41,298 bases of DNA, taken from NCBI GenBank assembly GCA_902826455.1, contig CADEEV010000042.1, forward strand, positions 1 through 41,298, in the 5' to 3' direction. The notes beneath the pieces were generated by a model. That model ran no database searches. It was not told where the DNA came from and saw only the letters and a list, made by a program, of their open reading frames with translations. This document shows positions 1 to 41,298 of the stretch, piece after piece. This stretch comes from an uncultured Acidobacteriota bacterium (GTDB lineage: Bacteria; Acidobacteriota; Vicinamibacteria; Fen-336). Position numbers and translations under genes: made by a program. Positions within the stretch are counted from its first letter, which is position 1; each line of letters starts with the position of its first letter.

Positions 1-583
1 TGGGCTTGAGGCCCACCACGCCGCACAGCGCGGCGGGCTGGCGGATCGAGCCGCCCGTGTCGGTGCCGAGCGCGATCGGAGCCATCCCGGAGGCGACCGC
101 CGCCGCGGAGCCCCCCGAGGATCCGCCCGGCACGCGAGCCGGGTCCCAGGGATTGCGCGTCTTCTTGTAGGCGCTGTTCTCCGTGGACGAGCCCATGGCG
201 AACTCGTCCATGTTCGTCTTGCCGAGCACGACCGCTCCGGCGGCCTCCAGCCGCGCGACCGCCGTGGCGGTGAAGGGCGGCGCATAGCCGTCGAGGATGC
301 GGGAGCCGCAGGTGGTCGCGACACCCTCGAGATCGAGGACGTCCTTGAGCGCGACCGGCACGCCCGCCAGGGGACCGAGAGGACGGCCGGCGGCCCGGTC
401 CGCGTCGATGCGCCGCGCGGAGCCGAGGGCTCGATCCTCGACGAGCGCGAGGAAGGCATCGACGCGCGGCTCGACGGCCGCGATGCGCGCGAGATGCGCG
501 CGCGTGATTTCTTCGGCCGCGACCTCGCCGTCCCGGACGCGCCGTGCGAGACGGGTGGCCGGCTCCTCGAAGAGCGCGGTCAT
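1..583 (-). CDS. gatA: Glutamyl-tRNA(Gln)/aspartyl-tRNA(Asn) amidotransferase subunit A, partial (C-terminus outside window)
   Basis: GatA is the amidase subunit of GatCAB. It releases ammonia from glutamine or asparagine for converting Glu-tRNA(Gln) or Asp-tRNA(Asn) in the cytoplasm. The first 194 residues are visible and are clearly amidase-signature. The Ser-cisSer-Lys triad is complete: Lys80 in ALKD, cis-Ser155 in GGSSGGS and nucleophile Ser179 in DTGGSIRQ. These sit one residue later than Lys79/Ser154/Ser178 of the Staphylococcus aureus enzyme. The start ATG (583-581) overlaps the gatC stop in an ATGA junction, so the two are translationally coupled. gatB is not in the window. The identification is firm. 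Confidence 0.96.
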
Positions 584-870
584 CCGCCGATCACGCGCGG
601 CACGCGGAACAGACCGTCGGCCGGGTCGGGAGCGTCGGCCAGGGCGGCTTGGCGCTCGAGGCCCGCGACCGGAGTGTCCTCGCGCAGGCTGGCGACCGTG
701 CGCGCGTGGCTCATGGGCTCGACGGCGTCGGTGTCGAGGGCCTGGATGCTCTCGGCGTAGCCGAGTATTTCTTCGATCTGGCGCGCGAACAGGCCGCGCT
801 CCTCGGCCGTCAGCGACAGACGGGCGAGGCGCGCCAGGTGGTCCACGGTCTCGACGGATACCTTCGCCAT
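580..870 (-). CDS. gatC: Glutamyl-tRNA(Gln)/aspartyl-tRNA(Asn) amidotransferase subunit C
   Basis: This 96-residue protein has the usual GatC length. It opens with the family pattern [13 protein letters not shown], followed by an EE..F..QIEEIL helix and the central region around VEPMSHA. GatC wraps around GatA and GatB and stabilises the amidotransferase. It lies directly upstream of gatA with a 4-nt ATGA overlap. A TATATT hexamer stands 9 nt before the ATG, so the message is probably leaderless or nearly so. No Shine-Dalgarno sequence fits in that space. Confidence 0.95.
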
Positions 871-879
871 GAGCCGCGT

Positions 880-885
880 AATATA
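880..885 (-). promoter_or_regulatory. -10 element of gatC (leaderless-type)
   Basis: TATATT on the minus strand ends 9 nt before the gatC ATG. With the usual 6-8 nt from -10 to +1, transcription would begin at or within a few bases of the start codon. No convincing -35 box lies 16-18 nt upstream. Confidence 0.5.
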
Positions 886-896
886 CCGCGCTCTCC

Positions 897-925
897 TTGA
901 CCTGCGCGTAGGCGGCCCCTAGACT
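897..925 (+). promoter_or_regulatory. Sigma70-type promoter of the Yip1 gene
   Basis: TTGACC at 897-902 and TAGACT at 920-925 are separated by exactly 17 nt. The -10 box ends 9 nt before the ATG at 935, so the predicted transcript has only a few untranslated bases. It is divergent from the gatC promoter. Confidence 0.65.
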
Positions 926-934
926 CGCCGGCAG

Positions 935-1636
935 ATGGGACAGGACTTTCCGCCGCCCTTGCCGCCGGCCCCACGGGCTCCGCAGGGCACTCCCTGGGAG
1001 CGCCGCGACGAGCTCGGTGCGGTCCCGGCGCTCTTCGAGACGACGAAGCAGGTCCTGCTCACGCCCAGCGAGTTCTTCGGAGCGATGCCGATCAGCGGCG
1101 GCATCGGCGCGCCGCTCGCCTACGGCGTGATCGTCGGCTACCTGGGCGCGCTCGTGCAGGGCGTCTACCAGGCCGTCCTCAACATCGGCATGGGATCCGC
1201 GTTCGCCGAGCTCGGGGATCGCAGCCCCCTGAGCCGCCTCGCGCCGATGCTCCACGGGGGGCTCGGCCTCGCGCTCCAGCTCGTGATCGCGCCGGTCCTG
1301 ATCGTGGTCGGGCTCTTCATCGCCGCCGGCATCTACCACCTGGTGCTGATGCTCCTCGGCCAGGCGCGTCAGTCCTTCGAGGCGACGCTACGCGTGGTGT
1401 GCTACGGCCAGGCCGCCAGCATCGTGATGATCCTGCCGCTCTGCGGCGGCCTCGTCGCCGCCCTCTGGAGGGTCGTGATCAGCATCCTCGGCCTCGCCCA
1501 GGCCCACCGCATCGGCCATGGCAGCGCCGCGATCGCCGTGCTCGCGCCGATCGTCCTCGCGTGCTGCTGCTGCGCCGTCGCGATGCTCTTCGTGTTCGGC
1601 GGCATCGCGGGCCTCGCGAGCCACCTGCCCCGCTGA
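935..1636 (+). CDS. Yip1-family integral membrane protein
   Basis: This 233-residue protein has a Pro-rich cytoplasmic head (residues 1-30). A segment [14 protein letters not shown] follows, which is the typical entry to bacterial Yip1 domains (cf. 'P..FF..mp..gg'). About five hydrophobic helices then run to the C-terminus, with a Cys-rich stretch (CCCC) in the last one. Bacterial Yip1 proteins have no established biochemical role. The downstream DUF2752 gene overlaps its stop by one base (TGATG), so the two are expressed together. Family assignment is good; function is unknown. Confidence 0.8.
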
Positions 1637-2055
1637 TGGCGAGCGCGCCGGTCCTGCGCCTGTACAGCGCGCCGGGCGGCGTCCCGATCGGCGCGATCTT
1701 CGCAGGCATCGGCGTCGCCGGCTGCCTCGCCGTCGGGCTCCTGCACCTCGACCGGCTGCCGGTGAACTTCTGCATGTTCAAGCGTCTCACCGGCCTGCCG
1801 TGCCCGACCTGCGGCAGCACGCGGACCTTCGGCCGCCTGTTCGCCCTCGACCTGCCCGGGGCCCTCGCGATGAACCCGCTCGCCGCCCTCGGAGCCCTGG
1901 GGCTGCTCGCCTGGGGCCTCACCGATCTGGCCTTGATGCTGCGGGGCCGCAGCCTCGTCCTCTCGGCGTCGCCGCGTCTGGCACGGGTCCTGCGCCTCGG
2001 GGCGGTCGTCGCGATCGCCCTCAACTGGGTCTACCTGATCGCGCTGCACCGCTAG
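1636..2055 (+). CDS. DUF2752 family small membrane protein
   Basis: This 139-residue protein carries the DUF2752 hallmark TGLPCPTCGSTR at about residues 54-65, preceded by a hydrophobic segment and followed by two more. The C-x2-C pair may bind metal or form a disulphide, but this is not established for the family. It starts at the ATG overlapping the Yip1 stop by one base (TGATG). Yip1 and DUF2752 proteins are both small multi-pass proteins of unknown function, and their coupling suggests a shared envelope role. Confidence 0.85.
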   Translation: MASAPVLRLYSAPGGVPIGAIFAGIGVAGCLAVGLLHLDRLPVNFCMFKRLTGLPCPTCGSTRTFGRLFALDLPGALAMNPLAALGALGLLAWGLTDLALMLRGRSLVLSASPRLARVLRLGAVVAIALNWVYLIALHR

Positions 2056-2080
2056 CTCACGGCTCGCGGAGGTCCCCGTT

Positions 2081-2086
2081 TATACT
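2081..2086 (+). promoter_or_regulatory. -10 element of the GT2 operon (leaderless-type)
   Basis: TATACT ends 9 nt before the GT2 ATG at 2096, within the 40-nt gap after the DUF2752 stop. No good -35 hexamer is visible. It probably drives the four-gene glycan operon at 2096-7126. Confidence 0.5.
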
Positions 2087-2095
2087 GGCCCCTCC

Positions 2096-3076
2096 ATGCG
2101 CCCCGAAGTGTCCGTGGTCGTGCCGGTCTACAACGAAGCGGACAACGTCGACGACCTGCACCGGCAGCTCACCGCGGTCCTGTCGGGCCTGGGGCGGCCC
2201 TACGAGATCCTGATCGTCGACGACGGCTCCTCGGACGGAACCCTCGACCGGCTCCTCGCCCTCGAGGTGCGCGACCCGGCCCTGCGCGTGCTCCGGCTGC
2301 GCCGCAACTTCGGGCAGACGGCCGCGTTCTCGGCCGGCTTCGATCACGCCCGGGGCGACGTGGTGGTGACCTCGGACGGCGACCTGCAGAACGACCCGGC
2401 GGACATCCCGCTGCTGCTCGCCAAGCTCGACGAGGGCTTCGACATCGTGTGCGGCTGGCGCAAGCACCGCAAGGACCCGTGGTCGAAGAAGATCCCCTCG
2501 TTCTTCGCGAACCGCCTGATCTCGTGGGCGACGGGGGTCCAGCTCAACGACTACGGCTGCTCCTTGAAGGCGATCCGCTCCGACGTGGTGCGCAATCTCC
2601 GGCTGTACGGCGAGATGCACCGCTTCATTCCCGCCGTCGCGTCCTGGATGGGAGTCAGCGTCGCCGAGGTCCCGGTGAACCACCGGCCGCGGACCCGCGG
2701 CACGAGCAAGTACGGGATCGGCCGGACGGTCCGTGTGCTGCTCGACCTGTTCACCGTCAAGTTCCTGGGCGTCTACGGCACGCGCCCGTCGCACCTCTTC
2801 GGGCTCATGGGCCTCGCCTCGGGCACGACGGGCTTCGCGATCCTGTCCTATCTCGCCTACATCCGGCTCTTCGCCGACGCGGCGATCGGCGGCCGGCCCC
2901 TGCTGCTGCTCGGCGCGCTGCTGTTCCTCACCGGCGTCATCCTGGTGAGCGTCGGGCTCGTGGCCGAGCTCCTCGTCCGCACGTACCACGAGAGCCAGGG
3001 CAAGCCCACGTACTTCGTGCGGGAGATGCGGCCGACGGAAGCGGCCCCGCGCGAGGCCGCGCTCACGCGGCATTGA
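2096..3076 (+). CDS. GT2 family glycosyltransferase, polyprenyl-phosphate type (DPM1/ArnC/GtrB-like)
   Basis: This 326-residue protein has an N-terminal GT-A domain, with VSVVVPVYNEADN at residues 4-16, VDDGSSDGT near 42-50 and the metal-binding TSDGDLQND near 90. It ends in two hydrophobic helices (about residues 240-300). This is the layout of enzymes that transfer a sugar from a nucleotide donor to undecaprenyl phosphate at the cytoplasmic face of the inner membrane. RGTSKYG after the catalytic domain is typical of this subgroup. It heads an operon with a GT4, an epimerase and a GT-C-like protein, so the lipid-linked sugar is probably used by the latter. The exact sugar cannot be read from sequence. 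Confidence 0.9.
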   Translation: MRPEVSVVVPVYNEADNVDDLHRQLTAVLSGLGRPYEILIVDDGSSDGTLDRLLALEVRDPALRVLRLRRNFGQTAAFSAGFDHARGDVVVTSDGDLQNDPADIPLLLAKLDEGFDIVCGWRKHRKDPWSKKIPSFFANRLISWATGVQLNDYGCSLKAIRSDVVRNLRLYGEMHRFIPAVASWMGVSVAEVPVNHRPRTRGTSKYGIGRTVRVLLDLFTVKFLGVYGTRPSHLFGLMGLASGTTGFAILSYLAYIRLFADAAIGGRPLLLLGALLFLTGVILVSVGLVAELLVRTYHESQGKPTYFVREMRPTEAAPREAALTRH

Positions 3077-4269
3077 CCCGCGTCCTGTTCCTGGCCGAGT
3101 CGTTCCACCCCGTGCTGGGCGGCGGCGAGAGGCACACCCGGCGCCTCGCGACGGCGCTCGCGCAGCAGGGTGTGCCGGCGACGGTCCTGACGCGGCGCGG
3201 CGACGCGAGCTGGCCGGCCGACGAGAGCCTCGACGGGGTGCGCGTCGTGCGGGTCGGGCCTGCCGGGCCCGGACGTACGGGCAAGTACGCGATGGTGCCG
3301 GCGGTTCTCGGCGCCCTGCGCCGTCTCCAGGATCAGTTCGACGTCCTCGTGGTGCGCGGGACGCGGGTGCTCGGCCTGCCGGGAGTCCTCGCGGCGCGCC
3401 TGCTGCACAAGCGCGTGGTGCTGCAGTGCGAGGTGAGCGGCGAGATGTCGGGCGAAATCTACACCTGGGGTACCGCTTTCGATCACGGGGCGGTACGGGC
3501 CCTGGTCCGCGCGGGGGTGGCCGTGCGCAACGGCCTGTTCGCCGACGCGGATCGCCTCGTCGCGATCTCCGAGCGGACCCGCGAGGAGTTCCTCGACGCC
3601 GGCTTCGCTCCCGACCGGGTCGAGCTCATCCCGCATGGCATCGACGTCGAGGCCTTCCGCCCGGCCAGTGCCCCGGAGCGCACGGCGCTCCGCGAGCGCC
3701 TGATCCTGCCGGTCGAGGCGCGTCTCGTGGCGTTCACGGGGCGGCTGCTCCGCGGCAAGGGCGTCGAGGTGCTGGTCGAGGCGTTCGGGCGCCTGGCTCC
3801 GCGGCATCCCGACGCGCATCTGGTCCTGGTCGGCTCCGGCGCCGGGCAGGTGCTCTCGATGGAGGAAGCGCTGCGGGCGCGCGTCGCGAACGCGGGCCTG
3901 GGCTCGCGGGTCACCTTCACCGGCCGCGTCGAGAACGTCGCCGACTACCTGCGGGCCTCCGACGTCTACGCGTTTCCCTCCTACTTCGAGGCCATGCCGC
4001 TGTCGCTGCTCGAGGCCGCGAGCTGCGGGCTTCCCTGCGTCGCCTCGCGCATCGGCGGGGTGGTGGACGTGATCGACGACGGCCGCTCGGGCGTGCTGGT
4101 CGAGGCCGGAGACGTCAACGGGCTGGCCGCGGCGCTCGGCGCTCTCCTGGACATGCCCGCCCGGGGCGCCGCCCTCGGAGCCGCGGCGCGCGCGGCGGCC
4201 CTCGCACGCTTCGACGAGCGCGACAACGTGGCGCGCTACCGCGAGCTGTTCCTCGAGATCGGCACGTGA
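3073..4269 (+). CDS. GT4 family glycosyltransferase
   Basis: This 398-residue GT-B enzyme has a Gly-rich N-terminal loop (FHPVLGGGERH), an acceptor/donor hinge at ELIPHGIDVEAF, the FTGRLLRGKG segment and the E-x7-E donor-binding motif in SYFEAMPLSLLEAASCG. These are standard for retaining GT4 enzymes using nucleotide-sugars. The best start is TTG at 3073, overlapping the GT2 stop as TTGA; the protein then begins TRVLFLAESFHP as the family does. Donor and acceptor are unknown. Confidence 0.9.
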   Translation: MTRVLFLAESFHPVLGGGERHTRRLATALAQQGVPATVLTRRGDASWPADESLDGVRVVRVGPAGPGRTGKYAMVPAVLGALRRLQDQFDVLVVRGTRVLGLPGVLAARLLHKRVVLQCEVSGEMSGEIYTWGTAFDHGAVRALVRAGVAVRNGLFADADRLVAISERTREEFLDAGFAPDRVELIPHGIDVEAFRPASAPERTALRERLILPVEARLVAFTGRLLRGKGVEVLVEAFGRLAPRHPDAHLVLVGSGAGQVLSMEEALRARVANAGLGSRVTFTGRVENVADYLRASDVYAFPSYFEAMPLSLLEAASCGLPCVASRIGGVVDVIDDGRSGVLVEAGDVNGLAAALGALLDMPARGAALGAAARAAALARFDERDNVARYRELFLEIGT

Positions 4270-5246
4270 ACGTCGCCCTCACCGGCGCCACGGGCTACAC
4301 GGGCGGCCGGTTGCTGGCGGCGCTGCGGGCGCGCGGCGACGAGGTGCGGGCACTGGTGCGGGCGTCGTCCTCGAGCGGCCTGGTGAGGGACCCGGGCGTC
4401 ACGCTCGTGGCCGGCGACCTCTCCAACGCGGATGCGCTGCGGACGCTCGTCGAAGGCGCCGACGCGGTCCTGCATGTCGCCGCCGTGTACCGCACGGCCG
4501 GCCACCCGGACGCCTACTATCGCGAGGTGAACGTGGGCGGCACGGAGCGCCTGCTGGAGGCGGCCGCGGCGGCGGGCATCGAGCGCTTCGTGCACACCTC
4601 GACCGTGGGCGTCCACGGGGACATCAAGCATCCGCCCGCGGACGAGGACGCGCCGTTTGCGCCGGGCGACGTCTATCAACAGACCAAGGCGGAGGCCGAG
4701 ACGCTCGCCCTGCGGTTCGGTCGCGCGCGCGGCGTCCCGGTCGTCGTGGTCCGGCCGGGGGCGATCTACGGGCCCGGCGAACGGCGTCTGCTGAAGCTGT
4801 TCCGCGCGATCGCTCGCGGCCGCTACGCCGTCGTGGGCTCGGGCCGGCCGTTCTACCACCCGGTCTTCATCGACGACCTGGTGGCGGGCTTCCTGCTCGC
4901 CCTCGACCATCCCAGGGCCGTGGGGGAGGCGTTCATCGTCGCGGGCCCGCAGTACGCGTCGCAGGACGAGCTCGCGCGCCTGATCGCGGCGGCGACGGGG
5001 GGCCGCGTGCTGCCGTTCCACGTCCCGGCCTGGCCGCTGCAGCTCGCCGGCGCCGCGTGCGAGGCGCTCTGCGTTCCGCTGGGCATCGACCCGCCACTCC
5101 ACCGGCGGCGCGTGGAGTTCTGGGTGAAGAGCCGCGCGTTCTCGATCGAGAAGGCGCGCCGGTTGCTCGGGTACGCGCCGCGGGTCGCCCTCGACGACGG
5201 CGTGCGGCGGACCGCCGCGGCGTATCGAGAGGCAGGCTGGCTGTGA
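4266..5246 (+). CDS. NAD-dependent epimerase/dehydratase (extended SDR)
   Basis: This 326-residue extended short-chain dehydrogenase has the NAD-binding GATGYTGG at residues 7-14, an acidic residue pattern AGDLSNADAL after beta-3, HVAAVY near residue 78, the catalytic Tyr-x3-Lys in VYQQTKAE and the RPGAIYGPGE loop. It resembles NAD-dependent sugar epimerases and 3-beta-HSD/HpnA-like enzymes, so it probably modifies a nucleotide-sugar or lipid-linked sugar for this locus. GTG at 4266 overlaps the GT4 stop (GTGA). The substrate is not determinable here. Confidence 0.85.
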   Translation: MNVALTGATGYTGGRLLAALRARGDEVRALVRASSSSGLVRDPGVTLVAGDLSNADALRTLVEGADAVLHVAAVYRTAGHPDAYYREVNVGGTERLLEAAAAAGIERFVHTSTVGVHGDIKHPPADEDAPFAPGDVYQQTKAEAETLALRFGRARGVPVVVVRPGAIYGPGERRLLKLFRAIARGRYAVVGSGRPFYHPVFIDDLVAGFLLALDHPRAVGEAFIVAGPQYASQDELARLIAAATGGRVLPFHVPAWPLQLAGAACEALCVPLGIDPPLHRRRVEFWVKSRAFSIEKARRLLGYAPRVALDDGVRRTAAAYREAGWL

Positions 5247-7126
5247 GCGAGCGCGCCGCCCGCGTCCTGCTCGGCCTGGTCGTCTCCGCTCTCTGCGCCG
5301 TGGCCCTGCTCACGGATCTGCCGAGGCTGTCGCGCGGCACGTTCTGGGGCGACAGCGCCACGTACTACACGGCCGCGTGGAGCCTCGTCGAGGACGGCGA
5401 CCTGCGCTGGGAGGCGCGCGACGCGCTGCGCGTGCGGCGCGAGTTCTCGGCCGGCGCCCAGGGAGTGTTCCTCAAGCGCTCGAGCGGGGGACTGCAACGC
5501 GTCCCGGGCTTCCCGTGGCTCCAGGCCGTGCCCGAGGACAAGCCGCTCGTCTACTTCGCGAAGCCGTTCACCTACCCGTTGCTGGCGGCCCCCTTCGTGA
5601 AGCTGTTCGGGACGCGGGGCCTGCTCCTCGCGAACGCCCTGGCCCTGGGGCTCGCCGTGGTCCTGGGCTATCTCGAGCTGCGGCGCCAGACCTCGGCCGC
5701 TCTCGCCCTCGCCGCATCGGCGGGTCTGGTCCTGCCGACCGTGGCGACGGCCTACTTGTTCTGGCCGAGCCCGGAAGCCACCAGCCTCGGGCTCCTGGCG
5801 GCGGCGCTCTTCGCCTGGCGGCGGGGCTACATCACGACCTCGGCGATCCTGTTCGGCGTCGCGCTCTATTCGAAGCCCCCGAACGTCCTGGTGGCGGCGC
5901 CGCTCGGCCTCATGCCGCTCCTCGCGGCCGGCACGCCCTGGGCCGCGCGCCTCCTCGAGATGCTGAAGCGCGGCGCGATCCTTCTGCTATCGGCGGGCCT
6001 TTGCTACGGCCTGACGATGGCCGTCACGGGCGAGTACAACTACCAGGGCGGCCGCGAGCGCAAGACGTTCTACGGCGTCCTGCCCTACGAGCAGCACGGC
6101 GTCACGTTCGGCAACAGCGGCATCTGGATGAGCACGAACAAGCTCGGGCCACGGGTCGAGGGCAAGGACGACGTCGCTCTCTCCCAGGGCGCCGAGCCGC
6201 CGCGCACGGCGGAAGAGCTCCGCGAGAACTTCGTCGCGAACCTCGGCTACTTCTGGACCGGCCGCTTCGGAGGCCTCGTCGCGTACTTCCTGCCCTTCGC
6301 CGCAGCCGTGCTGCTCTTCCTGGCCGCGGGCCCCCGCACGCCGTCGGGGGCCGCCGCGCTGGCCGGCTTCGTCCTCTCCTGGCTGTTCTACATCTGGCTC
6401 GTGCCCGACAACTGGTACGGCGGCAGCGGGACCCTCGGCAACCGCTACTTCGTCAACGTGCTGCCGCTCGCCGTGTACTTCGTCCCGGCCGGACGCGAGT
6501 GGCTGGTGGCCGCCGCCGGGTTCCTGTCGCTCGCCTTCACCGGACCGATCCTGACGGCTCCGGTCCATCACGCGATGGACCCGGGAGATCACGCGAAGCA
6601 CGGGCTGTTCCGGCGGCTCCCCGCCGAGCTCAGCATGCTGAACGACCTCGCGATCTTCGGCGAGCCGTGGCGCAAGAAGCGTCCGGTGGGCGACACCGAG
6701 GGGGACCCGAAGACGCCCGGCTCCGCCGACCCGGCGGCGTACTACCTCTACTTCACCGACGACGGCGCCTACGGCCGGGAGGAACGCGACGGCGTCACGG
6801 GATTCTGGCTGCGCGGCGGCGCCCCGGGCGAGGTGCTGGTGCGAAGCCTGGAGCCGGTGACGCGCATGACGCTGAGGCTGACCGGCGGGCCGGTGGGCGA
6901 CGCGGCCTCGTTCCGTGTGGACGGCGTGACCCGCCAGGCGACCCTGGCCAGCGGCGAGGCGCGCGAGCTAGCCTTCACGCCGAGCCGCGGCTTCCCCTAC
7001 AAGGACACCTTCGTGTACGTCGTGAAGGTGCGCTCGACGCTGGGCGGGGCGCTGCCCGGCGGGGACGGCCGCAGCCTCGGAACCTTCGTGTCGATCCGTC
7101 TCGACGTCGCGAAGCGCCTGCCCTAG
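5243..7126 (+). CDS. Multi-pass membrane protein, GT-C-like glycosyltransferase candidate
   Basis: This 627-residue protein has one N-terminal helix, then an extracytoplasmic acidic loop (FWGDSATYY at about residues 35-43). About ten further hydrophobic helices follow, and roughly 140 residues at the C-terminus form a soluble, probably beta-rich domain. An Asp/Glu-bearing first loop plus many helices is the GT-C plan (PMT/ArnT/AglB type), using polyprenyl-linked donors outside the membrane. The GT2 at the head of this operon could make that donor. GTG at 5243 overlaps the SDR stop (GTGA). The gene ends at 7126 within the same CTAG that ends the opposing flippase gene. The family is inferred from topology; I do not recognise a named subfamily. 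Confidence 0.65.
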   Translation: MSERAARVLLGLVVSALCAVALLTDLPRLSRGTFWGDSATYYTAAWSLVEDGDLRWEARDALRVRREFSAGAQGVFLKRSSGGLQRVPGFPWLQAVPEDKPLVYFAKPFTYPLLAAPFVKLFGTRGLLLANALALGLAVVLGYLELRRQTSAALALAASAGLVLPTVATAYLFWPSPEATSLGLLAAALFAWRRGYITTSAILFGVALYSKPPNVLVAAPLGLMPLLAAGTPWAARLLEMLKRGAILLLSAGLCYGLTMAVTGEYNYQGGRERKTFYGVLPYEQHGVTFGNSGIWMSTNKLGPRVEGKDDVALSQGAEPPRTAEELRENFVANLGYFWTGRFGGLVAYFLPFAAAVLLFLAAGPRTPSGAAALAGFVLSWLFYIWLVPDNWYGGSGTLGNRYFVNVLPLAVYFVPAGREWLVAAAGFLSLAFTGPILTAPVHHAMDPGDHAKHGLFRRLPAELSMLNDLAIFGEPWRKKRPVGDTEGDPKTPGSADPAAYYLYFTDDGAYGREERDGVTGFWLRGGAPGEVLVRSLEPVTRMTLRLTGGPVGDAASFRVDGVTRQATLASGEARELAFTPSRGFPYKDTFVYVVKVRSTLGGALPGGDGRSLGTFVSIRLDVAKRLP

Positions 7127-8583
7127 ACCGCTGGCCGCGCCCGCCCGAGCACGGCACGAAGCGCGTCCCACTCGGCCGTGTCGAAGACGCGCAGGCCCAG
7201 GGTCGCCGCCACGAACGCGAGCGACGCGGCGACAGAGCCTCCCACCAGCCCGAGGGGCGCCGCCGCCACGAGAACCGCGCCGAAGACCGCGGCGACGGCG
7301 AGCGGCTTCACCGAGAGCGTCGCCCAGCCGATCCGGTGGCCGGCCTGGAAGGCCATCGCCCCCGTCGTCATCAGGAAGTAGAAGGCCTCTGTTGCGAGCG
7401 TCGCCCAGGCCGAGCCGAGGGCGCCGTGGCTCGGGATGAAGATCAGGTTGAGGACCACGTTCACGGCCAGGGCCAGCGTCGAGGCGATGACGATCGTGCG
7501 CCAGCGGCTGACGCAGGCGAGAGCCGTCTCGGCGAAGTTCGACAGGAACATGAAGACCGCAGCCGGGAGCAGGATGCGCGCGAGAGGCACGCTCGGCAGG
7601 AAGCCGTCGCCGAACAGCATCGGGATGAAGCGGTCGGACGCGAGGGCGCCGAAGATCGCGACCGGAAGGCCGACGAGCAGCAGGTACTTGCAGCCGCGAC
7701 GGTAGAGCGACGTGACCGTGGCGGGCGACGTGGCGAAGGTGGCGGCCATCGTCGGGATGAGGGCGTAGCCGAAGATGCGCGGCACCAGGGTCAGGCCCTC
7801 GAGCACGAGAGTGGGCGCGCGGTAGTAGCCCACCTCGAGCGCCCCGCGCAGCCGCTCGAGGAGGAGCGCGTCCACCTGGAAGACCAGCGTGATCACGAGC
7901 CCCGCGTAGGCGAAGGGCAGGCCCTTCCGGAACATCTCCCCCCACAGCCGCGTGTCGACGCGCGGCCGCAGCGGGAAGACGCGCCGGTCCACGAAGAGCG
8001 CGAGGCCGGCCACGTCCACCGCGCGCACCAGCGCGAACGCGATCACGAAGCCGTGGACGCCGTAACCGAGCAGCAGGCTCGCGAGGCCGAAGCCCAGGGT
8101 CGCGGCGCGCTCCACGAGGAGCGACACGGCCTCGACGCCGAAGCGTTCGAGGCCCTTCAACATCCAGCGCAGCGTCGTCTTGACGCCCTTGAGGACGAGG
8201 TCGGCGGAGAGCCACGCGACCGCGAACAGGATGACGCCGTCGTAGAGGGCGCGGCCGATCGCGAGACACAGCAGCACGGTCGCGAGGGACAGCCAGAGCT
8301 GCAGGCCGAGCAGGCCGCCGGTCAGGGCCCGGGCCCGCTCCCGGTCGCGGCTGATCTCGAGCGTGGACGCGTACGCCATGCCGAAGTCGGGCAGCACCCG
8401 GAACAGGCCCACGAAGGCGAGGGCCGTCTGGAACTCGCCGAAGGCCGCGGGGCCGAGCAGCCGCGTCGCCGCGAAGCCGAGGACGAAGACGAGGAGCTGG
8501 GAGCCTTCGCCGACGGCGGAGTAGAGCGTGTTGCGGACGTGGCGCGCGCCGGCGGACGGTGCCGGGACCGGCGCTTCGCTCAG
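7123..8583 (-). CDS. Wzx/MATE-type polysaccharide flippase, probable CTG start
   Basis: This 486-residue polytopic protein has about 12-14 hydrophobic helices. Its N-terminus (NTLYSAVGEGSQLL, then ATRLLGPAAFGEFQ) is typical of oligosaccharide flippases that move lipid-linked glycans across the inner membrane. No ATG, GTG or TTG occurs in frame between the Lon-domain stop and a Met already inside the membrane region (FGMAYAS). A CTG at 8583-8581 overlaps the upstream stop as CTGA and has AAGGAG 8 nt upstream (8597-8592), so CTG is the likely initiator. An in-frame start at 8817 would add an Arg/Pro-rich shadow of the lon frame and is rejected. It is the last gene of the minus glycan operon. 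Confidence 0.85.
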   Translation of the reverse strand: MSEAPVPAPSAGARHVRNTLYSAVGEGSQLLVFVLGFAATRLLGPAAFGEFQTALAFVGLFRVLPDFGMAYASTLEISRDRERARALTGGLLGLQLWLSLATVLLCLAIGRALYDGVILFAVAWLSADLVLKGVKTTLRWMLKGLERFGVEAVSLLVERAATLGFGLASLLLGYGVHGFVIAFALVRAVDVAGLALFVDRRVFPLRPRVDTRLWGEMFRKGLPFAYAGLVITLVFQVDALLLERLRGALEVGYYRAPTLVLEGLTLVPRIFGYALIPTMAATFATSPATVTSLYRRGCKYLLLVGLPVAIFGALASDRFIPMLFGDGFLPSVPLARILLPAAVFMFLSNFAETALACVSRWRTIVIASTLALAVNVVLNLIFIPSHGALGSAWATLATEAFYFLMTTGAMAFQAGHRIGWATLSVKPLAVAAVFGAVLVAAAPLGLVGGSVAASLAFVAATLGLRVFDTAEWDALRAVLGRARPAV

Positions 8584-9191
8584 CTGCCCTGCTCCTTGCG
8601 GAGCAAGGCGTCGAGGCCGCGGCTGATGCGCATGCAGCGGGCCGGCGCGTCGCTCTCCAGGAGCTTCTGGCGCGCGGTCGAGGTGATGGGCAGGTGCTGG
8701 CAGGCGAGGTTGACCCAGGAGATGGGCTCCCGCGACCTGCGCTGCTCCTCGAGGAAGCTGCGCAGGTCGGCGTGGGCGTGGAGGTAGCGCGCGAGGGCCT
8801 CGACGGCGCCGCCCCACTCGTCGTCGGAGTTGCCTTCGGTCAGGAGCTCGGCCTCGGCGATCAGCAGCTCGCCGCCACCCACGAGATCGACGGCCGTGGC
8901 GCGCTGGAGCCCGTCGAGCTCGACGCGGTGCGTGCCGTCCGGCAACGCCATGTCCTCGCGGATCGTGGCCACCGTTCCCAGGCGGTGGAGGTCCTTGGGC
9001 AGGGGCGCCGTGTTGCTGGCGTCGCTCTGGGCCAGGGCGAGCACCTGCTGACCGGTGCGCGCGGCGACTTCCAGGGCCTTCAGGGCGCCGGTGCGGGCGA
9101 CGACGATCGAGAGCGACGCCTCGGGGAACAGGCAGACGTCGCGGAGCGGCAGGATCGGCAGAAGGCGGTGCGCGGTCGAAGGGTTCGCCAC
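8580..9191 (-). CDS. Stand-alone Lon N-terminal (substrate-binding) domain protein
   Basis: This 203-residue protein opens with LLPILPLRDVCLFPEASLSIVV, the signature of the Lon protease N-terminal domain. It lacks the AAA+ and protease domains. Proteins of this size occur widely as 'LON peptidase substrate-binding domain' proteins of uncertain role, possibly adaptors. The start is GTG at 9191. An AGGAG-containing purine run and TAGGAT (9205-9200) lie just upstream. The latter could be a ribosome-binding purine tract or a -10 box 8 nt from the start. Its place inside a glycan operon, coupled to the flippase by CTGA, is unusual. Confidence 0.85.
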   Translation of the reverse strand: MANPSTAHRLLPILPLRDVCLFPEASLSIVVARTGALKALEVAARTGQQVLALAQSDASNTAPLPKDLHRLGTVATIREDMALPDGTHRVELDGLQRATAVDLVGGGELLIAEAELLTEGNSDDEWGGAVEALARYLHAHADLRSFLEEQRRSREPISWVNLACQHLPITSTARQKLLESDAPARCMRISRGLDALLRKEQGS

Positions 9192-9202
9192 GGGCGCCTA
9201 TC

Positions 9203-10396
9203 CTACTCCTTCCGCTCGGGCCGGCCGAACCGGCGCGTCCACTTGGCGCGCAGGATCGACGTCAGGTCGCCGCGGTTCCGACCCGGCAGGAGCTCGACAT
9301 AGTCCTCGCCGACCCGGGCGATCGCGTGGGGATCGCCGCCGGGCAGCGTGATCGGAACGCCGCGCACCTTGCCGCAGAAGGCGGTGCGGTAGCCGACTTC
9401 CCGGGCGATGCGGCGCGCCGTCGGTCCCGAGACGTGCCAGGGGTAGCACAGGTGCGCGGCCTCCCGGCCGGTGTGGGACTCGATCTTGTCGCGGGCGACC
9501 GCGAGCTCGCGCAGGATCGCGGCGTCGCGGGCCTCGGCCGTCTCGACGTGGCCGGTGACGTGGCCCTGGCCGGCGAGCTTCTGGAGCTCCTTCTGCCAGC
9601 CGCGCCGGACGAAGTAGCCCTCGCCTTCCTCGGCGACGCGCGCGACGCAGGCCTCGCGCACGGAAGGGTCCTCGTAGAAGCGCAGCGCCTCGGAGAGGCG
9701 CGGCTCGGAGCGGAACAACGGCGTGCCCAGCGGGATCTCGGCGACCGGGACGTCGCGCTGGCCGTCGTGGACGAGAGGAACGTCGAGGGGCCCGTAGCCC
9801 CGGCGCAGCTCGGGCGTCATGAAGCCGCTCACGAGCGGCGTCGTGTGGACGCGCGCATGGGACAGGCTGTGGCTCTGGAACTCGAAGAGGCCGCTCCGGC
9901 TCAGGTCGGCGATCTCTTCCCAGGAGAGAAACGCGTCCTCGGCGTTCTCGCGGCCGAGCACCGCCTCCGCCTTCGCCTCGCCGCGGCGCACCTCGTCCCA
10001 GCTGGGCGGCAGGGGACCCGGCCGCGAGACCGTCTTGCCGGGGACGATGAAGACGATGCCCTTCATGCCATGGCGGCGCATGAGCGGCAAGCCCACCGTT
10101 CGCACGCTGGCGCGGCCGTCGTCGAAGGTGAGCACGACCGCCTTCTCCGGCGCGGGCCGCCCGCCCATCAGGTGCTGGAAGTACTCCTCGCAGGAAAGCG
10201 TGACGTAGCCGTTCTCCGCGAGGTGGGCGATCTTGCGCCCGAAGCTCTCGGGCTCCAGGCTGTGGAAGCAGAACACGGGCACGTGGCTGCGGGGCAGGGG
10301 CCCGCCGGTCACGAACTCGGGATAGCGCCCGAGGATCAGGTCGCGGGGCACCTCCCACGCGGCCTCGGCGTTGCGCTTCAGGGCCTCAAACGGCAT
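9203..10396 (-). CDS. Polysaccharide deacetylase (NodB-like, CE4)
   Basis: This 397-residue protein has the NodB motif 1 LTFDDG (Asp92, Asp93) and the metal-binding HSLSH (His176, His180). A motif-3-like LCYPWH lies at residues 316-321. CE4 enzymes remove N- or O-acetyl groups from glycans using a divalent metal. The 136 residues between motifs 2 and 3 far exceed the usual few tens, so a large insertion is present. There is no signal peptide, so it may act on a cytoplasmic lipid-linked intermediate. Start ATG 10396 overlaps the upstream GT4 by 11 nt. Confidence 0.85.
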   Translation of the reverse strand: MPFEALKRNAEAAWEVPRDLILGRYPEFVTGGPLPRSHVPVFCFHSLEPESFGRKIAHLAENGYVTLSCEEYFQHLMGGRPAPEKAVVLTFDDGRASVRTVGLPLMRRHGMKGIVFIVPGKTVSRPGPLPPSWDEVRRGEAKAEAVLGRENAEDAFLSWEEIADLSRSGLFEFQSHSLSHARVHTTPLVSGFMTPELRRGYGPLDVPLVHDGQRDVPVAEIPLGTPLFRSEPRLSEALRFYEDPSVREACVARVAEEGEGYFVRRGWQKELQKLAGQGHVTGHVETAEARDAAILRELAVARDKIESHTGREAAHLCYPWHVSGPTARRIAREVGYRTAFCGKVRGVPITLPGGDPHAIARVGEDYVELLPGRNRGDLTSILRAKWTRRFGRPERKE

Positions 10397-11513
10397 CCGG
10401 CTCCCCGAGCAGCTCGTCGTACAGGCGCTCCATCTGACGCACGCATTCCTGGATATCGTAGCGGACGGAGGCCTTTCGCGCGGAATCGGCCAGGCGGCCG
10501 CGCAGCCCGGCGTCGTGGACGACGCGCGCGAGGGCCGCCGCCAGACCCGGGGGATCCGCGGGCGGGACGAGGAGTCCCGTGTCGCCGTCGACGAGGACCT
10601 CGCGGCACCCGTCCACGGCGGTCGAGACGATCGGCCGGCCGGCGGCCATGGCTTCGAACAGCGCGAGGGGCGTGCCTTCGTACGTCGAGGCGATGCAGAA
10701 CACGTCGAGCGCCGCCAGCACGTCGGGGATGTCGGTGCGATGCCCGGCGAACACCACGCGGTCGCCGAGGCGCAAGACGCGCGCCTGTTCCGCGAGGGCA
10801 TCCATGCGATCGCCGTCGCCCACGACGAGGAGCCGGGCCGCGGGCGCCTCGAGGGCGGCGAACGCGTCGAGCAGGTAGCGGTGCCCCTTCTGTTCGCTGA
10901 GGCGTCCGACGATGCCGATGACGACGGCTTCGTCGGGGAGCCCGAGTTCCCGGCGCAACGCCGCGCGTCGACCGGGCCGGGGCGGGCCGAACTCCTCGAG
11001 GGGGGCGCCGTTCCAGATCAGCCGCACCTTCGTCGCCGGCACGTGGCGCTGCTCCACGAGGAAGTCCCGCGTCGAGCCGCTCACGGCGATCGCGCGGTCC
11101 GTGAGGCCCGCGAGGAGGCGATCCGCGAGCCCCTGGTAGGCCGGCATGCGCGGATCGGCGAAGTGTTCGTGGAGTACCAGCTTCGCGCCGACGCGCCGCG
11201 CGGCGATCCGGCCGAAGTCGGCGGCGGCGTAGCCGTGGACGTGGAGGATGCGCGCCTTGCGCTCGCGGGCCAGGCGCAACAGGTCCGACACGACGCGCGG
11301 GTCGAACTTGCCACGTCCCAGGTGATGGACCGGGATGCCCTGGTCCCGCAAGAGGTCCGACGCGGGCTCGGGCTTCTTCAAGCCGACGAGCGAGACCGCG
11401 AAGCGGGCGGGATCATAGCGGGGGAACCACCACGAGAACAGGCGCGACACGCCGTGGATGCTCGAACCGGCGACGCCGAACTTGTCGCAGACGTGGAGGA
11501 CCGGGACGGCCAT
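10386..11513 (-). CDS. GT4 family glycosyltransferase
   Basis: This 375-residue GT-B protein begins VLHVCDKFGVAGSSIHGVSR. It has HVHGYAAADFGRIAA in the N-terminal domain, IGIVGRLSEQKGH at the interdomain region and the E-x7-E motif in STYEGTPLALFEAMAAG. These features define retaining GT4 transferases. It starts one base after the stop of the upstream UPF0104 gene and overlaps the deacetylase, so it belongs to the minus glycan operon. Sugar specificity is unknown. Confidence 0.92.
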   Translation of the reverse strand: MAVPVLHVCDKFGVAGSSIHGVSRLFSWWFPRYDPARFAVSLVGLKKPEPASDLLRDQGIPVHHLGRGKFDPRVVSDLLRLARERKARILHVHGYAAADFGRIAARRVGAKLVLHEHFADPRMPAYQGLADRLLAGLTDRAIAVSGSTRDFLVEQRHVPATKVRLIWNGAPLEEFGPPRPGRRAALRRELGLPDEAVVIGIVGRLSEQKGHRYLLDAFAALEAPAARLLVVGDGDRMDALAEQARVLRLGDRVVFAGHRTDIPDVLAALDVFCIASTYEGTPLALFEAMAAGRPIVSTAVDGCREVLVDGDTGLLVPPADPPGLAAALARVVHDAGLRGRLADSARKASVRYDIQECVRQMERLYDELLGEPDAV

Positions 11514-11514
11514 G

Positions 11515-12468
11515 CTAGGCGGGGGTCTCGATCTTGCCGCGGGCGGTCCAGACCACGGCGCCCGACAGGGACAAGACCAGCATCAGGCCCGCTCCCACCA
11601 GGCTGAAGGCGAGCGCGCTGTCGCGGGGCAGGCCGATCTGGTGGAAGTAGTAGATGAAGACGCTCTCCCGGATGCCCCATCCGTTGAAGGAGACCGGCAC
11701 GGTCTGCACCAGGGTGCAGAGGGGAACCATCAGGAAGCAGGCCGACAGCGGGAGCGGAATGCGCAGCGAGCGCGCGACCAGGTAGTAGTAGTAGATGAAC
11801 ATCGTCTGGAGCGCCAGGCTCGCCCCGAACGCCGCCATCACGGGCCGCAGGTCCTGCCGGTAGACATGGACGGCCGCCTGCACGACCTCGAAGCGCTCCT
11901 GGAGCCAGGGGAAGCGCGCGAAGCCCAGCCGCGACATCCAGGTGCGGGCCGTGCCGGGGCTGAAATAGACGTACGTCAGCACCGCGAACAGCAGGCCCAG
12001 GCCGAGGAGCACGACACGGGCGCCCGCGAGGTGCCGGACCGGCGGGCCGCCGAGCACGTACGCGAGGGCCGCCAGGGAGTAGAGGGCGCCGAAGCCGAGG
12101 ATGCGGTCGACCGCGATGATCACGAGAGACGTGGTCTTGGAGCCGGTGAGCTTCGAGGAGTCCGAGACCCGGATGATGTCGCCGCCGATGTTGCTCGGCA
12201 GGAAGTTGTTGAAGAAGCCAGCCACCAGGTAGGAGGCCGAGAGATGGAGCAGGGGAGCCGGGTATCCCTGGGCGCTGATCAGGACGCGCCAGCGCCACAT
12301 CGAGAGGAGCGTCATCCCGGCGTACAGGGCGACCGCGAGCACGAGGAGCAACATGTCGCCCTCGCGTACGCGCTGCACCAGGGCCGGCAGGTCGGCGGTG
12401 ACGAGCAGGTAGCCGAGCAGGACCAGGCTGACGCCGACCTTCACGGCCATCAGGATGGTGTCTTTCAC
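11515..12468 (-). CDS. UPF0104 / lysylphosphatidylglycerol-synthase-type transmembrane protein
   Basis: This 317-residue protein has about eight hydrophobic helices. It contains the family core FFNNFLPSNIGGDIIRV near residue 90 and the later VPVSFNGWGIRE segment. It matches the membrane (flippase-like) half of MprF with no aminoacyltransferase domain. Such proteins are common beside glycosyltransferases and are thought to handle lipid-linked intermediates. The start is GTG at 12468. It is the first gene of the minus operon and is divergent from the acyltransferase at 12518. Confidence 0.88.
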   Translation of the reverse strand: MKDTILMAVKVGVSLVLLGYLLVTADLPALVQRVREGDMLLLVLAVALYAGMTLLSMWRWRVLISAQGYPAPLLHLSASYLVAGFFNNFLPSNIGGDIIRVSDSSKLTGSKTTSLVIIAVDRILGFGALYSLAALAYVLGGPPVRHLAGARVVLLGLGLLFAVLTYVYFSPGTARTWMSRLGFARFPWLQERFEVVQAAVHVYRQDLRPVMAAFGASLALQTMFIYYYYLVARSLRIPLPLSACFLMVPLCTLVQTVPVSFNGWGIRESVFIYYFHQIGLPRDSALAFSLVGAGLMLVLSLSGAVVWTARGKIETPA

Positions 12469-12496
12469 CGGGTCGGGAGGCCTCGCAAAACCTCTA

Positions 12497-12505
12497 TGCT
12501 ACAAT
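12497..12505 (+). promoter_or_regulatory. Extended -10 promoter of the acyltransferase gene
   Basis: TGCTACAAT is a perfect extended -10 pattern (TGn followed by TACAAT at 12500-12505). It lies 12 nt before the ATG at 12518, giving a leader of only about 6 nt. No good -35 box is present, as expected when a TGn extension compensates. Confidence 0.6.
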
Positions 12506-12517
12506 AGCTTCCAGCCA

Positions 12518-13246
12518 ATGGCCAATACCGTGGGCATCCAGGACGCGGTCCGCGACGGGGGCCACTCGGCCCTGCGCAAGTACCAGGATCTGGTCGTCGG
12601 CAGCCGCTCTCTCAGCCGTCTCTTGCTCTTCGAGCTCGTGGTCACCTTGACCTCGGGCCTCCCCGGCGCGTTGGGCCTGGTGCTCCGGAAGTGGACGTAT
12701 CCCTGGATCCTCGGGGCGGTGGGGCGCAACGTCGTGTTCGGCCACGGCGTCACGCTGCGGCATCCCGGAAAGATCCGCATCGGCGACGACGTCGTCGTCG
12801 ACGACCTGGTCCTGCTGGACGCGAAGGGCGATTCGAACCGAGGGATCGACATCGGCAGCGGCTCGTTCCTGGGTCGAGGCACGATCCTCTCGTGCAAGAA
12901 CGGCGACATCGTGCTCGGCGAGCACGCGAACCTGGGCTTCCATTGCGAGATCTTCAGCGGCTCGCGGGTGGAGGTCGGCCGCTACGGGTTGTTCGCGGCG
13001 TACGCGTACCTGGTGGGAGGCGGCCACGAGTTCGACGCGGCCGAGGTCCCGATCATCGAGCAGGCGCGCTCCTCCCGGGGCATCAGCCTCGGCGAGAACG
13101 TGTGGCTCGGAACGGGGGCGAAGGTCCTGGACGGCGTCCGCATCGGCGACCGCGTCGTGGTGGGAGCCAACGCGGTCGTGAACGAGGACCTCCCCGACGC
13201 CGTGGTGGCCGCCGGGATCCCGGCAAAGGTGTTGCGCCCGCGCTAG
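12518..13246 (+). CDS. Left-handed beta-helix (hexapeptide) acyltransferase
   Basis: This 242-residue protein has a hydrophobic N-terminal half (about residues 25-60) that may sit on the membrane. Hexapeptide repeats begin at [14 protein letters not shown] and include [24 protein letters not shown] and [13 protein letters not shown]. It ends with the common [11 protein letters not shown] tail. Such enzymes transfer acetyl or longer acyl groups to sugars. A role in decorating the glycan made by the neighbouring operons is likely but inferred. The true start is the ATG at 12518, since the longer frame upstream would read through the promoter. Confidence 0.88.
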
Positions 13247-13249
13247 AAT
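13244..13249 (+). promoter_or_regulatory. Possible -10 element before the acyl-CoA mutase
   Basis: TAGAAT overlaps the stop codon of the acyltransferase (13244-13246). It is followed by an AGGAAGG ribosome-binding site at 13259-13265 and the ATG at 13269. No clear -35 box is seen, so read-through from the acyltransferase is also possible. Confidence 0.35.
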
Positions 13250-13268
13250 CGCGGGCTCAGGAAGGCAT

Positions 13269-14876
<1,608 letters not shown>

Positions 14877-14895
14877 CCCGCGCCCTGGGAGCTCA

Positions 14896-15297
14896 ATGTC
14901 CACTCGCAAGATACGTGTCGTGATCGCGAAGCCCGGCCTCGACGGCCACGACCGCGGCGCCAAGATCGTCGCCCGAGCCTTGCGCGACGCCGGCATGGAG
15001 GTCATCTACACGGGACTGCGCCAGAGCCCCGAGCAGATCGTGGCGGCCGCCGAGCAGGAGGACGCCGACGTGATCGGCCTGTCGATCCTCTCCGGGGCCC
15101 ACCTGCCGATCTGCCGGCGCATCCTGGAGCTCCTGGGAGAGAAGAAGATCGAGGGCGTCCGGGTGTTCGTGGGAGGCATCATTCCGTCCCAGGACATCCC
15201 GGAACTGAAGGCCTTGGGAGTCGCGGAGGTATTCCTTCCGGGCGCCTCGACGGAAGACATCATCCGGATGGTCGAGGGATCCGCCGTCAGCCGCTAA
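14896..15297 (+). CDS. Cobalamin-binding small subunit of acyl-CoA mutase
   Basis: This 133-residue protein is a lone B12-binding Rossmann domain. It has the base-off/His-on motif D-x-H-x2-G (Asp16, His18 and Gly21 in GLDGHDRG), [10 protein letters not shown], and the GGIIPSQD loop. His18 is the predicted lower cobalt ligand. Its size matches small subunits such as IcmB. It pairs with the upstream catalytic subunit to make the active mutase. A GGGAG ribosome-binding site lies just upstream of the ATG. No MeaB-type GTPase chaperone gene is present in the window. Confidence 0.92.
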
Positions 15298-15301
15298 TTC
15301 A

Positions 15302-15330
15302 TTGACATACTTGAGGCATCGGTCTATCTT
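15302..15330 (+). promoter_or_regulatory. Strong sigma70-type promoter of the receiver-scaffold gene
   Basis: TTGACA (15302-15307, full consensus) and TATCTT (15325-15330) are separated by exactly 17 nt. The predicted start is near 15337, giving a leader of about 40 nt. That leader contains a GGGAGGG ribosome-binding site (15362-15368), 9 nt before the ATG. It is among the most consensus-like promoters in the window. Confidence 0.75.
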
Positions 15331-15377
15331 CGTCGGCATCATCTAAGACGGAGACGCCCCCGGGAGGGCACGAGGCG

Positions 15378-17096
15378 ATGGGCAAGAAGATCCTGTTGGC
15401 GGACGACAGCATCACGATCCAGAAGGTCATCGAACTGACCTTCTCCGACGAGGATTTCGACGTCGTGACCGTCGGCAACGGCCGCCTCGCCATCGAGCGC
15501 CTCGAAGAGGTGCGGCCGGACGTGGTGCTGTGCGACATCATCATGCCCGAGAAGGACGGCTACGAGGTCTGCGACTTCATCAAGAAGAACGCCGCCTTCT
15601 CCCACGTGCCGGTGCTGCTGTTGACGGGCGCCTTCGAGCCCTTCGACCAGGAGCGGGCGGCGCGGGTGGGATGCGACGGCTACCTCGCGAAGCCCTTCGA
15701 GCCCCAGGCGCTCATCGCGAAGGTGAAGGACCTGCTCCTGCAGTCCGCGTCGCGGCCTCGGGCGGCGGCGCCCGTGGCCGTCGCTCCGCCCGCGCCGGCG
15801 AGCCTCTCGGTCGACGACGAGTGGGCCCAGACCCTGCCGGGCACGGCGCCGACCTCGCTCACGCAGCCGGAGCCGGTCGTCAGCGCGCCGGAAGCGCCCG
15901 CGCCCTTCGTGCCGGAGGATGAGCCCGTCGTCGAGGAAGCCCCCGCGGGCACCTTCGACGCTCCCATGGATCTCAGCACGGACGCGGCGCCCCCTTACGC
16001 GCCGACCGCCGGGCTCGAGCAGGAGCTGTACTCCATGGACGAGCCCGTGGTGGCTGCGCCCGAGGAGTTCATGCCCCTCATGGCCGAAGAGGCGCAGGCC
16101 CTGCAGCCGCCGCCCTCTTCGGGCCCGATCGCCTTCGAGTCGGACGACGAGCCGGTGTTCGACTCGGAGCCCGTGGAGGACGATTTCGTCCCCGCGCCGG
16201 CTTTCGTGCCGGCATCCACACCGTCGTTCGTGAACGCTCCGGCCGAGCCGCCCGCGGCCGTGGCCCCTCCGCCTCCGGTGTTCGAGCCGCCGCCTCCGCC
16301 GCCGGTCTTCGAGCCGGCTCCGGCGCCGGACTTCGAAGCGGCGCCCGCACCCGTGTTCGAAGCCCCGCCGCCGCCACCGGTCTTCGCCCCTCCGCCGCCC
16401 GCCGTCGAGCCCGTGCCGCCCATGGCGGCCCCGGTGTTCGAGCCGCCGCCGTCCCCGCCCGTGCGGCCTCTCGAGCCAGCCTCGATGGTCGAAGAGGACG
16501 ACGGCGCGTCGACCGTCGTCTTCCGCTCCGGGGAAGCGCCACCCTGGTCGCAGCCGACCACGGAGCTGTCGTTCGAGATGCGGGCCCAGGCCATGGCGAA
16601 GCAGCAGGCCGAAGAGTCGCCCGCGCCCGTGTTCGAAGACGTGGCGGAGGACGAGCCCGAGCCCTTCGAGCCCCCGCCCCCGCCGCCCGTGTTCGAGCCC
16701 GTGGCGCCGCCGGCGCCGGCCTTCGAGCCGTTCGTGGCCCATGCCCCGGCCCACGAGAGCGTCTTCGAGGCCGCCGAGCCCGAGCCGGAGCCCGAGCCCG
16801 AACCGGTGGTCGCGGCCCCGGAGCCCGAAGCCGTCCCGGACGAGCAGCCCGAGGAGTCGTTCGCGGCCCTGGCGCCGCCGGCCGTCGCGCCGGTGGACGA
16901 GCCCGCCGCACCGGCTTCGGCCGCGGCAGAGGTCGCCGTGCCGGTGGACCAGGTGGCGCAGATCGCCCAGCGCGTCGTCGCGCAGATCTCGGAGAAGGTA
17001 GTCCGGGAGATCGCCTGGGAGATCATTCCCGACCTGGCCGAAGCCCTCATCAAGAAGGAAATCGAGCGCCTCAAGGCCGAGCTCGAGCGCACCTAG
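15378..17096 (+). CDS. Receiver domain with long Pro/Glu-rich linker and PopZ-like C-terminal helix
   Basis: This 572-residue protein has a complete CheY-like receiver at residues 3-122: acidic pair Asp9/Asp10, phospho-acceptor Asp53 (LCDIIMP), Thr83 and Lys105 (LAKPFEP). There is no DNA-binding or enzymatic output domain. About 400 residues of Pro/Glu/Ala/Asp-rich, presumably disordered sequence follow, carrying about a dozen VFEP/VFEA-type Phe motifs. The last 45 residues are helical, with VVREIAWEIIPDLAEALIKKEI. That end resembles the oligomerising tail of PopZ (DUF2497), and PopZ also has a Pro/Glu/Asp linker. Phosphorylation may control self-assembly or localisation, which is inference. 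No histidine kinase is nearby. Confidence 0.8.
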   Translation: MGKKILLADDSITIQKVIELTFSDEDFDVVTVGNGRLAIERLEEVRPDVVLCDIIMPEKDGYEVCDFIKKNAAFSHVPVLLLTGAFEPFDQERAARVGCDGYLAKPFEPQALIAKVKDLLLQSASRPRAAAPVAVAPPAPASLSVDDEWAQTLPGTAPTSLTQPEPVVSAPEAPAPFVPEDEPVVEEAPAGTFDAPMDLSTDAAPPYAPTAGLEQELYSMDEPVVAAPEEFMPLMAEEAQALQPPPSSGPIAFESDDEPVFDSEPVEDDFVPAPAFVPASTPSFVNAPAEPPAAVAPPPPVFEPPPPPPVFEPAPAPDFEAAPAPVFEAPPPPPVFAPPPPAVEPVPPMAAPVFEPPPSPPVRPLEPASMVEEDDGASTVVFRSGEAPPWSQPTTELSFEMRAQAMAKQQAEESPAPVFEDVAEDEPEPFEPPPPPPVFEPVAPPAPAFEPFVAHAPAHESVFEAAEPEPEPEPEPVVAAPEPEAVPDEQPEESFAALAPPAVAPVDEPAAPASAAAEVAVPVDQVAQIAQRVVAQISEKVVREIAWEIIPDLAEALIKKEIERLKAELERT

Positions 17097-17106
17097 GACG
17101 TCGCGC

Positions 17107-19734
17107 CTGACCGAACCGCTCTCCAAGGCCTACGAGCCGAAAGACGTCGAGGCGCGCTGGTACTCCTACTGGGAGGACGGCGGCTTCTTCCGCGCCGATC
17201 CGTCGAGCGGGAAGCCGAGCTTCGCGATCGTCATCCCGCCTCCCAACGTTACGGGCTCGCTCCACATCGGCCACGCCTTCACCAACACCCTCCAGGACGT
17301 GATCGTGCGCTGGAAGCGCATGCTCGGCTTCGACGTGCTCTGGCTCCCGGGCCTCGACCACGCCGGCATCGCGACGCAGATGGTCGTGCAGAAGCAGCTC
17401 GCGGCCCAGGGCCTGACGAAAGAGTCGCTCGGCCGCGAGGAGTTCGAGCGCCGCGTCTGGGAGTGGAAGGAAAAGAGCGGCGGCATCATCCTGAAGCAGC
17501 TGCGCCTGATGGGCTTCTCCTGCGACTGGTCGCGGGAGCGCTTCACGATGGACGAGGGGCTCTCGCGCGCCGTGCGCGAGGTGTTCGTCTCGCTCTGGGA
17601 GCAGGGCCTCGTCTACCGCGGCAACTACATCGTGAACTGGTGCTCCGACTGCGGCACGGCGCTCTCCGACCTCGAGGTGGTGAGCGAGCCCGAGGCCGGG
17701 AGCCTGTGGCACATCCGCTATCCCGCGGAGGACGGCGGGGAAGGCATCGTGGTCGCGACCACGCGCCCCGAGACCATGCTCGGCGACACGGCCGTCGCGG
17801 TACACCCGGAGGACGAGCGCTTCCAGCACCTGATCGGCCGCAACGTGATCCTGCCGATCCTCCGCCGGCCGATCCCTGTGGTGGGGGATACGTTCGTCGA
17901 CCGCGAGTTCGGCACCGGCGCCGTGAAGGTGACGCCTGCCCACGACCCCAACGACTTCCAGGCGGGACAACGCCTGGGCTTGCCGTCCATCACCATCATG
18001 GACGAGCACTCGGTGATGAACGAGAACGCGGGTCCCTTCGCGGGCCAGGACCGCTTCGAGGCGCGCAAAGGCGTCGTGGCGCAGCTCCAGGCCGAGGGCC
18101 TGCTGCTGAAGACGACGCCGCACATGGTGCCCCTCGGACGCTGCCAGCGCTCCAGGACGATCGTCGAGCCGCGCCTCTCGCAGCAGTGGTTCGTGAAGAC
18201 GCAGCCCCTCGCGGAGCCGGCCATCGCCGCCGTGGAAGACGGCCGCATCCGCTTCGTTCCCGAGAACTGGAGCAAGACCTACTTCGAGTGGATGCGCAAC
18301 ATCCGCGACTGGTGCGTGTCGCGCCAGCTCTGGTGGGGGCACCGCATCCCGGCCTGGACGTGCGGCGACTGCAACGAGCTGATCGTGGCTCGCGAGCAGC
18401 CGGTCGCCTGTCCGAAGTGCGGCAGGAAGACGCTGACCCAGGAGACCGACGTCCTCGACACGTGGTTTTCCTCGGGCCTGTTCCCGTTCTCGACGCTGGG
18501 CTGGCCGGACTCGAGCGCCGACTTCAAGCGCTACTACCCGAACGACGTCCTGATGACCGGCTTCGACATCATCTTCTTCTGGGTGGCGCGCATGGTCATG
18601 CTCGGCATGCGCTTCGGAGGCGACGTGCCGTTCCGGACCGTGTTCATCAACGGCCTCGTCCGCGACGAGCACGGCGAGAAGATGTCGAAGGTGAAGGGCA
18701 ACTCCGTCGATCCGCTCGACGTGATCGAGAAGCACGGCTGCGACGCCCTGCGCTTCACCCTCGCGGCCCTCGCGAACCCCGGCAACGACCCGTCCCTCGC
18801 CGAGGCGCGGCTCGTCGGCTACAAGGCCTTCGTCAACAAGCTCTGGAACGCCTCGCGCTTCGTGCTCATGAACCTCGAGGGCGAGGTTGCACCGTCCTTC
18901 GATCGCGCGGCGCTGCCCCTGCCCGGCCGCTGGATCCTCGACGCGCTCGACGCCACGGCGCGAGAAGTGAACGCGGCCCTGGCGGAGTACCGCTTCGACC
19001 AGGCCGCCAACGCGCTCTACCACTTCGTGTGGGACGAGTTCTGCGACTGGTACCTCGAGATCGCGAAGCCGTACCTCGCGGATCCGGCCCAGGCTCCCGC
19101 CACCCGGGCCGTGCTGCTGCGGGTGCTGGACGACTCGCTGCGCCTGCTGCATCCGTTCATGCCTTTCGTGACCGAAGAGATCTGGCAGAAGCTGCCCCAC
19201 GACGGACCGACCCTCATGAAGGCCGCCTTCCCGCTCGGAGGCGACGCCGCGTCGGCGTCGGCGGTGTCGGACATGAAGCCGCTCATGGACCTGGTGACCG
19301 CCGTCCGCACGATCCGCGCGGAGAAGGGCGTCGACCCGAAGAAGCGCATCGCGGTGACGGTCGTCGCCCCCACGAACCGGCCGCTCCTCGAGGCCCAGGC
19401 CCCCTGGCTGCGGTCGCTGGGTCGCATCGAGCAGCTCGAGATCCTGGACGCAGCGCCGGCCGACGTGCCGCAGACCATCAAGCAGCAGGTGGGCGCGTGG
19501 CAGGTGCGGCTGCCGATGGCAGGCTTGTTCGATCTGGAGGCGGAGCGCGGGCGCCTCGCCAAGGAGCGGCAGAAGCTCGAAGCCGAGCGCGCCGGCATCG
19601 CGAAGAAGTTCGAGAACCCGCAGTTCGTGGCGCGCGCCAAGCCCGAGGTGGTGGCCGAGGGCCGTGGGCGCATCGCGGAGATCGACGGGCTCCTCGAGCG
19701 CAACGCCGCGACCCTGCGCGAGCTGGGTGCGTGA
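17107..19734 (+). CDS. valS: Valine-tRNA ligase, probable CTG start
   Basis: This 875-residue class Ia synthetase attaches valine to tRNA(Val). It has PPPNVTGSLHIGHAF (HIGH motif), an editing domain, the KMSKVKGNSVDP motif, an anticodon-binding domain and the C-terminal coiled-coil arm typical of ValS. The first ATG, GTG or TTG in frame after the upstream stop at 16999 is GTG 17299. That codon lies downstream of the HIGH motif and cannot be the start. The only NTG codon available is CTG at 17107, with AGGA at 17095-17098 spaced 8 nt away. The protein then begins LTEPLSKAYEPKDVEARWY, as ValS proteins do. The nadC start overlaps its stop (GTGA). Confidence 0.95.
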   Translation: MTEPLSKAYEPKDVEARWYSYWEDGGFFRADPSSGKPSFAIVIPPPNVTGSLHIGHAFTNTLQDVIVRWKRMLGFDVLWLPGLDHAGIATQMVVQKQLAAQGLTKESLGREEFERRVWEWKEKSGGIILKQLRLMGFSCDWSRERFTMDEGLSRAVREVFVSLWEQGLVYRGNYIVNWCSDCGTALSDLEVVSEPEAGSLWHIRYPAEDGGEGIVVATTRPETMLGDTAVAVHPEDERFQHLIGRNVILPILRRPIPVVGDTFVDREFGTGAVKVTPAHDPNDFQAGQRLGLPSITIMDEHSVMNENAGPFAGQDRFEARKGVVAQLQAEGLLLKTTPHMVPLGRCQRSRTIVEPRLSQQWFVKTQPLAEPAIAAVEDGRIRFVPENWSKTYFEWMRNIRDWCVSRQLWWGHRIPAWTCGDCNELIVAREQPVACPKCGRKTLTQETDVLDTWFSSGLFPFSTLGWPDSSADFKRYYPNDVLMTGFDIIFFWVARMVMLGMRFGGDVPFRTVFINGLVRDEHGEKMSKVKGNSVDPLDVIEKHGCDALRFTLAALANPGNDPSLAEARLVGYKAFVNKLWNASRFVLMNLEGEVAPSFDRAALPLPGRWILDALDATAREVNAALAEYRFDQAANALYHFVWDEFCDWYLEIAKPYLADPAQAPATRAVLLRVLDDSLRLLHPFMPFVTEEIWQKLPHDGPTLMKAAFPLGGDAASASAVSDMKPLMDLVTAVRTIRAEKGVDPKKRIAVTVVAPTNRPLLEAQAPWLRSLGRIEQLEILDAAPADVPQTIKQQVGAWQVRLPMAGLFDLEAERGRLAKERQKLEAERAGIAKKFENPQFVARAKPEVVAEGRGRIAEIDGLLERNAATLRELGA

Positions 19735-20573
19735 GCCGCGGCGCCGACGAGGCCATGGAAGGCCTCGTGCGCGCGGCACTCGCGGAGGACATCGGCCTTC
19801 GTGACGTGACGGCCGAGGCCACGGTGCCGGCCGCGGCCCTGGCGCGCGGCACGCTCCTGGCCAAGCAGGAGCTGGTGCTCGCCGGCCTCGACGTGGCCCG
19901 CACCGCCTTCGCGATCCGGATGGCCGATCTCGTGTGGGAGCCTCGAGTCGCGGAGGGTACGCCGGTCGCTCCCGGCACGGTGATCGCCACGCTCCGCGGC
20001 GACGCCCGCGGCATGCTGAGCGCCGAGCGCGTGGCGCTCAACTTCCTTCAGCGCATCTCCGGCGTGGCGACCATGACGCGGCGCTTCGTCGAGGCAGTGG
20101 CCGGCACGCGAGCCCGCATCCGCGACACGCGCAAGACGAGCCCGCTGCTGCGCGCCCTCGAGAAGCGCGCCGTGGTCGCGGGCGGCGGCGTCGCGCACCG
20201 GGCCGGTCTCGACAGAGGCGTGCTGATCAAGGACAACCACATCCGCCTCGCGGGCGGCGCGGGCCTCGCCACGCGTCTGGCGCTCGCGGCCGCGCCCGGC
20301 CTCGAGGTCGAGGTGGAGGTCGAGCGCCTCGATCAGATCGAAGGGGTGCTCGCCGCGGGCGCCCACATGATCCTGCTCGACAACTTCTCCCCGGGCCAGG
20401 TCGCGACGGCCGTGACGGCGATCGCCGGACGCGTTCCGATCGAGGTTTCCGGGGGCGTGACCCTCGCGAACGTGCGCGCCTACGCGGAGGCGGGTCCAGA
20501 ATTCATCGCGATCGGCGCCCTGACCCACTCGGCGCCGGCCTGCGACATCTCCCTCGAGATCGAGCCCGCCTAG
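19731..20573 (+). CDS. nadC: Nicotinate-nucleotide pyrophosphorylase (quinolinate phosphoribosyltransferase)
   Basis: NadC converts quinolinate and PRPP to nicotinate mononucleotide in de novo NAD synthesis. This 280-residue protein has the N-terminal ALAEDIGLRDVT, the substrate loop RDTRKTSPLLRALEKRAV, VLIKDNHIRLAGG and the barrel end VSGGVTLANVRAYAE. The usual GGG-x-NHR motif reads GGGVAHR, with Ala replacing Asn while His and Arg are kept. GTG at 19731 overlaps the valS stop; ATG 19755 is an alternative. It opens a cofactor run (NAD, biotin, CoA) within the valS operon. Confidence 0.95.
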   Translation: MSRGADEAMEGLVRAALAEDIGLRDVTAEATVPAAALARGTLLAKQELVLAGLDVARTAFAIRMADLVWEPRVAEGTPVAPGTVIATLRGDARGMLSAERVALNFLQRISGVATMTRRFVEAVAGTRARIRDTRKTSPLLRALEKRAVVAGGGVAHRAGLDRGVLIKDNHIRLAGGAGLATRLALAAAPGLEVEVEVERLDQIEGVLAAGAHMILLDNFSPGQVATAVTAIAGRVPIEVSGGVTLANVRAYAEAGPEFIAIGALTHSAPACDISLEIEPA

Positions 20574-20578
20574 GCGGC

Positions 20579-21325
20579 ATGCTGCAACGCCTCGGGCGCG
20601 TCACGTCGACGAACGACGTCCTGCGAGACCAGGCGCGCGCGGGAGCTCCCGAGTGGACGACCGTCGTCGCGGAGGAACAGACCGCAGGACGAGGCCGCGA
20701 GGGCCGGGCCTGGGCCTCGCCGCCGGGAAACCTCTTCCTGTCCGTGCTGCTGCGGCCGGCCTTCGAACCCCAGAGCGTCGGCGTCCTGCCCCTGCTCGTG
20801 GGCGTCGCGGTCGCCGAGGCGTGCACCTCCCTCGGCGCCCTTGCGCGGCTCAAGTGGCCGAACGACGTCGTGGTGGGGGAGCGCAAGCTCGGCGGCATCC
20901 TGGTCGAGGCCGCCTCGTCGGGCGGGCGCGTCGAGTTCGTGGTGGCCGGGATCGGCGTCAACCTCTGTGCGACCGGGGCGACGCTGCCCGAAGAGCTGCG
21001 CGACGTCGCGACGTCGCTCGAGGCCGAGAGCGGCCGGCGCTATGAGGTCGACGACGCTGCCGAAGTGGTGCTGGGCCGAATTCGCGTCTGGTATGATCGC
21101 CTCGCGTCCGAAGGCCAGGCCATCGTCCTCTCGGCCTGGCGCGCGCTCGCGGTGCCCTGGTGGGGCCGGCGTGTCGAGGTGATCTCGGGCGGAAACCGCG
21201 TGGAGGGCCAGGCCGTGGGCATCGACGACGCCGGCGCGCTCCTCCTGCTCGACGCCACGGGACGCGAGATGCGCGTGGTGGCGGGCGATGCGCGCGCCCT
21301 GCGTCTCAGCCGGAGCCCCGAATGA
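20579..21325 (+). CDS. birA: Biotin--[acetyl-CoA carboxylase] ligase, HTH-less
   Basis: This 248-residue biotin protein ligase activates biotin as biotinyl-AMP and transfers it to the carboxyl carrier protein. Key motifs are STNDVLRD, the biotinoyl-AMP loop GRGREGRAW, KWPNDVVV with the catalytic Lys, and GGILVE...GIGVNL. The C-terminal SH3-like domain is present. No N-terminal winged helix exists, so it is the monofunctional ligase type, not a biotin-operon repressor. The ATG lies 5 nt after the nadC stop, and its own stop overlaps the coaX start (ATGA). Confidence 0.94.
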   Translation: MLQRLGRVTSTNDVLRDQARAGAPEWTTVVAEEQTAGRGREGRAWASPPGNLFLSVLLRPAFEPQSVGVLPLLVGVAVAEACTSLGALARLKWPNDVVVGERKLGGILVEAASSGGRVEFVVAGIGVNLCATGATLPEELRDVATSLEAESGRRYEVDDAAEVVLGRIRVWYDRLASEGQAIVLSAWRALAVPWWGRRVEVISGGNRVEGQAVGIDDAGALLLLDATGREMRVVAGDARALRLSRSPE

Positions 21326-22098
21326 GCCTGCTCCTGACCATCGACGTCGGCAACACCAACACCTCGCTCGGCCTCCACGACGGAGCCGCGCTGCGCGCCG
21401 ACTGGCGCCTCACGACGCGTCGTGAGCAGACTGCCGACGAGTACGGCATCCTGGTGCGGAACCTCTTCGAATCCCGTGACGTGAAGCCGGCCGACCTCGC
21501 CGGCGTCGCCCTCGCGAGCGTCGTGCCGTCGCTCACGGGCGTCCTCGTCGACCTGGCCCGCACCTATCTGGGCCACGAGGCGCTGGTCATCGAGCCCGGG
21601 GTCAAGACCGGCATGCCGATCCTGTACGAGCCGCCCGGCGACGTGGGCGCGGACCGGATCGTGAACGGCGTCGCCGCTCTCGCCGCCTACGGCGGGCCGG
21701 TGATCGTCGTGGACTTCGGCACCGCGACCACCTTCGACGTCGTGACCCGCAAGGGCGAGTACGCGGGGGGCGTCATCTACCCGGGGATCGGGATCAGCGC
21801 CGACGCGCTGTTCCAGCGCGCCGCACGCCTGCCCCGCGTGGAGATCAAGAATCCCGGCCGGGTGATCGGGAGATCCACGGTCGGCTCGATCCAATCCGGG
21901 CTCTACTTCGGCTACGCCGCGATGGTGGAGGGCATCATCGCCCGCATCCGGGCCGAGCTGGGCGAGCCGGCGCGGGCCGTCGCCACCGGCGGCCTGGCCT
22001 CGAGCCTCGCTCCCGACCTGCCGTCGATCGAGGCGGTGGACCCCGTGCTGACCCTCACCGGCCTTCGCCTCATCTGGGAGCGCAACCGGCCGAAGTGA
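21322..22098 (+). CDS. coaX: Type III pantothenate kinase
   Basis: CoaX phosphorylates pantothenate, the first committed step of CoA synthesis. This 258-residue ASKHA-fold protein has the phosphate-1 motif IDVGNTNTSLG at residues 6-16, GADRIVNGVAA, DFGTATTFD and GGVIYPGIGIS. These are all typical of type III enzymes, which are not inhibited by CoA. The ATG overlaps the birA stop and its own stop overlaps the next start (GTGA). The birA-coaX pairing is common in many bacteria. Confidence 0.96.
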   Translation: MSLLLTIDVGNTNTSLGLHDGAALRADWRLTTRREQTADEYGILVRNLFESRDVKPADLAGVALASVVPSLTGVLVDLARTYLGHEALVIEPGVKTGMPILYEPPGDVGADRIVNGVAALAAYGGPVIVVDFGTATTFDVVTRKGEYAGGVIYPGIGISADALFQRAARLPRVEIKNPGRVIGRSTVGSIQSGLYFGYAAMVEGIIARIRAELGEPARAVATGGLASSLAPDLPSIEAVDPVLTLTGLRLIWERNRPK

Positions 22099-22739
22099 CG
22101 CCCCGCGATCCCGAGGCGGAGTACTACCAGACGATCGAGGAGTTCTTCGTGGCGCGCCGCGGCGATCCGCTGTTCCTCTCGAACGCCGACTGGCTGCTGA
22201 TCCGACGCTGGCGGAAGGAGGGACTCCCGCTCCGCATCGCCTTGCGGGGCATCGGAGACGCCCTGGAAAGCCATGCGCATTCGTGGGCGCGAGCCCGCAA
22301 GGTCGGGAGCCTGCGCTACTGCGAGGCCGAGGTCGAGGTTGCCCGCGAGCGCTGGGAGCGGGCCCTCGCCATCGGCAGCGAGCCCGAAGGGGACGTGCGC
22401 GCGACGCTCTTGTCGTTCGTCGCGGCGCTCGGCGCCGCGCGCGAGGTTCCCCAGGCGGTTCGTGCGAGCGTCGTGGCCGAGCTCGAGAAGCTCGCGGACG
22501 CGTCCGGCCGGCCGAGGGACGTGGAGCCGAAGCTGGCGGCACTCGAGAAGAGGCTGGTGAAGTCTTTCGCCGGAGATCCCGCCGCCGATCGTGGGATCGA
22601 AGAGCAGGTCGACGCCGCGCTGGACCCGTATCGCGCGCGGCTGCCCGAGAAGGTCTTCGCCGATCTGCGCAGCCAGGCGCTGGTCCGGGAGCGACTCGCG
22701 GCTCGAGGCCTGCCGCGGCTCAGCCTGTTCGGACTGTGA
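22095..22739 (+). CDS. Conserved-looking hypothetical protein
   Basis: This 214-residue soluble protein is not recognised as any named family. Its N-terminus is dense in aromatic and charged residues (YYQTIEEFFVARRGDP, then LSNADWLLIRRWRKEGLP). A mostly helical, Arg/Glu/Ala-rich remainder follows, ending in LPRLSLFGL. There is no signal peptide or membrane helix. It is locked into the cofactor/tRNA operon by GTGA overlaps at its start and possibly its end, so it is a real gene. The WLLIRRWR...RIALRGI pattern suggests a helical protein-interaction or nucleic-acid-binding module, but no function is claimed. Confidence 0.8.
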   Translation: MTPRDPEAEYYQTIEEFFVARRGDPLFLSNADWLLIRRWRKEGLPLRIALRGIGDALESHAHSWARARKVGSLRYCEAEVEVARERWERALAIGSEPEGDVRATLLSFVAALGAAREVPQAVRASVVAELEKLADASGRPRDVEPKLAALEKRLVKSFAGDPAADRGIEEQVDAALDPYRARLPEKVFADLRSQALVRERLAARGLPRLSLFGL

Positions 22740-22741
22740 CG

Positions 22742-24031
22742 ATGCGGACGGGGGAGCTCCTCGAGGTCACGGTCGAGAAGGGCATCTACCGTGGCCTCGG
22801 CCTCGCGCGCGTCGAGGGCCAGGCGCTGTTCGTCGTCCGCGGGCTGCCTGGCGACCGGCTGCGGGTGCGGGTCTCGGCGATCGAGCGGGGCTTCGTCCGC
22901 GCCACGATCGACGCCGTTCTGGAAGCGGGCCCGCACCGTCGCCCGGCGCCGTGCCCGTACGCGGACTCGTGCGGCGGCTGCGCCTACCAGGAGCTCGACT
23001 ACCCGGCCCAGCTCGTGTTGAAGGAGGCCGTCCTCCGGGAATCCCTCGGCCGCGGCGGCGTCGTCTGGACCGGAGCCATCCCGGTGCACGCCTCGCCGCG
23101 CGAGGGCTGGCGCTCGCGCGCGACGCTCCACGTCGCGCTGTCGGGGGCCGGCCTGCGCCTCGGCCTGCGCGGAGAAGCCAGCCACCGGGTCGTGGACCTG
23201 CCGCGCTGCCTTCAGCTCTCCGAGGCGATGACGGGCGTGGTCGACGGCCTGCGCCGTTCCCTCGAGAAGCGGCCGGGGCTCGCGACGCGCGTGCAGGACG
23301 TGCGCCTGCTCGAGAGCGGCGGCGCGGGCCGCGTCGTCGTGGGCCTCGACGGCGAGCTCGGCCCGGCCGATGCGCCACAGCTCTTGGCACTGCAGGAGGG
23401 CGCTCCTCTCGCCGGTCTCGGGGCACGGCTCGGGCCGCCTCGCAACAAGCGCTACGTGCACCTCGCCGGCGACGATTCCGTGGTGTCCGAGGTGCTCGGG
23501 CGCCGCTATCGCATCCACAGCGAGTCCTTCTTCCAGGGGAACCGGTTCCTGGTCGAGGCCCTCGCGCGGTCGGTGCGCGACGGCGTGGCGCGGGGCGGAC
23601 GCGTGCTCGATCTCTTCTCGGGGGTGGGGCTCTTCGCGCTCACCCTCGCCGAGGGTGCGGACAGCGTCCTCGGCATCGAGGGCAACGCCCAGGCCGTCGA
23701 CGATGCGACGTTCAACGCGGCGTCGGCGGGCCTCGGCCACGTGAGGTTCCGTTCGGGCGACGTCGCGACGACCCTGGCGACGGTCCCGGCGGAGCGGGCC
23801 GAGCGCATCGTGCTCGATCCGCCGCGAAGCGGCGCCGGTGTCGCGCTCATGCGTGCCGTTGCGGCGCGCTCGCCCGAGTCGATCCTGTACGTCTCCTGCG
23901 ACCCGCCCACGCTGGCGCGGGACCTGAAGGCGCTCGAGCCCAGCGGGTATCGCCTCGCCTCGCTCGAGCTGTTCGATCTCTTCCCCGACACCTTCCACAT
24001 GGAGTCCGTGGCGGTCCTGCGTCGGTTCTGA
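22742..24031 (+). CDS. TrmA/RlmC/RlmD-type SAM-dependent RNA m5U methyltransferase
   Basis: This 429-residue protein has an N-terminal TRAM RNA-binding domain (residues 1-60). It has four Fe-S cysteines (Cys71, Cys77 and Cys80 in CPYADSCGGC, plus Cys156). The Rossmann methyltransferase contains LDLFSGVGLFAL and the catalytic YVSCDPPTLARDL, whose Cys is the nucleophile; the general-base Glu lies in MESVAVL. The family makes 5-methyluridine in 23S rRNA or tRNA, and which site is modified here cannot be told. The start could also be GTG 22736, overlapping the upstream stop (GTGA). Confidence 0.9.
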   Translation: MRTGELLEVTVEKGIYRGLGLARVEGQALFVVRGLPGDRLRVRVSAIERGFVRATIDAVLEAGPHRRPAPCPYADSCGGCAYQELDYPAQLVLKEAVLRESLGRGGVVWTGAIPVHASPREGWRSRATLHVALSGAGLRLGLRGEASHRVVDLPRCLQLSEAMTGVVDGLRRSLEKRPGLATRVQDVRLLESGGAGRVVVGLDGELGPADAPQLLALQEGAPLAGLGARLGPPRNKRYVHLAGDDSVVSEVLGRRYRIHSESFFQGNRFLVEALARSVRDGVARGGRVLDLFSGVGLFALTLAEGADSVLGIEGNAQAVDDATFNAASAGLGHVRFRSGDVATTLATVPAERAERIVLDPPRSGAGVALMRAVAARSPESILYVSCDPPTLARDLKALEPSGYRLASLELFDLFPDTFHMESVAVLRRF

Positions 24032-24090
24032 GCCCCTTGTGACGCTTCGCCGACCGTTCGGATCGCGCGTCCGGGCGCGCCGGGGACGTT

Positions 24091-24096
24091 TACGGT
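24091..24096 (+). promoter_or_regulatory. Candidate -10 element of comEC (leaderless-type)
   Basis: TACGGT ends exactly 9 nt before the comEC ATG at 24106, the same spacing as at gatC, Yip1, GT2 and uvrA. No -35 box is obvious, and the hexamer itself is weaker than the others. Confidence 0.35.
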
Positions 24097-24105
24097 ACGC
24101 GCGCG

Positions 24106-26436
24106 ATGACGCGGCCGCTGTTGTGCCTCGCGACGCTGTTCGGGTGCGGCTGCGCCGCGGGCGCGGGCCTGTCCGTCGCCGTGGCGGCGGGTCTCGTGGC
24201 GACGGCGTGCCTGCTCGCCGGGTTGGCCGTGATCTGCAGGAGCCGCGCCAGCGCGGCCTCGGCCCTCGGTTGCGCCGCTCTCGCCCTGGGCGCGGCCGAC
24301 GCGGCGGCTGCGCGCGTCGAGTACGAGAGCGCAAGCGTCCGCGCCTTGCTCGGGGAGGAGGCTCAGCGCCCCGTGCTGGTCCAGGGCGTCGCCCATGCCG
24401 ATAGCCGGGAGCGGGACGGACGCACTCTTCTCCAGGTCGACCTCGAGGCCGTCGACGGGGTCGCGACGACCGGCAACGTGAGGATCACGGTGGGCGGGGA
24501 GTCGTCGACGCCGGTCGTTCTCCAGGGGGAGCGCGTTTCGCTGTGGAGCACGTTGGGGCCGCCGCGAGGCTTCGACGATCCCGGCGTCCCGGACGTCCGG
24601 GAGACGGCGCGACGCGACGGCTGGCAGGGCTCGGGCTACTGCGAGTCGGGGCGACTCGTGAGTCGAGCCGGGCCGGGCACCGGAGTTTCCGGGTGGGCGG
24701 GTCGGCTGCGCCAGGAGCTGCGCGGGCGGCTGGTGGCCCACGTTCCCGCGGGTCCGGAGCAGGCCGTCGTCCGGGCGATGGTCCTGGGGGATCGCACCGG
24801 CCTCGAGCGCGAGACGGAAGACGCCTTCCGGATCGCGGGCACCTACCATGTGCTGGCGCTCTCGGGGGCGCAGATCGCGCTGGTGGCCGCCGTGCTGCTC
24901 TGGCCCCTCCGGTATCTCCTCGCTCCGCCCTGGCTACGGGCCCTGCTGGTCTCGTCCCTCCTGGCAGCCTACGCCGTCCTGGTGGGAGGCGACGTTCCGA
25001 TCGTGCGGGCCGCGCTGATGGCCAGCGTCGTGCTGGCCGGCCAGGCCCTCGATCTCGACTCCGACACCGCGAACCTTCTCGGAGCCGCGGCGTTGCTCGT
25101 CCTCGTCGCGCGTCCGGGAGACTGGAGCGACATCGGCTTCCAGCTCTCCTTCGCCGCCACGCTGGGGCTCGTCCTGCTCACGCCGGCCCTCGTCGCGCGC
25201 CTGCCGCGCCTGCCGCTGCGCCTGGAGCTCGCCCTCGCGACATCCGTCGCGGCCCAGCTCGCGCTGCTGCCGCTCCTCGCGCTGCACTTCCACAGGATCG
25301 CGCCGGCGGCTCTCGTCCTGAACCTCGTCGCGGTGCCGCTGTCGACCGCGGTGCTGCTCGCGGGCGTCGCCGTGCTGGCCGCCTCGGCGCTCGCGGCGCC
25401 ATTGGCCGCGGGCCTCGGCTGGGTGGCCTTCGCCGCGGCGCGAGGCCTGCTGGCTTCGGGGACCGTGGTCGAGGGCCTGCCCTTCCTCGACGCGCGTGTG
25501 CCGAGCCCGCCCGTGTGGTGGATGGTCGCCCACGCGGCTGGACTCGCCTGCCTGGCGCGGGGGCGGCTGCGGCCGGCCACCGCGATCGTGACCGCAGCCG
25601 CGGCGCTCGCCGCGGTCGTCCACCTCGCCGGGCCGTCCGGGGATGGAACGCTGACCCTCACTGTCCTCGACGTCGGGCAGGGCGACAGCCTCGTGCTGAG
25701 CTCGCCCCGGGGCCGCACGATGCTCGTGGACACCGGCGGCTCCTTCGATGGCCGTCTCGACATCGGCGAGCGCGTGCTCGGGCCGTATCTGTGGAGTCGC
25801 GGCGTCCGGCGGCTGGCGCCGCTCGTCCTGACCCACGCCCATCCCGACCATGCCGGCAGCGTCGATTTCATCGTCCGGGCTTTCGGGATCGACGACGTCT
25901 GGGAGGGCCTCGGCCCCCGTTCCGATCGGGGATACGCCCAGCTCGACGGGAGCCTGCGGCGGGCCGGCGTGCCGCGGCGGGCCCTGACCCGCGGCGCCTG
26001 GTTCGACTGGGATGGCGTGAGGATCGACGTGCTCGGTCCCCGGGCGCATCCACCACCCGCCGTGACCCGCAACGACGACTCGCTGGTGCTCCGGGTGCGC
26101 CTGGGAGAAGTCAGCCTGCTGCTCGCCGGCGACGTGGAGGGAGCGGGGGAGGCCTGGCTCGACCCGGGGCCGCTCAGCGTCCTCAAGGTGGCCCACCACG
26201 GCAGTCGGACCAGCAGCGGAGAGGCCTTCCTGACCCGGACGCGCCCCCGCGTCGCGATCACGTCCTCCGGGTCCCGCAATCCGTTCGGTCACCCGCACCC
26301 CGAGGTGGTCGAGCGGCTGCGATCGCTGGGGGCGCTCGTGTTCCGGACCGACCTCGAAGGCGCCGTCACGGTGACCACGGACGGGCAGGCGGTGTGGGTC
26401 CGATCGCAGGCGCTCGGGCCCGTGAGAGTCCAGTAA
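24106..26436 (+). CDS. comEC: ComEC/Rec2 family DNA-uptake channel protein
   Basis: ComEC is the inner-membrane channel that takes up single-stranded DNA in natural transformation. This 776-residue protein has the full three-part layout. First come N-terminal helices and an OB-like DUF4131 region (residues 1-190). The Competence domain follows, with YHVLALSGAQIAL and DIGFQLSFAATLGL. Last is a C-terminal metallo-beta-lactamase domain (LDVGQGDSLVL, LTHAHPDHAGS with the metal-binding HxHxDH, LKVAHHGSRTSS). The nuclease-like metal site looks intact. No other competence gene is in the window. Confidence 0.95.
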   Translation: MTRPLLCLATLFGCGCAAGAGLSVAVAAGLVATACLLAGLAVICRSRASAASALGCAALALGAADAAAARVEYESASVRALLGEEAQRPVLVQGVAHADSRERDGRTLLQVDLEAVDGVATTGNVRITVGGESSTPVVLQGERVSLWSTLGPPRGFDDPGVPDVRETARRDGWQGSGYCESGRLVSRAGPGTGVSGWAGRLRQELRGRLVAHVPAGPEQAVVRAMVLGDRTGLERETEDAFRIAGTYHVLALSGAQIALVAAVLLWPLRYLLAPPWLRALLVSSLLAAYAVLVGGDVPIVRAALMASVVLAGQALDLDSDTANLLGAAALLVLVARPGDWSDIGFQLSFAATLGLVLLTPALVARLPRLPLRLELALATSVAAQLALLPLLALHFHRIAPAALVLNLVAVPLSTAVLLAGVAVLAASALAAPLAAGLGWVAFAAARGLLASGTVVEGLPFLDARVPSPPVWWMVAHAAGLACLARGRLRPATAIVTAAAALAAVVHLAGPSGDGTLTLTVLDVGQGDSLVLSSPRGRTMLVDTGGSFDGRLDIGERVLGPYLWSRGVRRLAPLVLTHAHPDHAGSVDFIVRAFGIDDVWEGLGPRSDRGYAQLDGSLRRAGVPRRALTRGAWFDWDGVRIDVLGPRAHPPPAVTRNDDSLVLRVRLGEVSLLLAGDVEGAGEAWLDPGPLSVLKVAHHGSRTSSGEAFLTRTRPRVAITSSGSRNPFGHPHPEVVERLRSLGALVFRTDLEGAVTVTTDGQAVWVRSQALGPVRVQ

Positions 26437-26445
26437 AGTCAGAGG

Positions 26446-26474
26446 TTTGCAGGGACGGATCGATGTGCTACGAT
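26446..26474 (+). promoter_or_regulatory. Promoter of the DUF1844 operon
   Basis: Extended -10 TGCTACGAT at 26466-26474 (hexamer TACGAT 26469-26474) is preceded by TTTGCA (26446-26451, 17-nt spacer) or TTGCAG (16-nt spacer). The predicted start is near 26481, about 37 nt before the ATG at 26518. Confidence 0.6.
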
Positions 26475-26517
26475 CCCCGACCTAACTGGAGAGACAAGCG
26501 TCCCGACCCCTGCGGAA

Positions 26518-26955
26518 ATGAGCGAGGACAGGAAGCCTTTCACTGTCAAGGACCGGCGCCATTTCACGGCCGACGGTCAGGTGCGTTCGGAGCAGTCGGA
26601 GGAGAGCGCCGTCGCGGACTCCCCGGTCCTGCCCGAGCCCATCCTGCCGCCGCGCGAACCCATGCCCGTTTCGCCGCCCCGGCGGGCCCAGAAATCCGTT
26701 GGACACGCGGTCGCGCTCTCCGATCTCTTGATGCAGCTCGCCGGCAATGCCAGCGTGCTGCTCGGGCTCGCGGCGCCCGAGGGTGAAGAGCCCCAGGTCG
26801 ATCTCGAAGGAGCGCGCGAGGTGATCGGGATCCTCGAGATGCTCCACGACAAGACCGAGGGCCGGCGCACCGCCGACGAGGAGAAGCTCCTCGAAGGGAT
26901 CCTGTACGAGCTGCGCATGACCTACGTGGCACGGGCCCGGGTGGGCGGCGCGTGA
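26518..26955 (+). CDS. DUF1844 family protein
   Basis: This 145-residue protein has a charged, Pro-rich N-terminal half (residues 1-60). The DUF1844 core follows: VALSDLLMQLAGNASVLLG, EEPQVDLEGAREVIGILEMLHDKT, and LLEGILYELRMTYV. The family is helical, small and of unknown function, occurring in several Gram-negative phyla. It heads a transcript with the TPR/zinc-ribbon protein, whose GTG start overlaps its stop (GTGA). Confidence 0.9.
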   Translation: MSEDRKPFTVKDRRHFTADGQVRSEQSEESAVADSPVLPEPILPPREPMPVSPPRRAQKSVGHAVALSDLLMQLAGNASVLLGLAAPEGEEPQVDLEGAREVIGILEMLHDKTEGRRTADEEKLLEGILYELRMTYVARARVGGA

Positions 26956-28907
26956 CGCGTGCCCTGGCGCGGTGCGTCCTGCTGGGCGCGGCGCTGCCGG
27001 TCCTGGCGGCGTCCAACTCGGAGAAGGTGATCGACGTCCGCGCGACGCGGCCCGTCGCCGGCAGCAGCTTCGAGGGCATGTGGGACGCGTATCGCAAGGC
27101 CGACATCGCCGGCGACACGGACACCTCCGACAAGCTCTTCCGCGAGATCCGGCGCCTGCGCACGGAGCGCAACGTCCAGAGCCTCGAGGAGATCTCCCTG
27201 GCCCTGGTGGCGCGCGGGCAGGAGCGCCTGTCCGACGCGAACCGGTCCGGGGCCGAGGAAGACTTCCTCAAGGCCGTCGGTCTCGACCCGCACCTGCCGG
27301 ACGCCTACCTCGCCCTCGCCAGGGCCGAGGTCCGGAAGGGGCCCCTCGGGATCCTGGCCGCGGTCAAGGACACCTTCGCCGCGATGACGGCGCGTGTCGA
27401 CACCGCTCGCGGCCGCTACTTCGCCCTGCTCCTCGTGATCCCGGTCGGCCTGCTGGCGCTGCTCGCGACGATCTCGATCCTGGCCTTCTCCCTGTTGCTG
27501 CGCAACGGAACGCTCCTGCTCCACGACTTGCAGGAGAGGTTCGGCGACGGGCGCGAGGCCCTGGCCGTCGGCGTCTTCGCGATCCTGGTGTTCCTGCCCA
27601 CGATCACCTTCCAGGGCTTCGCGTGGCTGCCGCTCTGGTGGCTCGCGCTGCTGTTCGTCTACCTGAGCCGTGTCGAGCAGGCGGTGGCCGGTCTCGCCCT
27701 GCTCTCGGGGCTCCTCGTCGGGCCGGCAGTCGACGTCCTGACGTCGCGGGTCCTGGCCGAGCGGAACCCCTTGTTCCGGGCCACCCTCCAGACGATCGAG
27801 GGCGGCCCCGACCTGCGCGCCCGCGACGCGATCGAGCGCGGGCTCGCGAGCCTGCCCGAGGACCGCGACCTGTCCTATCTCCTCGCGATCCAGTACAAGA
27901 AGGACGGGCTCTACGACGAGTCCGCTCAGATCTACCGGGAGATCCTGCGCACCAGCCCCGAGGACCGCATCGCCCTCAACAACCTCGCGAACATCGAGTT
28001 CGCCCGGGGCGAGTTCCCGGCGGCGATCGCGCGCTACAAGCAGGGGGCCGAGGCGAGCCCGACGCCGGAGATCAACGCGACGTTCTACTACAATCTCTCC
28101 CTGGCCCACCTCCAGCGCTTCGAGTACCAGCCGGCCCAGGAGGCGCGCTCCCAGGCCGAGCGCATCTCCATGAGCGTGGTGCGGGCCTACGACAACCTCT
28201 GGAAGTACGACAAGAGCGACTACGCCGTCGTGGACCTCTCGCTGTCCGAGGAGCAGGCCTGGGCGAAGTTCGGCGGGACCGCCGAGGGCGTCGCCGCCCA
28301 GAACGTCGTCGGTAAGGCCGTCACGCCCTTCGACGCGTCGAAGCTGCTGCCGAGCGCCCTCAATCGCTTCGCGGGCTTCCTGCTCGTCGCACTCGTGGTG
28401 GGCTTCGTGCTGTCGCGATGGCGGGGCAAGCGGATGTTCACGCTGCGCTGCCAGAAGTGCGGCACGCCGTTCTGCAAGCACTGCCACCTCGGCGCCGCGG
28501 CCGCGGGCCTGTGCACGCAGTGCTACCACCTGTTCGTGGTGCGCGACGGCGTCTCTGGACCGGCGCGCAACCAGAAGCTCCTCGAGGTCCAGAAGGAGGA
28601 CGAGCGGCGCGAGCGCATCTTCCGCGCGCTCTCCCTCCTCTCTCCGGGAGCAGGACACCTGTACGCCCAGAAGACCCTCCTGGGCGCGCTCTTTGCCATG
28701 GTGTGGTACGGGTTGCTGGCGCTGGTCCTCCTCGCCGGCCGCGTGCTGCCGGTGACGGAGGCGCCGTCGGTCCTCGTCGGCTCCTGGGGATCGTGGATCG
28801 CCGGAGCGCTCCTCCTCGCGACCTACGTCCTCGCCAATCGCGCCCGGCCCGACTTCGAGTTCGCCATGCCCGCGCCCCGCAGCACCGGCAAGCGGGGAAG
28901 GGTCTAG
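26952..28907 (+). CDS. TPR-repeat membrane protein with a zinc-ribbon-like module
   Basis: This 651-residue protein starts at GTG (GTGA overlap with DUF1844). In order it has a signal-like N-terminus ending VLAASNS, then a helical/TPR-like segment (about residues 40-125). Two to three membrane helices follow (about 150-260), then TPR repeats (SYLLAIQYKKDGLYDES, ALNNLANIEFARGE, FYYNLSLAHLQR; about 300-400) and another membrane helix. Next is a Cys cluster C-x2-C-x5-C-x2-C...C-x2-C (CQKCGTPFCKHCH, CTQC), and finally two helices near SPGAGHLYAQKT. The Cys cluster should bind zinc. I recognise no named family; it looks like a membrane assembly or scaffold factor. Confidence 0.8.
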   Translation: MTRALARCVLLGAALPVLAASNSEKVIDVRATRPVAGSSFEGMWDAYRKADIAGDTDTSDKLFREIRRLRTERNVQSLEEISLALVARGQERLSDANRSGAEEDFLKAVGLDPHLPDAYLALARAEVRKGPLGILAAVKDTFAAMTARVDTARGRYFALLLVIPVGLLALLATISILAFSLLLRNGTLLLHDLQERFGDGREALAVGVFAILVFLPTITFQGFAWLPLWWLALLFVYLSRVEQAVAGLALLSGLLVGPAVDVLTSRVLAERNPLFRATLQTIEGGPDLRARDAIERGLASLPEDRDLSYLLAIQYKKDGLYDESAQIYREILRTSPEDRIALNNLANIEFARGEFPAAIARYKQGAEASPTPEINATFYYNLSLAHLQRFEYQPAQEARSQAERISMSVVRAYDNLWKYDKSDYAVVDLSLSEEQAWAKFGGTAEGVAAQNVVGKAVTPFDASKLLPSALNRFAGFLLVALVVGFVLSRWRGKRMFTLRCQKCGTPFCKHCHLGAAAAGLCTQCYHLFVVRDGVSGPARNQKLLEVQKEDERRERIFRALSLLSPGAGHLYAQKTLLGALFAMVWYGLLALVLLAGRVLPVTEAPSVLVGSWGSWIAGALLLATYVLANRARPDFEFAMPAPRSTGKRGRV

Positions 28908-28910
28908 CCC

Positions 28911-30140
28911 ATGGCTCTCGAAGGAACCATCAAGGACTTCGGTCTTCCCGACATCTTCCAGCTGATCGGCCTCCAGCGGAAGACGGGGCTCCTCACCCTC
29001 AAGAACGAGAAGGAGAACGTCACCGTCACCTTCGAGAACGGCATGGTGGTGATGGCCGATTCGTCGCAGAAGCGCCTCGAGGACCGCCTGGGCAGCGTGC
29101 TCGTGAAGCAGGGGAAGCTAACCCGCGAGCGGCTCGACGAGGCCCTCGCGACCCAGAAGGCGACGCTGCAGCGGATGGGCCACATCCTGACCACCGGCAA
29201 CTTCATCACCGAGCAGGACCTGAAGGACGCCTTGCAGGTGCAGGTGTCGCAGATCGTCTTCAAGGTCTTCCGCTGGCGCGACGGCGAATACCACTTCGCT
29301 CCCACCGACACGGTCGACTACGACCGCGAGAACTTCAATCCCATGAGCGCGGACTTCATCCTCATGGAAGGCATCCGGATGGTGGACGAGTGGCCCATCA
29401 TCGAGAAGAAGATCCCGTCGATGGACATCGTCCTGCGCCCGGTCGTGGACCCGTCCATGATCGAAGTAGGCGACGGCGACGGGGGCGGCGGCATCGACGA
29501 GGTCCTGAACAAGCGCGGCGCCGCGAGCTCCCTCAGCAAGATCCGCCTGAGCGGCGAAGAAGAGCGCATCTACCGTAAGGTCGACGGCACGCGCACGGTG
29601 CAGGCAATCATCGACTCCTCGGGCATGGGGGAGTTCGAGGTCTGCCGGGTGCTCTTCGACCTGCTGAACCGGAACATCATCTCGACCGTCGGCCGGGGCG
29701 ACGCCCCCGAGACCTTCGTCGGTGTGCGCAGCGAGGGGCCGCCCTCGAAGGTGCCGGGGCTCGTCGCGATGGGCGTGGCGCTGGCCATGTCCCTCGCGGC
29801 CATCGGGGCCCGTTGGGGAACGCCGTTCGCCGTCGTGGGCCTGAAGCCTCTGCTCTCGGGCTCCTACGGCCTGATGCTCGAGGCGGTGAGCGAGGCCCGT
29901 CTGCAGCGGCTGGACAAGGCCGTGCAAGCCTATCGCCTCGCCACGGGGGCGCTGCCGCGCACCCTCGAAGACCTCGTGAAGGCCGGCCTGGTGGATCGCA
30001 GCTATCTCAAGGACCCCTGGACCCGCCCGTATCACTACGCGCAGACCGATGGCGGGTACCTGCTGAGCGGTCTCGACGACCGCGGGCGCAAGGTCCCGGC
30101 GACGACTCTCGAGCGCACCCTCCCGGCGAACCGGCCCTAG
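28911..30140 (+). CDS. DUF4388 (PATAN) protein with transmembrane helix and GspG-like C-terminal domain
   Basis: This 409-residue protein begins with a PATAN/DUF4388 domain (MALEGTIKDFGLPDIFQLI, then KTGLLTLKNE...VTFENGMVVMA). A helical part (LTRERLDEALATQ) and VFKVFRWRDGEYHF follow. A winged-helix-like segment (EERIYRKVDGTRTVQAII) lies near residues 215-265. One membrane helix sits at about 285-305. The C-terminal 80 residues (ATGALPRTLEDLVKAG, LKDPWTRPYHY, GYLLSGLDDRGR) look like the globular end of type II secretion pseudopilin GspG. PATAN domains are thought to interact with response regulators. The cytoplasmic-sensor to periplasmic-pseudopilin arrangement is unusual. It lies 3 nt downstream of the TPR gene. 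Confidence 0.8.
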   Translation: MALEGTIKDFGLPDIFQLIGLQRKTGLLTLKNEKENVTVTFENGMVVMADSSQKRLEDRLGSVLVKQGKLTRERLDEALATQKATLQRMGHILTTGNFITEQDLKDALQVQVSQIVFKVFRWRDGEYHFAPTDTVDYDRENFNPMSADFILMEGIRMVDEWPIIEKKIPSMDIVLRPVVDPSMIEVGDGDGGGGIDEVLNKRGAASSLSKIRLSGEEERIYRKVDGTRTVQAIIDSSGMGEFEVCRVLFDLLNRNIISTVGRGDAPETFVGVRSEGPPSKVPGLVAMGVALAMSLAAIGARWGTPFAVVGLKPLLSGSYGLMLEAVSEARLQRLDKAVQAYRLATGALPRTLEDLVKAGLVDRSYLKDPWTRPYHYAQTDGGYLLSGLDDRGRKVPATTLERTLPANRP

Positions 30141-30158
30141 TCCGCTCGAGCCCTCGCG

Positions 30159-31109
30159 ATGGAGATCGTCAGGCTGGACGGCTCGAGGCCGCGTGACTGG
30201 TCGGCGGCCGTGGTCAGCGTCGGGAACTTCGACGGCGTCCACCGCGGGCATCAAGCCCTCGCGACCGCCGTCGCCGACGAGGCTCATACACGGGCGGCAA
30301 GCGCCGTCGTCCTCACGTTCGACCCGCATCCGTCGAGGATCCTGGCACCCGAGCGCGCGCCCGCGACGCTGATGACGCTGGAGCAACGGGCCGAGGCCCT
30401 CGCGACCCTCGGGATCGACCGGCTCGCCGTGCTGCCGTTCACGCGCGAGCTCGCCGCGGAGCCCGCCGAGAGCTTCGCGAAGCGCGTCCTGCTCGAGGCC
30501 GTTGGCGCTCGCGAGGTCGTGGTGGGTGCCAACTTCCGGTTCGGGCGCGGGCGCGCGGGCGACGTGTCGAGCCTGCGGCAGTACGGAGCGAGGCTGGGCT
30601 TCGAGGTGCGCGCCATGGAGCCCGTGCTCGACGAGGAGGCCCCGATCAGCAGCACGCGCGTCCGGGCCGCGATCGCCCGGGGCGACGTCGCGGCCGCCGC
30701 CCGCCTGCTCGGCCGTCCGTACTTCGTGGACGGCGCCGTGGTCCGGGGGGAAGGACGCGGACGGAGCCTGGGCTTTCCCACCGCGAACCTCGAGCCGCTG
30801 AACGAGACGTTGCCGGCGGCCGGCGTCTACGCCTGCCGCTGCAGCGTCGACGGCCGCCACACGGACCGCTTCGCGGCCGTCGTGAACCTCGGTCGACGGC
30901 CCACTTTTGGTGCCGCGGGCCTGCGCCTCGAGGCGCATCTGCTGGATTTCTCGGAGGACCTCTACGGCCGCAGCCTGCGCGTCCTGTTCGAAGCGAGGCT
31001 GCGCGACGAGGAGCGTTTCGAGGGGCCGGAGAGCCTCGTGGAGCAGATCCGACGGGACGTCGTCGCGGCCCGCGGCCTTCTGGAGAAGGCCGGTGGAAAC
31101 GGGTTATAG
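30159..31109 (+). CDS. ribF: Bifunctional riboflavin kinase/FAD synthetase
   Basis: RibF phosphorylates riboflavin to FMN and adenylylates it to FAD. This 316-residue protein has an N-terminal nucleotidyltransferase domain (VSVGNFDGVHRGHQ, TFDPHPSRIL, VGANFRFGRGRAGD, ISSTRVRAAI). The C-terminal flavokinase domain has GEGRGRSLGFPTANL, AGVYAC and VVNLGRRPTFG. The length is normal. It begins 18 nt after the DUF4388 stop and may share its transcript. Confidence 0.96.
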   Translation: MEIVRLDGSRPRDWSAAVVSVGNFDGVHRGHQALATAVADEAHTRAASAVVLTFDPHPSRILAPERAPATLMTLEQRAEALATLGIDRLAVLPFTRELAAEPAESFAKRVLLEAVGAREVVVGANFRFGRGRAGDVSSLRQYGARLGFEVRAMEPVLDEEAPISSTRVRAAIARGDVAAAARLLGRPYFVDGAVVRGEGRGRSLGFPTANLEPLNETLPAAGVYACRCSVDGRHTDRFAAVVNLGRRPTFGAAGLRLEAHLLDFSEDLYGRSLRVLFEARLRDEERFEGPESLVEQIRRDVVAARGLLEKAGGNGL

Positions 31110-31110
31110 T
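31105..31110 (+). promoter_or_regulatory. -10 element of the partner-switching operon
   Basis: TATAGT lies in the last codons of ribF and ends 17 nt before the STAS ATG at 31128. The predicted leader is about 11 nt. No good -35 is seen. Confidence 0.4.
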
Positions 31111-31127
31111 CGCCGACGGACCAGCCG

Positions 31128-31493
31128 ATGAGCGATCTCACCGTCGATACGCGCGACGTCGAAGACATCCGTCTCCTGTATCCCCGGGGCTTCATCAACG
31201 CCCACACGGTGCGCGTGTTCGAGCACGAGCTCCAGCGGACCCTGCAGGAGGGGCGCTTCAAGGTCGTGGTGGACTGCAGCGGCCTCGCGTACATCGCGAG
31301 CGCGGGTCTCGGCGCCATCATGGGCTCGATCGAGGAGATCCGGGGCAACGGGGGCGACCTGCGGCTCGCGGGCCTCAACGAGACCGTTCGCAACATCTTC
31401 GAGATCCTCGGCTTCAACCACCTCTACCGGATCTTCCCCTCGGAGGCGGAGGCGATCCTGAGCTTCCGGCAGGGGGGAGGGTCGACCGCCTAA
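31128..31493 (+). CDS. STAS-domain anti-sigma factor antagonist (SpoIIAA/RsbV type)
   Basis: This 121-residue single STAS domain has the phospho-acceptor region YIASAGLGAIMG. Ser58 is in the position phosphorylated in RsbV-type antagonists. Unphosphorylated antagonists sequester a HATPase-type kinase/anti-sigma; phosphorylated ones do not. The two genes that follow encode exactly such a kinase and a SpoIIE-type phosphatase, giving a complete partner switch. No sigma factor is linked, so the output could be another protein. Confidence 0.93.
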   Translation: MSDLTVDTRDVEDIRLLYPRGFINAHTVRVFEHELQRTLQEGRFKVVVDCSGLAYIASAGLGAIMGSIEEIRGNGGDLRLAGLNETVRNIFEILGFNHLYRIFPSEAEAILSFRQGGGSTA

Positions 31494-31499
31494 GCGCCC

Positions 31500-31946
31500 A
31501 TGGCCGGGCGGACGCAATCGCGACGCCGACCCACACCGGCCCTCGTGCTGCAGGTTCCGAGCGAGACCGCGTACCTCGCCGTCGTCCGCGACCTCACGAA
31601 GAAGATGGCCGAGGCGGCCGGCTTCGACGCTCCCACGGCCTTGAACGTGGCGCTCGCGGTGGACGAGGCGGCCTCGAACGTCATCGAGCACGCCTATCAC
31701 GGACAGCCGGGCAAGCGCTTCGAGGTGCGCATCGACGACGGCACGGAGGAATTCCGCGTCGAGGTCGTCGATGCCGGCGACATGGTCGACCCGCGGGCGT
31801 TGCCGCGCGTGGACCTGGAGCGCTACGCGAGCGAGCGCCGCACGGGCGGCCTGGGCGTGCACCTCATGGGCAAGATCATGGACTCTGTCACGTTCCGCCG
31901 CACGGCCCGCAAGAACGTGTGCTGCCTCGTGAAGCGCAAGGCATGA
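31500..31946 (+). CDS. HATPase serine kinase / anti-sigma factor (RsbW/SpoIIAB-like)
   Basis: This 148-residue GHKL-type ATPase has the N-box DEAASNVIEHAY, the G1-like VVDAGDMVDP and the GGLGVHLM lid region. RsbW-like proteins phosphorylate the STAS partner and bind a target such as a sigma factor. A short basic N-terminal extension (residues 1-14, including QSRRRP) is additional. It starts 6 nt after the STAS stop, and the phosphatase start overlaps its own stop (ATGA), which fits a stoichiometric module. Confidence 0.93.
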   Translation: MAGRTQSRRRPTPALVLQVPSETAYLAVVRDLTKKMAEAAGFDAPTALNVALAVDEAASNVIEHAYHGQPGKRFEVRIDDGTEEFRVEVVDAGDMVDPRALPRVDLERYASERRTGGLGVHLMGKIMDSVTFRRTARKNVCCLVKRKA

Positions 31947-33715
31947 CGAGCGTGGGGGATCTGCCGGTCGTCTTCCAGTACCAGCGCGCCCTCGACGAGT
32001 TCCGGCGCGAGGGCCACGAGCCGCCGCTCCTGAAGCGCATGTCGGAGCTCATCTCGCTGCTCGACCTCACCACGACCCTGAACTCGGCGCTGTCCAGCGA
32101 GGAGATCCTCGACGCTGCGCTCCTGATCGTCCTGGGCGAGCTCCAGGCCTCCCGCGGTTGCCTGCTGGTGCGCGAGGAGGACGGTCGCTTCGGGATGCGC
32201 GCGGCGCGCGGCTTGCCGGGTCAGGCGCCGGCCCACGCGCCGCTCTCGGGAGACGCGCCCTCGGAGATCGTGTTGCGGGAGTCCGGCCTCCATCCCGAGG
32301 CGTTCGCCGCCTACGGTCTCGAGCTGCTCTGCCCGGTGGAGAAGCGCGGGCGCACGATCGCCCTGCTCGGTCTCGGCCCGCGCGAGGGGCGCAGCTACGC
32401 CGACGACGCCCGGGCCTTCCTGCGCAGCGTCGCGGCCTGCGCCTCGACGCCGATCGAGAACGGCTTGATCCATCGCGAGCTCCGTCAGCTCAACCAGAGG
32501 CTGTCGGTGAAGGTCTTCCAGCTCAACAACCTCTTCGACATCAGCCGCGAGCTGACCGCGAGCTTCGACGAGGAGTCGATCAAGAACCTGGTCACGAGCA
32601 CGCTGATGGGGCACCTGATGGTCTCCCGCTGCGCCTTGTACCTGACGGAGGCCGACGGCGTGTCCCTGGCCCACGAGCGCGGCGCCCGGAGCGGGGAGGC
32701 CTCGGCCCTGCTCGACCCGGCCGCGACGGCTCTCGTCGAGACGCTGCGCATGCCCCTGACCGTGGCCGAGCTCCCGGCCGGATCGCTGAAGGACCGCCTC
32801 CTGCGCACGCGGATGGCCTTCCTGGTGCCGCTGCGCATCGGCGAGCGCACCGAGGGCTTCTTCGCGGTGGGCGAGCGCCCTTCCGGCGCGAGCTTCAACG
32901 AGGAGGACGGCGATTTCGCCATGACCCTGGGACGTCAGGCCGCGGCGGCCATCGAAGCGGTCCGGCTGCACCGGATGCGCGTCGAGAAGCAGCGCCAGGA
33001 CCGCGAGATGCAGATCGCCCGGGAGATCCAGCAGAGCCTCTTCCCGAGCGTGCGGCCGAGCCTGCCAGGCTACGAGCTCTCGGCCCTCAGCCATCCTTGC
33101 TACCAGGTGGGAGGCGACCACTACGACTTCATCCCGCTGCCCGACGGCCGCGTCGCCCTCACGATCGCCGACGTCTCGGGCAAGGGCGCACCCGCCAGCA
33201 TCCTGATGGCCTCGGTGCACGCCTCGCTGCGCGCCCTCGCCGGGACCCTGACGCCCGCGGCGTTGATGTCCCGCGTCAACCTGTTCCTCTACGAGAGCAC
33301 GCAGGCCAACAAGTACGTGACGCTGTTCTACGGGGAGCTCGATCCGGCGTCGCGCCGCTTCTCCTACGTGAACGCCGGCCACATCCCGCCGTACCACGTG
33401 GCGGCCGACGGCTCCGTCAGCCGTCTCGGGGAGGGGGGGCCGGTGCTGGGGCTGCTCGAGGACGCGACCTTCGACACGGGCTCGATCGTGCTCGCGCCCG
33501 GAGAGAGCGTGACGATGGTGACCGACGGCGTCACCGAAGCCGCGACGCCCGACGGCGACGAGTTCGGCGACGAGCGCGTCGAGGCGGTGCTCCACGCCTG
33601 CGCCGAGCGCACGGCGGACGACGCGCTGCACAGCCTGGCGGACGCGGCGACCGCATGGGCGGGAGCCGCCGGCTGCTCCGACGACCTGACCATTCTGATG
33701 CTGAAGGCCCACTGA
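31943..33715 (+). CDS. GAF-domain PP2C/SpoIIE-type serine phosphatase
   Basis: This 590-residue protein has two GAF-like sensory domains (about residues 40-180 and 200-345). A coiled linker (QDREMQIAREIQQSLFPS) leads to a SpoIIE/RsbU phosphatase with GGDHYDF, IADVSGKGAPAS, NAGHIPPY, TDGVTEA and SDDLTI, so the Mn-binding Asp residues are all present. It should dephosphorylate the linked STAS protein in response to a signal sensed by the GAF domains. There are no membrane helices, so the signal is probably cytoplasmic. ATG 31943 overlaps the kinase stop. Confidence 0.94.
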   Translation: MTSVGDLPVVFQYQRALDEFRREGHEPPLLKRMSELISLLDLTTTLNSALSSEEILDAALLIVLGELQASRGCLLVREEDGRFGMRAARGLPGQAPAHAPLSGDAPSEIVLRESGLHPEAFAAYGLELLCPVEKRGRTIALLGLGPREGRSYADDARAFLRSVAACASTPIENGLIHRELRQLNQRLSVKVFQLNNLFDISRELTASFDEESIKNLVTSTLMGHLMVSRCALYLTEADGVSLAHERGARSGEASALLDPAATALVETLRMPLTVAELPAGSLKDRLLRTRMAFLVPLRIGERTEGFFAVGERPSGASFNEEDGDFAMTLGRQAAAAIEAVRLHRMRVEKQRQDREMQIAREIQQSLFPSVRPSLPGYELSALSHPCYQVGGDHYDFIPLPDGRVALTIADVSGKGAPASILMASVHASLRALAGTLTPAALMSRVNLFLYESTQANKYVTLFYGELDPASRRFSYVNAGHIPPYHVAADGSVSRLGEGGPVLGLLEDATFDTGSIVLAPGESVTMVTDGVTEAATPDGDEFGDERVEAVLHACAERTADDALHSLADAATAWAGAAGCSDDLTILMLKAH

Positions 33716-33722
33716 AACGACC

Positions 33723-35126
33723 ATGACCCTGCGCCTGCACAACACGCTTTCCGGAGCCGTCGAGGAACTGAAGCCGCTCTCGCCGCCCGAAGTGAGGATG
33801 TACACCTGCGGTCCGACCGTCTACAACCGCGCCCACATCGGCAACTTCCGCACCTTCGTCGCCACGGACGTGCTGCGGCGCGCGCTGCGGCACCTGGGCT
33901 ACAAGGTCACGAGCGTCATGAACGTGACCGACGTCGAGGACCGGATCATCAAGTTCGCCGCGGACGCCGCCACGGACATCAAAGGCTTCACGGAGCCGTG
34001 GATCGCCGCCTTCGAGCAGGACATGGCCGCGATGCGCATCGAGCCCCACGACCATTTTCCGCGGGCGACGGCCCACATCCCGGAGATGGTCGCGCTCATC
34101 GAGCGCCTGACGGCCCGCGGCCACACCTACACGGCGGACGGCAGCATCTACTTCCGCATCGCGAGCCTGCCGGAGTACGGGCGCCTGTCGCGCCTCGACG
34201 TCGCGGGGATCCAGGCCGGGACCCGAGTCGACAACGACCGCTACGAGAAGGAGAACGCCCGCGACTTCGTGCTCTGGAAGCTCAAGAGCGACGAGCCGAA
34301 GTGGGCGCAGTGGGATGCGCCCTTCGGCCCGGGCCGGCCCGGCTGGCACATCGAGTGCTCGGCGATGAGCATGAAGTACCTGGGCGAGACCTTCGACCTG
34401 CACGCGGGCGGCGTCGACCTCATCTTCCCGCACCACGAGAACGAGATCGCCCAGAGCCAGGGCGGAACGGGCAAGCCGTTCGTGAGGCACTGGTTCCACG
34501 TCGAGCACCTGCTCGTCGACAACGAGACGATGTCGAAGAGCAAGGGCAACTTTTACATGGTGCGGGACCTCGTCGACCAGGGGCACCGGCCCGACGCGAT
34601 CCGGTACCTGCTCCTCCAGGCCCACTATCGCAAGAAGGTCAACTTCAGCTTCGAGGGGCTCGGTCACGCGGTGGCCGCTCTCGAGCGCATCCACAGCTTC
34701 GTGCGGCGCTTGCCCGACGCGAGCGGCGACGGTCCCGTGACGCCCGAGGTCGAGGCCGCGATCGCGAAGGCGAAGCAGGCATTCGACGAGGCGCTCTCGG
34801 ACGACCTCAACACGCCCGAGGCGCTGGCGGCGGTCCACAACCTCGTCTCCGACGGCAACAGCCTGCTCGTGAACGGCTTGGTTTCGAGGTCCGGCGCCGC
34901 GGCGCTGCGCGCGACGATCGAGGTCTTCGACCGGGTGTTGGCGGTGCTGCTGCCTTCCGACGAGGACCGGCTGTCGCCCGAGGAGCAGGCGCTCTTCGAC
35001 GAGCGCCAGGACTCCCGGAAGCGCCGGGAGTTCCAGAGGGCGGACGAGGCCCGGAAGAAGCTCGAGGGCTTGGGCGTGATCCTGGAGGACACGCCCAAGG
35101 GAACCCGCTGGCGCCGGGGCCGTTAG
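33723..35126 (+). CDS. cysS: Cysteine-tRNA ligase
   Basis: This 467-residue class I synthetase has the zinc ligand Cys29 (YTCGPTVYN), HIGN at residues 38-41, SVMNVTDVEDRII, GWHIECSAMS, FPHHENEIAQS and the MSKSKGN loop. The length is typical. The gene sits about 550 nt upstream of a tRNA-Cys gene on the same strand, separated by yraN and an opposing tRNA-Gly. The start ATG is 7 nt after the phosphatase stop, so it may be cotranscribed with the partner switch. Confidence 0.97.
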   Translation: MTLRLHNTLSGAVEELKPLSPPEVRMYTCGPTVYNRAHIGNFRTFVATDVLRRALRHLGYKVTSVMNVTDVEDRIIKFAADAATDIKGFTEPWIAAFEQDMAAMRIEPHDHFPRATAHIPEMVALIERLTARGHTYTADGSIYFRIASLPEYGRLSRLDVAGIQAGTRVDNDRYEKENARDFVLWKLKSDEPKWAQWDAPFGPGRPGWHIECSAMSMKYLGETFDLHAGGVDLIFPHHENEIAQSQGGTGKPFVRHWFHVEHLLVDNETMSKSKGNFYMVRDLVDQGHRPDAIRYLLLQAHYRKKVNFSFEGLGHAVAALERIHSFVRRLPDASGDGPVTPEVEAAIAKAKQAFDEALSDDLNTPEALAAVHNLVSDGNSLLVNGLVSRSGAAALRATIEVFDRVLAVLLPSDEDRLSPEEQALFDERQDSRKRREFQRADEARKKLEGLGVILEDTPKGTRWRRGR

Positions 35127-35494
35127 AGCGCGGGAACCGGCCGCAACGGGGCGGCGAGGGGGAAGACCTCGCCTGCCGTCATCTCGAGAGTCTTGGCTTC
35201 GGGATCCTGGCCCGCAACTTCCGCACGCGGGGCGGGGAGGTCGACATCGTCGCGCGCGACGGCGCGACGACCGTGTTCGTCGAAGTGAAGGAGCGGCGCG
35301 GCGCGTCCCACGGCACGGGCGTCGAGGCGGTGACGACGGGCAAGCGGCAGCGCCTGCTCAGCGCGGCCCGGGTCTACGCCTCGCAGCACGGCCTGAGCGA
35401 CTCGCCGCTGCGCTTCGACGTCGTGGCCATCGACTGGAGCGGCGCGCAGGCGAACGTCCGCCACGATCGCGACGCCTTCGGTTTCAGCTATTGA
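35108..35494 (+). CDS. YraN family protein (UPF0102), probable CTG start
   Basis: This is a small endonuclease-fold protein of about 128 residues: GEGEDLACRHLESLGFGILARN, then the nuclease-like GEVDIVARDG and VFVEVKERR. UPF0102 proteins have the restriction-endonuclease-like core (D...E-x-K), but their cellular role is uncertain. Between cysS and the conserved GEGED there is no in-frame ATG, GTG or TTG. CTG at 35108, inside the 3' end of cysS, is the only NTG near the expected position, with AAGGGA (35097-35102) 5 nt upstream. The start is therefore uncertain but CTG is favoured. Confidence 0.82.
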   Translation: MAPGPLERGNRPQRGGEGEDLACRHLESLGFGILARNFRTRGGEVDIVARDGATTVFVEVKERRGASHGTGVEAVTTGKRQRLLSAARVYASQHGLSDSPLRFDVVAIDWSGAQANVRHDRDAFGFSY

Positions 35495-35498
35495 GGAT

Positions 35499-35573
35499 TG
35501 GAGCGGGAAACGGGATTCGAACCCGCGACATCGACCTTGGCAAGGTCGCACTCTACCACTGAGCTATTCCCGC
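35499..35573 (-). tRNA. tRNA-Gly (anticodon GCC)
   Basis: The minus strand folds as a cloverleaf. The acceptor is GCGGGAA/TTCCCGC with discriminator T, and an encoded CCA lies at 35501-35499. The D arm contains AGCTCAGTGGTAGAGT. The anticodon stem GCGACCT/AGGTCGA region presents the loop with GCC. The T arm is GCGGGTTCGAATCCCGT. Confidence 0.95.
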
Positions 35574-35600
35574 CCGAGCGACAGGCAGCCGACGCAACGA

Positions 35601-35629
35601 ATACTAACGGTCGAGGCGTGATCCGTCAA
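35601..35629 (-). promoter_or_regulatory. Sigma70-type promoter of tRNA-Gly
   Basis: On the minus strand TTGACG (35629-35624) and TAGTAT (35606-35601) are separated by 17 nt, placing +1 about 20 nt before the tRNA. Confidence 0.7.
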
Positions 35630-35642
35630 CCATCGCGCCGCC

Positions 35643-35671
35643 TTGATACCCTTCGTCGAGTCCTCTATATT
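35643..35671 (+). promoter_or_regulatory. Sigma70-type promoter of tRNA-Cys
   Basis: TTGATA (35643-35648) and TATATT (35666-35671) are separated by 17 nt. The predicted start near 35678 is only about 5 nt before the mature tRNA. It is back-to-back with the tRNA-Gly promoter. Confidence 0.72.
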
Positions 35672-35682
35672 GCTCGTTCGGC

Positions 35683-35758
35683 GGTGGCGTAGCCAAGTGG
35701 TTAAGGCGGAGGTCTGCAAAACCTCTACTCAGCGGTTCAAATCCGCTCGCCACCTCCA
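35683..35758 (+). tRNA. tRNA-Cys (anticodon GCA)
   Basis: The acceptor is GGTGGCG/CGCCACC, discriminator T, with CCA encoded at 35756-35758. The D arm is GCCAAGTGGTTAAGGC. The anticodon stem GAGGT/ACCTC holds the loop CTGCAAA with anticodon GCA. The T arm is AGCGGTTCAAATCCGCT. The opposing amidohydrolase gene ends 3 nt beyond the CCA, so the two transcripts converge. Confidence 0.96.
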
Positions 35759-35760
35759 AC

Positions 35761-37071
35761 TTACTTTCCCCCCAGCAGATAGTCGACGGCCAGGTTGGAG
35801 AGGGCCCGCACGCCCACGGGCAGCGCGCTTTCGTCGGCGAAGAAGCGCGGGGAATGGTTGGGTGCCGCGATCTTCGGGTCGGTGCCCTTGGGCGTGATGC
35901 CGAGGAAGAAGAAGACCCCGGGCACACGCTTCTGGTACACCGCGAAGTCCTCGGCGGTCGTCGTGACGCGGCCGTTCGGGAACCACTTGTCGGCGCCGGC
36001 GACGCGCTTCAGCGTCGGGCCCATGCGCTGAGTGAGGGCCGGATCGTTGTAGGTGACGGGGTTGCCGGTCTCGATCGTGACCTTCGCGGTCGCGCCGGCC
36101 GACGCGGCGATGTTCTCGGCCGTGCGCTTGATGCGCGCGTGGATCTCGTCGCGCATCCCGGGGTCGAAGGTGCGGATGGTGCCGACCATCCTCACGTCCT
36201 CCGGGATGATGTTGTAGCGGTTGCCGCCCTGGATCAGGCCGATCGTGACGATCGCGGGACCGACGGTGAGGTCTTCCTGGCGGCTAACGATCGTTTGCAG
36301 GCCCAGCACGATCTGCGACGAGATGACGATGGGATCGATCCCGGACCAGGGCAGGGCCCCGTGGGTCTGGCGCCCCTTCACTTCGATCGTGAGGACGTCG
36401 GCCGCGGCCATGATGCCCTCCGGCTTGTAGACGATCGCTCCGGCCTCGTACGGGAACACGTGGAGGCCGAACACCGCGTCCACCTTCGGGTCCTCGAGTG
36501 CGCCTTCGTCCACCATCACGCTGGCGCCGCCCGTCTCTCCGTCCTGGACGCCCTCTTCGCTAGGCTGGAAGAGGAACTTGACCGTGCCGGGAAGCGCCGC
36601 GCGCATGCCCGCGAGGACTTCGGCCACTCCCATCAGGATCGCCGTATGGTTGTCGTGGCCGCAGGCGTGCATGACGCCGACGTCACGGCCGTTCCACGTG
36701 CCGCGTGCCTTCGACCTGAACGGCACGTCCACCTCTTCCACGACCGGCAGCGCATCCATGTCCGCTCGCAGAGCGACGACCGGGCCGGGCCTCCCGCCCT
36801 TCAAGACCCCGACGACGCCGGTGTGGGCGACCCCCGTCCGGACCTCGAGGCCGAGCGTTCTCAGGTGAGCAGCGACGAGCGCAGCCGTGCGGACTTCCTG
36901 GTTCCCGAGCTCCGGGTGCTCGTGGATGTCCCGGCGCCAACCGACCACCTTGGGGAGGACCTCGGCCGTCCTGCGGTCGATCTGGTCGTACAGGGCCTTG
37001 CCGGGAGGCGGCGTGGCCGCCATCACGGAGGGCGGGCACGCCAGGACCAGCGCCAGCAGGGCTCTTTTCAT
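35761..37071 (-). CDS. Secreted M20D-family amidohydrolase/aminoacylase
   Basis: This 436-residue protein has a signal peptide (MKRALLALVLACPPSVMA, cleavage after MAA or close by). An M20D metallo-hydrolase follows: GWRRDIHEHPELGNQE, VALRADMDALPV, VMHACGHDNH (metal ligands), FQPSEE and TTTAEDFAVYQ near the C-terminus. M20D enzymes cleave N-acyl amino acids, hippurate-like amides or indole-3-acetyl conjugates; here it acts in the periplasm or outside. TAGACT ends 7 nt before the ATG. A longer in-frame start at 37173 would bury the signal peptide and is rejected. Confidence 0.92.
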   Translation of the reverse strand: MKRALLALVLACPPSVMAATPPPGKALYDQIDRRTAEVLPKVVGWRRDIHEHPELGNQEVRTAALVAAHLRTLGLEVRTGVAHTGVVGVLKGGRPGPVVALRADMDALPVVEEVDVPFRSKARGTWNGRDVGVMHACGHDNHTAILMGVAEVLAGMRAALPGTVKFLFQPSEEGVQDGETGGASVMVDEGALEDPKVDAVFGLHVFPYEAGAIVYKPEGIMAAADVLTIEVKGRQTHGALPWSGIDPIVISSQIVLGLQTIVSRQEDLTVGPAIVTIGLIQGGNRYNIIPEDVRMVGTIRTFDPGMRDEIHARIKRTAENIAASAGATAKVTIETGNPVTYNDPALTQRMGPTLKRVAGADKWFPNGRVTTTAEDFAVYQKRVPGVFFFLGITPKGTDPKIAAPNHSPRFFADESALPVGVRALSNLAVDYLLGGK

Positions 37072-37078
37072 GCGCGAG

Positions 37079-37084
37079 AGTCTA
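37079..37084 (-). promoter_or_regulatory. -10 element of the M20D gene (leaderless-type)
   Basis: TAGACT on the minus strand ends 7 nt before the ATG at 37071, so the predicted +1 falls on or next to the start codon. No clear -35 is visible. Confidence 0.45.
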
Positions 37085-37241
37085 CAACGTCCTCGCTGGA
37101 GGACGATTCTTTCGCGATGCGTCTGCGAAACGACCGGGCAGGTCCGTTGTTTCGCGATTCGAATGCGTGGCATCCTTTCTGCTACGGCTTGCTGGCGGGG
37201 AGGCGGCGCCCGCGTCCGGTTCGGCCGCCAAGGAGATCTCG

Positions 37242-37928
37242 ATGCGAAGAGTGACCGGCGTGCTGACGCTGTTGACGCTGACGGCCGTTCCCGTCGTGAG
37301 CGAGGCCAGCAGCCTGGACATCAGGTTCGGCGCCTTCTTCCCGCGCACGGAGAGCAACCTGTTCGTCGACGACGCCGACCTCTACGTGAAGGACGGCAAG
37401 ACCCTCGAGAAGAGCGACTGGGTCGGCTTCGCGGGCGGGGCACAGTTCAACGTCGAGGTGGCGCCCTTCGCGGAGCTCGGGTTCAGCATCGACGGCTACT
37501 CGCGCACCCTCGACACGTCGTATCGCGACTTCGTGTCCGAGAGCGACCGTGAGATCTTTCAGACCCTGCGCCTGACCACCGTTCCGGTCGGCGTGCAGCT
37601 CCGCCTCGGACCCACGGAGCGCGGCAAGATCTCGCCCTACGTGGCCGTCGGAGGCGATGCGATCTTCTACAAGTACGAGGAGTTCGGCGACTTCGTCGAC
37701 TTCGACGTCGCGAGCCACCCGATCGTCTCCGACGCCTTCGTCTCCGAGGGCGTCGCCTGGGGCGTCCACGCCGCCGGCGGCCTGCGCGTGCCGATCAGCC
37801 ACGACTTCAGCGTCAACGGCGAGGTCAAGTACCAGTGGGCGAAGGACGACATGCCCGACGATTTCGCTGGCAACGAGATCGATCTCAGCGGCTTCACCGC
37901 CACGCTGGGCGTGAACCTCCGCTTCTGA
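37242..37928 (+). CDS. Outer membrane beta-barrel protein
   Basis: This 228-residue protein has a signal peptide (MRRVTGVLTLLTLTAVPVVSEAS). Alternating hydrophobic strands follow: LDIRFGAFFPRTE, FAGGAQFNVEVAP, VPVGVQLRLGP, YVAVGGDAIFY, AAGGLRVPIS. The C-terminal strand FTATLGVNLRF ends in Phe, the usual BAM signal. It fits an 8-strand OmpW/OprG-like or 'outer membrane beta-barrel' family barrel. AAGGAG at 37230-37235, 6 nt before ATG 37242, fixes the start. The ligand or role is unknown. Confidence 0.85.
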   Translation: MRRVTGVLTLLTLTAVPVVSEASSLDIRFGAFFPRTESNLFVDDADLYVKDGKTLEKSDWVGFAGGAQFNVEVAPFAELGFSIDGYSRTLDTSYRDFVSESDREIFQTLRLTTVPVGVQLRLGPTERGKISPYVAVGGDAIFYKYEEFGDFVDFDVASHPIVSDAFVSEGVAWGVHAAGGLRVPISHDFSVNGEVKYQWAKDDMPDDFAGNEIDLSGFTATLGVNLRF

Positions 37929-37935
37929 CCGGGGA

Positions 37936-37966
37936 CGGCCCCGCGGGCTTCAGGCTCGCGGGGCCG
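37936..37966 (+). terminator. Strong GC-rich hairpin after the outer membrane protein gene
   Basis: CGGCCCCGCG (37936-37945) pairs perfectly with CGCGGGGCCG (37957-37966) around an 11-nt loop, 8 nt past the stop codon at 37928. There is no T-tract, so it is an atypical intrinsic terminator or a 3' stabilising hairpin. Confidence 0.5.
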
Positions 37967-37988
37967 CCGCTCGCGCCCGGGCCCGGGA

Positions 37989-37994
37989 TAAGAT
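37989..37994 (+). promoter_or_regulatory. Candidate -10 element of the VTT gene
   Basis: TAAGAT follows the hairpin and lies 35 nt before the ATG at 38030. No -35 is recognisable. Confidence 0.35.
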
Positions 37995-38029
37995 GACCGT
38001 CTGGCCCGGATGAAAGACTCCCCGCGACG

Positions 38030-38662
38030 ATGCATCGGCTGATCGTCTGGATCCAGGAGGTCGCGGTTCCCCTTCTCGGCGCCCCGGGAGTTTTCCTCGC
38101 CGCATTCCTGGATTCGTCCTTCCTCAGCCTCCCCGAGATCAACGACCTGTTGGTGGTGACGTCGGCGGCCTCGAGCCCCCAGAAGGGCTGGCTGTTCGCC
38201 CTGATGGCGACCCTGGGCTCGGTCGCGGGCTGCTCCGTGCTGTGGTGGATCGGGTGGAAGGGGGAGGAGGGCCTTCTCGAACGCCGCTTCGGTGTCCACC
38301 GCGTGACGCAGGCCCGGGAGGCCTTCCATCGCTGGGACTTCCTGGCGCTCGCCGTGCCCGCGCTGTTGCCTCCTCCGATGCCGTTCAAGATCTTCGTGAT
38401 CTCCGCTGGGGTGTTCGGGTTTCCCTTCCGGAAGTTCGTCGTCACGCTCCTGATCGCGCGAGGCCTTCGCTACGCCATCTGGGTCGCGGTGGGCATCTGG
38501 TACGGCGATCGAGCCATGCAGGTCTTCAAGAACGTGGACGAGTGGACCGGCCTGCACCTGCCCTGGATCCTGGCCTTCGCGCTGGCCGCCGCCGCAGCCT
38601 TCCTGGTCTACCGCTTCTTCCGCAAGAGGCGCCAGGAGGCGAGGCCTGGTCTGCTATCATGA
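38030..38662 (+). CDS. VTT/DedA-type membrane protein (YqaA-like)
   Basis: This 210-residue protein has about five hydrophobic segments, including the re-entrant-loop signatures FLDSSFLSLPEINDLLVV and LLPPPMPFKIFVISAGVFGF, the latter containing the family Pro/Phe-rich loop. It ends in a basic tail (RFFRKRRQ). VTT/DedA proteins act as lipid scramblases or flippases or in membrane homeostasis. Its last codons contain the promoter of the S41 peptidase gene. Confidence 0.88.
   Translation: MHRLIVWIQEVAVPLLGAPGVFLAAFLDSSFLSLPEINDLLVVTSAASSPQKGWLFALMATLGSVAGCSVLWWIGWKGEEGLLERRFGVHRVTQAREAFHRWDFLALAVPALLPPPMPFKIFVISAGVFGFPFRKFVVTLLIARGLRYAIWVAVGIWYGDRAMQVFKNVDEWTGLHLPWILAFALAAAAAFLVYRFFRKRRQEARPGLLS
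38652..38660 (+). promoter_or_regulatory. Extended -10 promoter of the S41 peptidase gene
   Basis: TGCTATCAT (hexamer 38655-38660) is a good extended -10. It overlaps the upstream candidate ATG at 38659 and ends 7 nt before the second in-frame ATG at 38668, so a transcript from it would start at that second ATG. Confidence 0.5.
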
Positions 38663-38667
38663 ATTTC

Positions 38668-40377
38668 ATGAAGCGTTCCCGACTCGCGACGCTGTGCGTG
38701 ATGATGCTCGCCGTGTCGACCGTGGCCGGCGGCCTCTTCGGAGGCCGCGTGCTGGCCGGCGGCAACCGTCTCTCCGAGCAGCTGCGCCTCTACACCGCCA
38801 TGGTCGGCGTCGTCGAGGACCAGTACGTGGACGAAGTGAAGTCGGATCGCCTCGTCGCAGCGTCGATCCGCGAGATGCTACGCAACCTCGACCCGCACTC
38901 GAACTTCCTCGAGACGAAGGAGTACTCGACGCTGCAGGAGCGCCAGAAAGGCTCCTACTACGGCCTCGGCATCACGGTGCAGGCGGTCGACGGCAACATC
39001 ACGGTCGTGTCGCCCTTCGAAGGCACGCCGGCGCATCGCCTCGGGATCCGGGCCGGCGACGTGATCAGCCGGATCGGGGAAGAGGACGCGCGCGGCATGA
39101 CGATCGACGATGCGGTGAAGCGGCTGCGCGGCCCCAAGGGGACGCCTGTCCAGATCACGATCGTGCGCCAGGGCTACGACACGCCGCTCGAGTTCACGGT
39201 GGTGCGCGACGAGATCCCGCTGCACTCGGTGCCGTACTACTTCATGGCGACGCCCGCGACCGGTTACGTGAGGCTCACGGACTTCAACGAGACCTCGGCG
39301 TGCCGCCCGAACGACGGTCCCGAGTGCGAGAAGGAGCTCGAGAAGGCCTTCAAGAAGCTCAAGGAGCAGGGCGCCACGTCCTACATCCTCGACATCCGCG
39401 ACAATCCCGGCGGACTGCTCGACCAGGCCTTCGCGGTCTCGAACCTGTTCCTCAAGAAGGGCCAGCTCGTCGTCTACACCCGCGGCCGCAACAAGCGCGA
39501 CGAGTCCAACTACATCACCGAGGAAGAGAGCCCCTACGTGAGCGTGCCGCTCGTAGTGCTGACCTCGCGTCACAGCGCGAGCGCGTCGGAGATCGTGGCG
39601 GGCGCACTGCAGGATCACGATCGCGCCATCACCGTGGGCGAGACCACGTTCGGCAAGGGCCTGGTCCAGACGATCATGCCGCTGCGCAACGTCCGCGGCT
39701 ACGCCCTGGCCCTGACGACCGGGCGCTACTACACGCCGTCGGGCCGGTCCATCCAGCGCGACTACGGATCGACGGCCCTCGAGGACTACTTTGCGCCGCG
39801 CCATCGCAAGCCGTGCGAGCAGGGCGTCGGCGCCCCCAAGCTGACGGACGCGGGCCGCAAGGTGTACGGCGGCGACGGCATCACCCCCGACTACTGCGTC
39901 GAGGCTCCCGAAGCGTCCAAGTTCGTCTCTCACCTGATCGCCCGCCAGGCCTTCGTCGGGTTCTCCGGCAACTACTCGGCCGCGGAGAGCACAGGCGTCG
40001 CGAAGATCTCGGGCACCGGCTCCCGCTCCGAGGTGCTCTCGAAGAAGGTCAAGCTCGTGGACCGCGGCTTCAAGGCGAACGACCAGGTCTTCGCCGACTT
40101 CCGCGACTACCTCGCGGCGCGCAAGATCCGTTTCACCGACGCGGATCTCACCGCGAACCGCCAGGAGATCGGCCGCGAGATCGAGGAAGAGATCCTGCGA
40201 CAGGCCTTCGGCGAGGGCGAGGCGCGCCGGCGCATCATGGCGTGGGATCCCCAGGTCCAGAAAGCGCTCGAGGTGGTCGGCAAGGCCGAGATCCTCCTGA
40301 AGGATCCCCAGCGCGCCATCGCAGAGCGCGATCGGGAGGGCGACACCCGCGTAGCGTCTTCCTCCCAGCCGCGCTAA
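38668..40377 (+). CDS. C-terminal processing peptidase, S41 family (CtpA/Prc-like)
   Basis: This roughly 569-residue exported serine protease has a signal sequence (MKRSRLATLCVMM...VLAGG). A PDZ domain lies near residues 90-180 (YYGLGITVQAVDG, GIRAGDVISRIGEED). The S41 core has DIRDNPGGLLDQAF, the nucleophile in TSRHSASASEIVAGALQDH, and the catalytic Lys in TTFGKGLVQ. CTPs trim or degrade periplasmic proteins. A roughly 150-residue C-terminal extension follows YYTPSGRSIQ. An ATG at 38659 is also in frame, but it lies within the promoter -10 box, so 38668 is preferred. Confidence 0.93.
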   Translation: MKRSRLATLCVMMLAVSTVAGGLFGGRVLAGGNRLSEQLRLYTAMVGVVEDQYVDEVKSDRLVAASIREMLRNLDPHSNFLETKEYSTLQERQKGSYYGLGITVQAVDGNITVVSPFEGTPAHRLGIRAGDVISRIGEEDARGMTIDDAVKRLRGPKGTPVQITIVRQGYDTPLEFTVVRDEIPLHSVPYYFMATPATGYVRLTDFNETSACRPNDGPECEKELEKAFKKLKEQGATSYILDIRDNPGGLLDQAFAVSNLFLKKGQLVVYTRGRNKRDESNYITEEESPYVSVPLVVLTSRHSASASEIVAGALQDHDRAITVGETTFGKGLVQTIMPLRNVRGYALALTTGRYYTPSGRSIQRDYGSTALEDYFAPRHRKPCEQGVGAPKLTDAGRKVYGGDGITPDYCVEAPEASKFVSHLIARQAFVGFSGNYSAAESTGVAKISGTGSRSEVLSKKVKLVDRGFKANDQVFADFRDYLAARKIRFTDADLTANRQEIGREIEEEILRQAFGEGEARRRIMAWDPQVQKALEVVGKAEILLKDPQRAIAERDREGDTRVASSSQPR

Positions 40378-40406
40378 GCTTCGCCGACTCTTCCAGGGGG
40401 CTGACC

Positions 40407-41144
40407 ATGTTTTCCCGCATCGGCCGCTTCTTCAAGGCCATCGTGAACGCCGTCCTCGGCGAAGCCGAGGGCCAGATTCCGGTCTCGATGCTCGAGGAAT
40501 CCGTCCGCGAGATGCTCGAGAGCCTGCGTGCGCTGCGGGAGGCCGCTGCCACCACGATCGCCTTCGAGACGCGCGCGAAGCGCGACCTCGACGCCCAGAA
40601 CCAGCGCGTCAAGGGGCTCCAGAGCCAGGCCGAGGAGGCCCTGAAGGCCGGCAACGAGAAGCTGGCGCGCCGCGCCCTGCAGCTCCAGATGGAGGCCAAG
40701 GGGACCCGCGATCTCGCCGAGCAGACCTACAAGGCGGCGAAGCTGCGGGCCGACAACGCCCGGGTCAAGCTCAAGGTCGAGGAGGAGCGGGTCCAGGGCA
40801 AGATCCGCAAGCTGGGCGAGCTCAAGGCCATCAGCGAGATGAACCAGGCCCAGGCGAAGATGCAGTCGATCACCGACGAGTACAACATCGACGGGGCCGT
40901 GAACGTCTTCGACAAGACCGCCGGGAAGATCCAGGAGCACGCGGACAAGCTCTCGGCCATGGACACGATCGCCGTGTCGGAAGGGGCGGAGCTCGACCGG
41001 CAGCTGGCCCAGATCAGCCAGAAGACCGAGGTCGACGCGGCCCTCGACGCCCTCAAGGCCAAGCTGGCCGGTGGCGTGAGTGCCGAGCCCGACTCCCCGG
41101 CCAAGGCCAAGGAAAAGATCTCTTCGGCCTTCGACGAGAAGTAG
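40407..41144 (+). CDS. PspA/IM30 family membrane-stress protein
   Basis: This 245-residue, almost wholly helical protein has an amphipathic N-terminus (FSRIGRFFKAIVNAVL) followed by long coiled-coil segments (LEESVREMLESLRALREAAA, ALQLQMEAKGTRDLAEQTYKAA). This is the ESCRT-III-like PspA/Vipp1 fold that polymerises on damaged inner membranes. No pspF, pspB or pspC is linked. An AGGGGG ribosome-binding site precedes the ATG. It follows the S41 peptidase by 29 nt and may share its transcript. Confidence 0.88.
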   Translation: MFSRIGRFFKAIVNAVLGEAEGQIPVSMLEESVREMLESLRALREAAATTIAFETRAKRDLDAQNQRVKGLQSQAEEALKAGNEKLARRALQLQMEAKGTRDLAEQTYKAAKLRADNARVKLKVEEERVQGKIRKLGELKAISEMNQAQAKMQSITDEYNIDGAVNVFDKTAGKIQEHADKLSAMDTIAVSEGAELDRQLAQISQKTEVDAALDALKAKLAGGVSAEPDSPAKAKEKISSAFDEK

Positions 41145-41178
41145 CCCGAAAAAAGTCGTCGAATCCCCGGAAGCGCGC

Positions 41179-41184
41179 TAAAAT
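41179..41184 (+). promoter_or_regulatory. -10 element of uvrA (leaderless-type)
   Basis: TAAAAT ends exactly 9 nt before the uvrA ATG at 41194. No -35 of note is seen, and no SOS box is visible in the 49 nt upstream of the start. Confidence 0.5.
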
Positions 41185-41193
41185 CGGGGGTTC

Positions 41194-41298
41194 ATGCCCG
41201 ACTGGATCGCCGCGCGGGGCGTCCGCGTCCACAACCTGAAGAACGTCGACGTCGACATCCCGACGCGCCAGCTCGTCGTGGTGACGGGCGTCTCGGGT
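41194..41298 (+). CDS. uvrA: Excinuclease ABC subunit A, partial (N-terminus only)
   Basis: Thirty-five codons are visible. [20 protein letters not shown] leads into LVVVTGVSG, the beginning of the first Walker A of UvrA. The pattern 'RGA.THNLKN.D.DIP...L.V.TG.SG' is characteristic of UvrA and distinguishes it from other ABC ATPases. UvrA recognises DNA damage in nucleotide-excision repair. The gene runs off the window edge. Confidence 0.9.

Follow-up and report, generated by a model that had tools for sequence, protein, structure and literature searches.

RomR, a response regulator of polarity in Myxococcus, sits at the center of the most thoroughly studied polarity switch in bacteria, where it marks a cell pole and guides a small GTPase in motility. 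PopZ, described from Alphaproteobacteria, is the model condensate scaffold of bacteria and binds ParA/ParB and kinases; to our knowledge, no binding to Mgl proteins has been described for it.

By definition, RomR has a receiver (REC) domain, a Pro-rich linker that is not conserved, and a helical C-terminus rich in Glu (RomR-C) in which one Trp and one Pro are invariant; it has been reported from Myxococcales, Geobacter/Pelobacter, Acidobacteria, Deferribacterales and Aquificales (PMC3441718). The published residues of Myxococcus xanthus RomR include E390, K391, W394, E402 and H420; RomR-C of this species binds MglC with nanomolar affinity in a W394-dependent manner, and residues 371-420 of RomR form a homotrimer in solution (PMC12719032). 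The C-terminal helices of PopZ have been modelled as parallel trimers (PMC9926476). In Caulobacter and Agrobacterium, valS lies a few hundred bases downstream of popZ and is the sole shared neighbor (PMC5686542), and the popZ gene of Magnetospirillum adjoins a valyl-tRNA synthetase gene (PMC6414705).

Here we describe a gene in the window, a 41,298-nucleotide stretch of DNA from an uncultured Acidobacteriota bacterium. An earlier note read its product as a receiver joined to a PopZ-like oligomerization tail and did not name RomR, which we found to be its precise known counterpart. The gene is thus an unexceptional representative of an established family, and RomR has already been reported from its phylum. 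That phylum was assigned through identity of contigs from sampled relatives with named Acidobacteriota records; the class is probably Vicinamibacteria, as judged by the closest named neighbors (L081 and L084). By analogy with M. xanthus, this RomR orthologue very probably forms a polar cluster, docks an MglC-type Roadblock protein through its tail and is switched at D53.

Results

The window gene is a romR orthologue

When Myxococcus RomR was searched against the window genome, the window gene came first (E = 2.8e-34; next match, 2.7e-17). In the opposite direction, RomR was the first match of the window protein in a Myxococcus genome (E = 1e-35; next match, 7e-18), with 51% identity over residues 1-141. 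These reciprocal best hits with wide margins, together with the common valS neighbor, indicate orthology to Myxococcus RomR. In two genomes, MglA has 100% identity to the protein of the solved M. xanthus structure, and both carry a RomR of 420 residues. We observed D53, E390, K391, W394, P398 and E402 in this protein, matching the numbering reported for M. xanthus.

The open reading frame starts with ATG (Table 1), and the limits given in the earlier note were correct. An N-terminal receiver with the phosphorylatable Asp53 was found, along with T83 and K105, as had been claimed for an intact receiver; Pfam PF00072 (Response_reg) matched residues 5-117 (E = 7e-24). An AlphaFold2 model, built with a 40-sequence alignment as input, had pLDDT above 90 in the receiver, mostly below 50 in the linker, and 77-95 in a single helix at residues 523-571. 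A fold search with the whole model returned receivers only and is therefore uninformative on the tail.

The C-terminal helical region described in the earlier note was also present, as the tail IIPDLAEALIKKEIERL within a 49-residue modelled helix. It is Glu-rich, and its W547, P551 and E555 are spaced as W394, P398 and E402 of Myxococcus RomR, so the docking residues are conserved; identity to the Myxococcus RomR tail was only 34% over 50 residues. Among 98 RomR-C tails gathered by the AWE..P pattern, AWE and Pro were invariant and Glu was present in 97%. Carriers of the tail family in a scan of named genomes belonged to Acidobacteriota, Desulfuromonadales and Myxococcales. We found no match to the window tail among solved structures, and no RomR-C in a plasmid collection.

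Table 1. Features of the romR locus, with positions counted along the window
Feature	Position	Strand	Basis
Methylmalonyl-CoA mutase large subunit and B12-binding subunit genes	13269..15297	+	Conserved upstream neighbors in the window's class
Sigma-70-like promoter, TTGACA-17-TATCTT	15302..15330	+	Match to consensus alone (10/12 positions), with none in 50 shuffles
romR orthologue, 572 aa	15378..17096	+	Reciprocal best hit with Myxococcus RomR; domain order
Receiver domain, residues 1-125, D53/T83/K105	15378..15752	+	Pfam PF00072, E 7e-24; AlphaFold2 pLDDT >90
Disordered Pro/Ala/Glu linker, residues 126-520, 23 Phe, 13 F[ED][PASD]	15753..16937	+	AlphaFold2 pLDDT, composition
Degenerate 27-bp tandem repeat, encoding part of the PVFEPP motifs	16269..16459	+	7.3 copies
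RomR-C tail, residues 523-572, single amphipathic helix	16944..17093	+	AlphaFold2 helix 523-571; found in 172/297 Acidobacteriota genomes
AWEIIPDLAE element, residues 546-555	17013..17042	+	W547/P551/E555 = W394/P398/E402 of Myxococcus RomR
valS, valyl-tRNA synthetase	17107..19734	+	NCBIfam NF004349/TIGR00422; conserved downstream neighbor; start codon uncertain

The promoter and valS flank the gene

The earlier note had proposed a strong consensus promoter. We observed a perfect −35 element, whereas the −10 element agreed at 4/6 positions, and none of 50 shuffles produced such a match. From the consensus match, the promoter may be strong and expression may be abundant.

Downstream, valS directly followed romR in 51/77 named loci with enough flank, drawn from Acidobacteriota, Desulfuromonadales (including Geobacter) and Myxococcales. 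Myxococcus has romR and valS in the same order, 73-74 bp apart. In the window, no in-frame ATG, GTG or TTG occurs between 17097 and 17299, and the valS family match begins near 17119. The start is possibly a CTG at 17107 or another codon, or the sequence may contain an error. A valyl-tRNA synthetase of the alt_ValS type (NCBIfam NF000540), in place of the usual bacterial type, lies beside romR at the same position in two other loci (L077:6151-8922 and L184:3725-6388), an apparent replacement in place. Elsewhere in the window, a DUF4388 protein is encoded at 28911-30140 and is overlapped in another frame by an open reading frame at 28418-29578 that has no Pfam match.

Phe motifs in the linker are lineage-specific

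The earlier note had described a Pro/Glu/Ala/Asp linker of about 400 residues with about a dozen regularly placed Phe motifs, and our measurements bore out both descriptions. The linker, disordered and Pro-rich as the unconserved RomR linker is, spans 395 residues (P 26%, A 19%, E 14%, V 10%, F 6%, D 5%), with 18.5% acidic (E+D) versus less than 2% basic (K+R) residues. F[ED][PASD] occurred 13 times compared to 2.4 expected (5,000 composition-keeping shuffles, largest 8), and VFE[PA] occurred 6 times compared to 0.14 expected, above all 5,000 shuffles. The 23 Phe were evenly spaced, with equal evenness in 1.5% of random placements. Part of this regularity stems from the 27-bp tandem repeat in the DNA (Table 1).

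Myxococcus RomR linkers contain 1-2 Phe and no F[ED]. We therefore rejected the idea that such motifs characterize RomR in general. Because Myxococcus RomR works with so few linker Phe, the motifs are an elaboration and not a general RomR requirement. The Phe 'stickers' of the earlier note are thus present and enriched in the window linker, but are lineage-specific. In this lineage they may adjust cohesion or serve to bind a partner. A phosphorylation-controlled condensate, as hypothesized in the earlier note, is conceivable for the window RomR. Very long RomR proteins were seen in two other genomes (L066 in G063, about 1033 residues; L054 in G021, about 815 residues), with linkers of 640-850 residues. 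In the L066 protein we counted 25 Phe and 14 F[ED].

The Mgl module is present in the window genome and co-occurs with RomR

Both MglA and MglB are encoded in the window genome, with mglB and mglA side by side on contig C14. MglA aligned with M. xanthus MglA over 195/195 residues (E = 8e-101), and MglB matched at E = 8e-59; both are close to the Myxococcus proteins. For two Roadblock proteins the best solved match was M. xanthus MglC (E = 1.9e-9 and 5e-7), making them MglC candidates. A Roadblock protein on contig C66 was rejected as MglC; its best match was a different Roadblock protein.

Across 297 Acidobacteriota genomes, RomR-C and MglA occurred together in 156, RomR alone in 16, MglA alone in 49 and neither in 76 (P = 7e-22, Fisher test, uncorrected for kinship), with absence of MglA defined as no match at E 1e-50 or better. 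Since 16/172 genomes with a RomR tail had no MglA at this threshold, RomR does not necessarily depend on MglA in every case.

Relatives without detected MglA have lost the Trp and Pro of the tail

Fifteen of the 16 RomR-only genomes belong to the window's own class. In the first six MglA-less loci, all six had the mcm-romR-valS order of the window and kept the receiver and tail helix, but the Trp and Pro were gone, with AWEVVPDLAE replaced by sequences such as TVSEIVSATAE. The W...P pair was also lost in 13 further complete orthologues, all from genomes of the class that had no detected MglA (19/19 in total). In genomes with a weak tail and MglA, the Pro was kept in 14/14, and Trp and Pro were both kept in 11/14. 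Loss of W/P was associated with absence of MglA (P = 4e-7, Fisher test, uncorrected for the clustering of losses in one class), and this clustering means that one or few events are possible. The window species and a member of its family (G066) keep both MglA and AWE..P.

Three tails kept the Pro and lost the Trp although MglA is present (L193 in G105, L194 in G283 and L198 in G060). In one MglA-less class-mate (L216 in G167, minus strand), the tail of a RomR-like receiver protein has expanded to about eleven helical units of 16 residues each (TVPGVVAETSERLIRD type) at residues ~500-702 of the open reading frame, and the repeats run past the end of the stretch.

Retention of the receiver and tail helix in the MglA-less orthologues indicates that RomR has a use without MglA. 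On the simplest reading of these sequences, AWE..P would be the Mgl-docking face, and the scaffold would be useful without it.

RomR-C and the PopZ tail may share an origin

A view that would supplement the RomR assignment is that RomR-C and the DUF2497 tail of PopZ descend from one pole-organizing gene upstream of valS. We put the chances of this at about even. Canonical RomR-C aligned with PopZ at P = 2e-4 to 5e-4 (hhalign, probability 32-47%); the alignment of the 98 RomR-C tails to four DUF2497 tails was ungapped over 36 columns (P = 2e-4, probability 46%). Plain column shuffles never reached the canonical score, whereas 26/300 shuffles that kept the hydrophobic pattern did. The canonical match alone is therefore not decisive, and this lack of significance counts against common ancestry.

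The orphan tails, those of the MglA-less orthologues, gave a clearer result (hhalign probability 94.7%, P = 6e-8, 43/46 columns). Their score was reached by 0/200 column shuffles and 0/200 shuffles keeping the hydrophobic pattern. None of 775 segments from 43 unrelated families scored above 15.5 against PopZ, compared to 21 for RomR-C and 37 for the orphans. The orphan tails also matched canonical RomR-C (98.4% profile match) and lie in the same mcm-romR-valS locus. The earlier note's proposal of a profile similarity between tail and DUF2497 thus found no direct match; a profile alignment was weak for the window's own tail type and clear for the MglA-less orthologues.

Gene order and oligomeric state point the same way. 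The position of romR directly upstream of valS (51/77 named loci) parallels that of popZ, which lies upstream of valS in Sinorhizobium as well. Trimeric tails are described on both sides, modelled for PopZ (PMC9926476) and in solution for RomR 371-420 (PMC12719032).

Several observations weigh against common ancestry. Pfam DUF2497 appeared in only 6/16 orphan tails, with a best E of 0.13, below the cut-off. The PopZ profile comprised four sequences, one of them checked by its Pfam match alone (E = 1e-19); a search for further PopZ sequences yielded six plasmid records only, and none in viral contigs. We found no receiver-less form that would link PopZ and RomR as an intermediate. Apparent cases of a receiver-less RomR were rejected, being cut by contig or locus ends or looking frame-broken. 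The comparison was made after the resemblance had been noticed, and amphipathic helices converge easily. A PF10691 match at E = 0.7 was not counted because its query row was a made-up consensus.

Under common ancestry, RomR and PopZ would be diverged copies of an ancient gene fixed upstream of valS, with a trimerizing C-terminal helix behind a disordered acidic/Pro linker as the shared core. An exchange at the N-terminus would have left a receiver in RomR and the client-binding helix H1 in PopZ. RomR would have gained or kept the AWE..P face for the Mgl GTPase module, and this face would decay where MglA is lost, the scaffold persisting. On this view, the window protein would be a PopZ-like scaffold under receiver control. 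In the accessible parts of the literature naming both proteins, no relationship between RomR and PopZ is reported. As far as that literature shows, the romR/popZ-valS parallel with its profile link is new, as is the W/P decay in MglA-less relatives.

Other readings of the window protein

The main job of RomR in the window lineage could be independent of MglA, with RomR acting as a pole hub for other partners. The 19 complete MglA-less orthologues that keep the receiver and tail helix, all without W...P, are consistent with this. In addition, Bdellovibrio RomR is described as an essential hub at the pole, and one assay detected no direct contact between it and MglA (PMC11025332). We nonetheless consider such a role unlikely, as the window species and G066 keep MglA and AWE..P, and MglB and MglC-like proteins are present.

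Strict membership in PopZ, the reading of the earlier note in which a receiver is joined to DUF2497 in a PopZ-type condensate set by phosphorylation, is highly improbable: similar linker composition with few basic residues, a C-terminal helix of the form P.LxE.L...EIER and a downstream valS favor it, but hmmscan found no PF10691 in the window protein at E up to 1, the receiver sits where PopZ has its helix H1, RomR orthology explains more, and the lack of Phe motifs in studied RomR also counts against it. We rejected direct membership. The architecture that the note had drawn (phospho-receiver, disordered acidic/Pro linker, oligomerizing C-terminal helix) stands as a description.

Discussion

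With the window gene assigned to romR, a working model can be drawn from M. xanthus. The C-terminal helix would associate, probably as a trimer, and this trimer together with the long disordered acidic/Pro linker would form a cluster at the cell pole. One face of the helix, AWEIIPDLAE (W547/P551/E555), is predicted to dock an MglC-type Roadblock protein. The receiver would take a kinase signal, with D53 phosphorylation setting the switching. Through control of the GTPase, the cluster would position MglA-GTP and hence the motility pole.

The MglA-less RomR proteins form a natural experiment that parts the scaffold from the GTPase-docking face, and they point to W/P as that face. If the common origin with PopZ is true, two fields would be joined, and PopZ would have relatives in Acidobacteriota, Desulfobacterota and Myxococcota. 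RomR clusters would then be predicted to be condensates on the same trimer core.

Among described systems, FrzS-type receiver proteins resemble the window protein in having a receiver, a helical part, polar placement and no DNA-binding output, but they differ in a long coiled coil and the lack of RomR-C.

PopZ (PF10691, Alphaproteobacteria) and RomR both organize cell poles and have a trimeric tail in published work. Like PopZ, the window protein has a Pro/Glu/Asp-rich, acidic disordered linker, a helix ending in P.LxE.L...EIER[VI] and valS downstream (17107). Unlike the window protein, PopZ begins with the client-binding helix H1 and has no receiver, and its tail Trp lies at P-6 compared to P-4 in RomR.

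Bdellovibrio bacteriovorus RomR (Bd2761) is likewise a RomR orthologue and a polar hub, whereas its receiver is shortened in the expressed protein and MglB is absent (PMC6428892).

The closest counterpart is M. xanthus RomR (MXAN_4461). The two differ in length (572 versus 420 residues), in the mcm genes upstream of the window gene, and in the linker, which is acidic and Phe-rich in the window and Gly/Pro-rich with few acidic residues in Myxococcus. They share a REC domain with D53, a disordered Pro-rich linker, the W/P/E spacing of RomR-C, a downstream valS, and MglA, MglB and MglC or MglC-like proteins in the genome.
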